From the NCBI GenBank assembly GCA_020852275.1, contig JADZBE010000022.1, positions 1 to 64,000 of the forward strand: a stretch of 64,000 nucleotides of DNA, in the 5' to 3' direction. The translations under genes and the position numbers were made by a program. This stretch comes from Phycisphaerales bacterium (GTDB taxonomy: Bacteria; Planctomycetota; Phycisphaerae; UBA1845). How positions within the stretch are numbered: position 1 is the stretch's first letter; each line of letters opens with the position of its first letter. The notes beneath the pieces are model-generated. The model had not been told where the DNA came from, did no database searches, and was given only the letters and a program-made list of their open reading frames with translations. Of the stretch, positions 1-64,000 are shown one piece after another.

Positions 1-82
1 AACCACGTTCTCACGCTTTTCAACCGTGCAGCGCCGCGCTGCGATCGAGTAGAACGCGTCCGCGCTCCTGAGGTGTCAACAA

Positions 83-1267
83 ATGCGTTCGAGCTTCGCC
101 GTCCTCAGTTGCCTTGTGCTCTCAAGCGAGCTGCTATGCGCGCAAGTCAATCTGCCTCCCGGGTTTGAGACCGTAGAGATTGCCGTGGATGACGATTTTC
201 CGCGGATTGCGGATATCAACGACTGCGGTCAGGTTGTTTTTTCGCGATTTGAGAACGATCGGCTCCTGAACACCGTCTATTTATACGACAATGGGCGTAT
301 CATTCAACTGACCGTGGGAGAAGATTCCGGCAGCGAACCCTCCATCAATAACCGCGGACAAGTTGCCTGGGCGCGTCACCTGCCGGACCTCGAAATCGAG
401 CAGGTTGTTATGTACGAACGCGGCGCCGAGAGCGTAATCCACGAAGCTTGGGCTGTTAGTGGCATCGAGATCAACAATGTGGGTCATGTATCCTGGTCGC
501 GATACTCGGACGGTGGTTGCCCATGGGACTGGGATCTGGATGTGATGTTGTGGGATGGCCTGCAGGTTAAGCAGATGACGCCGGACGATGTATACCGCGA
601 TCAATCGGCAAGGCTCAGTGATCTCGATGAGCTTGTCTGGCTGCACTTGGATCCGTGCGCGAACCCGTACACCAGCGCTCCGCAGGGTTTCTGGGATGGG
701 ACGATCGTCGACCTGCCCCGATTCGATTCGCAGGATAAGGTGGGAGATATTAACAACCTCAGGCACGTCACGCTATCGTCCCGTCACAGGCTGATGCTGT
801 GGCGCGATGGCGACGTGCTCGAGTTTGTCGCGCAACATGGCGCCGGCGGCGAACTGAACGATAAGGATGTTGCCTTTTCGCTTGTCTTCGATACGGCGAG
901 ACGAATCTGGTCCCCGTGGATATTCGATCTTCGAAACAACCGAATTCGCTCTTACCGCATCGGCGATCGACGATCCCATAGCTCCATTGCAATCAATGAG
1001 TGGGGCGAAGCGGTTGCGACCTGGATCAACGATCCGGTGAATAACGACTGGGGTGGGGGCATCCTCCTTCTACGGCGCATCCGAAATGGCGACAGTCAGT
1101 TTGACAGTAAGGTGGATCTGAGGGATCTGAAGAAGTTGAACAGGTGTATGGTCGGGCCAGAACCAGTGGACGATTTGTGCGAATGCAGGTTTCTGGATCT
1201 CGACTACGATGGGGATGTGGACCTTGCGGACTATTCCCGGTTTCAACGCGAATTCAAACCGGAATAA
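83..1267 (+). CDS. Secreted HAF-like repeat protein with dockerin-type tail
   Basis: A 394-residue exported protein. The ATG follows a GAGG at a suitable distance. Residues 1-20 form a signal peptide (hydrophobic stretch ending LLCA before QVN). The body holds about seven short repeats of the type IND-GQV-F/W: DINDCGQVVFSRF, SINNRGQVAWARH, INNVGHVSWSRY, then looser copies ending AINEWGEAVATW. This resembles the HAF extracellular repeat and probably folds as a beta-propeller. The last 60 residues carry a Ca-binding dockerin-like pair, NGDSQFDSKVDL and DLDYDGDVDLADY, with two Cys near the middle, a tail common in planctomycete secreted proteins. It lies 29 bp before another exported-protein gene on the same strand. 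The ligand and exact role are unknown; export and the repeat class are fairly sure. Confidence 0.8.
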   Translation: MRSSFAVLSCLVLSSELLCAQVNLPPGFETVEIAVDDDFPRIADINDCGQVVFSRFENDRLLNTVYLYDNGRIIQLTVGEDSGSEPSINNRGQVAWARHLPDLEIEQVVMYERGAESVIHEAWAVSGIEINNVGHVSWSRYSDGGCPWDWDLDVMLWDGLQVKQMTPDDVYRDQSARLSDLDELVWLHLDPCANPYTSAPQGFWDGTIVDLPRFDSQDKVGDINNLRHVTLSSRHRLMLWRDGDVLEFVAQHGAGGELNDKDVAFSLVFDTARRIWSPWIFDLRNNRIRSYRIGDRRSHSSIAINEWGEAVATWINDPVNNDWGGGILLLRRIRNGDSQFDSKVDLRDLKKLNRCMVGPEPVDDLCECRFLDLDYDGDVDLADYSRFQREFKPE

Positions 1268-1296
1268 TCAAACCCGCACGGAGAAAGGAACCCGGT

Positions 1297-2325
1297 ATGA
1301 AAGTCGGAATCGCGACGTGTTGCGTGCTGATAGTTGTTTTGTGTGCGCCGCTCACTTCACCTTTGGCTCTGGCGCGAGACGAGTACACGTGGGTTGGGTA
1401 CACTGACGAGGATGGCGCGAATTGGTTTGAGCCTTCCAACTGGTCTCCGTCAACGGACGCTCCGCCCGGTAGCGATGATTCGGTTATCATTCCCGCCACG
1501 TTGCAGACAAACCACAAGATGCCCGTCATCTCCAGCTCCAGCGAGGCGTACGCCCAGAAGCTGACGATCAACCGCAGCGGGAGCAACATCGGCAAGTTGA
1601 CGGTGCTCGGTTCCACGTCGGTCCTGATTCTGGGGGACGGCAGTGCGCGCACTTCGACCATCAACGGTCAGCTCGTCCTGGGCGACCACGGTTCGGGTTC
1701 CGCATCCACGATGAAGGTCAACGGCGACCACACGGTCATCGGGGCGGGGGGTGAGATTCTGCTCGTCAAGCAGGCGATTATCGACGAGAACACCAACAAC
1801 GGCAGCGACAAGCTGACGATCAAGCGCTCCGGGCAGGCCGCCTGCGACGATTACCCGGATGGGCTGGCGTGCAATGTCCTCCTGCACGGCGAGGGCGAAG
1901 TGAAGGTGCAGCTCGACAATCGTGGATTTGTGATCGCGGACGACGAAGGGCTTGACCTGGTACTGAGCGATCGGACGAAGACCGGCACGAGCGACGGCTG
2001 GTGGATCGCGGAATCCAATGCGCGGCTGGTGCTGCAAACCAAGGTGAACAGCTCCTGCCATTGGCACCTCGGTGAAACCAACTGCGATTCCCAGTCCACG
2101 CTCTTCCTTGACACGGGAGGCTGCACCGCCGGCTTTGGGCCCGTGACCTTCACCGCCGGTATCTTTGAGGTAACTGGCGGGAACTTCTGCACGTCGGGCA
2201 ACATCGTCTGGAAGTCAGTGTATGACAGCGGGGCGTCCGAATGGACAGCGCCTGCATTCAAGGTGACTTCCGACAAGACAGCCAAGTTTGGCAGCGGCGC
2301 GGTGTCCTGCACGGCCTGTCCGTGA
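1297..2325 (+). CDS. Secreted beta-rich hypothetical protein
   Basis: A 342-residue protein. I chose the ATG at 1297 because GGAGAAAGGA lies just upstream and the N-terminus MKVGIATCCVLIVVLCAPL...ALA is a good signal peptide; an upstream in-frame start would overlap the previous gene. After the signal comes YTWVGYTDEDGANWFEPSNWSPSTDAPPG, the aromatic Trp/Asn opening often seen in proteins that begin a right-handed beta-helix with regularly spaced Val/Ile/Thr. Later Cys pairs (CDDYPDGLAC, CHWHLGETNC, CTACP at the end) suggest disulfides outside the cytoplasm. No catalytic motif is visible. It follows the first secreted protein by 29 bp and may be co-transcribed. It is probably a cell-surface or matrix protein; function unknown. 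Confidence 0.7.
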   Translation: MKVGIATCCVLIVVLCAPLTSPLALARDEYTWVGYTDEDGANWFEPSNWSPSTDAPPGSDDSVIIPATLQTNHKMPVISSSSEAYAQKLTINRSGSNIGKLTVLGSTSVLILGDGSARTSTINGQLVLGDHGSGSASTMKVNGDHTVIGAGGEILLVKQAIIDENTNNGSDKLTIKRSGQAACDDYPDGLACNVLLHGEGEVKVQLDNRGFVIADDEGLDLVLSDRTKTGTSDGWWIAESNARLVLQTKVNSSCHWHLGETNCDSQSTLFLDTGGCTAGFGPVTFTAGIFEVTGGNFCTSGNIVWKSVYDSGASEWTAPAFKVTSDKTAKFGSGAVSCTACP

Positions 2326-2659
2326 CGCCTCCCGCAGGTTCCGAAGGCCCCTACGGCGCGTACGGTTTCGGGGGCGCCTCACCGAGAACGCGCGTGTCCT
2401 CGATCGGCTTGTCGAAACGCGGGCCCGATGGATCGCATTCGGACCCGGTCGGGATGCCTGATCGGCCCGCTGGCTCAGAGCGATGAAGTTGTGGTTACGT
2501 TCATCGGATGCAACGTGGCCTGTAAGGTGAAGTCCGAGTTCTCTGCAGGCGATGCAACTGCAGCCCCGCAGGGACGCCGATGCTCACCGCGCCGCCTCCG
2601 CAATCCTGTCCGCCGATGTGGGTCGCCCCCGTCCGCGCCGCAACCGGGCGCAGCGCCGC
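2326..2659. other. Gap between convergent genes
   Basis: This stretch lies between the end of the secreted protein on the plus strand and the end of the PKD lipoprotein on the minus strand. No reading frame in it has a ribosome site and protein-like composition, and I see no clear hairpin plus T-run. Confidence 0.5.
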
Positions 2660-3700
2660 TTATCCGCCGGCGCGTTCGGGGCTGGGGACGGTGACCGCCA
2701 CGGCGCGGGTCACGGGTCTGCCGCTGGGGGGCGTGACGGTCAGTTGCACCCGGTACACGCCGCGCTCCGCGAACGCGTGCGTCGGCTCCGAGAGCAGCGA
2801 CGTGGCGCCGTCCCCGAAGTCCCATTCATACGCCGACGGGGCAAACGAGCACCGCGCCTTGAACGCCACGTCCAGCGGCCGCTCCGCGCTGATGGAGAAG
2901 GCGCGCACGTGCACCCACGGGCGCGTGGCCACGACGTACTCGAAGAAGTCCAGCACACGCTGCTGCACGCCCTCGCGGACGGTGCCGCGGTCGTCGGTGA
3001 AGTTGCCGTGATGCGTCTGGAGCCACTCCGCGCACGCGCGCGCGTCCTTGCCGGTGATGGCGTCGGTCACGGAGTATCGCACCAGCAGCGGCTGATCGCG
3101 GTCCACGCGCCCCACGAGCGGACCCAGCTCCGCGGGATCCAGCTCCGGCTGCGCCACGGCCACCCCGCGGAAGACCTCGGCGTTGCGCAGTCCGACGTAC
3201 AGCGCGGGCAGCGCCCCTTCGGCCCAGCCGTAGATGAAGATGCGGTCGTCGGAGATGTTGTGCGCGCCCTGGATGTGGCGCACGACGCCGAGAATGTGCC
3301 GCTCGCCGGCGCGCCACGCCTCGTCGCGGCCGCCTTCCTCCGAGCCGAAACCTGATCGAGGCCAGTCCACCTTCGGCGCCGCGACCAGAAACCCCGAGCT
3401 TTCCGCCAGCGAGGTCCAGCGGCGAATCTCCGCGTTGGGCGACTGCAACCACCCGCGCCCGCAGCACACGACCACGAGCGGCCAGCGCTTGGCGCGGTCG
3501 TACGCGCTGGGTCGATACAGCTCATACGCCCCGCCGCCCTCAGGCTCGGACAGCGCCTGGATCGGCTCCGGCACGTTCGGATCGCGCAGCGTGGAACAGC
3601 CGCCCGCCGCAAGGAGTGCCATCAAAATGACACTCGTCCGCAGGCGGCAGGTCGCGCGGTCCCGCGGGCCGGGCGGTGCACTCCGTTGATTCATGCGCAT
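2660..3700 (-). CDS. PKD-domain lipoprotein with alpha/beta-hydrolase fold
   Basis: About 346 residues from the ATG at 3700 (another ATG lies two codons on; neither has a strong ribosome site). A lipoprotein signal ends in the lipobox AAGGC. Residues 50-250 resemble the poly(3-hydroxybutyrate) depolymerase/feruloyl-esterase fold: YELYRPSAYDRAKRWPLVVV, then a nucleophile-elbow-like IYGWAEGALPALY. The canonical elbow is GxSxG; here the Ser position is Ala (GWAEG), so this copy may lack hydrolase activity or use another residue. The C-terminal 80 residues form a PKD domain (YEWDFGDG, THAFAERGVYRVQLTV). Together these suggest an outer-surface lipoprotein that binds or processes polymer. The fold call is fairly sure; catalysis is doubtful. 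It converges with the plus-strand secreted genes. Confidence 0.7.
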   Translation of the reverse strand: MRMNQRSAPPGPRDRATCRLRTSVILMALLAAGGCSTLRDPNVPEPIQALSEPEGGGAYELYRPSAYDRAKRWPLVVVCCGRGWLQSPNAEIRRWTSLAESSGFLVAAPKVDWPRSGFGSEEGGRDEAWRAGERHILGVVRHIQGAHNISDDRIFIYGWAEGALPALYVGLRNAEVFRGVAVAQPELDPAELGPLVGRVDRDQPLLVRYSVTDAITGKDARACAEWLQTHHGNFTDDRGTVREGVQQRVLDFFEYVVATRPWVHVRAFSISAERPLDVAFKARCSFAPSAYEWDFGDGATSLLSEPTHAFAERGVYRVQLTVTPPSGRPVTRAVAVTVPSPERAGG

Positions 3701-3765
3701 GATGGGGGCAAACGACACTCGCGCGAAGAACCGCCCGATTCCCGAGGATGTCAATGCGTGTTTCT

Positions 3766-3793
3766 GCATTCTGCATTCCGCATTCAGCATTCG
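3766..3793. repeat. Short tandem ATTC-GCATTC repeat
   Basis: About three imperfect copies of a 9-10 bp unit (attctgc/attccgc/attcagc) sit between pheT and the PKD lipoprotein. Short A/T-rich tandem tracts of this kind recur in this genome (see also 50065-50126) against an otherwise GC-rich background. Confidence 0.5.
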
Positions 3794-3812
3794 CCCTGCG
3801 TAACGACCGTTC

Positions 3813-6215
3813 TCACATCCTCATCTCATACCCGCAGCGGCGCAGATGCGCCGCGAACGCCTGCCGAAACGACTCCAGGTCCGCCTCCGCGAGCGTCCGC
3901 TGCGCGTCGCCGACCAGCGCGCGCACCGTCAGGCTGCGGTGGTCCGGCCCAACGGACTCCCCTTCGAAACTCGTCACATACGTCAGGCGCTTCAGCAGGG
4001 CGTGAGAAAAAGACGCCAGTTCGCTTGCGGCGGTCTCGTACCGGCGCCCGCGCCGCGTGAGGAACGTGAAGTCCATCTCGACGAGCGGGAAGGGCGGGAT
4101 GCGCCCCAGCTTTTCGATCAGCGGCCCAAGCTCGGCCAAGGCGTTGATACGCAGCTCAGCCCACGCCGCCGACCACGCGGCCAGGTGCTCGTCCAGCTTG
4201 CGTCGCATCGCCAGCGGGATGATTCCGATCCGTCCGACCGTCAGATCGCCCACGCGCACGTCCGCCGTTCGATGCGGCTCTGACCAGACCGGTGGCTCGA
4301 CAGTGCACGTTGCATACGCAACCGGTCGCGTCAGCAGGGACCACGCCCAACGCTCGATCGCGCCTTTCAGCTCGGAAAGCAGCGCCTCCTCCGCCTGCTT
4401 CTGCCGCCGCGCGATCAGCAACCCCACGTGGCGGAACTCCGCGTCCTGCGGCGGGGCCGGCTCGAAGACGCTGCCCAGCTCCATCAACCGCACCTGCGGG
4501 AAGTGGAACCGGTTCAGCGTCAGCGCATCGAGCAAGTTGGGCGTCAGCTCGCGCCGCAGCGGGTGCAGACCCTCGCCCATCGCGTTGCGCAGCTCGATGC
4601 GCGGTCCGGTGGGGATGCCCAGTCGCTGCAGCCGCGCCGCGTCCGACCAGATGTATCCGTGAATCTCGTGCAGCGCTTCGTTCCGCGAGAACCACGCGAG
4701 CGTCTGCTGCTCGAAATCGTGCAGCGCATTCGGCTCGAATCGCCGCACGCTGACGCGCGGAAGCTCCGCGGCGATGTGCCCGTAGCCGACGAAGCGCGCC
4801 ACCTCCTCGATCACGTCCTCCTCGATCGTCACGTCGCGCGTGGCGCGGAACGACGGCGGCTCCACCCGCAGACCCTCGCCGTCGTCCTCGCAGCCGAAGT
4901 CGATCGCTTCGAGAATTTCGCGGATTTCCTCGCGGTCCACGCGGCGACCGATCACGCGGGCGGCGCGCCGCGGGTCCACCGCGATCTGCAACGTGGGGAA
5001 CGGTTTGGCAAAACTGTCCGACACGCGGCTGGCGAGCTTCAGCGCCGGGTACTCCGCTTTCGCCAGCCCGATGAAGCGCTGAATGGCCGCCACGGTGTTG
5101 ATCGGATCCAGCGCCTTCTCGAAGCGGGCGCTGGCGTCGGTCCGCAGTCCCAGCGCGGAGGCACACCGGCGGATGGTGGCCGCGTCGAAGTTGGCGGACT
5201 CCAGCAGGAGCGTGCGGGTCTGCGGCGTCACCTCGGTCTGCCGCCCGCCCATGATGCCCGCCAGCGCCACGTTTTTCCCGGCGCTTTGGATCATCAGCGC
5301 CCGCGGCGGAAGGCGGCGCTCCACGCCGTCGAGCGTCATGAACGTGTCACCCGCCTCGCCGAACGCCACCTCGATCCGGCTGACCTGCGCCGCGTCGAAG
5401 GCGTGCATCGGCTGGCTCAGCTCGAGCATGATGTAGTTCGTCAGATCGACCAGGCCGTTGATCGGGCGCAGACCCACATGCCCGAGTCGAAGCTGCATCC
5501 ACAGCGGCGCGGGCTGCGCCGTCACGCCGTCCAGCAGGATGCCGCTGTAGCGCCGGCACGCGTCCGGCTCGCGGATGTCGATCGGAATCGTCGGCAGCCC
5601 GGCGTTTTCCCAGTCGCGCACGGCCTCGACGGGATAGGGCTTCAAGTCCTTCTTGAGGATGGCGGCGATTTCGCGGGCGATGCCGTAATGCCCCCACAGA
5701 TCGGGGCGGTGCGTCAGCGACTTGTTGTCAACCTCGATGATCCAGTCGTCGAAGGGCGCTGACAACAGCGGCGTGCCCGGCGCGACGCGCGGCGGCAGGA
5801 GGATCGCCTCCTGCACGGCGAGCGCGAGGCCGAGGTCCTCGCCCGGCAGGATCATGCCCTCGCTGGGGCAGCCGGCGACCTGCGTGCTTCCCACGCGCCC
5901 GCGCGCGGCGACGCTCGCGCCCGGAGGCGCATAGACGAGCACGTCCCCCGCGGCGACATTCGGCGCGGCGGTGACGCTTTCGAACTTCGCTCCGCCCGAC
6001 CCCTCCAGCGTCACGCGAGACAGCTTCCGCTTTCCGTCGTCCAGCACGGACTGCGAGCAAACCTTGGCGGCGATCAACCCGTCCGCGGCCACATGGATCG
6101 GTCGAACGTCGTCCACTTCCGCGGTGGTGCGCGTGAACTTCTCCGCCAGCGCCTTGGCATCCAGGTCCGCCGGCAGGTCCACGAATTCCCTGATCCAGTT
6201 GAGCGAAATCAGCAT
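3813..6215 (-). CDS. pheT: Phenylalanine--tRNA ligase beta subunit
   Basis: An 800-residue protein, the usual length for bacterial PheT. The ATG at 6215 gives the standard start MLISLNWIREFVDLP; upstream codons in frame read as non-protein sequence. Visible in order: a tRNA-binding OB-fold region (about 40-150), the B3/B4 editing region (LTHRPDLWGHYGIAREIAAI, then GLRPINGLVDLTNYIMLELSQPMHAFD), B5 with VDPRRAARVIGRRV, the catalytic-like core, and the C-terminal FDX-ACB anticodon-binding domain (PPFPLVEMDFTFL ... LRRCGYEMRM). It pairs with PheS to charge tRNA-Phe in the cytoplasm. pheS, normally just upstream in an operon, is absent: upstream lies 0.9 kb of repeat-rich non-coding DNA, so pheS must be elsewhere. 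Confidence 0.96.
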   Translation of the reverse strand: MLISLNWIREFVDLPADLDAKALAEKFTRTTAEVDDVRPIHVAADGLIAAKVCSQSVLDDGKRKLSRVTLEGSGGAKFESVTAAPNVAAGDVLVYAPPGASVAARGRVGSTQVAGCPSEGMILPGEDLGLALAVQEAILLPPRVAPGTPLLSAPFDDWIIEVDNKSLTHRPDLWGHYGIAREIAAILKKDLKPYPVEAVRDWENAGLPTIPIDIREPDACRRYSGILLDGVTAQPAPLWMQLRLGHVGLRPINGLVDLTNYIMLELSQPMHAFDAAQVSRIEVAFGEAGDTFMTLDGVERRLPPRALMIQSAGKNVALAGIMGGRQTEVTPQTRTLLLESANFDAATIRRCASALGLRTDASARFEKALDPINTVAAIQRFIGLAKAEYPALKLASRVSDSFAKPFPTLQIAVDPRRAARVIGRRVDREEIREILEAIDFGCEDDGEGLRVEPPSFRATRDVTIEEDVIEEVARFVGYGHIAAELPRVSVRRFEPNALHDFEQQTLAWFSRNEALHEIHGYIWSDAARLQRLGIPTGPRIELRNAMGEGLHPLRRELTPNLLDALTLNRFHFPQVRLMELGSVFEPAPPQDAEFRHVGLLIARRQKQAEEALLSELKGAIERWAWSLLTRPVAYATCTVEPPVWSEPHRTADVRVGDLTVGRIGIIPLAMRRKLDEHLAAWSAAWAELRINALAELGPLIEKLGRIPPFPLVEMDFTFLTRRGRRYETAASELASFSHALLKRLTYVTSFEGESVGPDHRSLTVRALVGDAQRTLAEADLESFRQAFAAHLRRCGYEMRM

Positions 6216-7141
6216 GGTCTCGATCCAGCACGCCGTCGGTCGCGCGTCGCGGCGACCGCATGGGCGCGAGGCATGGTAGCGGGGGCGCGGAATCCACGCG
6301 AGAACGGGCCTGACAGCGCTGAGGCGCGGGAGTGTCCACGTGATCCCCGCAGCGGATCCACGTCGGTAGCCGTGGGCGCAGCCCACGGACTCTCGAGGGC
6401 GGGGAGACCCGACCCCGAAGGGAGTTGAAGGTCTACTGCGATTCCGGTGAGAGCATGGGACCTGATGGTGCGACCCCTTCGGGGTCGAATGGTGTGGGGA
6501 GGCAAGATTCCCGCGGGCTGGGCCAGCGGTTATTCACGTATTTCCCCTTCGGGGAACGGAACGGTCGCCGCCTTTAGCAATGCTCATGTGCGTGCCGACC
6601 GTGGTTCATGCCCCCTTATGAAGCCAGACCCCTGGTTCACTAACAGCCCGTGGTGGAACTCGATACCAGCCGTAGAACCCGTCACCCCCGCGCAGGCGGG
6701 GGTCCAGGATGTCCGGGAACCTGCTGGATTCTGTCGCCTCGCAAACCAGCGGCTGGATTCCCGCCTGCGCGGGAATGACGAAGCTGAGTTCCCGCCTGCA
6801 CGGGAATGACGAGCGTCGCCTTTCACCGCGGACCGCCGCAGGAGCGCCCCGCCGGCGGGCGACATGATTCCGCGGCTGTGGCATTTGAAGCCGAGTCAAG
6901 CGCGGGGCAGCTTCGACTTGCCGGCTGTCGAGTGAAGCCCCAAACCGGTGTTGGCGGCTGCGAAGGGCGCGGCGATGTGAGGCGTGGAAGCGGTTGCGGA
7001 GTTCGAGCAGCGAGGGTACGAAAGCGGCGGCGGGGACGGGGCGAGGCGGGGACGAGGCGGGGAGCATGGTCAGCATCGAGTCCTGTCTTCTGCATCGAGC
7101 GTTTGATACTCATTGAGTCCTTTCATTCACGGAGAATCGCA
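6216..7141. other. Repeat-rich intergenic region between divergent genes
   Basis: Over 900 bp with no credible gene. It holds several small palindromes: GTGGGCGCAGCCCAC near 6370-6390, CGACCCCTTCGGGGTCG near 6471-6489, and ttccccttcggggaa near 6541-6556. A full MITE-like element follows at 6651-6827. Promoters for pheT (minus) and the lipoprotein (plus) should lie here, but I could not pick a convincing pair of boxes. Confidence 0.5.
6651..6827 (+). mobile_element. MITE-like composite palindromic element, copy 1
   Basis: Begins CAGCCCGTGGTGGAACTCG (with TA just outside) and ends GCGTCGCCTTTCACC, so the ends are imperfect inverted repeats of type GGTGRAA. Inside are a GTCACCCCCGCGCAGG palindrome at 6681-6707 and two copies of the oppositely oriented palindrome GATTCCCGCCTGCGCG (6753-6780 and 6788-6811). 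The inner palindrome obeys ATTCCC-N8-GGGAAT, the pattern of the Neisseria dRS3 repeat. No open reading frame. Confidence 0.7.
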
Positions 7142-9436
7142 ATGAGGACTGCCGCAAGCGTGCGTGGGATCGGGTGGGATCGGAACTTCGCTTTGCGTTC
7201 AGCGGCGGCCCTGCTGCTCATGATGACGCTCCACGCCTGCACGCCCGGCGGAGGGCAGACCAACGACAATGACAACGCGTCTGCCAACGACAACGGATCC
7301 TCCGCGGACGAAATCACGGCCGATACCACGTTTGCGTCGCTGAATATTGAGACGGGCCGCACGGTCAGCGTGCTGAACCACGCCGTCGTCACGGTTACCG
7401 GCGATGCGACGATCGACGGGGAGATGACCGCGCCATCAGGTCGTTTGACGCTGAAAGTCGAGGGCGACCTGACGATCAACGGGATCGTCAGCAGCGCGGT
7501 CACGGGAGACGGAGAGGCGGCGGACGACGCGCCGCTGGGCGAGCAGGAGGTCGGCGTGTTCATCCTCGTTGGAGACGGCGAGGTGAACATCGGCGAGGAC
7601 GCGATCCTCTCCTCACAAGGCTCGACCGTCATCACCGACGACGAGTCCGTGCTGGATCAGACGCCCGCGGAGCTTGAGACCGAGATGCTCAGCACCGAGG
7701 GTGACGACCTCCCCACGCTCATGCCGCTGCCGGAAGAGAGCGTGCCGACCTCTGCCATGAGCGTGCGCGGCGGCAAGCCGTACACGCATCAGGATGGCGT
7801 GGAACTGCCCCCGGTCGTCGTCGCCGGGACCTGGCCGCCGGCGGGTGTGACCCCCGCTGGCGACCGACCCATCGTGATTTTCAGATTCACGGGCAACCGC
7901 GCGCTGGACATCAGCGGCTGGACGTACAACGGTCCGCCGGCGCCGGATGCGCAGGATACGGATGAATCCGGCACGTCCGGCAACAACGCCGCGGGCCGAG
8001 ACGGAAAGAAGGGCGGCAATCTCTACATCCGCAACGAGGGCGGCGAGGTTCGCCTGACGGGCGCGGTGACGCTGACGCTATCGGATGGCGGAAGGGGCGG
8101 CGATGCGACGGCGTTCTGCGCGTCAGCGACGGGCGGCAACGGCGGGGCGGCGGGCAACCTGCGGATCACCGGCGCGGGCGGGATCGACATCAGCGGCGGC
8201 TCGCTGCTCATCGTGCCCGGCAAGGGCGGTGACGGCGGCGATGCGACCGTGGAAGCGGACACCGGGGGCGGCATCAGTTGTCCCGGACTGGACGGCGAGG
8301 ACACGTCGGCGACCGGCGGTCCCGGCGCGCGCAATGTCAAGGCGCTGTTCGCACGCGGCAGCGTGACGGGGTTGGAAAACGTCAGCATCGACTTCGTGGT
8401 CGGCGGCAACGGCGGCAGCGCCACGGCGGACGGATGTCTGCCGGAGGACGGCAACGAGTGCTGCGACGGCGGCAACGGCGGCAGCGCCACGGCCACCGGC
8501 GGCGCGGGCGGCGACGCCTCCGTCAGTGTCAGCGGCTTGGCAGCGACCGCGGCCGGGGCGACGGGCGGCGACGGCGGCGATGCGACGGCGCGCGGCGGCG
8601 ACGGGGCGTTCGGCGGCGACTGCAAGTTTTTCGATGCCGGCTGGGGCGGAGACGCGGGCGACGCCACGGCCGTGGGCGGCGCAGGCGGAGCGGCGCTGAA
8701 CGGCGGAGGCGGCGCGACGCAGGGCGGAAACGGCGGCGCGGCAACGGCGAGCAGCGGATGGGGCGGCGACGGCGGCGACAGCGGACTGGGCGAGCCGGGC
8801 ATTGGCGGTTTTGAGGGGACTTCCTCGGCCACGGGCGGCGCGGCGGGTGCGGGAGCGACTTCCGGATCGTCGGGAGCAGAAGCGGAAGAGGACGGGGTTG
8901 AAGGGGATGACGGCGAAGAAATGGACGTGTTCATCTTCTGCTTCCCGTTCGCCTTTGTGAGTGCGACGGACGGCGTGATCGCGCCGGGAGTTCAGGAGGG
9001 CACGCTCGTCGATGGCGACACCGACGAGGAAATCGGCACGATGTCCATGGAGTTCCGCGACATCGAGGGTGCGCAGTATTTCCTCGGATCCAATCCCGTG
9101 CACATCGGCATCCAATCCGGAGAAGTGGACTTCCTTGCGTCCACGATCAATCTGAACGAAGGCAGACCCGAGCAGATCGGCGGGCTGCGCATGGCGTCGC
9201 TGTATGGCGAGGGCGTCACGGAACAAAATCCGCTGCTTGTCCAGGCCATCAACGAGGCTGGCGAGGTCATCGACACCGTGGAGTTCGGATCAATCCCTGA
9301 CAATCAGGGCGATCCCCAGAACCCCGAAACGTTCGACGCGCTGTTCCAGACGTTCGAGGTCGTGGTCACGTTCCGCGTCATCGTTCCGGACGGGGCGTTC
9401 GTCACGATCATCGAGATCTGCATCATTGATCCGTAA
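7142..9436 (+). CDS. PGRS-like glycine-rich lipoprotein
   Basis: 764 residues from the ATG at 7142, preceded by GGAGAATCGC. The signal ends in the lipobox LHAC, followed by an Asn/Asp linker (TNDNDNASANDNGS) typical of planctomycete surface lipoproteins. Residues 60-200 are beta-rich (FASLNIETGRTVSVLNHAVVTVTGDATIDG). From about 280 to 570 it becomes a Gly/Ala-rich repeat of the form GGNGGSAT / GGDGGDAT, with patches of Cys and short non-repetitive breaks. The repeat resembles mycobacterial PE_PGRS, which can form polyglycine-II or Ca-binding beta-rolls. The C-terminal 170 residues are acidic, then beta-sandwich-like (FAFVSATDGVIAPGVQEGTLVDG). It is probably a large outer-surface protein. Function unknown. 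Confidence 0.8.
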   Translation: MRTAASVRGIGWDRNFALRSAAALLLMMTLHACTPGGGQTNDNDNASANDNGSSADEITADTTFASLNIETGRTVSVLNHAVVTVTGDATIDGEMTAPSGRLTLKVEGDLTINGIVSSAVTGDGEAADDAPLGEQEVGVFILVGDGEVNIGEDAILSSQGSTVITDDESVLDQTPAELETEMLSTEGDDLPTLMPLPEESVPTSAMSVRGGKPYTHQDGVELPPVVVAGTWPPAGVTPAGDRPIVIFRFTGNRALDISGWTYNGPPAPDAQDTDESGTSGNNAAGRDGKKGGNLYIRNEGGEVRLTGAVTLTLSDGGRGGDATAFCASATGGNGGAAGNLRITGAGGIDISGGSLLIVPGKGGDGGDATVEADTGGGISCPGLDGEDTSATGGPGARNVKALFARGSVTGLENVSIDFVVGGNGGSATADGCLPEDGNECCDGGNGGSATATGGAGGDASVSVSGLAATAAGATGGDGGDATARGGDGAFGGDCKFFDAGWGGDAGDATAVGGAGGAALNGGGGATQGGNGGAATASSGWGGDGGDSGLGEPGIGGFEGTSSATGGAAGAGATSGSSGAEAEEDGVEGDDGEEMDVFIFCFPFAFVSATDGVIAPGVQEGTLVDGDTDEEIGTMSMEFRDIEGAQYFLGSNPVHIGIQSGEVDFLASTINLNEGRPEQIGGLRMASLYGEGVTEQNPLLVQAINEAGEVIDTVEFGSIPDNQGDPQNPETFDALFQTFEVVVTFRVIVPDGAFVTIIEICIIDP

Positions 9437-9595
9437 CAGCCTGTGGTGGAAATCGGCGCTCGTCATTCGCGCGAAGGCGGGAATCCAGACGGCGGCCTGC
9501 GATGGGGCACGAATCCAGCGGTTTTCCCGGGCAGACTGGGCCCGCGCCTGCGCGGGGGTGACGTGTCCCATGTCCGCTCTCAAGTTCCACCCCGG
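9437..9595 (-). mobile_element. MITE-like composite element, copy 2
   Basis: Starts directly after the TAA of the Gly-rich lipoprotein with CAGCCTGTGGTGGAAATCG and ends in CAAGTTCCACCCCGG. It holds a degenerate gtcattcgcgcgaaggcggg palindrome and cgcctgcgcgggggtgacg, in the opposite order to copy 1. Confidence 0.65.
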
Positions 9596-9660
9596 ATGAG
9601 CAAACGTTGCGGCAGGCGGAGCGCCGTTTACGCTGGGGTGGCCGGCGCTGGGAGGTGCTT

Positions 9661-10461
9661 ATGGCGGACGCATATGAAACTTTGAGGGTCGAGAACGACG
9701 GCGGCGTGCGCGTTATTTCGCTGAACCGCCCGGACGTGCTCAATGCCTGCAATGATCGCATGACGGCGGACCTGACCGACGCCTTCAAGCAGATCGAGCG
9801 CGATCCGGGCGTCCGCTGCGTCGTGCTGACGGGCGCGGGCCGCGCGTTCTGCTCCGGGCAGGACCTCGCGGATCTTGAAGCGAAGTACCGCGAGGGCGAC
9901 GTTCCCGTGCTCGGTGAGCGGCTGCGCAAGGGCTACAACCCGTTGATCCGGCGCATCGTCGAGCTGGAAAAACCGGTGATCGCGGCGGTCAACGGGGTGG
10001 CCGCGGGGGCGGGTTGCAGCCTGGCGCTGGCCTGCGATGTGCGCCTCGCGTCGGAGAAGGCGTCGTTGATCGAGGTGTTCGTGAACGTCGGGCTGGTGCC
10101 GGACTCGGGCAGCAGCTTCTTCCTGCCGCGGCTGGTGGGCTTCGGCAAGGCGATGGAGATGTCCATCACCGGCGACAAGGTGTCGGCCGCGGAGGCGCTG
10201 TCGCTGGGGCTGGTCAGCAAGGTCGTCCCGCCGGATCAACTGATGCCCACGGCGCTGGAGCTGGCGCGCCGCCTCGCCGCGATGCCCACCCAGGCCATCG
10301 GTCTGACGAAACGCCTCCTCTATGGATCGGCCACCCGCGACTTGCCCACGCAACTCGAAGCGGAGGCGTTCGCGCAGGAAACAGCCGGCAGGACGAGCGA
10401 TCACAAGGAAGGAGTGATGGCGTTTCTGGAAAAGCGCAAGGCGGAGTTCAAGGGCTGCTGA
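9661..10461 (+). CDS. PaaG-like enoyl-CoA hydratase/isomerase
   Basis: A 266-residue crotonase-family protein. The ATG at 9661 follows GGGAGGTGCTT. The crotonase core is complete: VISLNRPDVLNAC, CVVLTGAGRAFCSGQDL (oxyanion hole), KPVIAAVNGVAAGAGCSLALACDVRLAS (second oxyanion hole), then FVNVGLVPDSGSSFFLPRLVG. The GLVPDSG--FLPRLVG segment, with Asp in place of the hydratase Glu, is characteristic of PaaG (1,2-epoxyphenylacetyl-CoA isomerase) and related Delta3-Delta2 isomerases. It acts on an acyl-CoA in the cytoplasm. No other phenylacetate or beta-oxidation genes are nearby, so the substrate cannot be fixed. csrA follows on the other strand. Family sure; exact reaction uncertain. Confidence 0.85.
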   Translation: MADAYETLRVENDGGVRVISLNRPDVLNACNDRMTADLTDAFKQIERDPGVRCVVLTGAGRAFCSGQDLADLEAKYREGDVPVLGERLRKGYNPLIRRIVELEKPVIAAVNGVAAGAGCSLALACDVRLASEKASLIEVFVNVGLVPDSGSSFFLPRLVGFGKAMEMSITGDKVSAAEALSLGLVSKVVPPDQLMPTALELARRLAAMPTQAIGLTKRLLYGSATRDLPTQLEAEAFAQETAGRTSDHKEGVMAFLEKRKAEFKGC

Positions 10462-10518
10462 TCGGAGAATCGCTGCGCTCGCGTGCGGTAGGCAGAGCGA
10501 ATCGGCGCGGGCGTCGCG

Positions 10519-10734
10519 TTACTCTTGCGGGGTAGCAGCGCCCGTCGATCCCGCCGTCGCCGCGGCCTTTTCGGCTTCCTTGATCTGGAGGTAGATCTCC
10601 TCGCGGTGGACGGACACGCCCTGCGGAGCGTCGATGCCGAGGCGAACCTTGTTGCCGCGGACTTCCACGATCGTGATCTTGATGTCGTCGCCGATGATGA
10701 TGCTCTGATCTCTGGCTCGCGCTAGTACCAACAT
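10519..10734 (-). CDS. csrA: Carbon storage regulator CsrA
   Basis: A 71-residue protein. The ATG at 10734 is preceded, on the minus strand, by GGGAGGAA. The sequence [20 protein letters not shown] ... [19 protein letters not shown] is the full CsrA fold; the RNA-binding residues of strand 1 (LARARDQS) and of the VSVHREE end are present. CsrA dimers bind GGA in mRNA leaders and control translation and stability. The C-terminal tail ([19 protein letters not shown]) is Ala/Thr-rich and longer than in E. coli. It stands alone; flagellar genes or fliW, its usual neighbours, are not seen. Confidence 0.95.
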
Positions 10735-11003
10735 GGCTCGGGGTTCCTCCCGCTCTCTTGCCCGCCTCCCTGAGGACGACACCGCGAACACAGAATCCTA
10801 GTCCAGCCCGCGGGGTCTTTCAACGCCCTTTCGACCCGTTTCCCTCGCCGTAAGTTCCGGTTTCTGCGGAACATGGGTAAACCGGGCAATCCTCGCGGCC
10901 TGTGCGGCGCGGACTTGTCGGCGCTGATGCCGTCCCGCATCATCCCTTGTCGTCACTCATCGCACAGCGGAACACCCGGCCAAGTGGTTATCAGGCGGAC
11001 ATC

Positions 11004-12065
11004 ATGAACTTCGAGCGTATGGGGCCATTCACCAAGCGGCTGATCGCCATCGACTCCGTCACGCCCCGCGAAGCGGAGAAGATGAAGTTCATCGAGCAGG
11101 AGCTGCAAACGCGCGGGCTGACGACGCGGCGGCTGCCGGTGTGCGGCGAGCGTTTCAATCTGTTCGCATCCCAGCCGGGCGCGGCTCCGCGGCTGCTCTT
11201 CAACACGCACGTGGACACCGTTGCGCCCCGGTATGGACCCCATGAAGACGCGCGGCGCATCTACGGTCGCGGCGCCTGCGACACACATGGCATTCTCGCC
11301 GCCTTTCTGGAAGCATTCGACGTCCTTGTCGCCGACGGCTTATCGGGCATCGGGCTGGTGCTTACGGTGGACGAGGAAGGCGGCGAGCATCTCGGTGCCG
11401 CGTGCGCGGGGCGAGACTTGCCGGAGCCGGAAATTCTGATCGTCGGCGAGCCGACGGAGAATCGCCTGATGCGCAGCCAGAAAGGGCTGCTCAAAGCCGA
11501 CCTGACCGCCACCGGGCGCGAGGGTCATTCCGGCTATCCCGAGCGGGCCGATGACGCGCTGGAGCGGCTCACCAGCACCCTCCACATCCTGCGCGGGCAG
11601 CCGTGGCTTGCCCGTCACTCGGAAAGCGGCAACACGCTCAACGTGTTCATCAAGCGCGGTGGGGAGGCCTATAACAAGGTTCCCGGTCTCGCCGAGGCCG
11701 GCTTGTTCATCCGGCTGTGCGAACCGATGAACGAGGTGAAGACGCGGGTGGAGGGGGTGGTGCGGTCGACCGGTGACGAGCGGCTGGCACTGCGCTGGCT
11801 GGGCGGCAACGATCCGGTGATGAACCTCGCGACGCTGCCGGGGTGGGAGACGGGGGTGGCCGCGTACAACACGGACATCGCGCACTTCCGCTGGCACGCG
11901 GCGAAAACGTACCTGTTCGGGCCGGGTTCCATTCACCAGGCGCATCGAGACCTGTCCGGGGACCGTTGGGACGAGGGCGAGTGGATCGACAAGGCGGCGC
12001 AACGACGAGGCGCGGAGTTATACGTTCGGCTGGTGCGCGAGGCGCTGGCGGAGGGGCGGTCGTGA
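11004..12065 (+). CDS. M20-family metallopeptidase (ArgE/DapE-like)
   Basis: 353 residues from the ATG at 11004 (MNFERMGPFTKRLIAIDSVTP). Zinc-site motifs in order: LLFNTHVDTVAP (His and Asp ligands), GRGACDTHG (bridging Asp), LTVDEEGGEH (catalytic Glu and ligand Glu), GREGHSGYPERADDALE (dimerisation domain) and a final FGPGSIHQAHR His. It is therefore expected to be an active co-catalytic zinc amidohydrolase such as acetylornithine deacetylase, succinyl-diaminopimelate desuccinylase or a dipeptidase. The short form and the lone context do not choose between these. Its stop overlaps the next gene's GTG start (GTGA), so the two are translationally coupled. Confidence 0.85.
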   Translation: MNFERMGPFTKRLIAIDSVTPREAEKMKFIEQELQTRGLTTRRLPVCGERFNLFASQPGAAPRLLFNTHVDTVAPRYGPHEDARRIYGRGACDTHGILAAFLEAFDVLVADGLSGIGLVLTVDEEGGEHLGAACAGRDLPEPEILIVGEPTENRLMRSQKGLLKADLTATGREGHSGYPERADDALERLTSTLHILRGQPWLARHSESGNTLNVFIKRGGEAYNKVPGLAEAGLFIRLCEPMNEVKTRVEGVVRSTGDERLALRWLGGNDPVMNLATLPGWETGVAAYNTDIAHFRWHAAKTYLFGPGSIHQAHRDLSGDRWDEGEWIDKAAQRRGAELYVRLVREALAEGRS

Positions 12066-12592
12066 TCGGCGAAAAACCCACCTGCGAGCAGTGCGGTCAG
12101 CTCGCCCGCGTCCACATCAGCGACCAGGTGCCGGGGAAAGGCAAAGTCATGCGCCACCTGTGCCTGCCCTGCGCCGAGCGCACGCAGCAGGATGCGCCGC
12201 TGGTGGAGACGGCGGCAGCGCCGCCGCTCTCGGAGGCGGCCGTCTTTCTTGCCACCGGCGCGTTCGTCACGACCTTGTCCGCCTCCGCGGATTACGTTCG
12301 CCTTGGCGAACAACCGGGCTTTGGCTGGTATCAGATCGCGGCCATCTTCATCTCGATCGTCCTCTTCCTCGCGGGCGTGGTGATGCGCGCCACGAGCATC
12401 ACCCTGATCGCGCTGCTGATGGGCGGGCTGACGCTGTTCGCGGACTGGATCAAGGTGGGGCACGTGGAAGGATTCGGCTGGCATCAGCGCATCGGCACGG
12501 CGACGGGCGTGGCGCTGATGCTCTGGGGGCTGTGGCTCGCGCGCCGTCGGCGCAAGGGGAACGCAACCCGACCGGCGCCGTCCGCGAAGTGA
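12062..12592 (+). CDS. Zinc-ribbon membrane protein
   Basis: 176 residues from a GTG whose last two bases lie in the stop of the M20 peptidase gene (GTGA overlap), indicating coupling. The N-terminus is a zinc ribbon, CEQCGQ ... HLCLPCAER, facing the cytoplasm, followed by about four hydrophobic segments (AAVFLATGAFVTTL, YQIAAIFISIVLFLAGVVM, LIALLMGGLTLFA, GTATGVALMLWGLWLA) and a basic end (RRRRKG). Such ribbon-plus-membrane proteins are common in Planctomycetes. Function unknown; coupling to a peptidase is the only context. Confidence 0.65.
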   Translation: MIGEKPTCEQCGQLARVHISDQVPGKGKVMRHLCLPCAERTQQDAPLVETAAAPPLSEAAVFLATGAFVTTLSASADYVRLGEQPGFGWYQIAAIFISIVLFLAGVVMRATSITLIALLMGGLTLFADWIKVGHVEGFGWHQRIGTATGVALMLWGLWLARRRRKGNATRPAPSAK

Positions 12593-12813
12593 AAGCGCGT
12601 GGCTACCCAACTCGTGCAAGCTTGTCGTCGCGGAGCGGCGCGCTGGCCGGTTTCGATAAGGTTCTGGTCCGCGTCCGGCGGCAGCGGTATCCTCCACGGC
12701 TGTTGCCCAGTTCGGCGGTCGACTCGCCGCTGCGGGCGCAGTTCCCGCAGCGGGGGCGAGGGTCGCGCGGCAGGCGTTCTTGCTGCTCGAAAACCAGATC
12801 GGAGGCGACGGAC

Positions 12814-14439
12814 ATGCGGATCATCCTCACCGATCAGCGCGACCACAGCTCCCGCGAGATGGAGTTCAACCACGCGGCGGTCTCCCTCGGCTCGGACAGC
12901 TCCAACATCGTCCAGCTCCCTTCGACCACCGTGCCCGGCTTCCTGGCGATGATCATGCCGCATCACGATGAAGCGCGCGAGAAGTGGAGCTACATCCCGA
13001 TCGACCCCAGCGGACAGGCGATGCTGCACGAGTCGCCGATCGCGGGTCAGACGGAGCTGGCGGACGGGGATGAACTCGTCGTGGACCGTTTCCGCCTGCG
13101 GATCGAAATGGTCCGCGTGGTCGAGTTGCCGGCGGCGGAACCCGCGGAGCTGAAGATCCTGCAGAAAGTGAAGGAATATCCGCTTCCCCCCGGCTCCGAT
13201 ACGCAGCGCGCCGCGGAGGACGTGACGCTCGGCGGGAAGCTGCGCAAGGCACTGATGGACACTGCGACCAGGCTGGGCCGCGCGGCGGATTTCGTGCAGG
13301 TGATCGAGGCCGCGTGCCAGGGTGTGCTGCCCGCGGTCGGCGCGAGGACGGCGTGGATGGGGCTGCGGCGACAGGCGTCCGGGCGGCTCGAATTCGTGGG
13401 CGGGCTGAAGCGCGACGGCGCTATCGCAGCCGAGCCGGCCATGCTCGAGACCTTCGAGTACCGCTGCCTTCAGCGCGGTCAATGCATCCGCATCATCAAG
13501 CCGGACGAAGCCGAACTTGCCTCCGCCGTGGTGGTCCCGCTGCCGACGCGCGACGGGGCGCTGGGGCTGCTCTACGTGGACACGGCTGCGGGCGAGCGCG
13601 TACTCAGCCCGGCGGAGTTCGACTTCATTGCGGCCGTCGCTGAAGCGGCCTCTGTTCAGGTGGAAACGCTCGCGCATGAGCAGACCGTGCTGCGGCGCGC
13701 CGTGAGCGATGCGCAAGTCGCGCTCTTGCGCGAAGTGCAGGCGAGACTCGATCCGGTGCACGTGCCCGTCTGGCCTCAGTTGCAGCTCGCCGCCTACACC
13801 AAGCCGGGCCAGGAGCGCGGCGGCGACGTGTACGACGTGACCAAGCTGCCCAACGGTCTGGCGTCGGTTCTGGTCGCGCACGTGCGCGGAGACGTCGTCA
13901 GCGCGGCGCTGGGCATCGCCGAAGCGCGCAGCGCCTTCCGCGTGGCCGCGTTTCACGCCGATCCGCCGCACATCCTCATGCGCGAGCTGAACTACCTCAT
14001 GCGCACCTCCAAGGAGCACCGGCTCCTCGACGCCGCCATCGTGGTGATGAACCCCAAGTCCGGCGCGGCCGAGGTCTGCACGGCCGGCGACATCGGCGTT
14101 ATCAGCGTGGACGAGGACGGCGAGCCGCGCGTCTGGACGGAGCTGAACTCGCCGCCGGCCGGAACTCACGAGCAGTACGAGTACGCCCGCAAACAGGTGC
14201 GGCTGGCGGACGGGGCGACATTGGCCGTTTTCTCATCCGGCTGTCAGACGGCCGCGGACCGGCACGGACAAGTGATGGGGCGGAGCCGGGTCGTGGACGC
14301 GGTCTGCGACGGGTTTGGCAGGCCGGCTATGGCGGCGATGGACGAGGTTCTGGCGGATCTTGCGCCTTTTCTCAAGGATGGGCGAACTCCGGACGATATC
14401 ACTCTGTTGCTGCTGCACCGGCCCGTCTCGCCGGTGTAA
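12814..14439 (+). CDS. RsbU-like protein: FHA-like, GAF and degenerate SpoIIE/PP2C domains
   Basis: 541 residues; GGAGG precedes the ATG at 12814. Residues 1-95 look FHA-like (SLGSDSSNIVQLPS, LADGDELVVDRFRLRI). A GAF-like sensor spans about 145-300. The C-terminal SpoIIE phosphatase region begins near 320 with LLREVQARLDPVHVP and has the first metal motif GGDVYDV and the end motif PDDITLLLL. The normal GDVSGHG motif is replaced by AHVRGDV, so the metal-binding Asp is His, and the usual AGHPP is AGDIG. It may be a pseudophosphatase or have altered metal binding. The family normally reverses anti-sigma/anti-anti-sigma phosphorylation. No partner kinase or STAS gene is adjacent. Confidence 0.8.
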   Translation: MRIILTDQRDHSSREMEFNHAAVSLGSDSSNIVQLPSTTVPGFLAMIMPHHDEAREKWSYIPIDPSGQAMLHESPIAGQTELADGDELVVDRFRLRIEMVRVVELPAAEPAELKILQKVKEYPLPPGSDTQRAAEDVTLGGKLRKALMDTATRLGRAADFVQVIEAACQGVLPAVGARTAWMGLRRQASGRLEFVGGLKRDGAIAAEPAMLETFEYRCLQRGQCIRIIKPDEAELASAVVVPLPTRDGALGLLYVDTAAGERVLSPAEFDFIAAVAEAASVQVETLAHEQTVLRRAVSDAQVALLREVQARLDPVHVPVWPQLQLAAYTKPGQERGGDVYDVTKLPNGLASVLVAHVRGDVVSAALGIAEARSAFRVAAFHADPPHILMRELNYLMRTSKEHRLLDAAIVVMNPKSGAAEVCTAGDIGVISVDEDGEPRVWTELNSPPAGTHEQYEYARKQVRLADGATLAVFSSGCQTAADRHGQVMGRSRVVDAVCDGFGRPAMAAMDEVLADLAPFLKDGRTPDDITLLLLHRPVSPV

Positions 14440-14477
14440 CAAATCGTAAAGTCCAGCTTGCACGAAGTTTGCGACAT

Positions 14478-14506
14478 TTGTCGGTGCTGCTGGGGCGGCT
14501 TATACT
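14478..14506 (+). promoter_or_regulatory. Sigma-70-type promoter for CAP lipoprotein gene
   Basis: TTGTCG at 14478-14483 (4 of 6 to consensus), a 17-base spacer, and TATACT at 14501-14506 (5 of 6). It lies about 50 bp upstream of the ATG at 14559, in the gap after the RsbU-like gene. Confidence 0.5.
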
Positions 14507-14558
14507 AGGGAGGTTCAGTCGGGCAGGAGGCCCGGCCGAATGTTTGCAGGAGGATGAG

Positions 14559-15200
14559 ATGATGCTGCACAAGCTCTGCCGAGTCGTGATCGCGGGACTG
14601 CTGCCGGTCGGCTTCGCCGGCTGCGCGGCCACGTCAACGGACGAGGGCGATGCCGCCTCCAAGCAGGTGGGCGAGGATGCCGCCCGCCCGTGCCTCAGCC
14701 CGGACGACATGGAGCGGATGTCTGAGCAGCTTGTTCAGCTCACCAACCTTGAACGTACCCACGCGGGACTGGCTCCCGTGACCCGTGCCGAAAGACTTGA
14801 CGGCATCGCCACCGACTTCGCTTGTCGCATGGTCGAGCAGGGCTTCTTCGCGCACGAAGATCCGATCAACGGCGAAGGTCCGGCCGCCCGCGCCAGCCGC
14901 GCGAGCTACCGCTACTACTACATTGGTGAGAATCTCGCCGCGGGGCAGACGAGCGCCGCGGACGTGATGAGCGAATGGATGGCCAGCCCGGACCATCGAC
15001 AGATCATCCTCTCGCCCAAGTGGCGCGAGGTGGGCGTGGGGCTTCGCGCTGGCGGAGAGCATGGCACGTACTGGGTGGTCGAGTTCGCCCAACCCGCCAA
15101 GCCGATTGCCCCCGCGCTCCAAGAGCAAGCACCTGCGGAACCCGTCGCGCCGCAGGCGGTTGAGCCGGTCGCCGCGCCGGTCATCCAGACCGCGCCTTGA
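14559..15200 (+). CDS. CAP (SCP/PR-1)-domain lipoprotein
   Basis: 213 residues. GGAGG at 14548-14552 serves the ATG at 14559 (a second ATG follows at once). The lipoprotein signal ends GFAGC. The CAP core has LTNLERTHAGLAPV, FACRMVEQGFFAHEDP (His), YYIGENLAAG (the GEN motif) and MASPDHRQIILSPKWREVGVGL. These are the hallmarks of bacterial CAP proteins (YkwD-like), whose biochemical role is mostly unknown. The tail is Pro/Ala/Glu-rich (QEQAPAEPVAPQ), a probable spacer. It is expected on the outer face of a membrane. It has its own promoter just upstream. Confidence 0.85.
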   Translation: MMLHKLCRVVIAGLLPVGFAGCAATSTDEGDAASKQVGEDAARPCLSPDDMERMSEQLVQLTNLERTHAGLAPVTRAERLDGIATDFACRMVEQGFFAHEDPINGEGPAARASRASYRYYYIGENLAAGQTSAADVMSEWMASPDHRQIILSPKWREVGVGLRAGGEHGTYWVVEFAQPAKPIAPALQEQAPAEPVAPQAVEPVAAPVIQTAP

Positions 15201-15297
15201 CAGGCGGTGCGCCGACAGGCTGCGACCCTCGGTCCTCCGCAACTTTTTCACCGGCGGCAGCAGGCATCCGCGTGCATGACGGCGCCGCGACCGTCAG

Positions 15298-15517
15298 GAG
15301 TGTATCGCGGTGTGCCACTGCTCTGCGAGCAGTGTATCCCGGTGTGCCACGGCTTTGTGAGAGAGCGAACCGCCGTCGCGCTGTGCCGGAACCGGTTCCG
15401 GCGAGTGTCTGATCCATCGATCCCCACGAGGGCCGCTCGCGGACGCGCGGTTCCAGTAACACGCTGTTTCAGCGCCCGCGGATCCGGCGGGAAACCCTCG
15501 CTCCCTCACGGTCGCGG
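15298..15517. repeat. Two planctomycete-type short repeat motifs
   Basis: At 15298-15356 lie copies of CGGTGTGCCACTGC / GAGCAGTGTATC-type sequence, a direct repeat with inverted arms (ACTGCTC ... GAGCAGT). At 15489-15517 lies CTCGCTCCCTCACGGTCGCG, whose reverse complement recurs at 49425-49460. No credible gene lies anywhere in 15201-15731. Confidence 0.5.
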
Positions 15518-15731
15518 CCCAGTTGTGCAACGGAGTCTAAGCACGTGCCCGCGCGTCCGAGGCGGTGGACCCCCGCATGTGCGCTCAACTCAGCGCATTC
15601 AGCCACTCAAACGGGTTGAGGCCGCCGACTCATGCTGGCAGTCGCCTGCGCCGATGCTAGACTTGCGCCGCGTTCGAGCCATTTGATCCGCGGCGCCCGG
15701 TTCCCCGGCCGCTGACAGGGAGGTGTCCATC

Positions 15732-16277
15732 GTGGATCCCGACAGCCCGATCAAGCTGACCAAGCTGCGCGACCTGATCCGCGACATCGCCGACTTCCCG
15801 AAACCCGGCGTCGGGTTCAAGGACATTACGCCCCTGCTGCGGGACCAGGCCGGTCTGTCGCTGGCGATCGAATACCTGACGCAGCCGTTCCGCGCCGTGC
15901 ACGTGGATGTCGTGGCGAGCGCCGAGTCGCGCGGTTTCATCTTCGGCACCGCGGTGGCGAGGAACCTGTCCGCCGGGTTCGTGCCCATCCGCAAGCCGGG
16001 CAAGCTTCCCGGCGCCACGCGCAGCGAGGTGTACGCGCTGGAGTACGGGACGGACACGCTCGAGATCCACGCCGACGCCATCCGCGCCGGCGATCGCGTG
16101 CTGCTGGTGGACGACGTGCTGGCGACCGGCGGCACCATGCAGGCCAGTTGCCGGCTCGTCGAGTCGCTGGGCGGGGAAGTCGTCGGCGTGGCATTTCTCA
16201 TCGAGCTGAGCTTCCTGAAGGGGCGCGAGAAACTCCGGGGCTACCCGATTCATTCGATCCTCAAGTACGAACACTGA
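15732..16277 (+). CDS. apt: Adenine phosphoribosyltransferase
   Basis: 181 residues from the GTG at 15732; a GTG at 15723 is in frame but sits on the ribosome site GGGAGG (15718-15723), so the later start is preferred. Motifs: LRDLIRDIADFPKPGVGFKDITPLL (Apt N-terminus), VVASAESRGFIFG, FVPIRKPGKLPG, and the PRPP loop RVLLVDDVLATGGTM. It salvages adenine to AMP with PRPP in the cytoplasm. It stands alone; a degenerate MITE-like element begins immediately after the TGA. Confidence 0.95.
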   Translation: MDPDSPIKLTKLRDLIRDIADFPKPGVGFKDITPLLRDQAGLSLAIEYLTQPFRAVHVDVVASAESRGFIFGTAVARNLSAGFVPIRKPGKLPGATRSEVYALEYGTDTLEIHADAIRAGDRVLLVDDVLATGGTMQASCRLVESLGGEVVGVAFLIELSFLKGREKLRGYPIHSILKYEH

Positions 16278-16405
16278 CAGACGGCGGCGGTGTTGGAAAT
16301 CGGGCATCCGGACCGTCACCCCGCGAAGGCGGGGCGCCAGAGCGCACTGCAAACCCGCTGGATTGCCGCCTGCGCGGGAATGACAAGAATCATTCCTCGC
16401 CGCGC
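16278..16405 (-). repeat. MITE-like element, copy 3 (degenerate)
   Basis: Begins CAGACGGCGGCGGTG right after the apt stop. It holds gtcaccccgcgaaggcgggg and gattgccgcctgcgcgggaa palindromes. Both are weaker than in copies 1, 4 and 6. Confidence 0.55.
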
Positions 16406-16506
16406 GCTGTCGCTGGTCGAGTCGCCACCTGTCGGCTATGATTTCAATAGAGCAGGGCAAGGGTGAATTCGGTGGTCGCCGCGTCGCGCGACGCGCGGAG
16501 TGAAAG

Positions 16507-16830
16507 ATGTCCAATCCCGTCAAGCGGCAAGTATCCAGGCTGGAGACGGTCGAGCCGGTGGGGAAGCGCGTCCTGATCCGCAAGGACGAGGACAAGAAGC
16601 GCACCAAGGGCGGCATCGAGCTGCCGGATTCCGTCGAGATCCCAACGATCACCGGCCGCATCGTGGCCGTGTCCGCGCAGGTCGAGCGCGACGAGGACTT
16701 CCCCATTCAGCAGTACGACAAGGTGCTCTTCAACCCCAAGCACGCCATCCCCGTGGACTTCGAGTCCGACAATCAGCTCTTCGTCGTTCCGATCGAAGAC
16801 GTGGTGGCCGTGTTCCGCAAGGCGAAGTAG
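16507..16830 (+). CDS. GroES-like co-chaperonin
   Basis: 107 residues with an upstream GGAG. The GroES beta-barrel is evident: VEPVGKRVLIRKDEDKKRTKGGIELPDSVEIPTITGRIVAV, QYDKVLFNPKHAIPVDFESDNQLFVVPIEDVVAVF. The mobile-loop region is the KRTKGGIELPDS piece. The protein is a little longer than E. coli GroES, with an N-terminal extension (MSNPVKRQVSRLETV). GroES caps GroEL; no groEL is nearby, so this may be one of several planctomycete GroES paralogues with a special partner. The BtpA-family gene begins about 100 bp downstream. Confidence 0.85.
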   Translation: MSNPVKRQVSRLETVEPVGKRVLIRKDEDKKRTKGGIELPDSVEIPTITGRIVAVSAQVERDEDFPIQQYDKVLFNPKHAIPVDFESDNQLFVVPIEDVVAVFRKAK

Positions 16831-16927
16831 CGTGGGCGGGTCGCGGGCGCCGTTTCTCACGGTGCGCGCATCAGGGCATCACGCCGGGATGATCGTGGGC
16901 ACTTTCCCTTGCAGAGGAGTCGCAACG

Positions 16928-17710
16928 GTGCCGGTGCAAACTTCGCGGGCTTTGATCGGCGTGATCCACCTCCCGGCGCTTCCGGGCAGCCCGCGGCACC
17001 ATCTTCCGCTCGAGGAGATTGTGGACCGGTGCGTGAGCGAAGCCGCCATCCTTGAAGCAACAGGCTTCGACGCCGCCATCATCGAGAACCTCGGCGACGT
17101 GCCTTTCTCCGCGGACCGCCTGCCGCCGGCGTCGCTGGCGTGCATGGCCGTGATCGCCGACCGCATCCGCGGCGCCGTCAAGCTTTCGCTGGGGATCAAT
17201 GCGCTGCGTAATGACGCGATGGCGGCGCTGGGCATCGCCGCGGCGTGTGGGGCGTCGTTCATTCGTGTCAACGTTTTGACCGGCGTGGTGGCCGCGGACC
17301 AGGGGTTGATCACCGGGCGTGCCGACGAGATTCTGCGCTACCGCAAGCTGCTGGGCACGCAGACCGCCATCCTCGCCGACGTGTTCGTCAAGCACGCCGT
17401 CACGCTGCACGCCGAGGACGTCGCCCGCGCGGCGTACGACACGGTGTACCGCGGGCTGGCCGACGGCGTCATTCTCACGGGTCCCAGCACGGGCAGCCCG
17501 GCGGACCTCGACGACGTCCGGCGCGTGCGCGCCGCGGTGGGGGATCGACCGGTGCTGGTCGGCAGCGGCGTGACGGCGCAGACTGTTGCTTCCGTGCTCG
17601 ACGTGGCCGGGGGGGTCATCGTCGGCACGGCCCTGAAACCCGGCGGCGATCTCTCGCGCCCGGTGGACCGTGATCTTGCGGCGGCGTTTGTTCGCGCGGC
17701 GAAAGGCTGA
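16928..17710 (+). CDS. BtpA/SgcQ-family TIM-barrel protein
   Basis: 260 residues. GAGGAG at 16914-16919 sets the GTG at 16928 (VPVQTSRALIGVIHLPALPGSP). Family signatures: GVIHLPALPGSP, FDAAIIENLGDVPF, LGINALRNDAMAALGIAAACGASFIRVNVLTG, ILADVFVKHAV, ADGVILTGPSTGSP, DRPVLVGSGVT and VIVGTALKPGG. BtpA was first linked to photosystem I biogenesis in cyanobacteria; in non-phototrophs, SgcQ-like members sit in sugar loci and the fold suggests a phosphorylated-substrate aldolase/isomerase. The real substrate is unknown. It is probably co-transcribed with the GroES-like gene. Confidence 0.85.
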   Translation: MPVQTSRALIGVIHLPALPGSPRHHLPLEEIVDRCVSEAAILEATGFDAAIIENLGDVPFSADRLPPASLACMAVIADRIRGAVKLSLGINALRNDAMAALGIAAACGASFIRVNVLTGVVAADQGLITGRADEILRYRKLLGTQTAILADVFVKHAVTLHAEDVARAAYDTVYRGLADGVILTGPSTGSPADLDDVRRVRAAVGDRPVLVGSGVTAQTVASVLDVAGGVIVGTALKPGGDLSRPVDRDLAAAFVRAAKG

Positions 17711-17784
17711 GGCTATCTTCCCGGATGCCGGGCGGATTGGCGTCGGGCATTAACACACGGCGTGAGATTGATTCAGGGTTGGCA

Positions 17785-17887
17785 CAGGTTGGAAAACCGG
17801 TGCTGCACTCACCGGTTGGAAACCGGTGCCACACTCACCGATTGCAAACCGGTGCCACAGGTGTGTCAGCTTGTGCCACAGGTGTGG
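17785..17887 (-). repeat. TGLQPV-type 26-27 bp repeats, upstream cluster
   Basis: About three copies of a 26-27 bp unit with core TTGGAAACCGGTGCCAC. They are the reverse complement of the units inside the following gene (18415-18522). They stop about 60 bp before its ATG. Confidence 0.7.
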
Positions 17888-17946
17888 AGACCGGGTTCAC
17901 ATGGAATGTTGAAGCAAGCTCATCCTGCCGGGATCTGCAACGCATC

Positions 17947-19200
17947 ATGGCTCGCATTCACTGGACGGCGCCGGCCGGCTCCTGCCGGCGGTTTTACGAG
18001 GTGCTCGGCGTCGGCGGGGCGGAAGGTTTTCTGCGCCTCGTCCGCGGCGTCTGCGAACCGGCTTTCCAGGTCAGCGGAGATTTGACGCTGCTCGATGCGA
18101 CCGAGGATGATCAGCGCGGCGGGCGCGGCGATGACGCGCAACGGGCGCGCGACCTGACGGCCGCGCTGGCGGAGGACGACGTGACGGCCATCGCCACGGT
18201 TCGCGGCGGGGCGTGGCTGACGCGCGTGCTGCCGCGGATTGACTTTCGCGTTCTCGACCGCCGCACGCGCCCCGTGACGCTGTTCGGCTTCAGCGAGCTG
18301 ACGACGCTGGTGAACATCGTGGCCTCGCATCCGATGGGGCGCGGCGTGCTGGACATGGGCCCGGCGTTCATCGCGTACGGGCTGAAGCGCTTCGGCGGAC
18401 AGCGACCGTCGGCGTGTGGCACCGGTTTGCAACCGGTGGCCTGCAGCACTGGTTTCCAACCGGTGGACTGTGGCACCGGTTTGCAACCGGTGGCCTGCAG
18501 CACAGTTTTGCAACCTGTGCGGGCTGCGGAACCGCCTTCCGGTACCGAGATCCCTTCGGCTTCCAGGAAGCCTCCGGAGGAGGGGAAAAAACCCCCCTCC
18601 CAGGAAATCGCCGCCGAGCTAGAAGTCTATCTGCACGATCTTGTGTCGATGCTCTCCGGGCGCGGCACGTCTCGTCCGCTGCCCGTTCGCCCGGTCGGCG
18701 CCGCCGCGCTTCCCACCACGCCGGTTCGCTTCATCGGCGGCAACCTCGCGGTTTTCACGACGCTGCTGGCGAGCCGATATTCCCCGCAGCTTCTGCCCGC
18801 ACCGGCGAACTCGATGTCAAAGGGCTCAAACGGAAACGCGGGCCTGCCCTGGCTGGTGCTGGAGGACATTAACGAGCTGCCGTACCGCATCGACCGGCTG
18901 CTGGCGCACTTGACGCTCGCCGACGTGTGGGATCGGATCGGCGGGCTGGTGCTTGGCGATTTCCACCACGAAGACACGAACCTGCTCGATGCGGTGCTTG
19001 CGCTGCTGCCGCATCATCTGCCTTCGCGCAGAAGTGAAGCGCAGCATTCAGCCGCCGACCTGCCGATCGTGGCGTGCGAGCGCATCGGACACGTCTGGCC
19101 TATGTCGCCCCTGCCGCTGAATCAACCGGCGCGATTCGTGCGCGGCGAGAAGGGCTGGGCAATCCGCTTCGATGAGGCGCGGCTGTCAGCCCGCGCGTGA
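17947..19200 (+). CDS. S66-family LD-carboxypeptidase-like protein with repeat insertion
   Basis: 417 residues from ATG 17947 (MARIHWTAPAGSC); the frame is open further upstream but there runs through repeats. S66 motifs: AIATVRGGAWLTRVLP, LFGFSELTTL with the nucleophile Ser116, LVLEDINELPYRIDRLLAHL with Glu306, IGGLVLGDF, and PIVACERIGH with His382. So the Ser-Glu-His triad of LdcA/MccF is complete. The family cuts murein tetrapeptides in recycling or inactivates microcin C. Residues 157-192 are a 4 x 9-residue insertion, CGTGLQPVA-like, followed by a Pro/Lys/Glu linker to about 218. This lies between the GPAF loop and the next helix, so activity may persist. Its 3' end overlaps the convergent HEAT gene by 15 bp. 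Confidence 0.85.
   Translation: MARIHWTAPAGSCRRFYEVLGVGGAEGFLRLVRGVCEPAFQVSGDLTLLDATEDDQRGGRGDDAQRARDLTAALAEDDVTAIATVRGGAWLTRVLPRIDFRVLDRRTRPVTLFGFSELTTLVNIVASHPMGRGVLDMGPAFIAYGLKRFGGQRPSACGTGLQPVACSTGFQPVDCGTGLQPVACSTVLQPVRAAEPPSGTEIPSASRKPPEEGKKPPSQEIAAELEVYLHDLVSMLSGRGTSRPLPVRPVGAAALPTTPVRFIGGNLAVFTTLLASRYSPQLLPAPANSMSKGSNGNAGLPWLVLEDINELPYRIDRLLAHLTLADVWDRIGGLVLGDFHHEDTNLLDAVLALLPHHLPSRRSEAQHSAADLPIVACERIGHVWPMSPLPLNQPARFVRGEKGWAIRFDEARLSARA
18415..18522 (+). repeat. In-frame 4 x 27 bp tandem repeat within S66 gene
   Basis: Four units of exactly 27 bp, each beginning TGTGGCACCGGTTTGCAACC or a close variant, phased with the codons so each adds nine residues (CGTGLQPVA, CSTGFQPVD, CGTGLQPVA, CSTVLQPVR). 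It is the same family as 17785-17887 in the opposite orientation. Confidence 0.9.
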
Positions 19201-19878
19201 TCCAGGCTCTTTCATCATGCCCTGCGCTCGCCGGGCCACTGCCCCCCGAGTGTTGTCGCACTGCCGGCGCACGAACGCGGCGACGTCGTCCCGCTGCATC
19301 GCTGAGGCCCCCAGATCCTTCAGCACGTTCAGCGCGCCCCCAATGGCCACGTTGCGGCACTCCGGCGTCTCGTAGGTCGCGACTTCAACCGGAAGAATGC
19401 CGCGGATGATGCGATCGTGCAGGTCGGGTCTGTGGAGGGCGATGCTGCCCAGCGCGCGAATGGCGTTGGCGGCGCTGATGAGGTTCTCGCCGCGGATCAT
19501 CGCCAGCAGCTCGCCGACGATAGCGTCGAGCTTGTGGTCTTCGTCCGCCGCCGCCAGCCGCGTGAGAATCTGCATCGCGTTCCAGCGGACAAGCTTGCAG
19601 TCGCTCTGCATCAGCTCGGCAATCGCGTCGAAGTGCGGGTACACGCGGCGCGGGTCCTTCGCGGCCGTGACGGACAGCGCCTTGCCCGCCTGGAATCGCG
19701 CTGTGCCCGAAGGCTCCGACATTCTCCGCACGGCGGAGAGCAATGCAGCGCCGCCGAGCGCGCGAACGGCCGGTTTCTGCTTTCCAGCGGCCGGCTTCCT
19801 TGGACCGTTCTTCTTGGACGCGGACTTGTTGCGTGCGGGCTTCGGCGAACGCTTGAGAAGAGACTTTACGGCGGCCAT
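19186..19878 (-). CDS. HEAT-repeat protein with basic N-terminal tail
   Basis: 230 residues from the ATG at 19878 (MAAVKSLLKRSPKP), with GAAGG upstream. Residues 1-45 are Lys/Arg/Ala/Pro-rich (KPARNKSASKKNGPRKPAAG) like a histone H1 tail. The rest is alpha-helical with HEAT-like units: DPRRVYPHFDAIAELMQSDCKLVRWNAMQILTRLA, KLDAIVGELLAMIRGENLISAANAIRALGSIA, IRGILPVEVATYETPECRNVAIGGALNVLKDL. HEAT proteins are scaffolds; the tail suggests DNA or RNA contact, perhaps as an AlkD-like or structural protein. It converges on, and overlaps by 15 bp, the S66 gene. Confidence 0.65.
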   Translation of the reverse strand: MAAVKSLLKRSPKPARNKSASKKNGPRKPAAGKQKPAVRALGGAALLSAVRRMSEPSGTARFQAGKALSVTAAKDPRRVYPHFDAIAELMQSDCKLVRWNAMQILTRLAAADEDHKLDAIVGELLAMIRGENLISAANAIRALGSIALHRPDLHDRIIRGILPVEVATYETPECRNVAIGGALNVLKDLGASAMQRDDVAAFVRRQCDNTRGAVARRAQGMMKEPGSRAG

Positions 19879-19976
19879 GAGTGTTGATCCTTCACCCCAG
19901 CTCCCGCCCGAACACCCCTGATTCTCCTGTTCCTTCGCGCCCGTTTCAAGGGTGCAGCGGCTTCCTCCACGCGGTT

Positions 19977-21686
19977 TCAATTCCCGGTGAAAGCCGTCTG
20001 AAACTGCGCGAAGTCCTGCAGATCGAGGTCGCCATCCAGGTCCAGATCCAGCGGCGCGCACTGCGGAGCGCACGCAACCCCCGGACCCTGGAGGCAGCCG
20101 ACCAACGCCGCCAGGTCCGCGAGGTCGACGCGGCAGTCGCCGTCGATGTCGCCCGGCAAGCCGCAGCCGCGGTCCACGATCATGTTGTCGGCCAGGAAGA
20201 TCACGCCGTAGTCCTGGCACGTCGGCGGAGGCGCGTCGTAATGGACGACCACGCTGTTGAAGCCATCCGCGACGGAGATTTCGAGCCACTCCGTCGGCCA
20301 GGTGCCCGGCTTGCGCGCGGTGGTCGTCCTCGTTTTGACGAAGACGCCGTCCTTGTACGCGGTCACGCGCATCGTCGCGGAGTCGTCACAGCCCAGTTCC
20401 TGCGGCGAGTACAGAATCGTGAAGCGGGTCAACATCTGGGAAAAACCGGCGAGCAGATCGGCGCGGAACACGGTGTTGGGATAAATGCACAGACCGGCGA
20501 AACCTTCCGGCGTGAAGCCCATCGTGTCCGCGTATTGTATGGAGTATCCTCCGTCCGTGGCCGAGAGATGCGCCGTCACCCCGTCCACGGTCAGGTCGAT
20601 GGGCAACGACCGGTGCACCGGCGCGTTGTCGAAATCAAACACCGCCGTCGCCGGCAGCGCGGCGTAATTCGCCACGAGCGGCAGATCTCGCGACGCCGTG
20701 AACGTATAGACCGCAGCGTCGCTGACGGGCAATCCCAGCCAGGTCCAGTTCACGAACGCAAAGCCGGCGTTCGTCGCGGCCTCGACGGTCACCGAGTCGC
20801 CGCCGTTGTAGATTCCGTCTCCGGTCGTCGTGCCGGCGTAGCTCGGCGCGGCGCTCGTGGTGATGGTGTACGCGGGCGTGAAGTTGGCGACGAGCGTGCG
20901 ATCGCCCGTGACGGTGAACGTATACGTCGAGTTTCGGCTCACCTGCACGCCGTTCTCCGTCCAGTTCACGAAGCCGAAACCGGAGTTCGGCCGCGCCGCC
21001 AAGGACGCTTGCGACCCCGGGGGATACTCGCCCGCTCCTTGAACGGTGCCGCCCTCGGGAGGCGAGGCGCTGGCGGCGATGGTGTACGTCGAGCCCGCGG
21101 CGGCGAGCAGGGCGAACGCCGCGTCGCCCGGCACGTGCTGGTACATGTGCCCCCCGCGAAGCCAGCGGAAATGACTGCCGTTTCCGCCCGTCCCCTTCGC
21201 AAGGCCCCATTCCGGCAGCCCGTACTGCCACGCTTCGATCTGCACCCAGTATTTCGTGCCGGCGGCAGCCTGAAAGGGCGAGGGCAGGGTGAAGTGGTAG
21301 TCGTACATCTTCGTTCCGCCGAAGGTGCCGACCAGCGTCTCGCCCGCGTTGTTCCGGGAGCGGTATTCCACCAGCGGACCGTACACAATGTCCGGCTCCG
21401 TTCCGGCGCCGATGGAGCGGTAGATGGCGACCGTGAATTTGTCCACGGTGCCCGTGTAATATCCGCCGTAGATGTACCCTCCTCGCCAGGTGATCTGGGT
21501 GATCGCCGTGTCGGCGCTCAGGGTGAAGTTGTCCCACACCCACTGGTCGTAGTCGCTGTCATCCGGCGCCCACCAGGACGACTGGTAAAGCGTCCCGCTC
21601 AGGTCGTGCGGCTGTTCAAAGACAATCTCATCGGCGGCGGCGACGCCCGCCAGAAACAACGAAGCAAGACAGAATCGAAAACCCAC
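19977..21686 (-). CDS. Secreted protein with bacterial (InlB-type) repeats and dockerin-like tail
   Basis: 569 residues from a GTG at 21686, chosen because GGAAGGAG lies 7 bases upstream and the next residues are a signal peptide (GFRFCLASLFLAGVAAADE). Residues 25-200 are a beta-sandwich (WWAPDDSDYDQWVWDNFTL, KFTVAIYRSIG). Two bacterial-repeat units follow (YTIAASASPPEGGTVQGAGEYPPGS, SGFGFVNWTENG, and TITTSAAPSYAGTTTGDG, AGFAFVNWTWLG). A second beta-sandwich comes next. The C-terminus holds a dockerin-like pair, PGDIDGDCRVDLADLAALV and DLDLDGDLDLQDF, which should bind Ca and dock or anchor. It is an exported surface or matrix protein; substrate unknown. Confidence 0.8.
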   Translation of the reverse strand: MGFRFCLASLFLAGVAAADEIVFEQPHDLSGTLYQSSWWAPDDSDYDQWVWDNFTLSADTAITQITWRGGYIYGGYYTGTVDKFTVAIYRSIGAGTEPDIVYGPLVEYRSRNNAGETLVGTFGGTKMYDYHFTLPSPFQAAAGTKYWVQIEAWQYGLPEWGLAKGTGGNGSHFRWLRGGHMYQHVPGDAAFALLAAAGSTYTIAASASPPEGGTVQGAGEYPPGSQASLAARPNSGFGFVNWTENGVQVSRNSTYTFTVTGDRTLVANFTPAYTITTSAAPSYAGTTTGDGIYNGGDSVTVEAATNAGFAFVNWTWLGLPVSDAAVYTFTASRDLPLVANYAALPATAVFDFDNAPVHRSLPIDLTVDGVTAHLSATDGGYSIQYADTMGFTPEGFAGLCIYPNTVFRADLLAGFSQMLTRFTILYSPQELGCDDSATMRVTAYKDGVFVKTRTTTARKPGTWPTEWLEISVADGFNSVVVHYDAPPPTCQDYGVIFLADNMIVDRGCGLPGDIDGDCRVDLADLAALVGCLQGPGVACAPQCAPLDLDLDGDLDLQDFAQFQTAFTGN

Positions 21687-21959
21687 TTCAAAACTCCTTC
21701 CGGCGACGGTCGTCCCTCGCATAAGCGCAGCCTCAGCGCTGCCGCGCTGCCTGCGGCGATCCGGCGCTCTCATCCACAACGGAACTCTCTCCCCGATCAA
21801 GGCGGGACACTCTGCGATGCCGCATCCCGGGCTATGTTGAGAATCTAACGCCTGGCGGAGGTTGAAGCTGCGCATCGTGTGCCCATTGTCGCGCATGGAT
21901 TGTCCACGGTTCGGCGACGCGCCAGCCGAGTTGCGCCCGATGCAAGACCGGTCAGCAGA

Positions 21960-22895
21960 CTACGCCGATCCGCCGGCGCGGCGCGAATCGCGGTACGCTG
22001 TCGGGGACATTCCCGTGGTGCGGCGAAACGCCCGGTGGAATTGCGACAGCGAAGTGAACCCGGCGTGCAACGCGACATCGGTGACTCGCGCGGCTGAATC
22101 GCTGAGCAACTCTTGCGCATGCTCCACGCGCACGCAAGTCAGGTATTGCGTGAACGTCATGCCCGTCGCCCGCTTGAACACCTTGCAGAAGTAGCAGCGG
22201 CTCAGGTGCACGTGCGCGGCCGTCTGCCCGACGCTCACCCGCTTGTCCGCGTGCGCGCGGATGAACGCCTTGGCGCCGGACACGGGCGGCGGGTCCTCCT
22301 GCGACGACGCGAGCAGGCGTTGTTGCGAAATCGTGGCCAGCTGCGCGGCGATGATTTCCAGCAGGCGAACCGCGCCGCGAAATCGCCTCGCGGACAGCGC
22401 GGGCGTGCGATCATACGCCTCTCGGATGCGGCGCAGCTCGGCCCGCATCCCCCATTCCTGAAGCCGGCGCGCCAGCCGTGTGAAGTGCCGACGATCAGGT
22501 TTGCGCCGGAACACCTGCCCCGCCAGCAGCGTGCCCACATGCCGACGGTGGACCATGACCGGCACGGCCACGTCCGTCAGCCCGGCAAAACACGACGCCT
22601 CCTGCGGCGACAGGTCCTCGGAGAGCCGGCCGCGCAGCACGTCCTGAACCGATCCACATGCAGCGCACGCCGTCGGGTTCGCCGCCATGAGCGCGCAAAA
22701 CGGGTTGGCTTGAGAGCATGAAGCCCCCGCCCCCTGCCGGTCGCCGCCGGGGACCAGCCGCAGCGTCAGCCCGGTCGCGTCGTGAAACGACCGGCCCACG
22801 CCGCGCAGAAACTCGGAGTCTCGCATGGTTTCGTACAGCGCATGCTCTGCGTCCTGCGGATGTTGCGACCCGCCCGTAAAAGGCTTGTGCCTCAT
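21960..22895 (-). CDS. PocR-domain AraC-family transcription factor
   Basis: 311 residues. Residues 25-165 form a PocR sensor with the Cys-rich NPFCALMAANPTACAAC and CFAGLTDVAVPVMVHRRHVGTLLAGQVF. Such domains bind small hydrocarbons or, in PocR, 1,2-propanediol. Residues 210-311 carry two AraC helix-turn-helices: VSVGQTAAHVHLSRCYFCKVFKRATGMTF and VTDVALHAGFTSLSQFHRAFRRTTGMSP. It is probably a ligand-responsive activator of carbon-use genes or of the nearby secreted-protein gene on the same strand (21686). The target is not proven. The ribosome site is weak. Confidence 0.85.
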   Translation of the reverse strand: MRHKPFTGGSQHPQDAEHALYETMRDSEFLRGVGRSFHDATGLTLRLVPGGDRQGAGASCSQANPFCALMAANPTACAACGSVQDVLRGRLSEDLSPQEASCFAGLTDVAVPVMVHRRHVGTLLAGQVFRRKPDRRHFTRLARRLQEWGMRAELRRIREAYDRTPALSARRFRGAVRLLEIIAAQLATISQQRLLASSQEDPPPVSGAKAFIRAHADKRVSVGQTAAHVHLSRCYFCKVFKRATGMTFTQYLTCVRVEHAQELLSDSAARVTDVALHAGFTSLSQFHRAFRRTTGMSPTAYRDSRRAGGSA

Positions 22896-23703
22896 GGCCG
22901 TTGCATCTTAACCCGCGCGCCGTGGGAAAGTCGAAAACGCAGGAGCCGCTCCAGCAGGCTCGCCGGGCGAGGAGCGAGCCGGCATCGAGTCACCGCGCCG
23001 CGTTCGCGACGGGACCGGCAAGTTGACGAACGACGCGCTGGCTTCAGAGGTAGTCATACGAATGGTCCTGCCGCCCAGTCGCGTGGCCGGCTGGGCGCGC
23101 TTCAGCCCGGGCGTCATGACCGCGTAGGGGGTGATGATGCTCTCAAGAAAGCCCATGTGAACCGCAGCTTCCGGACCCCGGCATCCACGCCCGCGTTCAT
23201 CAGACCAGCGGGCGACGCGAGTTTGGGGTTGCCGCCAACGGGCGTCCCAGCGCATCCGCCGAACGCACCCGGACGCCCTGCCACGGTTTCCGCGACAGCC
23301 GTTTGTACACCACGCGCCGCCCGCCGCGGATCCCCAGCGCCGGCACGCGGATGAAGCGGCTGGCAAACTTCTTAAGTTCCCTGCGCAGGACGGATTGCTT
23401 TTCAGTTCTGTGCCGTTCTTTCCATCGACCCTGAAACCGCCACGCGATCCACCGCCTGCGTTCCGCCAGGTCTTTTTGCTCTACTTGTGCCCTCTCGGAA
23501 TGCCTCCCTGCGGCAAAGGAGAAATAGTTTTCGCACTCCCCCTCTCGCCCGAAAAACGAGGCAGTTCGAGCTTTTTCGGGTCGAAGCATCGGAGAATGCA
23601 CGTTGATAAAGGCTTGGGCGCGGTCCGGGTGCCCGCATCCGGTTCTCACTAAAGGGCGGCGCCATCCAACCTTCTCGCCGGGTCGTGGCGAGCGAGCTTT
23701 CGT
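22896..23703. other. Stretch with only doubtful ORFs
   Basis: About 800 bp between the PocR/AraC gene and the class V aminotransferase. One minus-strand frame, 23200-23649 (149 codons), has a more protein-like centre (WIAWRFQGRWKERHRTEK, FASRFIRVPALGI, YKRLSRKPWQGVRVRS), but it has no ribosome site and a poor start. It could be a decayed gene or the coding sense of a genomic repeat. Nothing else is convincing. Confidence 0.3.
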
Positions 23704-24837
23704 TCAGTGCCGCGGGAGAAGTTCGATGAGCTGGTCAATCTCGCGTTCGCTGTTGTAGTAGTGCGGGCTGGCGCGGAGCCGGCCGCAGCGCTCCGCGATG
23801 ACCACGCGGTGCTCGCTTTGCAGATGATGCTGGACCTTGGCATGGTTGTGCACGTCGGACACAAACGCCACGATGCCGCTGGCCTCGACGGGGCGGCGCG
23901 AGCTGACGACCCGATAGCCCTTGGCGCGGACGCCCTCGACGAGCCGATCCGTCAGGCGCAGCAGCCGCTTGGAGATGTTCTCGATGCCCACCTCCAGCGC
24001 CAGGTCGATGGCCGCGCCGAGCGAGAACACGCCCGGCAGGTTGAAGCTGCCGCTCTCGTACCGCGCCGCGGAGTCCTGATATTCGAACTGATAGCGCCCG
24101 TAATCGAAGGCGTTCTTCATCGACAGCCAGCCGATGGTGGTCGGGCGCAGGTAGCCCTGCAGCTCGCGGCGGACGTAGAACACGCCCGCGCCTTCCGGCG
24201 CCAGCAGCCACTTGTGCCCGTCCGCGGCGAGGAAGTCGATGTTCATCGCCTTCACGTCCACGGGAAACGCGCCGAGCGATTGAATGGCGTCCACGCAGAG
24301 GAACACGCCCTTGCTCTGGCAGTATTCGCCGAGCGTGGCGAGGTCCGTGCGGTATCCGCTGGCGAACTGAACGGACGAGATGGCCACGACGCGCGTGCGG
24401 CTGTTGATCGCGGACATGACCTGCTCGATGGGCACGCGTCCGTCTTCCTCGAGCACCATGCGGAGCTGCACGCCGCGGGACTGCAGCGCCTGCCACGGGT
24501 ACACGTTGGCCGGAAACTCGACGTTGGCCAGCACCACGTTGTCGCCGCTCGTCCAGCTCAAACCGTTGGCGACGAAGCTGATGCCTTCGCTGGTGTTCTT
24601 GATGAACGCGATCTCGTCCGGCTCGGCGTGAATCAGCCGCGCGGCCGACTGGCGCACGCGGTCCACCCGCTTGAAGAACCCCTGCTGAACGTAGGCGTGG
24701 TTCTCCGCCAGCGTGAAATACTCCCGCCCGGCCTCGGCGGCGCGCTGCGAGAGCGGCGCCACGGCGGCGTGGTTCTGGAAGTTGTAGTTCCGCGTGATGG
24801 GGAACTGCTCTCTTAAGCTGTCCCAGTCGATCGTCAT
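23704..24837 (-). CDS. Class V PLP aminotransferase (cysteine desulfurase/isopenicillin epimerase-like)
   Basis: 377 residues from the ATG at 24837, preceded by GAGCGAGGG. PLP-fold signs: NFQNHAAVAPLSQRA, IKNTSEGISFVANGL, NVEFPANVYPWQAL, FLCVDAIQSLGAFPVDV, and ADGHKWLLAPEGAG with the Schiff-base Lys. Class V enzymes include cysteine desulfurases, selenocysteine lyases and epimerase-like proteins. There is no clear desulfurase loop Cys near the C-terminus beyond ERCGRLRASPHYYN, which is typical of a CsdA/SufS-like or NifS-like paralogue acting on a small amino substrate. No suf or isc genes adjoin. Family sure; substrate open. Confidence 0.8.
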   Translation of the reverse strand: MTIDWDSLREQFPITRNYNFQNHAAVAPLSQRAAEAGREYFTLAENHAYVQQGFFKRVDRVRQSAARLIHAEPDEIAFIKNTSEGISFVANGLSWTSGDNVVLANVEFPANVYPWQALQSRGVQLRMVLEEDGRVPIEQVMSAINSRTRVVAISSVQFASGYRTDLATLGEYCQSKGVFLCVDAIQSLGAFPVDVKAMNIDFLAADGHKWLLAPEGAGVFYVRRELQGYLRPTTIGWLSMKNAFDYGRYQFEYQDSAARYESGSFNLPGVFSLGAAIDLALEVGIENISKRLLRLTDRLVEGVRAKGYRVVSSRRPVEASGIVAFVSDVHNHAKVQHHLQSEHRVVIAERCGRLRASPHYYNSEREIDQLIELLPRH

Positions 24838-25020
24838 CCCTCGCTCTGCTTCGCTTCGATGGTTTCAGGACGAAGCGCCGCCTCACGACCGGCGCAGCGC
24901 CTCCTCTTCATTATAGCTTGCCTGCGCCGCGTCCACGAATGCCCCGCGCGGAGCATCCTCTTTCCAGGCTTGGCGCCGCGTCGCAGGTATCGGCATATCG
25001 CATCGGATTCCCGGAACAAG

Positions 25021-25052
25021 AACGCATCCGTGGGGAGAACCCCGGATGCGTT
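25021..25052. terminator. Strong hairpin in the gap before the class V gene
   Basis: AACGCATCCG ... CGGATGCGTT pair exactly over 10 bp, and a further GGGG/CCCC pairs inside. It lies in a 580 bp gap downstream of the sugar cluster. T-runs are poor on both sides, so termination is only possible. Confidence 0.4.
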
Positions 25053-25225
25053 GCTTCACTCCGCTAACCTGCCGCGCGGCTCACTTCGCCGATGCGCGCG
25101 ACTCGTTTCGCCGATCCGTGCGGCTCATTCCGCCGATCCGCGCCCCGTCGCGCCAGGTCGCGCACACGGAGGACAAGCCTGTTCCGCCACGGTCTTCTCG
25201 GAACCGCGGCCGTGATAGCGCCCAG

Positions 25226-25413
25226 CAGCCGTGATGAAAGGCGGTGCTCGTCATTCCCGCGCAGGCGAAAATCCAGCTCCGTCATTCCCGCGCAGGCGGG
25301 AATCCAGCCGTTGGCTTGCGAGGTGACACGAATCCAGCGGTTTTCCCAAGCGCACTGGACCCCCGCCTGCGCGGGGGTGACGGGCGCTGTGTCCGGTTTC
25401 GAGTTCCACCAAG
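25226..25413 (-). mobile_element. MITE-like composite element, copy 4
   Basis: Runs from CAGCCGTGATGAAAGGCGG to CGAGTTCCACC and ends six bases from the stop of the DegT gene. It holds two gtcattcccgcgcaggcg palindromes (about 25248 and 25280) and one cccgcctgcgcgggggtgac (about 25361). The rest of the 24838-25418 gap shows no gene. Confidence 0.7.
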
Positions 25414-25418
25414 GACCG

Positions 25419-26669
25419 CTACGGCTGCGGGGCGCCGGTCGGCGCCAGCGCCGCGCTGTCCGCGGGTCGTGACGCGACAGTGGGCAGGACATCTCGCCGA
25501 CTCCTCTGCACGACTTTGTACACCGCGCCGCGGGCCTCGCAGAACTCGTGAACGGCCGCGATCACGCGCTGCACCTCGCCGTCCGTCAGGTGCGGGTGGA
25601 TCGGCAGGGAAAGCAGGTGGTCGGCGAACATCTCGGTGTACGTGAGCGGTCCGCGCGTCACGCAACCGTCCGCGTAGGCCGGTTGATGATGGATGGGCAC
25701 CGGGTAGTGAATGCCCGCGTCGATGTGCCGCGACTTGAGGAAGTTGAGCATCGCGTCGCGCCCTTCGCAGCGGATCACGAAAAGATGAAAAACGTGCTGC
25801 GAGTCGGCCGCCTCCTCCGGCAGGTGAATCGGCAGGTCGCGCAAACCTTCGCGGTACTGCTCCGCGATCAGCCGACGTCGCTCGTTCCAGCGCGCCAGGT
25901 GCGGCAGCTTCGCCCGCAGGATCGCCGCCTGAAGGTTGTCCAGCCGGCTGTTGAAGCCGAGCATTCCGTGATGATATTTGACGTGCGAGCCGTAGTTCCG
26001 CGCTCGTCGCAGCCATTCGGCCAGCTCCGCGTCGTTGGTGACAACCGCGCCCGCGTCGCCCGCCGCGCCGAGGTTCTTGCCCGGGTAGAAGCTGAACGCG
26101 GCCGCGCGCCCGATCGAACCGACGCAGCGCCCGCGGTACGCCGCGCCGTGCGCCTGGCAGGCGTCCTCGATCACGTCGAGGTTCAACTCCTCGGCGATCG
26201 CAACGATGGCGTCCATGTCTGCCGGACGCCCATAGAGGTGAACCGGGATGATGGCGCGCGTGCGCGACGTGACGGCCTGGCGGATTCGTCGCGGGTCGAT
26301 ATTCCATGAATGCGGGTCGTGATCCACGAGAACGGGCGTCGCGCCCGTGTGCGTGACCGCCAGCGCGGTGGCAATAAACGTGTTGGCGGGCAGAATAACC
26401 TCGTCGCCGGCGCTTATGCCCAGACCCTTCATCGCCAGGAACAAAGCGTCCAACCCGCTGCCCACGCCGACGCAGTGCCGCGCGCCGCAGACGGCGGCAA
26501 ATTCCTGCTCAAACTTGCGCACTTCCTCGCCGAGGATAAAGGCGCCGCGCGCCAGCACGGACTGCACAACTGTCTCAATATCGGTCGCGCATTCTTCGTG
26601 CTGGCGCTTTAAATCGACAAATGCAATGGTATCGTCCGTCTTTTTTTCGAAGCAACTCACAGCATCCAT
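25419..26669 (-). CDS. DegT/DnrJ/EryC1-family sugar aminotransferase (WbpE/WlbC-like)
   Basis: 416 residues; GGAGG lies six bases before the ATG at 26669. Fold markers: [81 protein letters not shown], and the PLP Lys in [21 protein letters not shown]. It transfers an amino group to a keto-nucleotide sugar. It is last in a minus-strand run of acetyltransferase, glycosyltransferase and dehydrogenase, which matches the WbpB-WbpE-WbpD (WlbA-C-B) steps to a 3-acetamido sugar. The C-terminus (about 40 residues past RGAVYK) is an unusual low-complexity extension ([17 protein letters not shown]). Confidence 0.88.
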
Positions 26670-26743
26670 GCCTGTCCTCCAGAACCACGCTCCTCCAACC
26701 CATTCTCATGTCACGCCTTCAATTCCATTCAGTTCAATTCCAT

Positions 26744-27841
26744 TCATCCCGCCGGCGCACCGACGGTCATCCGCCTTGCGGGGCGGCGTCCGCCGTCGCA
26801 GTCTTGGGGCGCGCCGATTTTCACCATGGCGCCGTTGCGGCGCATCGATTCATTTGTGGCTTCCAATGCACACACCACGTCAGTGGCAAGGCTGGCGTGA
26901 TTCAACGGCCGTCGGTTTTCCCGAATGCACTGAATGAAGTGCTCGCATTCGGCGGCCACCGGCTCGCCGCCGGCCACGTGCGGGATCAGAACGTCGCCGT
27001 CGCGGATCTGGGTCTGGAACCCACCCAGACTGTCGGCATACCCAGGATCGCGGCGCGTCTGCACGTTCTTGTCATACAGGCGCACCGGCTCGATGACGTC
27101 CATGTCGCTCCAGACGATCATCTTCCGGTCGCCGACTACCGTGATTTCCCGTACTTTCCGCGGGTTCAGCCAGCTCGCATGGACGCAGGCGAGCACGTTG
27201 TCCGGGTAGCGATACGAGGCCACCACGACGTCCTCCACGCCTTCATGCAGGAAACTTTCGCCATGGGCGGTCACCTCCTGCGGAACGGCGTCCAACCAAT
27301 ATTGGAAGATGCTTAGATCGTGCGACGCGAGATCCCACAGCGCGTTGACGTCTTCGCGGATGGGACCGAGATTGGTGCGCGTGGCATGAATGTAATAGAT
27401 TTTTCCCAGTGCGCCGGATTCAATGATCTCGCGCACCTTTCGAATCCCCGCATTAAACAGAAACACATGCCCGACGGCGAGTATGAGTTGATTATCCTGC
27501 GCCAGTCTGGTCAGGGACTGGCATTGCACGGCATGGCCACAGAGCGGTTTCTCCACGAGCACGTGCTTGTCGCATTCCAGCGCCCGCCGAGCCAGGTCAT
27601 AGTGGGTGCGCACCGGGGTGGCGATGACGACGGCGTCCGCGTCTTCGTCCGTCAGCGCGGCATCCACGTCGCTCGTGATGCATATCTCTGGAAATCGCTG
27701 GGCTATCAATTCCAGTCTTTGGACATCGCGGTCGGCGACCTTGCTGACGCGGACGCGTGGAATGTTGCGCAGCGCGCGTATGAGATTCGGGCCCCAGCGA
27801 CCCGCGCCGATGCAGTTGACGGTAATGAGTTTCTGATTCAT
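26744..27841 (-). CDS. GFO/IDH/MocA-family dehydrogenase (WbpB/WlbA-like)
   Basis: 365 residues. The Rossmann start is LITVNCIGAGRWGPNLIRALRNIPRVRVSKVADRD, then DADAVVIATPVRTHYDLARRALECDKHVLVEKPL (the EKP lysine) and AVGHVFLFNAGIRKVREII. The signature residues and the position between a glycosyltransferase (4 bp upstream) and an aminotransferase (74 bp downstream) fit WbpB/WlbA, which oxidises the 3-position of UDP-GlcNAcA to allow transamination. The family alone could also be a scyllo-inositol or other sugar dehydrogenase. The last 20 residues (GGRRPARRMTVGAPAG) are a non-conserved extension. Confidence 0.85.
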   Translation of the reverse strand: MNQKLITVNCIGAGRWGPNLIRALRNIPRVRVSKVADRDVQRLELIAQRFPEICITSDVDAALTDEDADAVVIATPVRTHYDLARRALECDKHVLVEKPLCGHAVQCQSLTRLAQDNQLILAVGHVFLFNAGIRKVREIIESGALGKIYYIHATRTNLGPIREDVNALWDLASHDLSIFQYWLDAVPQEVTAHGESFLHEGVEDVVVASYRYPDNVLACVHASWLNPRKVREITVVGDRKMIVWSDMDVIEPVRLYDKNVQTRRDPGYADSLGGFQTQIRDGDVLIPHVAGGEPVAAECEHFIQCIRENRRPLNHASLATDVVCALEATNESMRRNGAMVKIGAPQDCDGGRRPARRMTVGAPAG

Positions 27842-27845
27842 GGAG

Positions 27846-28568
27846 TCACGTCCGCAGTCCCAGACCCAGAAGGCACACGGGCTTGAGAATGTCCCACCAG
27901 CCGATGACCGGCTTCATCTTGGTCACGCCGTGTTTCTTGTCGGGATAGATCTTGGTGCAGGGCACTTCCCGATGGCGAAAGCCCAGGGTGAGCGCTTTGA
28001 AGAGCAGGTACACCTCCAGCCCATAGCCGTCCAGCCACCGCTGCCGCAGGTTGATGCGCGGATGTGCGAGCATATTGAGTCGGATGGCGCGAAAGCCGTT
28101 CGTGCTTTCGGTGATCCGTCGGCGGGTAAAGAGAGTCAACAGCAGCGGATGAACGCGCGTGGCCCACTTGCGATATGCGGGCATGTCGCCGCCATGCCGC
28201 CCACCCGGCAGATATCGCGAACCCATGACGAAGTCCGCTTCATCATCGAGTACGGGGCGGGTCAGCCGTGGAATCTCCCCCGGCTCGTCCTTGTCGTTGC
28301 CCGCCATGATGACGACCATCTCGAACTGCCGCTCCACCGCGCACTCAAGCCCGACGCGCAGGGCCGCCCCCACGCCGCGAACGCTCCCCATCGACAGCAC
28401 TTCCGCGCCGCGCGATCGGGCGATCTCGGCGGTCGCGTCCGTGGAGCCGTCGTCGATGACCAGCACCGCGTCCGCCACATCCGCGGGAATTCGGTCGAGG
28501 ACGCTCCCGATCCGGGCCTCCTCGTTCCACGCGGGAATCAACAGCATGATGCGGCGAGGCTTGCTCAT
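27846..28568 (-). CDS. Family 2 glycosyltransferase (dolichyl-P-mannose-synthase-like)
   Basis: 240 residues from the ATG at 28568, which overlaps the acetyltransferase stop (ATGA). GT2 motifs: RIMLLIPAWNEEARIGSVLDRIPADVADAVLVIDDGSTD, ARSRGAEVLSMGSVRGVGAALRVGLECA, and VIMAGNDKDEPGEI in place of the usual DxD. YLPGGRHGG follows. It resembles DPM1-like enzymes and ArnC-type lipid-linked glycosyltransferases but has only weak C-terminal hydrophobicity (ILKPVCLLGLGL). It is expected to move a sugar from a nucleotide or polyprenol donor for the surface glycan built by the neighbouring genes. Confidence 0.85.
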   Translation of the reverse strand: MSKPRRIMLLIPAWNEEARIGSVLDRIPADVADAVLVIDDGSTDATAEIARSRGAEVLSMGSVRGVGAALRVGLECAVERQFEMVVIMAGNDKDEPGEIPRLTRPVLDDEADFVMGSRYLPGGRHGGDMPAYRKWATRVHPLLLTLFTRRRITESTNGFRAIRLNMLAHPRINLRQRWLDGYGLEVYLLFKALTLGFRHREVPCTKIYPDKKHGVTKMKPVIGWWDILKPVCLLGLGLRT

Positions 28569-29173
28569 CCGGCGTCTCCCGCCAGGCACAGCCCGTCGTC
28601 CGATTTCTCATAGCGGCGTCCGCAGACCGGGCAGGCGAAGGACTCAGATAGCTTGCGTCCGCACAAGCAGGCCCAGCCGACGATCCGCCCCGGGCGTCCG
28701 ACGATCCATGCGTGCGGCGGAGCGTCGCGGCTGACCAGCGAGCCGGCCCCGATCATGGCGTGGGCGCCGATCGACAGGCCGCACAGGATGATCGCGCCCG
28801 CCCCGATCGTGGCGCCGCGTCCGACGCGCGTGCTTTCCAGCCAGTTCTCGGGGTGAGCATAACGATCATGCGCGGCCGGCATGCGCGGGCTGCGCGGGTA
28901 GCGGTCGTTGGTGAAGATCACGCCGGGACCGATGAAGGCATCGTCCTCGATGGTCACGCCGTCCCACACGCTCACCTGGTTCTTGATGGTGACGCGATCG
29001 GCGACGCGCGCGCCGCGCTCGATGAAGACGTGCTCGCCGAGGTTGCAGAACCGCCCGACCTTGGCGCCGTCCATGACGTGGACGAACGCCCACAGGCGCG
29101 TCCCGTCGCCGATGTTGCGGCTCTCATTCAGCGCGTGCGGATGCACGAAAACATCAGGCGCCTCGGCGGACAT
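28565..29173 (-). CDS. Hexapeptide-repeat N-acetyltransferase with zinc ribbon (WbpD/WlbB-like)
   Basis: 202 residues; GGGAGG sits seven bases upstream of the ATG at 29173. Left-handed beta-helix hexapeptides run through residues 20-150 (IGDGTRLWAFVHVMDGAKVGRFCNLGEHVFIERGARV ... TVGRGATIGAGAIILCGLSIGAHAMIGAGSLVSRD). After PPHAWIVGRPGRIVG the protein ends in a zinc ribbon (ACLCGRKL ... CPVCGRRYE). WbpD/WlbB acetylates the 3-amino group made by the aminotransferase downstream. It is first of the four-gene run, so its start region should carry the operon promoter, but I could not fix it. Confidence 0.85.
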   Translation of the reverse strand: MSAEAPDVFVHPHALNESRNIGDGTRLWAFVHVMDGAKVGRFCNLGEHVFIERGARVADRVTIKNQVSVWDGVTIEDDAFIGPGVIFTNDRYPRSPRMPAAHDRYAHPENWLESTRVGRGATIGAGAIILCGLSIGAHAMIGAGSLVSRDAPPHAWIVGRPGRIVGWACLCGRKLSESFACPVCGRRYEKSDDGLCLAGDAG

Positions 29174-29430
29174 CCCTGCACCTCCCGGTTCCTGGGTGAA
29201 CGGCTCGGCCCGCCGTGCATCGGCGGAACCTGCGCTCCGTCGTCGCCGAGGGCAAGGCAGACGGCGCGAGCGGACAGTGGGTTATCGGCTTGTTGACGGG
29301 AGGGGTTCAGGACGGTGGCGCAAAACCGATGCGACCGTGCGCGCGACCGCTTTCACATGCCGGGCGGCGAGAGGTCGGGGGGCGAGTCGCCGGCAGGGGC
29401 TTGCAGAACCCGGGACTGGAGGTTGGAGTC

Positions 29431-29545
29431 GTCACCCCCGCGCAGGCGGGGGACCCAGGCCCTGCAAGAACTGCTGGATTCCCGCCTGCGCGGGAATGAC
29501 GGGTGGATTCACGCCTGCGCGGGAAGGACGGGTCGATCTCCTGGA
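29431..29545 (+). repeat. MITE-like element, copy 5 (without clear ends)
   Basis: Holds gtcacccccgcgcaggcggg at 29431-29450, then gattcccgcctgcgcgggaa and a third, weaker gattcacgcctgcgcgggaa. The end motifs are poorly kept. The 29174-29647 gap shows no gene; the terminator for the secreted-protein gene follows at 29585. Confidence 0.6.
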
Positions 29546-29584
29546 CCGCGGGTTGCTGCGGCGTGGAATGCGCCTCGGCGCATG

Positions 29585-29612
29585 AAAACGCCGTGGAGAT
29601 TTCTCCACGGCG
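29585..29612 (-). terminator. Intrinsic terminator of the Cys-rich secreted-protein gene
   Basis: Perfect 10 bp stem CGCCGTGGAG/CTCCACGGCG at 29589-29612 with a four-base loop, followed on the minus strand by TTTT (29588-29585). It lies 36 bp past the stop codon at 29648. Confidence 0.7.
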
Positions 29613-29647
29613 CGTCGTGTCGCTTCCGGCGGCGTCCTCGGCGTCGC

Positions 29648-30808
29648 TTACTCGCACTTCTGGTTGCGCATCAGGAAATATTCCGGGATGCGCACGGTAT
29701 TGGGGAACCGCCGCTCGACAGTCAGCGTGGCGCGGTCCTTGCCTTGGCGATTGCCGCTCTGAGTCTTGACCACAACGCCGTTCAGCTCGTAGCTGAGCAC
29801 GGCCCCCGGCTCCAGGTTCTTCACGCGGGCGATGATCTTCTGGCCCGAGAGGCAGTCCAGCCGCAGCTTCGGCGTAATCTGGTTCTCTCCGTTGCGCGTG
29901 CCCTTGCGGAAGAACGCCGTGGCCGCGCCGAGCGGGCTGCCGCAGACGCCGGAGTCGTAATCCGAGCACTCGTTGGGCCAGTCGAGCACGCCGTCGCGCG
30001 GGTGGATGTCATCGAACTGACGCCAGGTGGAGAAGCTCCAGTTGAGCGGCTTGCGCAGCGTCCACAGCATGGGCTGCGCGCAGGTGGCGAACTCAAAATC
30101 CTCCGCACCGTTGAACCGCTTGTAGTAGGCGCCGCGGTACACGCCCGCCCCGTCGTCCGGAGACTTCAGCCGGTCCAGCGGCAGGTAGCACAGCGGAATA
30201 TCCGAATAATAGAAGCCGTTGCCTTGGCTCGAGTCCAACTCGCCGAAGTCGATCACAATCCCGCCCATGAACCGCGCGCCGCCGTCGCAGTCGTTGAAAT
30301 CCTCGTAGAACGAGAACTCAATGAAGCATTGCTCGCGCGTGCCTGTGCCGCCGGCCTGCCACCACCAGGCGTGCTGAAGGCGCCCGATGGTGACACCCTC
30401 GCAGTCGGGCAGCAGGTCCACATCGTCGGCGAAGAGCGTGTTGCAATAGTTGCGTCCGAGGAACCAGCGCGATCCGCCCACGCCGCAGTCCTGCCCGTAG
30501 TAGCCGTCGCCGAGTCGCGACGTCTGCGAGTCCTCGCCGTTGGTCTCAATCTGATCGAAACACAGCGAAGCGCCGCAGTCCTCCTGAATCGAGGTTCCGT
30601 CCAACTCGAACCAGTCGCTGACCAGCTCATGCCGCCGGTTGATCAGGGCCGCGCGCGCGGGCACTACGGTCACGCTGTCGCTGACGAGCACGGGTTGCCC
30701 TGAAACTTCGCCCGCTACGCCGTTGGTTTCCAGACCTTGTGCATGAACCGAAATCGTCGCGGCACACGCCAGCAGCAGCGCGCCCCGCACACAGGACATG
30801 TGTGTCAT
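29648..30808 (-). CDS. Secreted Cys-rich hypothetical protein
   Basis: 386 residues from the ATG at 30808 (MTHMSCVRGALLLACAATISVHAQ), a clear signal peptide; GGAGGGAG lies upstream. The mature protein has about a dozen Cys (DCGASLCFD, QDCGVGGSRWFLGRNYCN, LPDCEG, NDCDGG, CAQPMLWTL) and many aromatics, so it is likely disulfide-bonded outside the cytoplasm. No dockerin tail or known catalytic domain is seen. It ends near a good terminator. Function unknown. Confidence 0.75.
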   Translation of the reverse strand: MTHMSCVRGALLLACAATISVHAQGLETNGVAGEVSGQPVLVSDSVTVVPARAALINRRHELVSDWFELDGTSIQEDCGASLCFDQIETNGEDSQTSRLGDGYYGQDCGVGGSRWFLGRNYCNTLFADDVDLLPDCEGVTIGRLQHAWWWQAGGTGTREQCFIEFSFYEDFNDCDGGARFMGGIVIDFGELDSSQGNGFYYSDIPLCYLPLDRLKSPDDGAGVYRGAYYKRFNGAEDFEFATCAQPMLWTLRKPLNWSFSTWRQFDDIHPRDGVLDWPNECSDYDSGVCGSPLGAATAFFRKGTRNGENQITPKLRLDCLSGQKIIARVKNLEPGAVLSYELNGVVVKTQSGNRQGKDRATLTVERRFPNTVRIPEYFLMRNQKCE

Positions 30809-31408
30809 CGTGAGCCTCTCCCTCCCTCCAGGCACCCCCGCCAGCCGCTCGCCGACCCGTTGACAGGGGGGTCCGTGTCCCGGTTCGCATTTCACAGAAG
30901 GGCACGATCCCGGCACCGTCGGAACACCCATCGCATCCACGCGCTTCCCCGAACCGCGGGCAACGAAACGAGGGGACAATGCCGCCCAAGGTCGCTGCGC
31001 GGGGAACGTGCGGTCAAGGCCGCCGGACCTGTCTCCCCCCATGGCCTCGATCTCCCCGGCGAATGCGCGGAGCGACCAAAGTTCTCCCTGCTCCATTCTT
31101 CGCGTGAGCAGGAGCCTTGTCAATTGGGTTATCGGTTCGTCCATCCCTGACAGCGGGACAACTGCAGTTCAGGGAATGCAGCACCGACTGGTGCGGCACC
31201 CGCTCTCTGAGGCGGCCGTAGAATGCGGTTGCCCTGGGCGGCTTGGCCGGCTTGCCGCAGACATGTAGGATGCCGCCCCCGGCATCGGGATCGGCGGAGG
31301 AAGGACTGATCCGGTGCCTGGCTATTGAGCGTTGTTTTGTGGGTGGGGCGTGCGGCGCGGGTCCTCGATTGCCCGTCCGGGTCAACAGGTTGGATGGATG
31401 TACATCGC
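30809..31408. other. Divergent intergenic region
   Basis: About 600 bp between the minus-strand secreted-protein gene and the plus-strand PrpD gene. I see no repeat of the families above and no credible gene; frames open on both strands lack ribosome sites. Confidence 0.4.
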
Positions 31409-32977
31409 ATGACGGCGGGTCAAACCATAACAAAGTGGGTGAGCGGGCTGCGGTACGAAGATCTTCCGGACCGGACGATTCACGAGGTGAAGCGCCGCGT
31501 GATCGACTCCCTCGCCACCTGCCTCGGCGCGTATCATTCCAATCCAGGGCGCATTGCCCGCGAGCAGGCGCAGTCGGTCTCCGTGCCGGCGCGCGGGGCG
31601 AGCGTGTGGGGGACGAAGCATCGCACCACGCCCGACCTCGCCGCCTTCGCCAACGGCGCCATGGTGCGCTATCTCGACTACAACGACACCTATCTCAGCC
31701 GCGAGCCGGCGCATCCGTCGGACAACCTCTCCGCCGCCGTCGCCGTCACGCAAGCCACGCGGCGCACCGGGCGCGACCTGATCCTCGCCGCCGTGATCGG
31801 CTATGAGCTGCAATGCCGCATGTGCGACGCGGACAGCCTGCGCAAGGGCGGCTGGGACCACGTCGTGTACGGCGCGCTCTCCACGGCCATGCTCGCGGGC
31901 AGGTTGTGGGGGCTGTCGGAAGCGCAGCTCGAGCACGCGCTGGGACTGGCCGGCGTGTGCAACATCGCCACGCGCCAGACGCGCACGGGGCAGATTTCAG
32001 ACTGGAAGGCCTGCGCGTTCTCCAACGCGGCGCGCAACGGCGTCTTTGCGGCGGACCTCGCGCGACGCGGGCTGACCGGACCGTTTGAAATACTCGAAGG
32101 TCCGAAGGGTCTGATGAAGCAGCTCAACGTGCCGGGGCTGCGCGATCTCGTGCTCTCGCCCGACGGGGAGTTCATGATCGACCGGACGTACATCAAATAC
32201 TGGCCCGCGGAATACCACTCGCAGTCGGCCATCGACGCCTGCCTGCAGCTTCGCCCGCAGGTGGCGGGGCGCGAGATTTCGAGCGTCCTCATCAAGAGCT
32301 TCGAAGCGGCCGTGAGCATCATTGGCTCCGAGCCGGAGAAGCTCCGCCCCACGTCGCGCGAAACGGCGGACCACTCGATGTTCTACTGCTGTGCGGCCGC
32401 GCTGGTGGACGGCGACGTGACCCTGGCGACGTTCGACGAGGAGCGGCTTGCCGATCCGCGCCTGCTGAATCTGATCGACCGGACGACGATCATCGAAGAT
32501 GTGGAGCTGAACAGCGGCTACCCGAAGGGCATCCCCAATGACATCGCCATCACCTGCGCCGACGGCACGGTGGCGCGCCAGCGCGTCGATTTCCCGCGCG
32601 GGCACGCCGAGAACCCCATGACCGACGAGGAGGTCGTCGCCAAGTTCCGCCGGCTGGCGGGCGGCGTCATCAGCGACAAGGAAGCCGACCGCGTGCTGAA
32701 GCTCTGCTGGAAACTGGACACGCTCAAGGACGTGTCGCCGGTGTTCGAGTTCAAAGTGCTCGGCGCGGGTCGCGGCACGGGGGCAGGACGTGGTGAGGGC
32801 TCATCGAAACGAGGGAAGGGCGCGGCGCCAACGCCGAAATCCTCCAAGCCGGTGAAGCGAAGCGCCAGCGCGAAGCGCGGCGGCGCCGGCCGACGCACGA
32901 CGCGTGGCGCTTCCAAACCTGTCACGCGCTCGACACGCAAGCTTGCGGCCAAAGCCAGCAAGAAGCGCGGTCGTTGA
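31409..32977 (+). CDS. MmgE/PrpD-family protein with histone-H1-like C-terminal tail
   Basis: 522 residues from ATG 31409 (MTAGQTITKWVSGLRYEDL); an ATG at 31394 is possible. PrpD core markers: VKRRVIDSLATCLGAYHSN, LAAFANGAMVRYLDYNDTY, PSDNLSAAVAVTQ, GWDHVVYGALSTAMLAGRLWGL, QISDWKACAFSNAARNGVFAADLA, and SETADHSMFYCC-like RETADHSMFYC. This is the 2-methylcitrate dehydratase/aconitate-decarboxylase fold; no prpB or prpC is near, so the substrate is open. From about 450 the sequence becomes Lys/Arg/Ser/Ala/Pro-rich (KRGKGAAPTPKSSKPVKRSA ... KLAAKASKKRGR), a tail foreign to the family. Confidence 0.85.
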   Translation: MTAGQTITKWVSGLRYEDLPDRTIHEVKRRVIDSLATCLGAYHSNPGRIAREQAQSVSVPARGASVWGTKHRTTPDLAAFANGAMVRYLDYNDTYLSREPAHPSDNLSAAVAVTQATRRTGRDLILAAVIGYELQCRMCDADSLRKGGWDHVVYGALSTAMLAGRLWGLSEAQLEHALGLAGVCNIATRQTRTGQISDWKACAFSNAARNGVFAADLARRGLTGPFEILEGPKGLMKQLNVPGLRDLVLSPDGEFMIDRTYIKYWPAEYHSQSAIDACLQLRPQVAGREISSVLIKSFEAAVSIIGSEPEKLRPTSRETADHSMFYCCAAALVDGDVTLATFDEERLADPRLLNLIDRTTIIEDVELNSGYPKGIPNDIAITCADGTVARQRVDFPRGHAENPMTDEEVVAKFRRLAGGVISDKEADRVLKLCWKLDTLKDVSPVFEFKVLGAGRGTGAGRGEGSSKRGKGAAPTPKSSKPVKRSASAKRGGAGRRTTRGASKPVTRSTRKLAAKASKKRGR

Positions 32978-33166
32978 TACCTTCGGGTGCAGCGGCATCG
33001 GCAATGGGCACCGTTTTCGCCGCGGCGAGGGTCAGGCAAGGCCCACCCCATGCCGAATCGAAGCTATGCGTCCAGGGCCGGCGATCCCCCGCGGCACGGC
33101 ACTGGGTACCAGCGTGCGCGGGGCTGCCGCGCGGCGCTCCCTGCGCCTCCTCGCGCCCCAAGGGGC

Positions 33167-33823
33167 TTACTTCCGCTTCAGCGTCTCGACCCAGTGGATG
33201 AATCCCGCTTCGTTCTCATCGCTGCCGGGCGAGGCGAACCCGAACTTCTGAACTTCGGTCACGGTGCCCTTGGCGCCGCCGATGAAGCGATACGTTTCGT
33301 TGAAATTTTCGCCGTGCTGTGTCAGAAACAGCAGATCGTCGCCTGCGTGGATGAGGCTGGCGGACGCGGGGGGGACTTCGATTTGATAGTGCAGCGGCTG
33401 CCCCTCGTTCGAGTTCAGTTCGATATCGACGAGCCGATACAGCAGGGTCGATTCGCTGAGCCGCTTGGCTTCTTCAAACGCCACCACGGCATGGACGTCG
33501 TCCTTGAGCACGCCCACGTCCTTGTGTCGGGAGACGATGTCGAAAATCAGCACGTCATGCCCGTCGAGCTTGTCCGCGCGGATGGACAGCCGCGTGGGAT
33601 AGCGGGAGGCCGCGCTGATGGGCGGCTCCGCGCCGGCGCCGGCCTCCTTCGGCCAGACCTCGTACGCATATTGCCCCTCGCCCGACCATTCCCCGACGGG
33701 TAGCTTCATTCCCGACGGCGCGGCGGCCTGCTGAAAACCGAGTTGCAGCAACACCGTCGTCCCCGTGACACAGAGCACGCCCAGCATCAGCGAACCTCGA
33801 CGCAGCCAGTGAACGCGAGTCAT
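33167..33823 (-). CDS. Secreted hypothetical protein
   Basis: 218 residues from the ATG at 33823 with GGAAGG upstream. The N-terminus (MTRVHWLRRGSLMLGVLCVTGTTVLLQLGFQQAAA) is a signal peptide or anchor. The body is beta-rich (GEWSGEGQYAYEVW, SASLIHAGDDLLFLTQHG, ETYRFIGGAKGTVTEVQKFGF), perhaps a lipocalin/calycin-like barrel. No motif for enzyme activity. It stands alone between PrpD and a MITE-like element. Confidence 0.65.
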   Translation of the reverse strand: MTRVHWLRRGSLMLGVLCVTGTTVLLQLGFQQAAAPSGMKLPVGEWSGEGQYAYEVWPKEAGAGAEPPISAASRYPTRLSIRADKLDGHDVLIFDIVSRHKDVGVLKDDVHAVVAFEEAKRLSESTLLYRLVDIELNSNEGQPLHYQIEVPPASASLIHAGDDLLFLTQHGENFNETYRFIGGAKGTVTEVQKFGFASPGSDENEAGFIHWVETLKRK

Positions 33824-34104
33824 GGCGCCTTCCTTTCAAAATGTGGCGGATTCGGCGAATTCAACACAGGTCACGCACGCAAAAGCGGGCTGCAGCGCGG
33901 GCAGCGGCTCGGGCTGCTGCGAGCAGCGGGTGCGAAGATCCCTCTACCCCATTGTACCGGGGGCGAGCCGGAAAGTGGCGAGCGGCAGGGACCCGCGCCT
34001 GCGCTTTGGGTTCTGAATGAGTGCCCCAACCCCGCCTTCAGGACCCGTCGCGTCAGCGAGGGCGGCGTCCGAATGAATGTGTCGGACAGGACCCTGTCGG
34101 CTAG

Positions 34105-34262
34105 GGCCGTCGTGGAACTCGAAACCGGACGCGGAACCCGTGATCCCCGCGGAAGCAGGGGTCCGGTCCGCATCGGAAAACCGCTGATTCCCTGCTTCAT
34201 CGCAAGCAACAGGCTGGCTGCCCGCCTGCGCGGGAATGACGAGCGCCGCCTTTCACAACGGA
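34105..34262 (+). mobile_element. MITE-like composite element, copy 6
   Basis: Begins GGCCGTCGTGGAACTCGAAA and ends GCGCCGCCTTTCACAACGG. It holds a degenerate gtgatccccgcggaagcagg palindrome and a full tgcccgcctgcgcgggaatg. The remainder of the 33824-34348 gap shows no gene. Confidence 0.7.
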
Positions 34263-34348
34263 TGGCCCAAGGCGCGGAACACCTCCATCCCGTTCATCTT
34301 GTTCATCCTGCCCATTTCGAGGTCTCCCCGAGGTTCATTAGCCCGCCG

Positions 34349-35401
34349 TCACTCGCGGCGGCGGCGAGTTTCGCCATCGAGGAATTTCCGCTCCCGCGAC
34401 GTCAGCGAACTCATGCCCTCCTTCGAAATTTTGCCGAGGATGCGATCAAACTCGAGGTTGCGGCGCTGCGCCTCCTCGCGGTCGCGGGCGAACCGCCGCA
34501 CGGCCTGCGCCGCCCGACGCCGGGCGAAAAACCCGTGCTTCCGCTGAGTCTGGGCACCGCCGTCAAACGCCCCGAACCCGCGGGAAAAGTCGTAGCCCAG
34601 GTCCGAGTCGCCGTACGCCTCCTCCTTCGCCATCATCCGGCGCTGGCGACACGTCACATAGCCGAACACGGCCAGGCACAGCAGCCGCACTTCCGACGTG
34701 AGCAGCGCCACCACGCCGAATGCGGCGGCGCCGAACATCCCGATCGTCGTGGCCATCAGGGTGGCGTACCGATGTCCCCGCCGCTTCCAGAGGATGGCGT
34801 GGGCGATCTGCCCGCCGTCCATGGGATAGAACGGCAGGAGCACGTTGAAGAGAAGGAGGATGTAATTCGTGCCGAACACCACCAGCACGATCCACGAGAG
34901 GACGTCGCGGGGACTGAGCGCCGGATCCACCGGTGTGTACGGGTGGATCGGGTTGAGCGGCACGACTCCCCAATCGCCCGCGCGGATCACGAGGAACGTG
35001 GCGGTAAGCAGGCAGATCACCCCGTTCACCAGCGGACCGCAGATCACCGTGACGAGGTGCGCCCGCGGCGTGTGCGGCGGCTGAACGTATGCCAGACCCC
35101 CGAGCGGCCACAAGAGAATCTGGTCCGCCTCGCCGCCCATCCACCGCGAGCCGAAGCAGTGCCCGAACTCGTGCAGCAGCACGGAGGTGAACAGAATCGC
35201 CGAGGGCGCGATCGACCAGCCGAGGATGCTCCACGTCGATCCGCCCGCTTTCGCCGCGTCCGCCGCGTCGCGGATCACTTGAAAAACCACCCAGAGGATG
35301 AAGATGATGTGCAGACGGATGTCGATAGCGAACGCCCGCCCGACCTTGACCGACCAGTTGATCGGGTTGTCCATCGCGTTGTCGGGTCGATATACGCTCA
35401 T
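34349..35401 (-). CDS. M50 site-2-type intramembrane protease
   Basis: 350 residues. Hydrophobic segments carry SVLLHEFGHC (His77, Glu78, His81 zinc site) and LLPFYPMDGGQ (Asp195 ligand). Additional membrane spans include LHIIFILWVVFQVI and CGPLVNGVICLLTATFLV. So this is an active-looking zinc metalloprotease of the S2P/SpoIVFB type that cuts membrane-anchored regulators. It begins 24 bp after the rhomboid stop without its own ribosome site, suggesting one operon. The last 32 residues (DRILGKISKEGMSSLTSRER) match the rhomboid's tail, the DILxKIxxxGxxSLT motif (DUF6576-like). Confidence 0.88.
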   Translation of the reverse strand: MSVYRPDNAMDNPINWSVKVGRAFAIDIRLHIIFILWVVFQVIRDAADAAKAGGSTWSILGWSIAPSAILFTSVLLHEFGHCFGSRWMGGEADQILLWPLGGLAYVQPPHTPRAHLVTVICGPLVNGVICLLTATFLVIRAGDWGVVPLNPIHPYTPVDPALSPRDVLSWIVLVVFGTNYILLLFNVLLPFYPMDGGQIAHAILWKRRGHRYATLMATTIGMFGAAAFGVVALLTSEVRLLCLAVFGYVTCRQRRMMAKEEAYGDSDLGYDFSRGFGAFDGGAQTQRKHGFFARRRAAQAVRRFARDREEAQRRNLEFDRILGKISKEGMSSLTSRERKFLDGETRRRRE

Positions 35402-35425
35402 GGCGTCGGTCAGGCTCGCGGGGAA

Positions 35426-36352
35426 TCAGCGGCGCGAGTAGTCGCCGCGCATGCGCTCGGAAATCTCCTGCAGGCGGCCGCGCTCCGCCGCGGACAGCGC
35501 GCTCAGTCCGCCCGCCTTGACCTTGCCCAGCAGCGCGTCCAGCTCGGCCTGATCGCGCTCGTACTCGCTGGGGCGGAAACTCGGTTCGACAATCACGGTG
35601 ACGGACGGTCGCGCCGCGGGCGCTCGATGGAAGACCTGCCGCACGGAATCCCGGAATCCCCGCGCGTCCGACGTGCGGCGCCACACCCAGCCCGCGCCGG
35701 CGAGGAGACCGACGAGGTGGCACACGTCTCCGCCGGCGTTGGGCCCGCGCTGCCAGGCGTTCAGAAAGTACATCGCCCCGAAGATCAGCGCCAGCACCCG
35801 GATCGGCATGGGAAACAGACCGTAAAAAACCGACACGCGCATGTGCGGGAACATCACCGCGGCCGCGCCCATCATGGCCAGCACGCAGCCCGAGGCGCCA
35901 AGGAGAAAGCTGGGCCCGAAGTAGCCGACGCCGCAGAGTACCAGGTAGAGGACGTTGCCCAGCAGCCCGCTGACCAGATAGACCGTCAGCGTCGCGCGCG
36001 AGCCGAGCCGCTGCTCCACCGCAGTGCCGAACATCCACAGCCCGAACATGTTCATCGCCACGTGCCAGAAGCCGGCGTGAAGGAACAGGGCCGTGACCAG
36101 CCGCCAGACCTGCAAGCCCTGAACGCTGCGCGAGTAATCGAGCACGCCCCAGTCGTAGATCGGACTGACGCCACCGCCGCGGCGCGGGGAGTCGGTCATC
36201 GCGCAGAGGAAGTAGATCGCCGCGTTGATCACGATAAGCTTGGCGACAGCGCTGCCGCGCCACCAGGCGCGCAGCCCGCCGCCGATCGACGGCGTGGACC
36301 AGCCGTCGTCATACGAAGCGCCGCGAGCGTATTGTCGATCTTGCCAACCCAT
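35426..36352 (-). CDS. Rhomboid-family intramembrane serine protease
   Basis: 308 residues, six or more hydrophobic segments. The catalytic dyad is present: GASG with Ser154 and GGDVCHLVGL with His212; LHAGFWHVAMNMFGLWMFG is the typical HxxxHxxxNM segment with His-Asn. So it should cleave membrane helices. The C-terminal tail DALLGKVKAGGLSALSAAER is shared with the M50 gene downstream. Immediately upstream of the ATG stands an AGCTAGCAGCCAGTAGC repeat instead of a normal ribosome site, as for the UbiA gene at 63059. Confidence 0.88.
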   Translation of the reverse strand: MGWQDRQYARGASYDDGWSTPSIGGGLRAWWRGSAVAKLIVINAAIYFLCAMTDSPRRGGGVSPIYDWGVLDYSRSVQGLQVWRLVTALFLHAGFWHVAMNMFGLWMFGTAVEQRLGSRATLTVYLVSGLLGNVLYLVLCGVGYFGPSFLLGASGCVLAMMGAAAVMFPHMRVSVFYGLFPMPIRVLALIFGAMYFLNAWQRGPNAGGDVCHLVGLLAGAGWVWRRTSDARGFRDSVRQVFHRAPAARPSVTVIVEPSFRPSEYERDQAELDALLGKVKAGGLSALSAAERGRLQEISERMRGDYSRR

Positions 36353-36392
36353 GAGAGCTACTGGCTGCTAGCTGATAGCTGATAGCCTGAAG
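36353..36392 (-). repeat. TAGCTGCTAGC-type repeat touching the rhomboid start
   Basis: GAGCTACTGGCTGCTAGCTG and a short A/T-rich direct repeat (atagctgatagc). The same 19-20 base sequence lies upstream of the UbiA start at 63062. Confidence 0.7.
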
Positions 36393-36412
36393 TGGAACCG
36401 ACGACCCTAAAA

Positions 36413-36530
36413 GTGTCCTCCTTCAGAGCCGCGCCCGTCCTCCTTCGGAGCCGTGCCCGTCCTCCTTCAGAGCCGCGCCCGTCAGGAAGCGGTGCCCCAG
36501 CGAAGCGGTCCGCCTCCTGCAAACGCGCCT
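36413..36530. repeat. CTCCTTCAGAGCCGCGCCCG tandem repeat
   Basis: Three imperfect copies of about 24 bp (cagagccgcgcccgtcctcctt type). They resemble the CAGAGCCGCGACCGTGAGGG units at 49425-49460. Confidence 0.6.
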
Positions 36531-37073
36531 TCACGCTCGGCGATCCTCGCGGGCGAAGTACATGCCCAGCACCGCCAGGGTCTTGGCGTCCTCGATCCGC
36601 GCTTCCGCCAGCCAGGCGCGGACAGTGGAAATATCGACCACTTCTGTGCGGATGTCTTCGCCGGCGTCGAGGTTTTGGCCCACCCACTGCAACCCTCGCG
36701 CGACGAAGGCGTGCATCCGTTCGCTGAGGATGCCGGGGGACATGAAGAACTCGCCCAGCGGCGCAAGCTCCGACGCCCGGTAACCCGTCTCCTCGATCAG
36801 CTCCCGCCCTGCGGTGGTGATCGGTTCCTCGCCCGCCTCCCGCGTTCCGGCGGGTAACTCGAGCAGCTCCCGATCCACGGCGCAGCGGTAATTGTGGATC
36901 ATCACGATCCGGCCGGCGTCAAGCAGCGGCAGGATGACCACTGCGCCCGGGTGCAGGACGATCTCACGCGCGTACAGCCCGCCTCCCGTGCGTTCATAGG
37001 TCCGCCGCTCTACCCGGAAGAGCCGGGCGCGGAGCAGTTCCTCCGTTCGAATGCAAGGGTTTCTGCGCTGCAC
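36531..37073 (-). CDS. NUDIX hydrolase (ADP-ribose pyrophosphatase-like)
   Basis: 180 residues from a GTG at 37073 (VQRRNPCIRTEELLR) with GGAGG ten bases upstream; the frame stays open far upstream but reads as non-protein sequence. The NUDIX box is exact: GTREAGEEPITTAGRELIEE plus TGY (G-x5-E-x7-REUxEExGU). Preceding it are VILPLLDAGRIVMIHNYRCAVDRELLELPAG, the NudF-like segment that binds ADP-ribose. It hydrolyses a nucleoside diphosphate linked to X, most likely ADP-ribose. It lies downstream of a divergent secreted gene and before repeats leading to the rhomboid gene. Confidence 0.88.
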   Translation of the reverse strand: MQRRNPCIRTEELLRARLFRVERRTYERTGGGLYAREIVLHPGAVVILPLLDAGRIVMIHNYRCAVDRELLELPAGTREAGEEPITTAGRELIEETGYRASELAPLGEFFMSPGILSERMHAFVARGLQWVGQNLDAGEDIRTEVVDISTVRAWLAEARIEDAKTLAVLGMYFAREDRRA

Positions 37074-37559
37074 GACGCGACCGCCTCCGTCTTGCGCATT
37101 ATAGGTCGCGGCCCAGGCACGGGCAAAAGACGGCTCGCCGGTGCCGGGGGAGGGGTGTGCCCGGAAAACCGTGCATGGCCCTCGAGGGTCTGCGCCCTCG
37201 GGGTTCCTGGCAGCGCCATCGACGCTCGTTTCGCCGCCATCGTGGGTCGGCGCATCGGTTCTGCCGACTCGCCGAAAGAAACGGGCACGCCCCGCCGCGG
37301 CGCGCCGCCAGCCGCGCCCTTCAGGCACAAGCCCCGCCCGCGGTCCTGGACAGAATTGCACCCGCCCGGCTTGTGACCGCGGTGATACTCGAAGCGCTAT
37401 CGAGCCCGACGCCCCGACGATATGCTCAACCCATGCAGAGGCGCGCAGGCGCGGTCCGAGCCTGCGAGAGCCGCGGATATGGAGACGGCGTCGCCGCGGG
37501 ATCAGGATGGTCTCGGGGTTGGCTTGAGGTTCGGCGTGGAGCTTGGCAGGAGGCAAGTT
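37074..37559. other. Divergent intergenic region
   Basis: Between the NUDIX gene (minus) and a secreted protein (plus). It contains no credible gene; frames lack ribosome sites. Promoters for both genes should lie here but none stands out. Confidence 0.4.
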
Positions 37560-38240
37560 ATGACGTGGGCACTCTTCGTAACCGGGATCATGGGCTACCT
37601 CGCATCCGGCGGCGCGCCGGCGCAGACCGCGATGGGCGTGAACTTCGACCCGCACAAGTACGAGTGGGCGGCCTCGCTGGGGAAAGCCGCGACGGTGCGG
37701 TTCGACGGCGGTGCATGGGAGTTTTTCGCCAATCCGGCGGGTGAAGGGCTTCGCGTGCGCGGCCACGCCGGCGGTGTTCCCCGCGAATTCACGTTGTCCT
37801 TCGACGGCGCGCTGGGGCAGGTCATTGCCGTCAGCGCCTCGACGCTGGAACGCGACGAGCAGCTTTTCATCACCGTGGGCGTCGCCGGCGTCCAGCCCGG
37901 AAGCGATCAGATCGAGTATCGCCTTCTGCAAGGACGCAAGCGCGAGGGGATCGAGGAAGAGAAGGGCTGGATCTACACGCTGCCGCTGATGACCCGTCCG
38001 CTGGATCATCCGCATTCGCTGATGTCCGTGGCGCAGCTTGGCGGCGATTCGCTGATGATGACCGTGCAGACCGTCGAGCGCATCAGCGGCGGCAGTGAGA
38101 ACCGCATCGAGACGCACACGTTCCTGAGCCACTGCCCCATCCCGGGCGCCGCCGGTCCGCGCATCTTCCGCACGGCGCACTATACTGCCGCCGCGCAGCA
38201 GCGCAACGTCGAACGCCAGGGCGACGAGTTTGTGCCGTAG
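37560..38240 (+). CDS. Exported hypothetical protein
   Basis: 226 residues from ATG 37560; GGAGG lies about 8 bases upstream. MTWALFVTGIMGYLASGGAPAQTA is a signal peptide. The body is beta-rich (VRFDGGAWEFFANPAGEGLRVRG, FTLSFDGALGQVIAVSASTL, EQLFITVGVAGVQPGSDQ). No known domain. A 3 x 33 bp tandem repeat follows in the gap to tyrA. Confidence 0.6.
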   Translation: MTWALFVTGIMGYLASGGAPAQTAMGVNFDPHKYEWAASLGKAATVRFDGGAWEFFANPAGEGLRVRGHAGGVPREFTLSFDGALGQVIAVSASTLERDEQLFITVGVAGVQPGSDQIEYRLLQGRKREGIEEEKGWIYTLPLMTRPLDHPHSLMSVAQLGGDSLMMTVQTVERISGGSENRIETHTFLSHCPIPGAAGPRIFRTAHYTAAAQQRNVERQGDEFVP

Positions 38241-38330
38241 GGGGAACCGTTGTGCCGGTGGGATCCGTGAAGCGGATCGTCGCGCTGCGGGCGTGAAGTG
38301 CGCGGTGGCGCTCCTGGGGATGGGGCGCTT

Positions 38331-38430
38331 GAACGGAAGACCTCTTGCTGGCGCAACGGGTTCTGAAGGCAGACCCCCCGCTCGCGTGAGGGGTTCTGAC
38401 GGAAGACCCCTCCCCTGCGCGAGGGGTTCT
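38331..38430 (+). repeat. Three tandem 33-34 bp repeats
   Basis: Units begin GAACGGAAGACC, GAAGGCAGACCC, GACGGAAGACCC and end GGGGTTCT (ACGGGTTCT in the first), 34, 33 and 33 bp long. They lie between a secreted-protein gene and tyrA, with no spacers, so it is not a CRISPR. Confidence 0.7.
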
Positions 38431-38470
38431 GTTTTCGGCGTTCCGACGTTCTGGCGTTTCGACGTGTTCC

Positions 38471-39613
38471 ATGGATGATCCTCGCGTCACCAACCGCCCG
38501 CTGCCCGTTCTGCGGGCCATGATCGACGCCATCGACCGCGACATGCTCCAGCTCATGGCGCGGCGCATGGCCATCGTCGGCGAGATTGCCGCCTTCAAGC
38601 GCGAGCACCAGGTTCCCATCCGCGACCGCTCGCGCGAGCGCGAGGTTATCGCCGACCGCTGCGGGCGCGCAGAAAAGCTCGGACTGCCGCGCGAGGAAAT
38701 CGAAGCCATTTACCGCCTTGTCCTGCTCACCAGCCGCGACCACCAGGCCTCCCTGCGCGCCGAGCTGCCCGTGGTCGTCGAGCCGAAAAGCGTGGCCGTC
38801 ATCGGCGGCAAGGGCGGCATGGGCGCGGTCATGGCCCGCCTCTTCGGCGACCTCGGGCACGCCGTCATGATCGCCGACCTCGACACCGAGCTGACGCCCG
38901 TCGAGGCCGCGAAGGCGGCGGATGTCGTGGTGGTCAGCGTGCCCATCGACGCGACGGAGCAGGTCATCCGGCAGGTCGGCCCGCATGTGCGGGCGGAGGC
39001 GCTGCTGATGGACGTGACGTCCGTGAAGGAGGCGCCGCTGAAGGCGATGCTCGAAGCCTCGCGGGCGTCCGTCGTCGGCACGCATCCGATGTTCGGCCCT
39101 GGCGTGCATTCGCTTCAGGGGCAGCGCGTCGTGCTGTGCAAGGGACGCGGAGAGGATGCGTACGCGTGGGTGCGCAAGATGCTCTCGGCCCGCGGCTTGA
39201 CCCTGACGGAAAGCACGCCGCAGGAGCACGACCGGGCGATGGGCCTGGTGCAGGTGCTCACACACTTCCAGACGCAGGTGTTGGGTCTCGCCCTCGCGCG
39301 GCTCGGCGTCAACCTCGACGAGACCCTTCGCTTCACGTCTCCCGCCTATCTCATGGAGCTGTACGTTGCCGCCCGCCACTTCGCCCAGTCCCCGCAGCTC
39401 TACGGGCCCATCGAAATGCGCAACCCGATCAAGGGCACGGTGACCCAGACATTCATCACCGCCGCCGCCGAGCTGGCGGACATCCTCAAGCAGGGCGACC
39501 AGCCGCGCTTTGAGGAAGTGTTCAACGAAGTCCGCACTTTCTTCGGCGCCTTCACCGACGAAGCCCTCGTCCAGTCGAGTTTCCTGATCGACCGGATGGT
39601 GGAGCGGTCGTAG
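38471..39613 (+). CDS. tyrA: Chorismate mutase-prephenate dehydrogenase (T-protein)
   Basis: 380 residues, matching the 373-residue E. coli T-protein. Residues 1-95 are an AroQ chorismate mutase (IDAIDRDMLQLMARRMAIVGEIAAFKREHQVPIRDRSRE). Then the NAD site VAVIGGKGGMGAVMARLFGDLG, VVVVSVPIDATEQVIRQ, LLMDVTSVKEAPLKAML, VGTHPMFGPGV, and helical EHDRAMGLVQVLTHFQTQVLGLAL. LMELYVAARHFAQSPQLYGPI aligns well with the E. coli C-terminal region. So it converts chorismate to prephenate and then to 4-hydroxyphenylpyruvate for Tyr. This fused form is typical of gammaproteobacteria and unexpected here. It stands alone. Confidence 0.9.
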   Translation: MDDPRVTNRPLPVLRAMIDAIDRDMLQLMARRMAIVGEIAAFKREHQVPIRDRSREREVIADRCGRAEKLGLPREEIEAIYRLVLLTSRDHQASLRAELPVVVEPKSVAVIGGKGGMGAVMARLFGDLGHAVMIADLDTELTPVEAAKAADVVVVSVPIDATEQVIRQVGPHVRAEALLMDVTSVKEAPLKAMLEASRASVVGTHPMFGPGVHSLQGQRVVLCKGRGEDAYAWVRKMLSARGLTLTESTPQEHDRAMGLVQVLTHFQTQVLGLALARLGVNLDETLRFTSPAYLMELYVAARHFAQSPQLYGPIEMRNPIKGTVTQTFITAAAELADILKQGDQPRFEEVFNEVRTFFGAFTDEALVQSSFLIDRMVERS

Positions 39614-39741
39614 CAACGCACGGGCAGACGATCGATGCTTCGGCAGCGCCCCACCGCGGCACAGTACCGGCGAGAACCGCCCGGTTGGAACTGCTCGCAG
39701 GAAAGACCGCCTCAAGCAGGTGCAACCACTGGCCGGTCGCA

Positions 39742-40314
39742 TCACGACCCCGTAGTGGATCGGACCCCACGTCTGCATTTCAGAAGGTGGCGGATACCAC
39801 CAAGCACGCACCACGCCGCGATCACCGGCAGCCACACCCAGAGCATCTCGCGCAAGAGGACCGCCATAAACCGACCCGTGAAGACGTCGTGCAGGCCGAT
39901 GGACGAGACGGGGATCGGAGTCCACGGCGCGAAGTACCGTGTGTTGTCGAAGGGAGCGAGCAGGGCGATGCCCAGGCCGCCGTCGGTGCAGGCGTCCAGG
40001 ATTCCATGACTGGCGCCCACCAGCGATAAGAACGCCACGAGCTTCCACCAGCGCGCCGTAAAACGCGGAACGTGCCGGAAGAAAACCGCGGCGCACAGCA
40101 GGGCCACCAGCGCTGCGCAGCAGGGCGAGTGGAAGAACCCCCGGTGTCCGAAGGCATCCGCGTAATCCACGCCCAATCGAAATCCAAGCACATCCGCGTC
40201 CGGCAGCACGGAAACAAGAATGCCCACGTCCCACAGCCGTCGGCGACGTTCCTCCCCGCGGAACTGATGCGCGGCAACTCCTGCGACGAAGGCATGCGTA
40301 ATCACCGTGGGCAT
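39742..40314 (-). CDS. YdjM-like membrane-bound metal-dependent hydrolase
   Basis: 190 residues from ATG 40314 (MPTVITHAFVAGVAAHQF). Motifs: THAFVAG His, SVLPDADVLGFRLG (Asp cluster), GHRGFFHSP (His pair) and HGILDACTDGGLG (His/Asp). This is the LexA-regulated YdjM/DUF457 family of inner-membrane proteins with several helices (LVALLCAAVFF, LVAFLSLVGASHGILDA, MLWVWLPVIAAWCVLGGI). They are predicted zinc hydrolases acting on membrane lipids; the precise role is unknown. A broken toxin-like fragment sits just upstream. Confidence 0.8.
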   Translation of the reverse strand: MPTVITHAFVAGVAAHQFRGEERRRRLWDVGILVSVLPDADVLGFRLGVDYADAFGHRGFFHSPCCAALVALLCAAVFFRHVPRFTARWWKLVAFLSLVGASHGILDACTDGGLGIALLAPFDNTRYFAPWTPIPVSSIGLHDVFTGRFMAVLLREMLWVWLPVIAAWCVLGGIRHLLKCRRGVRSTTGS

Positions 40315-40449
40315 GACGCGGCCCTTCTGCTCCTTCGCCCCCTCTCTACCTGCCCGCCCCGCGTGGGTTGCGGTCAGGCCGCCGCGCGGGCACATCAAGG
40401 CAAGCGATTCGCGAAAGAGCGCGGCAGGTCCGCACCCTTGCCCGGGCGT

Positions 40450-40512
40450 TTGTACCGGCGGCAGCGAGGAAACCAGGCCTGATGTGTCGAGAAACCTCAG
40501 TTCGGCTGGCAA
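40450..40512 (-). pseudogene. VapC-like PIN toxin fragment
   Basis: MPAELRFLDTSGLVSSL looks like the opening of a PIN-domain toxin (LxFLDTSGL with the first catalytic Asp), overlapping the end of the antitoxin-like gene as in ordinary vapBC pairs. The sequence then loses PIN-like character (PPVQTPGQGCG) and runs into the YdjM-like gene. I see no later PIN Asp/Glu motifs, so the toxin appears truncated. Confidence 0.45.
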
Positions 40513-40775
40513 TCCGAGCCAAACTCGTGGGCCAGGTCCGCATCAATGCTCTCGTTGTCGGCGCCCGTGGGCCGACCGAGGCCCACCGCGCCGGCGTGAC
40601 GGCGAAACCGCTCTCGTGTCGCTTGGAGCCTTACGGCGTGTGCGCCGTCACCCAACGAGCGTCCGCCCTTGCGAACGGCGAGCTCGTGTGCAATCAATTC
40701 CACGAGCCGCAGCTTCTCATCGTCCGCGAGCGGTTCGATCCGCACGGCATAGATTTCCTCGGCGGTGGGATGCAT
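40497..40775 (-). CDS. Type II antitoxin-like protein (VapB-like)
   Basis: 92 residues from ATG 40775 (MHPTAEEIYAVRIEPLADDEKLRLVELIAHELAVRK). The opening is the Phd/VapB-like Leu-rich helix (Asp/Glu-Lys-Leu-Arg-Leu), and the end (ATRERFRRHAGAVGLGRPTGADNESIDADLAHEFG) matches the C-termini of small antitoxins that precede PIN toxins with the ADNxxIDADLAxEY motif. Its stop overlaps a broken toxin start by 16 bp. No intact toxin follows, so this may be an orphan antitoxin. Confidence 0.6.
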   Translation of the reverse strand: MHPTAEEIYAVRIEPLADDEKLRLVELIAHELAVRKGGRSLGDGAHAVRLQATRERFRRHAGAVGLGRPTGADNESIDADLAHEFGSDCQPN

Positions 40776-41479
40776 GCGCTGATGATGCGATGCCAACCGT
40801 TCGGATTCGATCCGGGACGCAATCCGGCCCGTCGGGGGTGTGCCCGTTTCCTCGGGCAAGTCAGTGAATCCGAAGCTCCAACCGCCCATGGCGCAGCCAA
40901 GAACACCGGCGGAACAGGTCTTGCGATCGAACCGCCTGGATTCCCGGGGCTTCCAATCAAGGTTCGTCCAAATCAGGCCCGCCCAATCGAGGCCCGCTGA
41001 TCCGCGGTCGGCTTCAGCCGAGCCGTCCTTGCCGCCAACTTCAGTTGGTGGAGCGCGTGCGGCCCCTTTCGTGTTCAGCCGGCTTCAGCCGGGCTTGGAG
41101 TAGATGCTTTCGGCCCCTGCGGAAAGTCCGGCTGAAGCCGGCTCCCTTCTTCCAAAAACATCCAGCCCACCAACTGAAGCAGGTGGCAAACACCGACCGG
41201 CTGAAGCCGGTCATCAGGCGTGATCATCTTCTTGGGCGAGTCGGCAAGACCGAAGCACCGACGCACGACCGCGCTGCCGGTCGGGCCGATGGCGCCGGTC
41301 TCGCGAGCGTCTTGCACGGATTTCTTGGCACAACCTCCGCCAACAAGCGATGAGGCCGTCCTGGTCGAGCGCACGCACGATCTCGAAATGGACCAGGATG
41401 CGCACATCGATCATGGATCGACGAACGGCCCCGCTTGCCGCGGTGCAAACGGACGACACTGGCCTTGGCCACTGCCGCG
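40776..41479. other. Repeat-bearing gap between antitoxin and korB
   Basis: No credible gene in about 700 bp. The central part (41007-41213) carries GGCTGAAGCCGG-type palindromes listed separately. The 3' end of korB bounds it. Confidence 0.45.
41007..41213. repeat. CCGGCTGAAGCCGG palindromic repeats
   Basis: At least four copies of the palindrome core GGCTTCAGCC / GGCTGAAGCC (about 41010, 41081, 41129 and 41198), joined by short conserved tracts (CCACCAACTGAAG, ACTTCAGTTGGTGG). A scattered palindrome family, probably copied by a transposase in trans or a slippage product. Confidence 0.65.
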
Positions 41480-42498
<1,019 letters not shown>

Positions 42499-42502
<4 letters not shown>

Positions 42503-44385
42503 CTTCCGTTATTCCCCTTCATCAGCGCCTCGATGGCGCCGGCAATGTCGCGCACCATGAACGGCTTGCCCTGCACTTTCGGCAGGCTCATCACGTCCAC
42601 CAGATACGTCGCCCGCAGCAGCTTGCTGAGCTGACCGAGGTTCATCTCCGGACACAGCACGCGCTTGAAGCGCTTCAGCACGTCGCCGAGGTCCTGTTGA
42701 AACGGGAACAGGTAACGCAGATGCACGCTGGACACGTCCATGCCGTTTCGGCGGCAGCGCTCCACGGCGGTGTTGATCGCGCCGTAGGTGCTGCCCCATC
42801 CGATCACCAGCAGATCGCCGCCCGTCGGCGAGCCGTTGATCTCCACCTTGGGCAGCGACTTGGCGATGCCCGCCACCTTGGCGGCGCGCGTCTTGATCAT
42901 GTGCTCGTGGTTGAGCGGGTCGTAACTGACGTTGCCGCTGACGTCTTCCTTCTCCAGCCCGCCGATGCGATGCTCCAAACCCGGCGTGCCGGGAACGGCC
43001 CAAGGCCGGGCCAGCTTTGCGTCGCGCAAGTAGGGCATGAATCCACCGTCGCTGTTCGGCGCTGTGGGATGCTGGACGCGCAGCTTTGGAAGGCTGGCCT
43101 CCGAGGGCAGCATCCACGGCTCGGCGCCGTTGGCGAGGTATCCGTCGGACAGCAGCATGACCGGCGTCATGTATTCGAGGGCGATGCGGAACGCCTCGAT
43201 CGCCATGTTGAAGCAGTCGCCCGGCGTGCACGGCGCGATCACGGGAACCGGGCATTCGCCGTTGCGGCCGCACACGGCCTGCAGCAGGTCCGCCTGCTCG
43301 GTCTTCGTCGGCAGTCCCGTGCTCGGTCCGCCGCGCTGCACGTTGACAATGACCATCGGCAGCTCGGTGCAGACGGCCAGCCCGATGCCCTCCGCCTTCA
43401 GCGCCACGCCGGGTCCGCTCGTTCCCGTCACGGCGAGCGCGCCGGCGAACGCCGCGCCGATAACGGAGGTCATGGCGGCGATTTCATCTTCCGCCTGGAA
43501 GGTGCGCACGCCGTAGTTCTTGTAGATTGAAAGCTGGTGCAGGATGTCGCTGGCCGGCGTGATCGGGTAGCTGCCGTAGAACAGTTCCTTGCCCGCGAGC
43601 TTGGCGGCGGTGACCAGACCGAGGGCCACGGCCTCGTTGCCCGTCAGCTTACGGTAGCGCCCCGGCGCGATGCGCGCCTTGGGCACCTGGTAATTCTCGA
43701 CGAAAGTCTCACAGGTTTCCCCGAAGTAATACCCGGTCTTGAGCGCGTTGGCGTTGGCCTGCGCCACTTCGGGCTTCTTGCCGAACTTGGCGTCGATCCA
43801 GCGCAACGTCTCGTTGAGCGAGCGGTTGAACATCCAGTACACCAGCCCCAGCGCCGTGAAGTTGCGGCACCGACCCAGCGCCCGCGCGGTCAGCGCGCTT
43901 CCCTTGTTGCCCTCCGTGGTCAGCTTGTCGAGCGGAACCTTGAACAGGCGGAAGCCCGCCAGCGAGCCGTCCTCCAGCGGGTTCACCTCGTAGCCGGCCT
44001 TCTGAAGATTCACCTTGCCAAAGGCGTCCTCGTTGACCAGCAGAATGCCGCCCGGCTCAAGGTCCGCGAGATTCGCCTTCAGCCCTGCGGGGTTCATCGC
44101 CACCAGGCAGTTCACCTGATCGCCCGGCGTGCGGATGTCGTGCGAGCTGAGGTTGATCTGAAACCCCGAGACGCCCGCCAGCGAGCCGGCCGGAGCGCGA
44201 ATCTCCGCCGGAAAGTCCGGCAGCGTCACCACGTCGTTGCCGAACACGGCGGTCGTGTTGGTCATCTGCGTCCCGGCGAGCTGCATGCCGTCGCCCGAAT
44301 CGCCGACGAAGCGAATGACGATTTCGTCAAGCTGAACCGTCTTGATGTTTCTGGCGCCGGATGTGGGCGCCGTCGCTGTGCTCAC
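42499..44385 (-). CDS. korA: 2-oxoglutarate:ferredoxin oxidoreductase alpha subunit (gamma-alpha fusion)
   Basis: 628 residues from a GTG at 44385 (VSTATAPTSGARN), preceded by CAGGAG at 8 bases. Residues 10-200 are the gamma-like domain (DEIVIRFVGDSGDGMQLAG, TLPDFPAEIRAPAGSLAGVSGFQINL). The alpha part begins near 230 (GNEAVALGLVTAAKLAGKELFYGSYPITPASDILHQL, ELPMVIVNVQRGGPSTGLPTKTEQADLLQAV). It is the N-terminal gamma-alpha fusion seen in two-subunit KOR. It is first in the operon, translationally coupled to korB, and needs an anaerobic or microaerobic ferredoxin pool. Confidence 0.92.
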
Positions 44386-45169
44386 GCGTTGCACTCCTGA
44401 TGCGCTGGCAGGGTGATGCACGGAAGGTCGGTCCACCTCGCCGCCTCCCCGGCATTCACCCTGCATCGGCAGTGAAAACTTCGATGCTCTTGCTCCAATG
44501 AGACCCGAACGGAGGTTGATCCCGAGCAGTTGGCGTGCCAGATGCCGCCCGGAGCGGGTCCTTGGTCATGGATCCCCCCCCGACAGGGCGCGAAGGATAC
44601 CCGCACGGCGCTCAAAACACAACGGGTGCGGGGTGCCTGCCCCCGCCTTACAACCGGCTGACTCCCGGGCGTTTCGCCGCACCCGACCCGTGACTTCTAT
44701 CGGCTGGCAGGCGGGAAATCAGCTCCGTCATGCCCGCCCAAGCGGGAATCCAGCCTCGTCATTCCCGCGCAGGCGGAAATCCAGCGGTCTGCCGGTGCGC
44801 CCTGGCCCCCCGCTTGCGCGGGGGTGACGGAAAGGCGCGTCAATCCCGCGCCGGCGGAAATCCAGCCTCGCCGTTCCAGAGCAGGCGGCGAATGTCCCCA
44901 AGACCAGGTTGGATTTCTACCACGCCTTGCTGCGAAGCGCATTCCAACGCCTTCCCGACTCGATCACCTTCTGCGAGTCGCCCTCGTCCGCGAAGCGCTG
45001 CTGCCTGATAATACGCCTCTGTGTGGGGCTTTCATGTGAATGCGGGCAGATTCTGCACGAAAAGCCGTTCGGCCAGATTGGCGCGGACGTAATTCGTTTC
45101 GTAGGCTCTTCTGCATACTCCCCGTGCGGGGCGCGTGCCGGAAGACTCCACTACTCGAAGGGCCTGGTC
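44386..45169. other. Intergenic region with MITE-like copy 7
   Basis: 784 bp between korA (minus) and the Flp pilin (plus). The part 44708-44895 holds a rearranged MITE-like element: palindromes gtcatgcccgcccaagcggg, gtcattcccgcgcaggcgga, cccgcttgcgcgggggtgac, and gtcaatcccgcgccggcgga. No credible gene. Confidence 0.5.
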
Positions 45170-45379
45170 ATGCTGAGTCCAAGGCTGAAACTGGCGGTCG
45201 CGCAAACCCGGCGGACGGCGAAGCAGTTCCTCTCCGACGAGCAGGGACCCACCGCTGTGGAATACGCCATCCTGCTGGCCGTCCTGCTGCTCGTTGCCGT
45301 CGGAGGAATCTCCGTTCTGGGCAGGAAGAACTCCAAGATCTGGCAGGCCGTGGGCGATGCGATGGGCGCCGTGCTCTAA
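45170..45379 (+). CDS. Flp/Fap-type pilin
   Basis: 69 residues from ATG 45170. The Flp pilin signature is FLSDEQGPTAVEYAILLAVLLLVAVGGISVLG, where the prepilin peptidase should cut at the Gly-Pro and the following Glu/Tyr are conserved. The N-terminal leader has about 22 residues. Flp pilins assemble into Tad pili for adhesion. No tad or cpa genes are nearby, so it is a dispersed pilin gene. The ribosome site (AAGGG) is modest. Confidence 0.8.
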   Translation: MLSPRLKLAVAQTRRTAKQFLSDEQGPTAVEYAILLAVLLLVAVGGISVLGRKNSKIWQAVGDAMGAVL

Positions 45380-45433
45380 GCGGGCGATGCCCGCAATCGC
45401 GCGAGCTCCGAGGCGCGATGTCAGTCGCGCCTC

Positions 45434-45601
45434 CAGCCCGCGGTGAAGGTGGACGCGCGTCATTCCCGCGCAGGCGGGAATCCACTTCCGTCATTCCCGC
45501 GCACGCGGGAATCCAGTCGGTGACTCGCGAAGAATCAAGCAGCCGGCGGTTTCCTGGGGCGCCCTGGGCCTCCGCCTGCGGAAAAAGGGGGGGGTGACGG
45601 C
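45434..45601 (-). mobile_element. MITE-like composite element, copy 8
   Basis: Starts CAGCCCGCGGTGAAGG and ends in ggggggtgacgg. Palindromes: gtcattcccgcgcaggcggg and gtcattcccgcgcacgcggg. It lies between the convergent pilin gene and the prepilin gene; the rest of 45380-45661 shows no gene. Confidence 0.6.
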
Positions 45602-45661
45602 TGCTAGGCCCTGCCTCCAGTTAAGCGACAGTCTGGCAGGAGATCCCGCGCCGCGCGTGGC

Positions 45662-46237
45662 TCAGTTCGCCACATCCATCAGGAACACTGCGAGCCGGTT
45701 GTTCTGCCACTCCACCTGCCCGGTCGTCCGCCAGTTTCCCGCCGTGATGCCGGAGTCGAGCGTGTCATTAACGCTTTGCGCGACGGTGTCCGGCACGCCG
45801 TTGAACACGATGTACTGCCCGTTGCCGGTCGCCGTGTTGCTCCCGCCGCCCGTCAGGTCGAACCCACCGTTGGCGACGCCGTTGAAGTTGCGATAGACGA
45901 ACAACTCGCCAAAGGGATTGTCCGCGGCGCTGAGCGGATGATCGAGGTAGGGACCGCTCCATCCCTTGTACGTTTGCGTCAGCGAAAGCTGATGGTTGCC
46001 CGCCGCCGCGTACTGCTGACCGCTGTACTCGATGGCCAGCGCATTGGTGTGCATGTAATGCGTGTTCACCGCGGTGCGCACCGCGTCCACGGTGGCGAGA
46101 ATCTTGGCGGCCTTGGCGTCTTCCGCGGCGCCCGCGGCGCCGGGAATCACAATGGCGGCGAGGATCCCGAGGATGATGACCACGATGAGGATTTCGACGA
46201 GGCTGAAGCCGCGTCGAGTTGCCGTGCGAAAAGTCAT
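45662..46237 (-). CDS. Type II secretion/type IV pilin-like prepilin (GspG-like)
   Basis: 191 residues from ATG 46237; GGGAGAG lies upstream. The prepilin motif is RRGFSLVEILIVVIILGILAAIVIP (Gly then Phe, Glu5). The globular part (DAKAAKILATVDAVRTAVNTHYMHTN, YKGWSGPYLDHPLSAADNPFGELF, GSNTATGNGQYIVFNG) is like the GspG major pseudopilin. It is a lone gene, so it may serve a T2SS encoded elsewhere. Confidence 0.8.
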   Translation of the reverse strand: MTFRTATRRGFSLVEILIVVIILGILAAIVIPGAAGAAEDAKAAKILATVDAVRTAVNTHYMHTNALAIEYSGQQYAAAGNHQLSLTQTYKGWSGPYLDHPLSAADNPFGELFVYRNFNGVANGGFDLTGGGSNTATGNGQYIVFNGVPDTVAQSVNDTLDSGITAGNWRTTGQVEWQNNRLAVFLMDVAN

Positions 46238-46512
46238 GTCTTCGCTCTCCCGTTGCCGATCCTGAACGGTTTCAGGTTTCCAGTTCCGCCCGTGCGTTCG
46301 GGCGCTCCCGACCGAGCGGGTCGAGATGGACGCCGTTCTCTTCTTCGGGGATTCGGGCAGGAAAGTGCAGCATCGGCGCAATTCCGGACGCAGGGAGCAA
46401 GACGAGGCCGCATGCCGCGTGGCGTTAGCGGACCGCGTGCGTTTCCGGGCATCGACCCGGCGGGTCGGCATCTGAACGTGAGCGCAAGTGAGCCGCGGCC
46501 GGACGCCCCGGC

Positions 46513-47001
46513 TCAGTGCCACTCATCATCGCAGTCGCGCAGCGAGCTTTGATCCAGCAAGTGGAACTGCCGGGCGCGCAGCACCTGCACGGCCGCATGA
46601 AGATCATCCGGCAGCACGGCGATGGCCGCATGTCCGTAGGGCTGAATCAGCAGCGGGTAGGTGTAGAAGATATTCACCTCCGCTCCCAGCAGCGCCGCCC
46701 ACGTGTGCAGCAGCGCTCGACGCCCCGGCGGCAGGCTCACCACCAGCAGCTCCGCCTCGCTGACCTGGAAACCGCTCTCGGTCAACACGCGATACGCGTC
46801 ATCCGGCTTGTCCAGGATCATCCGGCAGATCGCGCAATCCACCGAATGCACCACCGAGACGGCCAGAATCCGGATGTCGGTCTTGTCGAAAAGCTGCGTC
46901 AGCCGCAGCAACTGCCCGACCCGGTTTTCGACGAAAACGGATTGCTGGCGGACGGTGGGAAAATCGTGAGCCTCGGCGGTTTCCAGCGGTTCCAGTGCCA
47001 T
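46513..47001 (-). CDS. Tandem ACT-domain protein
   Basis: 162 residues. Two ACT-like folds: residues 15-75 (SVFVENRVGQLLRLTQLFDKTDIRILAVSVVHSVDCAICRMIL) and 80-150 (FQVSEAELLVVSLPPGRRALLHTWAALLGAEVNIFYTYPLL). ACT pairs bind amino acids and regulate enzymes, like the acetolactate synthase small subunit. No biosynthetic genes adjoin. It may be a stand-alone allosteric sensor. The ribosome site is weak. Confidence 0.7.
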   Translation of the reverse strand: MALEPLETAEAHDFPTVRQQSVFVENRVGQLLRLTQLFDKTDIRILAVSVVHSVDCAICRMILDKPDDAYRVLTESGFQVSEAELLVVSLPPGRRALLHTWAALLGAEVNIFYTYPLLIQPYGHAAIAVLPDDLHAAVQVLRARQFHLLDQSSLRDCDDEWH

Positions 47002-47427
47002 ACACGCCTATGTTATCGGCTGGATTGCCGATCGAAAGAAAAAAGGGGCGTCATGTTCCGAATCAATGGGGGCATCCCGGACGCGGCCGTCGCCCCTAGC
47101 ACAAGCCGGGCTGAAGACGCTACGCCGCAGTTCGCTCCCCGTGGCGAGGGCTGCATGAGCACGGGCGAGACCCGACACGTTGCTCGGCTTCAGGTTTCCG
47201 GAATCCTGTCAACTCTCTGCCAAAACCGCATTCGAGGCGATCGAATCCGGTGTCAGGATGGCACGATCGAGCCATCGCTCGCTCGCTGTAGCATCTCTAA
47301 CTGATTATGGATTAGATGATTACGAGTAGAACGTCCGTGGCGACGGGCTGGTATGTTCTGTGCTGGAAGCTGGTCGGACTGTGTCCTGCGCGCATGCGCG
47401 GCAGGCACTAGAAGCCAGGAGCCAGAC
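47002..47427. other. Divergent region upstream of dnaK
   Basis: About 425 bp between the ACT gene (minus) and dnaK (plus). I searched for a CIRCE element (TTAGCACTC-N9-GAGTGCTAA), which regulates many dnaK operons, and found none. An A/T-richer patch (47291-47330) may hold a promoter, but no box pair is good. Confidence 0.4.
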
Positions 47428-49359
47428 GTGTCTAAGACCATTGGAATCGACCTCGGGACCACAAATTCGGTTGTCGCTGTAATGGAGGGCGACACGGTCA
47501 AGGTGCTTACCAACGCTCAGGGCGGGCGTCTGACGCCGTCGGTGGTTGGAATCACCGAAAAAGGCGAGCGGCTGATCGGGCAGCTTGCCCGACGGCAGCA
47601 GGTAGCCAACCCTCAGAACACGGTGTTCTCCATCAAGCGCTTCATGGGGCGCCGGCACAACGAAGTCACGAGCGAGGAGAAGCTCGTCTCCTACAAGGTC
47701 GTCGGCGGTCCGGAAGAACTCGTCAAGGTTGAGGTCCGCGGCAAGCAGTACACGCCGCAGGAAATCAGCGCGATGATTCTCCAGGATCTCAAGAAAACCG
47801 CGGAAGCCTACCTCGGCGGTCCGGTGACGCGCGCGGTCATCACCGTCCCCGCGTACTTCAACGACTCGCAGCGCAAGGCTACCAAGGAGGCGGGCGAGAT
47901 CGCCGGGCTGACGGTCGAGCGCATCATCAACGAGCCGACGGCGGCCGCGCTGGCGTACGGTCTGGAGAAGAAGAAAGAGCAGCGCGTGGCCGTCTTCGAC
48001 CTCGGCGGCGGCACGTTTGACATCTCCATCCTGGAGATCGACCCGGAGGTGGGCACGTTCGAGGTGAAGGCCACGTCGGGCGACGGCCACCTCGGCGGCG
48101 ACGACTACGACGAGGAACTGATCAACTTTGTCGCCGAGGAGTTCCGCAAGAAAGAAGGCATCGACCTGCGCAAAGACCCCATGGCGCTGCAACGTCTGAA
48201 GGAGGAATGCGAGAAGGCCAAGTGCGAGCTGTCCACGGTGATGGAGACCAATCTGAACCTGCCGTTCATCACGGCGGATGCGTCCGGTCCCCGGCACCTT
48301 CAGATGACCATCACGCGCAGCAAGTTTGAGCAGCTTACGAAACACCTCACCGAGCGCTGCCGCAAGCCCGTGATGGAGGCAATGCAGGGCGCCAAGGCCG
48401 GTCAGAAGGACATCGACGAGGTCATCCTCGTCGGCGGCTCGACGCGCATGCCCGCCGTGGTCGCGCTGTGCAAGGAAATCTTCGGGAAAGAGCCGAACAA
48501 GAGCATTAACCCGGATGAAGTGGTGGCCGTGGGAGCGGCGATTCAGGGCGCGATCCTCTCCGGTCACCGCGACGACATCGTGCTGCTGGACGTGACGCCG
48601 CTGCGGCTCGGCGTGGAAACGCTGGGCGCGGTGATGACCACGATGATCGAGGCCAACACGACGATTCCCACGTCGCGCACGGAAACATTCTCCACGGCGG
48701 CCGACGGGCAGACGGAAGTGACGATCCACGTGCTTCAGGGCAACCGCCCGATGGCCGCGGACAACCGCTCGCTGGGCAAGTTCAACCTGACGGGCATCGC
48801 CCCCGCGCCGCGCGGCATGCCGCAGATCGAAGTCACCTTCGACATCGACCGCAACGGCATCATCAACGTCTCCGCCAAGGACAAGGCCACCGGCAAGAAG
48901 CAGGAAGTGCGCATCGAGGGCAGCAGCGGTCTGTCGAAGGACGAGATCGAGAAGATGAAGCGCGACGCGGAGTCGCACGCCGCCGACGACACGCGCAAGG
49001 CCGACCTGGTCAAGACGCGCAACGAGGCGGAGCATCACGCCTACGCGGTCGAGCAGCAGCTTCGCGAACACGGCGACAAGATCCCCGCGGCGGAGCGGTC
49101 GAAGATCGAGTCGTCGATCAACAACGTGCGCGAAGTGCTCAAGGGCGAGGACGGCGGAGCCATCCGCAAGGCGATGGAATCGCTGGTGCAGGACGCGCAG
49201 TCCATCGGCAAGATCATCTACGAAGCCGCCGCCGCCAAGGCCGGCACGACGCCCGGCGCCGCGCCCGGCACCGCTTCAACCGGGCACGAAAGCCCCGCCG
49301 GCGCGAAGCCGCAGGACGACGTGATCGACGCGGAGTACGAGGTCAAGGAATCGCGCTAG
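47428..49359 (+). CDS. dnaK: Chaperone DnaK (Hsp70)
   Basis: 643 residues from GTG 47428; AGGAG lies seven bases upstream and [21 protein letters not shown] is the standard start. ATPase motifs: [73 protein letters not shown]. The substrate-binding domain ([19 protein letters not shown]) and tail [14 protein letters not shown] are typical. It folds proteins with DnaJ and GrpE. grpE and dnaJ are not adjacent. No CIRCE is seen. Confidence 0.97.
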
Positions 49360-49389
49360 TCCAGCGCCTCGGCATGATCGCATCGCGGA

Positions 49390-49500
49390 CCCTACAGAGG
49401 CGCACCCGTTCAGAGGCGCACCCGTTCAGAGCCGCGACCGTGAGGGAGCGCATTCTGAGCTTTCAGTGCCGCGACCGCAAGGAAGCGCATTCAGACGCTG
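49390..49500 (+). repeat. CAGAGGCGCACCCGTT / CAGAGCCGCGACCGTGAGGG repeats
   Basis: Two copies of CAGAGGCGCACCCGTT, then CAGAGCCGCGACCGTGAGGG and CAGTGCCGCGACCGCAAGG, each followed by agcgcattc. They resemble 36413-36530 and the reverse complement at 15489-15517. They lie between dnaK and ruvC. Confidence 0.6.
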
Positions 49501-49587
49501 GGAAACGGGAGCGCTGCCTCGCGGTCGCGGTGGATTCAGGCGACGGCGAACGACACGCAGGTGATTTCCTTCCGGGAGCGCGTCCAC

Positions 49588-50064
49588 ATGGGACGGATTC
49601 TATGCGGCGTGGATCCGGGGCTGGGCGTCACGGGGTATGCCGTGGTGCGCGCCGAGAGCGGGCGGCTCGAGCTGATCGACGCCGGGGCGCTGCGGACGGA
49701 TGAGTCGCTCGAACTGCCCGACCGGCTTTGCCAGCTTGATGACGACTTCGCCTCCGTCCTGCGCGACCACCGCCCCGAGGTCGTGGCCGTTGAAGACCTC
49801 TACTCTCACTACAAGCATCCCCGCACCTCGATCCTGATGGGGCACGCGCGCGGCGTCATCCTCTGCACCGCGGCGAAGCTCCATGTAAAGGTCACGCCTT
49901 ACCCGGCCACTCGCGTCAAGAAATACCTGACCGGCAACGGGCATGCTTCCAAGGATCAGATTCAACGGGCGGTCGCGCGGACGCTGGGCCTGGCGGCGCC
50001 GCCGGAGCCGCCGGATGTGGCGGATGCGCTGGCGCTGGCGTTATGCTGTGCCGGGGGGGAGTAA
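49588..50064 (+). CDS. ruvC: Crossover junction endodeoxyribonuclease RuvC
   Basis: 158 residues from ATG 49588 (an upstream GTG gives nine extra residues). GVDPGLGVTGYAVV is the first acidic motif, AVEDLY the second, and PPDVADALALAL supplies the two final Asp of the four-acid RuvC active site. It resolves Holliday junctions with RuvAB. ruvA and ruvB follow on the same strand, the classical order. Confidence 0.92.
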   Translation: MGRILCGVDPGLGVTGYAVVRAESGRLELIDAGALRTDESLELPDRLCQLDDDFASVLRDHRPEVVAVEDLYSHYKHPRTSILMGHARGVILCTAAKLHVKVTPYPATRVKKYLTGNGHASKDQIQRAVARTLGLAAPPEPPDVADALALALCCAGGE

Positions 50065-50126
50065 TGAATGGCGAATGGCGAATGCCGAATAGCGAATGAC
50101 GAAGTGCGAATGGCGGATGCCAACGC
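50065..50126 (+). repeat. GAATGGCGAATG-type tandem repeat
   Basis: Five or so 8-10 bp units (aatggcg, aatgccg, aatagcg, aatgacg, aagtgcg, aatggcgg). They lie between ruvC and ruvA and resemble the attctgc track at 3766. Confidence 0.55.
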
Positions 50127-50201
50127 TGAGCAACTACCGATCCACGAGGCACGAAGCACGAAGCACGATCCGCCATTCCAGATTGACCAGAGGCAGCTTC
50201 C

Positions 50202-50840
50202 TTGATCGTCCGATTCACTGGCATCCTGTGTGAGCTGACCGAGGAGGCCGTCATCCTTGAGCGCGACGGCGTGGCGCGCGAGGTGCTGGTGCCGCGCGCG
50301 GCCATCGCGCAGCTCGCGCCCGAGCGCGGGCGCAGTGTCACGCTGCACACGCTGGAGATCTTCGAGGGCGCGCAGACGTCGAGCTACCTGACGCCGCGGC
50401 TGATCGGCTTTACATCCGCGGAGGAGAAGGCGTTCTTCCAGCGGTTCATCAGCGTCAAGGGCATGGGCGTGCGCAAGGCGCTGAAGGCGTTGTCCGAGCC
50501 GGCGCGGCGCGTGGCGCGGTGGATCCAGGACGGCGACGTGAAGGCCCTCGCCCGGCTGACCGGCATCGGTCCGCGTGGGGCGCAGGTCATGGTGGCCGAG
50601 CTGAAGGGCAAGCTCAACGACATGGCCCTGCCCGAGACTGCGGCGGGCGAAGTGCTGCACACCGCCTGGACCGACGCGCAGCGCGACGCGCTGACGGTCC
50701 TGACCGGATGGGGCGACAATCGCGCCGACGCCGAACGTTTCCTGACCGAGGCCGCGCGGCTTCAGCCCGATCTGACTCGCGCGGACGACTGGGTTCGAGC
50801 GGCGTACAAGATCAAATCCGGCGGCGGAAGGGGGGCTTAG
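50202..50840 (+). CDS. ruvA: Holliday junction branch-migration protein RuvA
   Basis: 212 residues from a TTG at 50202 (MIVRFTGILCELTEEAVILERDGV). A ribosome site AGAGG lies eight bases upstream. The OB-fold comes first, then helix-hairpin-helices (FISVKGMGVRKALKALSE, LTGIGPRGAQVMVAELKGKL) that grip the junction, and the C-terminal three-helix domain (DALTVLTGWGDNRADAERFLTEA) that binds RuvB. ruvB starts 3 bp after the stop. Confidence 0.92.
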   Translation: MIVRFTGILCELTEEAVILERDGVAREVLVPRAAIAQLAPERGRSVTLHTLEIFEGAQTSSYLTPRLIGFTSAEEKAFFQRFISVKGMGVRKALKALSEPARRVARWIQDGDVKALARLTGIGPRGAQVMVAELKGKLNDMALPETAAGEVLHTAWTDAQRDALTVLTGWGDNRADAERFLTEAARLQPDLTRADDWVRAAYKIKSGGGRGA

Positions 50841-50843
50841 CGC

Positions 50844-51893
50844 ATGGCCAGGGACCGGATTCTCAGCGGTCAGCCGCGACCGGAGGAGGAGTCGCTCGAC
50901 TTGGCGCTGCGCCCCAAGCGGCTGGACGAAATGGTGGGGCAGCGGGCCATGCTCGACAAGCTGCGCATCGCCATGACCGCGGCGCGCCAGCGCGGCGAAC
51001 CGCTGGAGCACATGCTGCTCGAAGGTCCGCCGGGGCTGGGCAAGACCACGCTGGCATTCGTCATCGCCAACGAGATGGGCGGGCGCACGCCGCGCGTCAC
51101 CTCCGGTCCCGCCATCGCCCGGCAGGCGGACCTGATGGCCATGCTCACCACGCTGGAGCGCGGCGACGTACTGTTCATCGATGAGATTCACCGGCTGCCG
51201 CGCATCGTCGAGGAGTTTCTGTACACGGCGCTGGAGGACTTTCGCGTTGATTTCACGATCGAAGGCGGCCTGTCGGGGCGCGTGGTCAACTTCAAGCTGA
51301 ACCGCTTCACGCTGATCGGGGCGACGACGCGCTCGGGGATGCTCACGGCCGCGTTGCGAGACCGGTTCGGGCACCGCTACCATTTCAACTTCTACGACGC
51401 GGACGAGCTGAACACGGTGCTGACGCGCTCGGCGGGGAAGCTCGAAGTGACGCATGACGGCGACGCGCTGCGGATCATCGCCCGCCGCAGCCGCGGGACG
51501 CCGCGCGTGGCCAACCGGCTGCTGCGGCGCGTCCGGGATTATGCGCAGGTCTGCGCGGACGGGCGGATCACGCCGCGCGTCGCGGAGGAGGCGCTCACGG
51601 TGCAGCAGGTGGACGCGCTCGGTCTGGACGAGCTGGACCGCGCGTTCATCAAGACGCTGACCGGCGTGTACGGCGGCGGGCCGGCGGGGATCGAGGCGCT
51701 CGCAGCCACGATGGGCGAGGAGCGCGACACGCTGGAAGACGTCGTCGAGCCGTTCCTGCTCCAGATCGGCTTCGTCATCCGCACCCGCGCCGGCCGCCAA
51801 GCCACCCGCGAAGCCTACCGCCACCTCGGCCTCCCCGAGCCGGCCATCCCGCAGCCCAGCGCCCCAGACGGCCAGACGCCGCTGTTTTTGTAG
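50844..51893 (+). CDS. ruvB: Holliday junction ATP-dependent helicase RuvB
   Basis: 349 residues. Start MARDRILSGQPRPEEESLDLALRPKRLDEMVGQ. Walker A is EGPPGLGKTTLAFVIANEMG; Walker B is VLFIDEIHRLPRIVEEFLYTALEDF; sensor-1 GATTRSGMLTAALRDRFG; sensor-2 RSRGTPRVANRLLRRVRDYA; and a winged-helix C-terminal domain (GGGPAGIEALAATMGEERDTLEDVVEPFLLQIGFV). It powers branch migration with RuvA. End of the ruvCAB operon. Confidence 0.96.
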   Translation: MARDRILSGQPRPEEESLDLALRPKRLDEMVGQRAMLDKLRIAMTAARQRGEPLEHMLLEGPPGLGKTTLAFVIANEMGGRTPRVTSGPAIARQADLMAMLTTLERGDVLFIDEIHRLPRIVEEFLYTALEDFRVDFTIEGGLSGRVVNFKLNRFTLIGATTRSGMLTAALRDRFGHRYHFNFYDADELNTVLTRSAGKLEVTHDGDALRIIARRSRGTPRVANRLLRRVRDYAQVCADGRITPRVAEEALTVQQVDALGLDELDRAFIKTLTGVYGGGPAGIEALAATMGEERDTLEDVVEPFLLQIGFVIRTRAGRQATREAYRHLGLPEPAIPQPSAPDGQTPLFL

Positions 51894-52041
51894 GGGCATC
51901 GATGGGGTGCAAAGATCGAGTCGCTCCGGTAGCATCGTGCAGCTTGCTTGATCCGGTCTTCGCCGCCGCTCGAAGCCTCAGGTGACCGTCTTCTCCCAGA
52001 AGGCCGTGCTCAGTCATCCCCGGGCGCTGATTCGGTATCCA

Positions 52042-52392
52042 TCACAGACCCCCGACCAGGAAAAGCCCCCCCATCACGCCGGTGATCGCCGTTGAGATGA
52101 TCCCCATGATCAAACCAGCCTTTGCCATGCCGTGCGATCCGCGGGAATAGTGGCCGGTGGCGAGCTGTTTTCTTGCCTTGTAATAGTAAACGAGAGCGAC
52201 CGGCCCGCAGAGAGCGCACGCGGTCAGCGATACGATGCCGAGGACCATGGAAGCGGTCGCTGCACCGCAGGTTTCCTGCCGGCGCAGGGCGGCGATGCTC
52301 TCTTCGATGGGGCGTCCACATTCCGGGCATATCCCGCCAATCGTCAGACCGGTGAAGTTATAGCCGCATCCGATGCAGTTGAACGAGGACAT
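52042..52392 (-). CDS. Zinc-ribbon membrane protein
   Basis: 116 residues from ATG 52392 (MSSFNCIGCGYNFTG); an upstream ATG at 52467 is also open but the ribosome site is weak for either. A double CxxC ribbon, CIGCGYNFTGLTIGGICPECG, is the planctomycete CxxCGY...CPECG type. Two hydrophobic segments follow (ATASMVLGIVSLTACALCGPVALVYYY, AKAGLIMGIISTAITGVMGGLFLVGG), as in DUF4190 proteins. Function unknown. Confidence 0.6.
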   Translation of the reverse strand: MSSFNCIGCGYNFTGLTIGGICPECGRPIEESIAALRRQETCGAATASMVLGIVSLTACALCGPVALVYYYKARKQLATGHYSRGSHGMAKAGLIMGIISTAITGVMGGLFLVGGL

Positions 52393-52567
52393 CACTGAGG
52401 GCGGTTGTGCACTGGCAAACCGCGGCAGGTCAGGCGAGGAGTGTGAGTTTGCATGCCGGTTCTGCATGGGTGACTGAACTCAAAACTGGAACCTGAAAAC
52501 CGAAGCGAACGCTCGACTTCGACGTGCCGGAATAGCCCTCCGCCCGTTCCTCCCGCAGGGGGAGAGC

Positions 52568-52659
52568 CTATCTCATCCCTTTCACCACCGCATCCCCGAC
52601 CTCGGGGCACTTCACCAACCGCACCCCTGCGACGCCTTTGGCTTTCATTGGCTGCTCGA
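52568..52659 (-). pseudogene. Second copy of the icd 3' end (detached tail)
   Basis: On the minus strand this reads MKAKGVAGVRLVKCPEVG, then DAVVKGMR and a stop (TAG at 52568-52570), against [26 protein letters not shown] at the end of icd. Over 85 aligned bases (52575-52659 and 54916-55000) 70 are identical. No upstream icd coding is attached. It lies on the far side of the ATPase/partner pair. Confidence 0.85.
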
Positions 52660-52722
52660 TCGTGAGCGGGTCGGTACTCCCCAAGCTCTGTCTCGAACCC
52701 CGGACTCGATTACTTTCCCGTA

Positions 52723-53370
52723 TCAATCGTGCCTCTTCGCTTGCAGCATAGTCTCGACAGTATTGCGCAAGTCGGTCTCGAATCGCTTAAATGCACTGAG
52801 CTGACGAAGTGGCGACCAGTCATCGATAAGGTTCCCCAGGACCGACCGACTTTTCTCAGGTCGGAACAATTTCAACCGACGACCCGTAAGTCCGCTTGCC
52901 TTAGCCATGGCCTCGAAGAGCACCTCCTTCGGATCGGGAATCGCCTCGACATGAACCGGCAGCGAAAGCTCCATCGTGCCGTTCGGGTTGCCTGCCGCCC
53001 TTCTGATTGCTGGCTCATTGAACAGAAGCCACGCCTCGGTCATGCGTATCGGGACGACGCAAACGAGCGGGAAGCCTCTTGGAATTCTGGAGTAGTGTAT
53101 CGCCTCCTGAATCTCAGCAAACCGCGCGTCGAATGTATGCGCTTCAGCGTCCCGATGCACGAGTATGACGTCACAGGGGTAGAGTTTGATGGCGTGATCG
53201 ATACGGTCCTGCAATGAGCGTGGTGGTTGCGGCATTCCCGACAGATCCGCATGTCGCCCTTGGACGGGCACTTCCGCACGGACGTGTTGCTCGAACACCC
53301 ACTGGGCGATGCGAACAAGAACTCGATCCGAACCCCCGTCGGTGAGCACGGCGAAATCAATGCGCATCAC
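52723..53370 (-). CDS. DUF4276-like partner protein of the ATPase
   Basis: 215 residues, starting 14 bases inside the ATPase gene. A beta-alpha start FAVLTDGGSDRVLVRIAQWVF, then the strand VILVHRDAEAH and VPIRMTEAWLLFNEP are typical of DUF4276/RloB-like proteins, which are often paired with AAA ATPases. These have been compared to a TOPRIM fold; here the possible acids are in TDGGSD (11-15) and HRDAE (72-76), and the canonical Glu is absent. The rest (PDPKEVLFEAMAKASGLTGRRLKLF) is basic. It is probably the effector nuclease or a substrate-sensing subunit. Family call moderately sure, function inferred. Confidence 0.7.
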   Translation of the reverse strand: MMRIDFAVLTDGGSDRVLVRIAQWVFEQHVRAEVPVQGRHADLSGMPQPPRSLQDRIDHAIKLYPCDVILVHRDAEAHTFDARFAEIQEAIHYSRIPRGFPLVCVVPIRMTEAWLLFNEPAIRRAAGNPNGTMELSLPVHVEAIPDPKEVLFEAMAKASGLTGRRLKLFRPEKSRSVLGNLIDDWSPLRQLSAFKRFETDLRNTVETMLQAKRHD

Positions 53371-54853
53371 TCACGTCTCGTGGAAAGGCCAATAAGGGCT
53401 GGATGTCCTCACGGTCGATGACTCGGTTTCTGCGCCCGGCTTGCTTCTTTTCCGGGTCACGGCGCGCCAAAGGGTTCAGGTATTTGAGAAGTGTGCCCTT
53501 GGGACACGCATGCACGCTAGCCTCGCTAACCCGCCAGGTATCGGGAAGCGCGGAGAATCGCACCGCTGCGACGGTCCCTCGGAGCCCGTGGGGCGCACCA
53601 TCGTCCCGAAAAGATTCTGCGATGACCAAGCTGTCGTCGGGCACTTCGCTTACGACCAATGGAGAGTGCGTGTTTACGATCACCTGTCTGAGCGGATTGT
53701 CGGGACCATCCGGCTCCCTAGGATCTACCGCGATGTCCTTCAGCAAGTTCAGCATGGCGGGCACCCGTTCTGGATGGATTCCGTTTTCGGGTTCCTCCAG
53801 GCAGAATAGCCCGCCTCCTTCGGTGGACTGCTCGATGATGGCCAGCGCGAGGAAGCGAAGCGTCCCATCGGAGAGCGAACGGGCGGAGTGCTCTGTTCCG
53901 TCACGGAGTCGTGCCAGCAGAGTCAATAGCTCGCGCTTCTCGTCCTTCTCCACACGTATTTCTCGGATTTCGTCGACCAATTCAGAAAGCCGGTTGGCGA
54001 TGCGTTGCCGAACTGCGTCGCCGTTCCCTGAAGGACCCAGCTTACCATTCCCAACAAGCCGGTGCAGCGTGGCGGGAAGATGAGCGCCGTCCGTGGCAAC
54101 CTCGGACGGGTCGCGCAGCTCATCCGATCGTCGCAGCGCGGTCGGTTCCAATTGGAGTAATCGCCAACTGGACATTTCTGCGCGCGCGACCACCGCCGTC
54201 CTGGCCTCAGCAGCGCTCAGTGAGGAGAGCACCGTTCGCGGCAACGGCTCTGTTAACCTCTCCTGAGGGCGACCGCCCGTCCCTCCATCCTGCTGAATAT
54301 GAACGACGCGCCCAGTCTCATGATCCTCCGTTCGCAAGTATGGCTTTCCCGTCTTTCGCTTGGCGACAATGATCGGCTCAAGCCATGAAGCGTCATCGTG
54401 TGGAAACAAGAGATGTTCCCGAGCCTTCGACTTGATGATATAGTCGAGTTCTTCGTAGAGAATCTCCAACGGGCCGAACGCCGATTCCTCACCGCGGTAG
54501 CCCAGTTCCAACGTGTATCGCAACAGCGTGCTAGTGGCGTTCGCCGTCTGCCGCAAATGATCAAGCGCGCTGCGTGGGGCGATCATCTCGACTTCGAAGC
54601 GCATTCGATTGACCTGTTGTTCGCCGGAGCGATAAAACAGGCCGCGAATATTACCGCTGCGACCATGCTCATCTCGAATCGATTGAGCAGCATCGATGAG
54701 CTCCCTTGTTGTCAGGAGTTTCAGAAAGTGGATTGCATCGAAGACATTCGACTTGCCCACGCCATTGGCGCCGGCGATACAGGTGAACGGTCCAAAGTAG
54801 ATTTGCGCGTTGAGGAGGTTCTTGAATCCGGAAACTGTTAGTTTAGTCAACAT
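53357..54853 (-). CDS. OLD/RecF-like AAA ATPase, likely anti-phage component
   Basis: 498 residues. N-terminus MLTKLTVSGFKNLLNAQIYFGPFTCIAGANGVGKSN has Walker A at 28-35. About 300 residues of coiled-coil and mixed helix follow. The ABC signature is SLSDGTLRFLALA (326-), Walker B LFCLEEPENGIHP (349-, Glu353/354), and VNTHSPLVV (His396) is the switch. This is the ABC-type AAA_21/OLD ATPase fold. Together with the overlapping partner gene it matches two-gene defence modules (OLD, PARIS-like). It lies 55 bp downstream of icd on the same strand and just upstream of the detached icd tail. The C-terminal 80 residues are low-complexity basic (KQAGRRNRVIDREDIQPLLA). Confidence 0.85.
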   Translation of the reverse strand: MLTKLTVSGFKNLLNAQIYFGPFTCIAGANGVGKSNVFDAIHFLKLLTTRELIDAAQSIRDEHGRSGNIRGLFYRSGEQQVNRMRFEVEMIAPRSALDHLRQTANATSTLLRYTLELGYRGEESAFGPLEILYEELDYIIKSKAREHLLFPHDDASWLEPIIVAKRKTGKPYLRTEDHETGRVVHIQQDGGTGGRPQERLTEPLPRTVLSSLSAAEARTAVVARAEMSSWRLLQLEPTALRRSDELRDPSEVATDGAHLPATLHRLVGNGKLGPSGNGDAVRQRIANRLSELVDEIREIRVEKDEKRELLTLLARLRDGTEHSARSLSDGTLRFLALAIIEQSTEGGGLFCLEEPENGIHPERVPAMLNLLKDIAVDPREPDGPDNPLRQVIVNTHSPLVVSEVPDDSLVIAESFRDDGAPHGLRGTVAAVRFSALPDTWRVSEASVHACPKGTLLKYLNPLARRDPEKKQAGRRNRVIDREDIQPLLAFPRDVSDAH

Positions 54854-54908
54854 GGCCGGGTTTCCGGTTCCTCGCAGTCAACGAACGACGAACGTACGAG
54901 CGCCATTC

Positions 54909-56225
54909 TCACCCCATCCCCTTCACCACCGCGTCGCCGAACTCGCTGCACTTCATCAGCCGCACGCCCGCGACGCCTTCGGCTTTCATCAGGCGCTCGA
55001 AGTCGTATGTCACTGTTTTCGCCTCGATGGCCGCGTTCATGCCTTGGAGGATCAAATCCGCGGCGGCGGTCCAGCCCAGGTAGCGCAGCATCATTTCGCC
55101 GGAGAGGATCACGCTGCCGGGGTTGACCTGGTCCTTGCCGGCGTACTTCGGGGCCGTGCCGTGCGTGGCTTCGAAGATGGCGTGGCCCGTGGTGTAGTTG
55201 ATGTTGCCGCCGGGGGCGATGCCGATGCCGCCGACCTGCGCGGCGAGGGCGTCGGAGAGGTAGTCGCCGTTGAGGTTGGGCGTGGCCATGATGTCAAAGT
55301 CGCGCGGGCGGGTGAGGATCTGCTGCAGAACGATGTCGGCGATGGCGTCCTTGATGAGGATGCGGCCGGAGGACAGGGCGGCTTCCTGCTCGGCATTGGC
55401 AGACTCTTCGCCCTTGTCCTTCTTGGTGCGCTCCCACTGGGTCCACGTGTAGGTCTGCGCGGCGAACTCCTTTTCGGCGAGGGCGTATCCCCAGTCGCGG
55501 AAGGCGCCCTCGGTGAACTTCATGATGTTGCCCTTATGGACGAGGGTAACGCTCTTGCGCTTGCTGCGGATGGCGTACTGAATCGCGGAGCGGACGAGGC
55601 GTTCGGTGCCTTCGCGGCTGATGGGCTTGATGCCGATGCCGCTGGTCTCGGGGAAGCGGATTTTCTTGACGCCCATGGCCTCGCGGAGCCAGGCGATGAC
55701 CTTCTTTGCCTCCGGCGTGCCGGCGGCCCACTCGATGCCGGCGTAGATGTCCTCCGTGTTCTCGCGGAAGATGATCATGTCCACATCCTGCGGGCGTTTC
55801 ACGGGCGAGGGCACGCCGGCGAAGTACTGCACGGGGCGCACGCAGGCGTACAGGTCCAGCTCCTGCCGCAGGGCGACGTTCAGTGAGCGGATGCCGCCGC
55901 CGACGGGCGTGGTCAGCGGACCCTTGATGCCGACGAGGTAATGGCGGAACGCTTCGAGCGTGTCGTTCGGCAACCACGTGCCGTACTTGTGATACGACTT
56001 CTCGCCGGCGAAGACCTCGAACCAGGTGATCTTGCGCTTCCCCTTGAACGCCTTCTCGACGGCGGCGTCGAACACGCGCACGGAGGCGCGCCAGATGTCC
56101 GGACCGGTTCCGTCGCCCTCGATGAACGGGAGGACGGGACAGTCGGGCACGCGCAGGCCGTCGCGCGTCATGGTGATCAGGTCGCCGGTCGCGGGCGGCG
56201 TGAGGTTCTCGAACTTGGGTGTCAT
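54909..56225 (-). CDS. icd: NADP-dependent isocitrate dehydrogenase
   Basis: 438 residues; GAGGAAA precedes ATG 56225. Motifs: [52 protein letters not shown] (substrate site), [69 protein letters not shown] (metal site), [26 protein letters not shown]. It converts isocitrate to 2-oxoglutarate in the TCA cycle, matching korAB earlier in the window. The last 30 codons are duplicated at 52568-52659. In E. coli icd is the attachment site of element e14. Confidence 0.96.
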
Positions 56226-56478
56226 GGCAGGATTTTCCTCTGCAAAATAAGCGGTTTCGCGGTGTCGAAGGTTCGATCCACGGGCGTCGGTTCGATCCTA
56301 CGAACGGCGGCGGCGCGTGTCAAAACCAAGGCCTTATCAGCCCGTGGTGAAAGTCAGTCGGCGCGACCGTCCAGCCGATCATCCCGCCCCATACCGCTGA
56401 GAATCACCGGCTGGAAAGCCGGCGCCCCAAATGAAAGTCACTTTGGCGCCAACTGAAAACCACTTTCGCCGCAGGCGG
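56226..56478. other. Gap with a solo MITE-like end
   Basis: Between icd and the sugar-permease gene. At 56337-56350, CAGCCCGTGGTGAAA is the end motif of the MITE-like family without a full copy. Otherwise no gene. Confidence 0.5.
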
Positions 56479-57342
56479 TCATGCGCCTCGCTCTGGCGCG
56501 CGTCCCGCGCTAGCGACCCCCAGTCCGCGCATCAGATCGCGCTGACAGAGCACGAAGACCACGACCAGCGGGAGCATGGCGATCAGGCTGGCGGCCATGA
56601 GGAGGTTGGCCCAGGTGCCGGCTTGCGACTGGTACGTGCGCAGTCCCATTGCGACGGGGAAGGTCTTGAAATCCGTCAGGTAGAGGAAGGGGTCGAGAAA
56701 CTCGCGCCAGTGGAAGATGAAGCTCAGCAGCCCCGCAGTGACCACCGCCGGTCGCACGGAGGGCAGGGCGACGTGGAAGAACACGCGCCAGGTGGAGGCG
56801 CCGTCGAGTCGCGCGGCGTCCTCGCCCGCTGTCGGCGTGGCGCGGAAGAACCGTGTGAACAGCAGGACATTGAACGCCCCGCCGCCCAGCCACGCCGGAA
56901 CGATCAGCGGCTTGTAGGTGCCGACCCAGCCGAGCGCCTGGTAAATCAGGAATCGCGGCAGCATCAGCACCTCCGACGGGATCAGCAGCGAAACGACAAC
57001 CGCCGCCGACAGCACCGTCGCGCCGCGGAACCGGAACCTGGCCAGCGCGTACCCGGCCATCGCCGACGTCAGCACGGCGCCGATCATCGACACCGTGGAG
57101 ATGAGGAGCGAATTGAGCATGAAACGCAGCAGCGGAAGGCGCGTCGCGGCCTCGACGAAGTTGGAGGGGTGCGGATCGGCGGTCCAAAAGGTCGGGGGGA
57201 AGGCGTACACCTCCTCCAACGGTTTCAGCGCGGAAGCCAGCGCCCACGCCAGCGGGAGCAGCATCCACGCGGCCAGGCAGGCTGCGGCGGCCATCAGGAC
57301 GATGTCTCCCCATCGACGGGCTTTCTTCATGGCGGGTGTCAT
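56479..57342 (-). CDS. Carbohydrate ABC transporter permease (MalG-like)
   Basis: 287 residues, six hydrophobic segments. The EAA loop (EDAARLDGASTWRVFFHVALPSVRPAVVTAG) interacts with the ATPase. LLPLAWALASALKPLEEVYAFPPTFW is a MalG-type start. It imports a sugar or oligosaccharide with a partner permease, ATPase and binding protein. None is adjacent, so either the operon is broken or the gene is dispersed. Upstream lies a 2 x 36 bp repeat and MITE-like DNA, not a MalF. Confidence 0.85.
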   Translation of the reverse strand: MTPAMKKARRWGDIVLMAAAACLAAWMLLPLAWALASALKPLEEVYAFPPTFWTADPHPSNFVEAATRLPLLRFMLNSLLISTVSMIGAVLTSAMAGYALARFRFRGATVLSAAVVVSLLIPSEVLMLPRFLIYQALGWVGTYKPLIVPAWLGGGAFNVLLFTRFFRATPTAGEDAARLDGASTWRVFFHVALPSVRPAVVTAGLLSFIFHWREFLDPFLYLTDFKTFPVAMGLRTYQSQAGTWANLLMAASLIAMLPLVVVFVLCQRDLMRGLGVASAGRAPERGA

Positions 57343-57374
57343 GGTATCTCGTCGATGCGCGGGCGTCGCGTATC

Positions 57375-57446
57375 GAGAACTCGTCGCGTCTCGAATGCGC
57401 GTCGCCCATGGAGAACTCCGCGCGTCTGGAATGGGCGCCGCGTCTC
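57375..57446. repeat. Two tandem 36 bp repeats
   Basis: Units start GAGAACTCGTCGCGTCTCG and GAGAACTCCGCGCGTCTGG. A weaker copy precedes. No spacers, so no CRISPR. The 57343-57667 gap holds this and a MITE-like remnant (57521-57602). Confidence 0.65.
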
Positions 57447-57520
57447 CATTGTGCGTAATCGGGTGACGCCCGGTCGGAGAACGATGCGCGGAATGCGGTT
57501 ACCCGGTTGCAGACTCGCGC

Positions 57521-57602
57521 TGGTACCCCCCGCCTGTGCCAGGGGTGACGATGCCGTCCCTGACGCACATTCCGTCATTCCCGCGCAGGCGGGAATCCAG
57601 TC
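57521..57602 (+). repeat. MITE-like element, copy 9 (remnant)
   Basis: Contains gtaccccccgcctgtgccag then ggggtgacg, and a full gtcattcccgcgcaggcggg about 50 bp later. End motifs are lost. Confidence 0.5.
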
Positions 57603-57667
57603 CCGTCGCGGAGCAACCAACGACCCTCCTCCCCGCCGAACGCCGGCCGGCTCCGCATCCCGTCAAT

Positions 57668-58990
57668 TCATGGCTCGGCCAGCACGCGCTCGATCCGACC
57701 CAGGATCTCCGCCATGCGCTCACGGCGGGCGGTCAGCTCCGCGCCGCCGCCGGCCAAGTCTGCCGACCATCCGTGCAGCGCCGCAAGGACGACCGACGGA
57801 GCGTCCGTGCCTGCGACGCTGCGCCGTTGCCCTCGCGGACCTGCGTCCTTCAGCTCCGGCAGTTCAATGCGCACGGATTCCGCGCGACGGTGCAACGCCT
57901 CATGGAGCTTCTGCATCTCGTCGGCGAAGGCACTGTCCGCCTCGCGTGCGGAAACCTCAAGCTCGTGCAACCCGGCGAACACTCGGGCAAGCCACTCCCG
58001 CTGGTCGCGCGAGAGCTTCCGCCGCTTCGGGAAAAGCAGCTCAGCAAGTTCGTCGTATCGCCGATCCAGAAAGAGGCGCGCCGCGGGCGACCCGTCGACC
58101 GCGACCGCGGCTTTGGACGCGCTCTGCGCGGTCTCCTCGCTTCGTGCCGTATCCGCGCTCTGATCCACCGACTCGCTCTGCGCGGGATTCTCGCTCTCCC
58201 AGAGCATCAGAGGCCACTGCACGGGATTGCGGCTCGCCGCGATGGAGTCCATGAACGCAAGCACCTGATCCCGCGCGGCCCGGGAATGAGGCGGGGCCGC
58301 ATGCGAGGAGGTGTCGTGCAGGCTGGCGGATTCTGCCGGGTCTGGGTCTTCCGCCGCCGCACTCGCAACGCGCTTGGCGTCCGCTTCGCGTGACTCCCGG
58401 GCGCGGACGGCGACCTCCAGTCGGGACCGCTGCGCATCCGTGGATGCGGCTCCCGCCGGGGCTTCGAGGAACTCCATGAACGGACCGGCGGGTTCCAGAC
58501 CTCGCGCGTTCAGCTCCAGGGTCATCCGGCTGACAAGGGCGCCCGTCTTCCACGCCGGTCCATCCGTGACCCACGACGCAACCTCGCAGGCGGGCTGCGC
58601 CTCGATCCGAAACGAAGACGCGACGTCGATCCGCTCGTTCACGAGAAAGCCGACGGCGAACTTGGGTCGAGCGTCGGGCACAACCGGAAACGTGTGGTCG
58701 TGGCGGATGAACAGCGAACCGGCGCCGCTGAGCGACGCTCGATACTTCACCACGACATCGACCGTCCGCCCCAGCGTCCAGGGCGAGCCGTCATGGTCAT
58801 GCAGCACGAGGAAACGTCCGGGCAGGTCACGGATCGCCAGCGCTTCCGTTGCGGCGCTTCGGACTTCGTCCTGCATCGCCGCGACGGAACCCGCATCGGC
58901 CGCGGGCGTCGCCGAAGCATGCGCGCCCGCTCCGCATGCGGGAGCGAGGCTCGCCGCCATGGCCACGCTCAGCCTCGCGATTGCGTTCAT
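57668..58990 (-). CDS. Exported hypothetical protein, Glu/Ala-rich
   Basis: About 440 residues from ATG 58990, with GAGG six bases upstream (MNAIARLSVAMAASLAPACGAGAHASA, a signal peptide). A beta-rich part (residues 50-190: VLHDHDGSPWTLGRTVDVVVKYRASLSGAGSLFIRHDHTF) is followed by long Ala/Glu/Ser helices, probably coiled-coil (SREADAKRVASAAAEDPDPAESAS, LHELEVSAREADSAFADEMQKLHEALHRRAES). Probably an envelope protein. Function unknown. Confidence 0.6.
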   Translation of the reverse strand: MNAIARLSVAMAASLAPACGAGAHASATPAADAGSVAAMQDEVRSAATEALAIRDLPGRFLVLHDHDGSPWTLGRTVDVVVKYRASLSGAGSLFIRHDHTFPVVPDARPKFAVGFLVNERIDVASSFRIEAQPACEVASWVTDGPAWKTGALVSRMTLELNARGLEPAGPFMEFLEAPAGAASTDAQRSRLEVAVRARESREADAKRVASAAAEDPDPAESASLHDTSSHAAPPHSRAARDQVLAFMDSIAASRNPVQWPLMLWESENPAQSESVDQSADTARSEETAQSASKAAVAVDGSPAARLFLDRRYDELAELLFPKRRKLSRDQREWLARVFAGLHELEVSAREADSAFADEMQKLHEALHRRAESVRIELPELKDAGPRGQRRSVAGTDAPSVVLAALHGWSADLAGGGAELTARRERMAEILGRIERVLAEP

Positions 58991-59266
58991 CTCCATCCTC
59001 GACTCGGCGGCCATTCCCGACATCGCTCGTGCGAACCAGCGTAAAGGGGGAACCACGCCGTTCGCCCACGCCGACGCCGTGTCATCATTCACCGGCTTCA
59101 TGCTCCACCGCGGGATCGGGCGGGTCAACCACAGGGGTATGCCCGTTTTTTCGGGCCTGCCGACTCGCCCGAAACAAGGGACGGACGTTTCTGCCGAGCG
59201 CCGCAGCCCGGTGGAGATTCGGCCGACGAGTTTCGCCTTTCCTGGAGGTTGCCCGGGCGGCGGCGG

Positions 59267-60670
59267 TCACCAGGCGCCTTCGCGGAAGAACTGCGACGGG
59301 CGCGAGGAGAGAACCTCCGCCTGGCCCGCGCCGGTCTCGGCGGCGTGGAGCGCGAGGGCGGCGGACCAGAAGCGGTCGGCGTGACCCTGGTCGCTGCGCG
59401 GGGCGGAGAGGTGCAGCGCGCCGGACGCGGTGACGCCGCGCTCCACGCTGTGGAAGTCGCTGCGGATGCGCGGATCCTCCGGCAGAATGATGCGCCGCTC
59501 CTCGATGGCGCGACGCAGCCCCAGCGCAAGCTGGGACTTGAGCATCGGCGTGAACGTCACCGCTTCGACGCGATGCTCGCCGAACGCGCGGACGGCCTCC
59601 TCCGCCAACGCCATCCCCACGCCGCCCGCGTCGATGCAGCAACGGCGCACGCGCGGCAGCCGCAGCAGTTCGGACAGGAGGGAGTACTGCGCTGCGAACG
59701 GCACGCCGCCCAGCTCGATCAGCCCCACCGTTCGACAACAAGGTCGAGCGGCGACGCCCGCCGGCTGCGATCCGAGGGAGGCTTGGGCCTCCACCGCCAG
59801 CACCCACATCACCGTCAAGTCGCGCTTCCGCCCCACGTCCACGCCGACGGCCAAGTCGCGCCGCCCCTCGGCAAGCTCCGATGCCCGTGTGGCTGGAATG
59901 CACGCCGCATCCTCGCAGGCCGCGATCTGCGCATGCGTGAGAAACGCCGTGGTCTCGTCGAGGAATTCGCAGAGGAACTCCTGGCGGAACAACTCCTCGT
60001 CGCCCATCGCGCGGCGCACGTCGTCCACGTTCACCCGCAAACCTTGCTGAACGGCCTGCGGCAGGGTCACGAGGGAGCGTGAGAACCGCTCGTTGAGCGA
60101 CAGGTCGTAGAAGACGTTTCCGCGCCCGCGCGGCGTGGAGGCGACGTCCAGTTCGCCGTCGCCGCGCAGCAGCGTCGGAAAGAGCGCCGCCCAGAGGTCG
60201 CGGTCATGCGCGTGCATGGCGAACTCATCGAGCAGCACGTCGCCGGTGAAGCCGCGGGCGGTCTGCGGCTGCGCGGGAAGGCCGATGATGCGCACGCCGC
60301 CGGGCAGCGAAATCTCCATGCGGCGCACGCAGAGACCGTCGAAGCCGCCGAACTCACGAAAGTCCGCGGCGATCTTCAGCGCCTGACAGTGCTGCCTGGC
60401 CTTGTCCATCAGCTCGCGGCACTGTCGCTGCCCGGCGGAGAGGAATATCTGGTTTCGCCCGCGCACCAGTCCCCGCAGAACGCGGCGCAGCGACTTGGTG
60501 AAGCTCTTTCCCGTCTGCCGCGCCCAACAGTTCCAGCGGAAACGGGCAGGGGACTCGACATCCTCCCGTTGGTAAGGCAGCAGGGGCACCATCGTACGAG
60601 GCTCGGCGGGGATCGATCGCGCCGGTTCAGGGGATGAATCATGCGTAAGGTCCGGCGGATGTGACGGCAT
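59267..60670 (-). CDS. Phage terminase large-subunit-like protein
   Basis: 467 residues from ATG 60670. The ATPase region has RWNCWARQTGKSFTKSLRR (Walker A) and GDVLLDEFAMHAHDRDLWAALFP (Walker B); then the nuclease region VGVDVGRKRDLTVMWVL, CCIDAGGVGMALAEEAVRAFG and DRFWSAALALHA with acidic residues as in terminase RNase H-like domains. No portal, capsid or small subunit gene is in this window, so it is a prophage relic, a domesticated or gene-transfer-agent-like gene, or a terminase-like transposable ATPase. Confidence 0.75.
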   Translation of the reverse strand: MPSHPPDLTHDSSPEPARSIPAEPRTMVPLLPYQREDVESPARFRWNCWARQTGKSFTKSLRRVLRGLVRGRNQIFLSAGQRQCRELMDKARQHCQALKIAADFREFGGFDGLCVRRMEISLPGGVRIIGLPAQPQTARGFTGDVLLDEFAMHAHDRDLWAALFPTLLRGDGELDVASTPRGRGNVFYDLSLNERFSRSLVTLPQAVQQGLRVNVDDVRRAMGDEELFRQEFLCEFLDETTAFLTHAQIAACEDAACIPATRASELAEGRRDLAVGVDVGRKRDLTVMWVLAVEAQASLGSQPAGVAARPCCRTVGLIELGGVPFAAQYSLLSELLRLPRVRRCCIDAGGVGMALAEEAVRAFGEHRVEAVTFTPMLKSQLALGLRRAIEERRIILPEDPRIRSDFHSVERGVTASGALHLSAPRSDQGHADRFWSAALALHAAETGAGQAEVLSSRPSQFFREGAW

Positions 60671-61018
60671 GGCGCGGCATCCCTCTGCCGGCAAGAACGC
60701 GGCGGGCGCTCAGGCTCAGGCGGAGTTGGAGGAAAGGCAGCGCGTGGAGCGCATCATCCGGTCACGATCACCCGGGCAAGACTTGTGTCCCGCCGTGGCG
60801 CAGAGACCGAAAAGCTGGAGAATGAGGCTGCGCCCACCTGCACGCACGTGGAAATGTCGTGATCGCCTGGGCAGCATGAAAACCAGGGCGCCGTGAGCGC
60901 CGGCTTTTCCTTCTCTGCGTTCTCGGCGCCTTTGCGCGAGCAGTCCGCCTGCTCATCAACCCCAGCGCCGCCGCGCGAGAGCTGGTTCGTGGCGGGGAGG
61001 GAGGCTCGCGCGCGGAGG
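60671..61018. other. Gap between prepilin and terminase genes
   Basis: About 350 bp. No credible gene or repeat of the window's families. A ggcgc-gcgcc arm with ttttcc follows at about 60887-60914, which could be a terminator on the plus strand, but no plus-strand gene precedes it. Confidence 0.4.
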
Positions 61019-61816
61019 TCAATACGCCGGAAAGTACCAGTCCGACTCGACCATCACGTGCGGGCGGCGGACCTCGACGTGGCCGTCGTAGTACGCCTCG
61101 CTGATGCCGCTGGGATGCCGCATGTCGGCGGCGACGCGCGGGAAGCTGCCCCGCGGAAGCTGCGACCCCTTGAACACGTCGTGGAAGACGTAGAAGCGGT
61201 ATTCCGGCTGCGGCTCGAACCCGGAGGGGAGGAAGCGGTTGGCCTCGACGTTGTACACGATGCCGGCGGGGTTCTTGATTTCGGAGAGCAGCTCGGCCGG
61301 GTCGCGCGGCGGGTTGTCGCGCCGCCACTTGCCCGTGGTGTTCGGCTCGTCGCGCTGCGCGTCACCGCTGGTGTGCACGTATTGCTTGGGGAAGCCGTTG
61401 ACCACGAAGTCCAGCGCCTGCTCCGCGATGACGGTGCCCGTGCCGGGATCAAAATTGCTCTCCGGGAAGTCAGGGCACTGGAGATACTCGAGCTTGATAA
61501 ACTGGTCAGCCAGCCGCTTGGCGGGGTCCACCGGCGGACCGATCATGGCCACGAGGAACGCCGCCCAAGGCAGCTCGTCCTGGTCTCCGTTAATGTCCTT
61601 CGGGAGGAAATCGTTGTACTCGTTGCCGTACATGGCCAGCCCGTGCCCGATGCTGCGGAGGCGCGACGTGCATTGTACGGCGCGCGCCTGACGCCGGGAC
61701 TTCTGCAGCGACGGCAGGAGAATCGAGATCAGCAGCGCGATGATCGCAATGACCACGAGCAGCTCGATCAGCGTAAATCCCTTGCCCGGGCGGGCGCAAT
61801 CGCGCTTCAGACGCAT
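61019..61816 (-). CDS. Prepilin-type H-X-DG protein
   Basis: 265 residues; GGAGG lies 5-6 bases before ATG 61816. The prepilin segment [27 protein letters not shown] is followed by [29 protein letters not shown], typical of the planctomycete paralogues expanded in tens of copies. The end is [18 protein letters not shown], the H-X9-DG motif. It is a pseudopilin-like envelope protein of unknown substrate. MITE-like copy 10 lies upstream. Confidence 0.85.
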
Positions 61817-61967
61817 GTCAGCCTCCTTGGAGTTCGATCAGGAAGGTTCCCGGTGCCCGGAAGGGCATCATACCCAGATGCCCGTGGCTGGGTCAATCCA
61901 TTGCGGAGGATTGGACTCCTGCGGACGTCGCGGCGGCCCAGTCGGGTTTACTCGACTGCGCCTTTAA

Positions 61968-62100
61968 CGCCCGTGGCGGAACTCGAATCCAGATATGGAT
62001 TCCGTCACCCCCGCGCAGTCGGAGGTCCAGTTCTCCCACGAAAACCACTGGATTCCCGCCTGCGCGGGAATGACGAGCGTCGCCTTTCTCCACCGACGGC
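61968..62100 (+). mobile_element. MITE-like composite element, copy 10
   Basis: Begins CGCCCGTGGCGGAACTCGAA and ends GCGTCGCCTTTCTCCACCG; the last base touches the UbiA stop codon. It holds gtcacccccgcgcagtcgga and gattcccgcctgcgcgggaa. Confidence 0.7.
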
Positions 62101-63059
62101 TAAGGCCGCAGGCCCACCGCACGCAGCACGTCCTCGACATAGACAATCCCCAGCGCCACCGCCGCCCACAGCAGGATGGACAGGCGCAGCCCCGCGTCCT
62201 TGAGAATGATCTCCGTGGGACCGGCGAATATTCCCAGCTCCGTGATCATGGCGTAGCGGAACACCCCGTAGAAGACGATCGGAAGGGTGTAGAACATGAG
62301 GTGCTTGTCAAAGGGCGACGGGCCTTTGTCCATGGTATAGAGCAGAAAGGTGATGACCGCGATGCCGGCGCTGACGGTGATGAGATGGTTGAGCAGGTCC
62401 GGTGTGTAGCGCACCAGGGTGGGGCGGTGACCGAGGGCTTCCTCGTCGCTGCCCAGCATGGTGACCTCGCAGCGCCGCTTGCCGAAACCCAGGAAAAGGC
62501 ACAACGTGAACATGCACGCCACGAGCCATTCCGACGTGGCGACGCCGACCGCCTGAGATCCGGCCCAAGCCCGGAGGACGAAGCCGGTGGCGATGATGAT
62601 GACGTCCAGCAGGATGCGGTGCTTAAGCCCCAGCGAGTACGCCAGCGTGAGGACGAAGTAGGCGCCCACGATCATCACCACGCCGCGCCCCAGCAGCCAT
62701 CCTGCAAGCCCCAGCGAGATCGCTATCAGTCCGCACGCGATCATCAGCGCCGTCACAGGCTGGATCGCGCCCCGGGCGACGGGGCGAAGCCGCTTCGTGG
62801 GGTGCCGGGCGTCGGCGCGGCGATCCATCGTGTCGTTGATGGCGTAGACGGCGCTGGCGGCCAGGCAGAAGCTCACAAAAGCGGCGACGGAACGCCACAG
62901 CCCATCGACGTAAAAAAGCTGCTTGGCGGCCGCGGGCCCGGCGAAGACGACGACGTTCTTCACCCACTGCGTGGGACGCAGGAGGTGCAGGTAGTCCATC
63001 GCGGAGGTGGACGTGCGCGTCGTCGCGGCGGCGTGGGTTGTGGGAGTTGTGTCGATCAT
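62100..63059 (-). CDS. UbiA-family prenyltransferase (decaprenyl-phosphate phosphoribosyltransferase-like)
   Basis: 319 residues from ATG 63059 (MIDTTPTTHA); ATG 62999 (MDYLHLLRPTQW) is also possible. Nine hydrophobic segments. LRPTQWVKNVVVFAGP is a DPPR-synthase-type start; AINDTMDRRADARHPTKRLRPVARG has the two Asp-rich prenyl-binding sites (NDxxDxxxD type, second DxxxD around YSLGLKHRILLDVI). It moves a phosphoribosyl or aryl group to a polyprenyl phosphate. No partner genes. The start sits beside an AGCTAGCAGCCAGTAGC repeat. Confidence 0.85.
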   Translation of the reverse strand: MIDTTPTTHAAATTRTSTSAMDYLHLLRPTQWVKNVVVFAGPAAAKQLFYVDGLWRSVAAFVSFCLAASAVYAINDTMDRRADARHPTKRLRPVARGAIQPVTALMIACGLIAISLGLAGWLLGRGVVMIVGAYFVLTLAYSLGLKHRILLDVIIIATGFVLRAWAGSQAVGVATSEWLVACMFTLCLFLGFGKRRCEVTMLGSDEEALGHRPTLVRYTPDLLNHLITVSAGIAVITFLLYTMDKGPSPFDKHLMFYTLPIVFYGVFRYAMITELGIFAGPTEIILKDAGLRLSILLWAAVALGIVYVEDVLRAVGLRP

Positions 63060-63061
63060 GG

Positions 63062-63095
63062 AAGAGCTACTGGCTGCTAGCTGCTGGCTGTCAGC
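63062..63095 (-). repeat. TAGCTGCTAGC-type repeat upstream of UbiA
   Basis: GAGCTACTGGCTGCTAGCTG, as at 36353-36372, directly before the UbiA ATG in the reverse sense, then a ggctgtcagcc palindrome. Confidence 0.7.
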
Positions 63096-63250
63096 CAGAC
63101 TGCGATGCGTCGCCCCCTTCTCGCCGCGGACCCGTGTCAGCGGATCCATGGCAGCGATTTCTGCCGCCCCGCCCCACCCCTGCCCCCGGCGGTCCGCGAT
63201 CCGCTCCTGGCCGCCGGCAGTAGCCAGCGGACACCATCGAGCCGGCAGCC

Positions 63251-63365
63251 CTCTGGCTTACAGCCAACAGCTAGCAGCGAGCAGCCCTCTGGCTTACAGC
63301 CAACAGCTAGCAGCTAGCAGCTAGCAGCTCTCCGGCTTACCGCCAACAGCTAGCAGCGAGCAGCT
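63251..63365 (-). repeat. Three tandem repeats overlapping the permease stop
   Basis: Units of about 36, 43 and 36 bp starting CTCTGGCTTACAGCCAAC or CTCCGGCTTACCGCC. The stop codon and last four codons of the following permease gene lie inside the third unit. Confidence 0.75.
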
Positions 63366-64000
63366 TTTTTCCCCGCCAGTGTGCGCTGCACCAGCACGAA
63401 CGCCAGCAACAGCACGCCGGTGGCCACCCTTGCCCACCACGAACTGAGCCGCCCGTCGAAGAGAATCCATGTCTGGATGGTTCCCAGAATCAATACGCCG
63501 ATCAGCGTTCCCATCACGCCGCCGACGCCGCCGGTCAGCAGCGTTCCGCCGATCACCACGGCGGCGATGGCGTCCAGCTCCAGGCCCACGCCGGCGGTCG
63601 GGTCGCCGCTGGACATCTCGAAGGTGCGGAGCACGCCGGCCAGCGCCGCGCATCCGCCGCTCAGCGCATACACGCCGACCTTGGTGCGACCCACGGGCAA
63701 CCCCATCAGCGTCGCGGACGATTCCTGTCCACCGACGGCGTACACGTGCCTTCCGAAAGCCGTGCATTGCGCCACGAATGCACCGGCGCCCAGCACCGCG
63801 AGCAGCACCATCGCGTTGAGGTGGAGCTTACCATCCGCGAGCCTCACGGCGAAATCCACGAAACGCTGATGAGCGGGGTGGTCGATTCCGAAGCTGTCAA
63901 GACTGACGGAAAGCGCCAGCCCGCGCGCCGCGAACATGCCCGCCAGCGTGACGATGAAGGGCGCCAGTCGAAAGGCGTGGATGACCCAGCCGCACGCGGC
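63350..64000 (-). CDS. YjfF-like sugar ABC transporter permease (partial)
   Basis: The reading frame runs off the window edge at 64000; 216 residues are seen (the first 21 read AACGWVIHAFRLAPFIVTLA then G). FRLAPFIVTLAGMFAARGLALS resembles the YjfF/YtfT galactofuranose permeases. Several membrane segments (LNAMVLLAVLGAGAFVAQCTA, GVYALSGGCAALAGVL, LELDAIAAVVIGGTLLTGGVGGVMGTLIGVLILGTI) and the EAA-like loop ATLMGLPVGRTKVGVYAL support the family. It imports a sugar with partner genes outside the window. The stop lies in a repeat, so the C-terminus (KKAARC) may be altered. Confidence 0.88.
   Translation of the reverse strand, partial: AACGWVIHAFRLAPFIVTLAGMFAARGLALSVSLDSFGIDHPAHQRFVDFAVRLADGKLHLNAMVLLAVLGAGAFVAQCTAFGRHVYAVGGQESSATLMGLPVGRTKVGVYALSGGCAALAGVLRTFEMSSGDPTAGVGLELDAIAAVVIGGTLLTGGVGGVMGTLIGVLILGTIQTWILFDGRLSSWWARVATGVLLLAFVLVQRTLAGKKAARC

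Follow-up and report, generated by a model that had tools for sequence, protein, structure and literature searches.

A rhomboid protease and an M50 site-2 protease encoded side by side in a planctomycete genome end in the same domain, DUF6576, and at the corresponding gene slot of related genomes the protease core has been exchanged for one of the other class while this tail was kept. Both genes lie in the window, the 64,000-nucleotide stretch of Phycisphaerales DNA analysed here (contig JADZBE010000022.1). The variation and core swaps at the slot, the persistence of the tail on catalytically dead rhomboids, and the helix-turn-helix modelled for both tails suggest a portable functional module. 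DUF6576 is documented here on a second, unrelated protease class and as exchanged between both classes. The features concerned are the following.

34349..35401, minus strand: M50 site-2-type intramembrane metalloprotease P0001, 350 aa, PDZ-less (PF02163, 49.2 bits; HEFGH and PMDGG motifs)
34376..34474, minus strand: DUF6576 tail of the M50 protein, residues 310-342 (PF20216)
34811..34834, minus strand: second active-site motif of the M50 protein, PFYPMDGG, residues 190-197 (from sequence; P190, P193, D195, G196 and G197 invariant in M50 alignment A1)
35159..35173, minus strand: zinc-binding HEFGH of the M50 protein, residues 77-81 (from sequence; H77, E78, G80 and H81 invariant in A1)
35426..36352, minus strand: rhomboid intramembrane serine protease P0002, 308 aa, predicted active (PF01694, 96.8 bits)
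35456..35557, minus strand: DUF6576 tail of the rhomboid, residues 266-299 (PF20216)
35717..35719, minus strand: rhomboid catalytic His212 (alignment with active relatives)
35888..35899, minus strand: rhomboid catalytic GASG, residues 152-155 (from sequence; rhomboid alignment A2)
36329..36352, minus strand: rhomboid N-terminal tag MGWQDRQY, in other families common to the M50 protease occupying the same slot
about 36531..37073, minus strand: NUDIX hydrolase gene upstream of the rhomboid, 5' end approximate (PF00293, 44 bits), the anchor of the slot across the class

The rhomboid and M50 genes share the minus strand and are separated by 24 bases. The closest NCBIfam to the NUDIX product is NudE, at a score under the NudE cut-off, and the gene adjoins the protease slot in most loci inspected. 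Elsewhere in the window, a 218 aa ORF without a Pfam match, whose N-terminal segment is hydrophobic, lies downstream (33167-33823, minus strand). The plus strand carries an MmgE/PrpD family protein with a long, histone-H1-like C-terminal extension rich in Lys, Arg, Ser and Ala beyond its enzyme domain (31325-32977) and a fusion of chorismate mutase with prephenate dehydrogenase (38471-39613). We also considered a defence system and ruled it out; neither protease was matched in PADLOC, and the NUDIX gene gave one weak match.

The original prediction, that the adjacent rhomboid and M50 proteins end in a shared DUF6576-like tail, held exactly as to residues and coordinates. Both proteins exceed the 27.3-bit gathering cut-off of DUF6576 (PF20216), a domain without known function. 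Searched as a whole protein with hmmscan, the M50 protease scored 36.7 bits (E 4.8e-9) and the rhomboid 30.0 bits (E 5.8e-7). In a six-frame genome search the scores were 40.4 and 33.6 bits, and the M50 tail searched alone reached 41.3 bits. The six-frame search of the 5,050,028-base genome returned these two matches only. As two independent matches above the cut-off in 5.05 Mb fall in neighbouring genes, chance similarity of the tails was ruled out. So was SHOCT or any other short C-terminal Pfam domain, as DUF6576 was the sole match even at E 10. Literature searches found no paper naming the domain, and searches on rhomboid or S2P in Planctomycetes gave nothing on it.

AlphaFold2 models both tails with confidence as a helical hairpin, in which a first helix, a turn at an invariant Gly, and a helix start of S-L-T/S lead into a second helix. 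In the M50 protein the helices span residues 291-328 and 335-349 with the turn at Gly329 (pLDDT about 87-93), and in the rhomboid 261-281 and 288-307 (pLDDT about 94-96). The C-terminal segments of the two proteins contain 26 and 18 Lys+Arg residues, so that by the positive-inside rule the tails would lie on the cytosolic side. The six-helix topology established for GlpG and SpoIVFB points to the same side. Polar residues are conserved at three positions of the tail alignment (Asp5, Lys10, and Glu23). Across the phylum, identity is 49-51% for tails versus 26-28% for cores, with tail conservation inflated by the tail-first sampling. Tail-tail similarity was 0.435 within and 0.419 between genomes (permutation p 0.011). 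Co-evolution of both tails with one partner is thus only weakly visible, and we set this signal aside as too weak to serve as evidence.

Ahead of the tails, both cores carry their active-site residues and look active. The rhomboid has the GxSG serine (Ser154), the catalytic His212, and the HxxxN residues His97 and Asn101, and Foldseek matched its model to GlpG structures. It thus resembles GlpG-type (S54) rhomboids in fold and predicted catalytic residues. To our knowledge GlpG itself lacks a DUF6576 tail, and no match to the domain was found in E. coli among the control genomes. Foldseek matched the M50 model to M. jannaschii S2P (3b4r; E 4e-11, TMt 0.80) and also to SpoIVFB (8vjl/8vjm), with which it shares the membrane fold, the HExxH and DG motifs, and the absence of PDZ. 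In a Pfam profile search the M50 protein gave no PDZ match, and no CBS match at E 0.1. Group III site-2 proteases are defined with a CBS domain (PMC10202637); the window enzyme is without it and has DUF6576 at its C-terminus instead. In SpoIVFB, the CBS domain contacts the substrate pro-sigma-K (PMC9042235) and sits at the place corresponding to DUF6576.

DUF6576 is phylum-wide in Planctomycetota and not confined to this operon. Within the GTDB-type family of the window genome, 48 of 51 genomes have the domain, usually matched twice at a spacing of about 1.1-1.3 kb. It is also present in 109 of 114 genomes of the order and in 266 of 294 genomes sampled from the phylum; many of the surveyed genomes are MAGs. 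We classified about 220 loci and inspected 301 tailed ORFs, counts of the latter being redundant between two genome collections. These ORFs comprised 146 M50 proteases, 144 rhomboids, 9 pseudo-rhomboids, and 2 unassignable ORFs, broken or truncated. Hence 299 of 301 were a rhomboid, dead or alive, or an M50 protease, and no tail was seen on unrelated proteins in the genome itself or in the inspected loci. The tailed M50 proteins across the phylum are PDZ-less and SpoIVFB/mjS2P-like. Nor is the tail missing from homologues: among 80 M50 loci fetched by core motifs, a set ranked by similarity to a tail-containing query and so not fully unbiased, 78 had it. The remaining two were a locus cut off by a contig end (L198) and a Gemmataceae protein (L232).

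M50 relatives were found in Phycisphaerae and in other Planctomycetota MAGs and genomes, for example BroJett003, Pan216, and the Phycisphaerales chromosomes CP070827, CP070691, and CP070772. The nearest, at 58-59% identity, have the same NUDIX-rhomboid-M50 order as the window. For the best plasmid-borne M50 relatives in other phyla, the alignment stops at about residue 266-284, ahead of the tail. The control genome of Bacteroides ihuae has a DUF6576 match; M50 carriers were surveyed within Planctomycetota.

The occupancy of the slot downstream of NUDIX differs between lineages, which we denote by family codes f1 to f8, the window belonging to f1 (G and L mark genomes and loci). The order is mostly NUDIX-rhomboid-M50 in f1 and f2, and NUDIX-M50-rhomboid in several Phycisphaerales. 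In f3, NUDIX-M50 occupies the slot and a tailed rhomboid lies at another locus. In f4-f8, NUDIX is followed by a single protease, either rhomboid or M50, in nearly all genomes examined. By hand count, the genes are adjacent in 32 of 37 same-family genomes having two DUF6576 matches. Within f7 and f8, the slot M50 and the orthologous rhomboid are nearly mutually exclusive genome-wide, and genomes with one orthologue retain only distant paralogues of the other, none of which overlaps a DUF6576 match. G092 and G093 are the exceptions: their slot holds the M50 gene, and a tailed rhomboid is encoded elsewhere. Both tailed proteins are likewise present at separate loci in G265, G157, and G221. Tandem pairs of one kind also occur, of tailed M50 genes in G119 (L160:3478-5846) and of tailed rhomboids after NUDIX in G311 (L097:7123-9009).

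A tag, M[GS]WxxRxY, begins the rhomboids, the pseudo-rhomboids, and the slot M50 proteins of f7/f8, and is absent from the window M50. Apart from NUDIX, the slot neighbourhoods yielded no conserved partner gene. In 28 loci of f1, f2, and f4-f7, L032, L072, and L083 among them, a divergent neighbour about 1.7 kb upstream on the opposite strand encodes an RseP-type site-2 protease (M50, several PDZ domains, 750-850 aa); it is absent from the window. In the swapped genus g82, an AAA ATPase gene with a weak Vps4 C-terminal match lies near the slot (L069:10039-11187, with a syntenic gene in L070), and it was not seen as a conserved slot neighbour in other lineages.

Shuffled labels fit the RpoB tree about as well as the actual slot occupants do. 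Over 27 genomes we counted 8 changes of occupant (at least 7 on well-supported branches) versus a shuffled mean of 8.8; the RpoB and core phylogenies are quick reconstructions, and the number of swaps beyond two clear cases depends on the tree. Those two cases are congeneric genome pairs in which the protease core has been replaced between flanks of 82-88% nucleotide identity and a tail of about 85% nucleotide identity. For example, the single-contig genomes G107 and G108 align at 82-88% to either side of the slot, have the NUDIX gene in common, and start the protease with the same MSWEHR. The core then diverges completely, rhomboid versus M50, and alignment resumes at the tail, which is about 85% identical in nucleotides and identical at 39 of 41 residues. 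The second pair, G098 (M50) and the draft genome G100 (rhomboid), has near-identical RpoB and the same pattern, with at most 4 differences in the last 48 residues. Since the M50 core of G099, from the same genus, is sister to that of G098, the G100 rhomboid is probably the newcomer, placed onto a resident M50 tail. Differential loss from a tandem ancestor could also produce such pairs and is possible but less likely, given that no tandem was found at the f4-f8 slot and that the G100 core sits on a long branch.

Selection has kept the protein sequence of the two swapped tails despite the different enzyme in front, as their dN/dS values are 0.035 and 0.062. Such a swap with the tail retained suggests that either enzyme is directed by it to one and the same task.

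The tail also outlasts catalysis. In the unlinked tailed rhomboids of f3, the Ser, His, and HxxxN residues are lost in 9 of 10 sequences, and the tenth could not be aligned. Tail identity among these pseudo-rhomboids is 59%, an upper estimate because the loci were found via the tail, versus 32% for the core. One f3 genome (G076, L046) has what appears from its residues to be an active-type tailed rhomboid in place of the dead one. Judged by these residues, catalysis is dispensable in f3 rhomboids while the tail is kept, which sets them apart from GlpG-type enzymes.

There is precedent for a bacterial rhomboid acting through a partner. YqgP of B. subtilis is an adaptor for FtsH, and its activity is dispensable for that role (PMC7231995). 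YqgP differs from the tailed rhomboids in working through a cytosolic domain at its N-terminus and in ending with TPR. The fission-yeast rhomboid Rbd2 recruits its AAA+ partner Cdc48 through a short SHP motif (PMC11555709); motif, kingdom, and partner all differ, so the analogy extends to the working principle only.

Our leading explanation, in which we place about even confidence, is that DUF6576 is a docking tail through which rhomboids, S2Ps, and pseudoproteases reach one shared client or partner in the cytosol. It would be a small cytosolic helix-turn-helix at the C-terminus of Planctomycetota intramembrane proteases, delivering its attached core, be it a zinc S2P, a serine rhomboid, or a rhomboid that has lost catalysis, to one dock, so that both proteases would serve one membrane-protein processing or quality-control route. 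In the window genome, the NUDIX-rhomboid-M50 unit would make both proteases; in other lineages one would suffice, the core at the slot having repeatedly been replaced by the other type. The dock could be a client, as with the SpoIVFB CBS domain, or an AAA+ protease, FtsH being the example from YqgP. The original prediction had already raised the idea that both proteases are recruited to a single partner. This fits a tail that persists on both proteins at unlinked loci, on a catalytically dead rhomboid, and across a change of core. More tentatively, the slot itself may be modular, with unrelated cores exchanged between a fixed N-terminal tag and a docking tail. The tail rather than the chemistry would then set the job, and within one pathway either protease class could do the work of the other.

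The strongest rival to docking is oligomerisation through the tails, giving rhomboid-M50 heteromers where both proteases exist and homomers where there is one. It would account equally well for most of the data: both tails are modelled as the same helix-turn-helix, the genes are adjacent in f1, f2, and several Phycisphaerales, and neither core replacement nor loss of catalysis conflicts with it. However, G265, G157, and G221 encode both tailed proteins at separate loci, many genomes have only one, and Asp5, Lys10, and Glu23 look to be more than a generic coiled contact needs. We regard this explanation as unlikely.

Two-step regulated proteolysis, also proposed originally, would have the rhomboid cut a substrate first and the M50 protease second, with the tail holding both. 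The adjacency of the genes in the window's family speaks for it, as do the RseP-type gene near the slot in 28 relatives and a fission-yeast rhomboid that cuts SREBP where animals use S1P and S2P (PMC11555709). Against this, f4-f8 keep a single protease whose identity changes, the f3 rhomboid partner appears catalytically dead, and G092 and G093 keep both proteases at separate loci. A two-step cut is thus not the general role of the tail, and an obligate rhomboid-then-S2P cascade as a general rule is contradicted by the single-protease families. Cooperation of the two enzymes is possible in f1, where both are kept; as the explanation of the tail, we consider the cascade improbable.

Alternatively, the tail could regulate its own enzyme, as a gate at the active site or as a turnover signal for a cytosolic protease. 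A short conserved C-terminal element beyond the membrane domain would suit such a role, and among S2Ps the subgroups are told apart by an added PDZ or CBS domain, the RseP PDZ acting in that enzyme's control (PMC10202637). But a gate shaped for a rhomboid is unlikely to suit an S2P core that has replaced it in place, and a rhomboid without catalysis has no use for one. A turnover signal is possible; self-regulation as a whole strikes us as quite improbable. Most implausible is that the shared tail is a functionless by-product of recombination between neighbouring genes: in both swaps the crossover does lie at the edge of the tail, which makes the tail a convenient stretch of homology if nothing more, but its low dN/dS, its retention throughout the phylum, and its persistence on dead and unlinked rhomboids all speak against this.

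With docking as our preferred reading, the shared tail gives a phylum-wide domain, DUF6576, a function to look for. The functions of most bacterial rhomboids and of many site-2 proteases are obscure because their substrates are hard to find, and the tail offers a bait whose binders should reveal the pathway in which the two classes act. A functional swap would represent a rare natural interchange of mechanistically unrelated intramembrane proteases.
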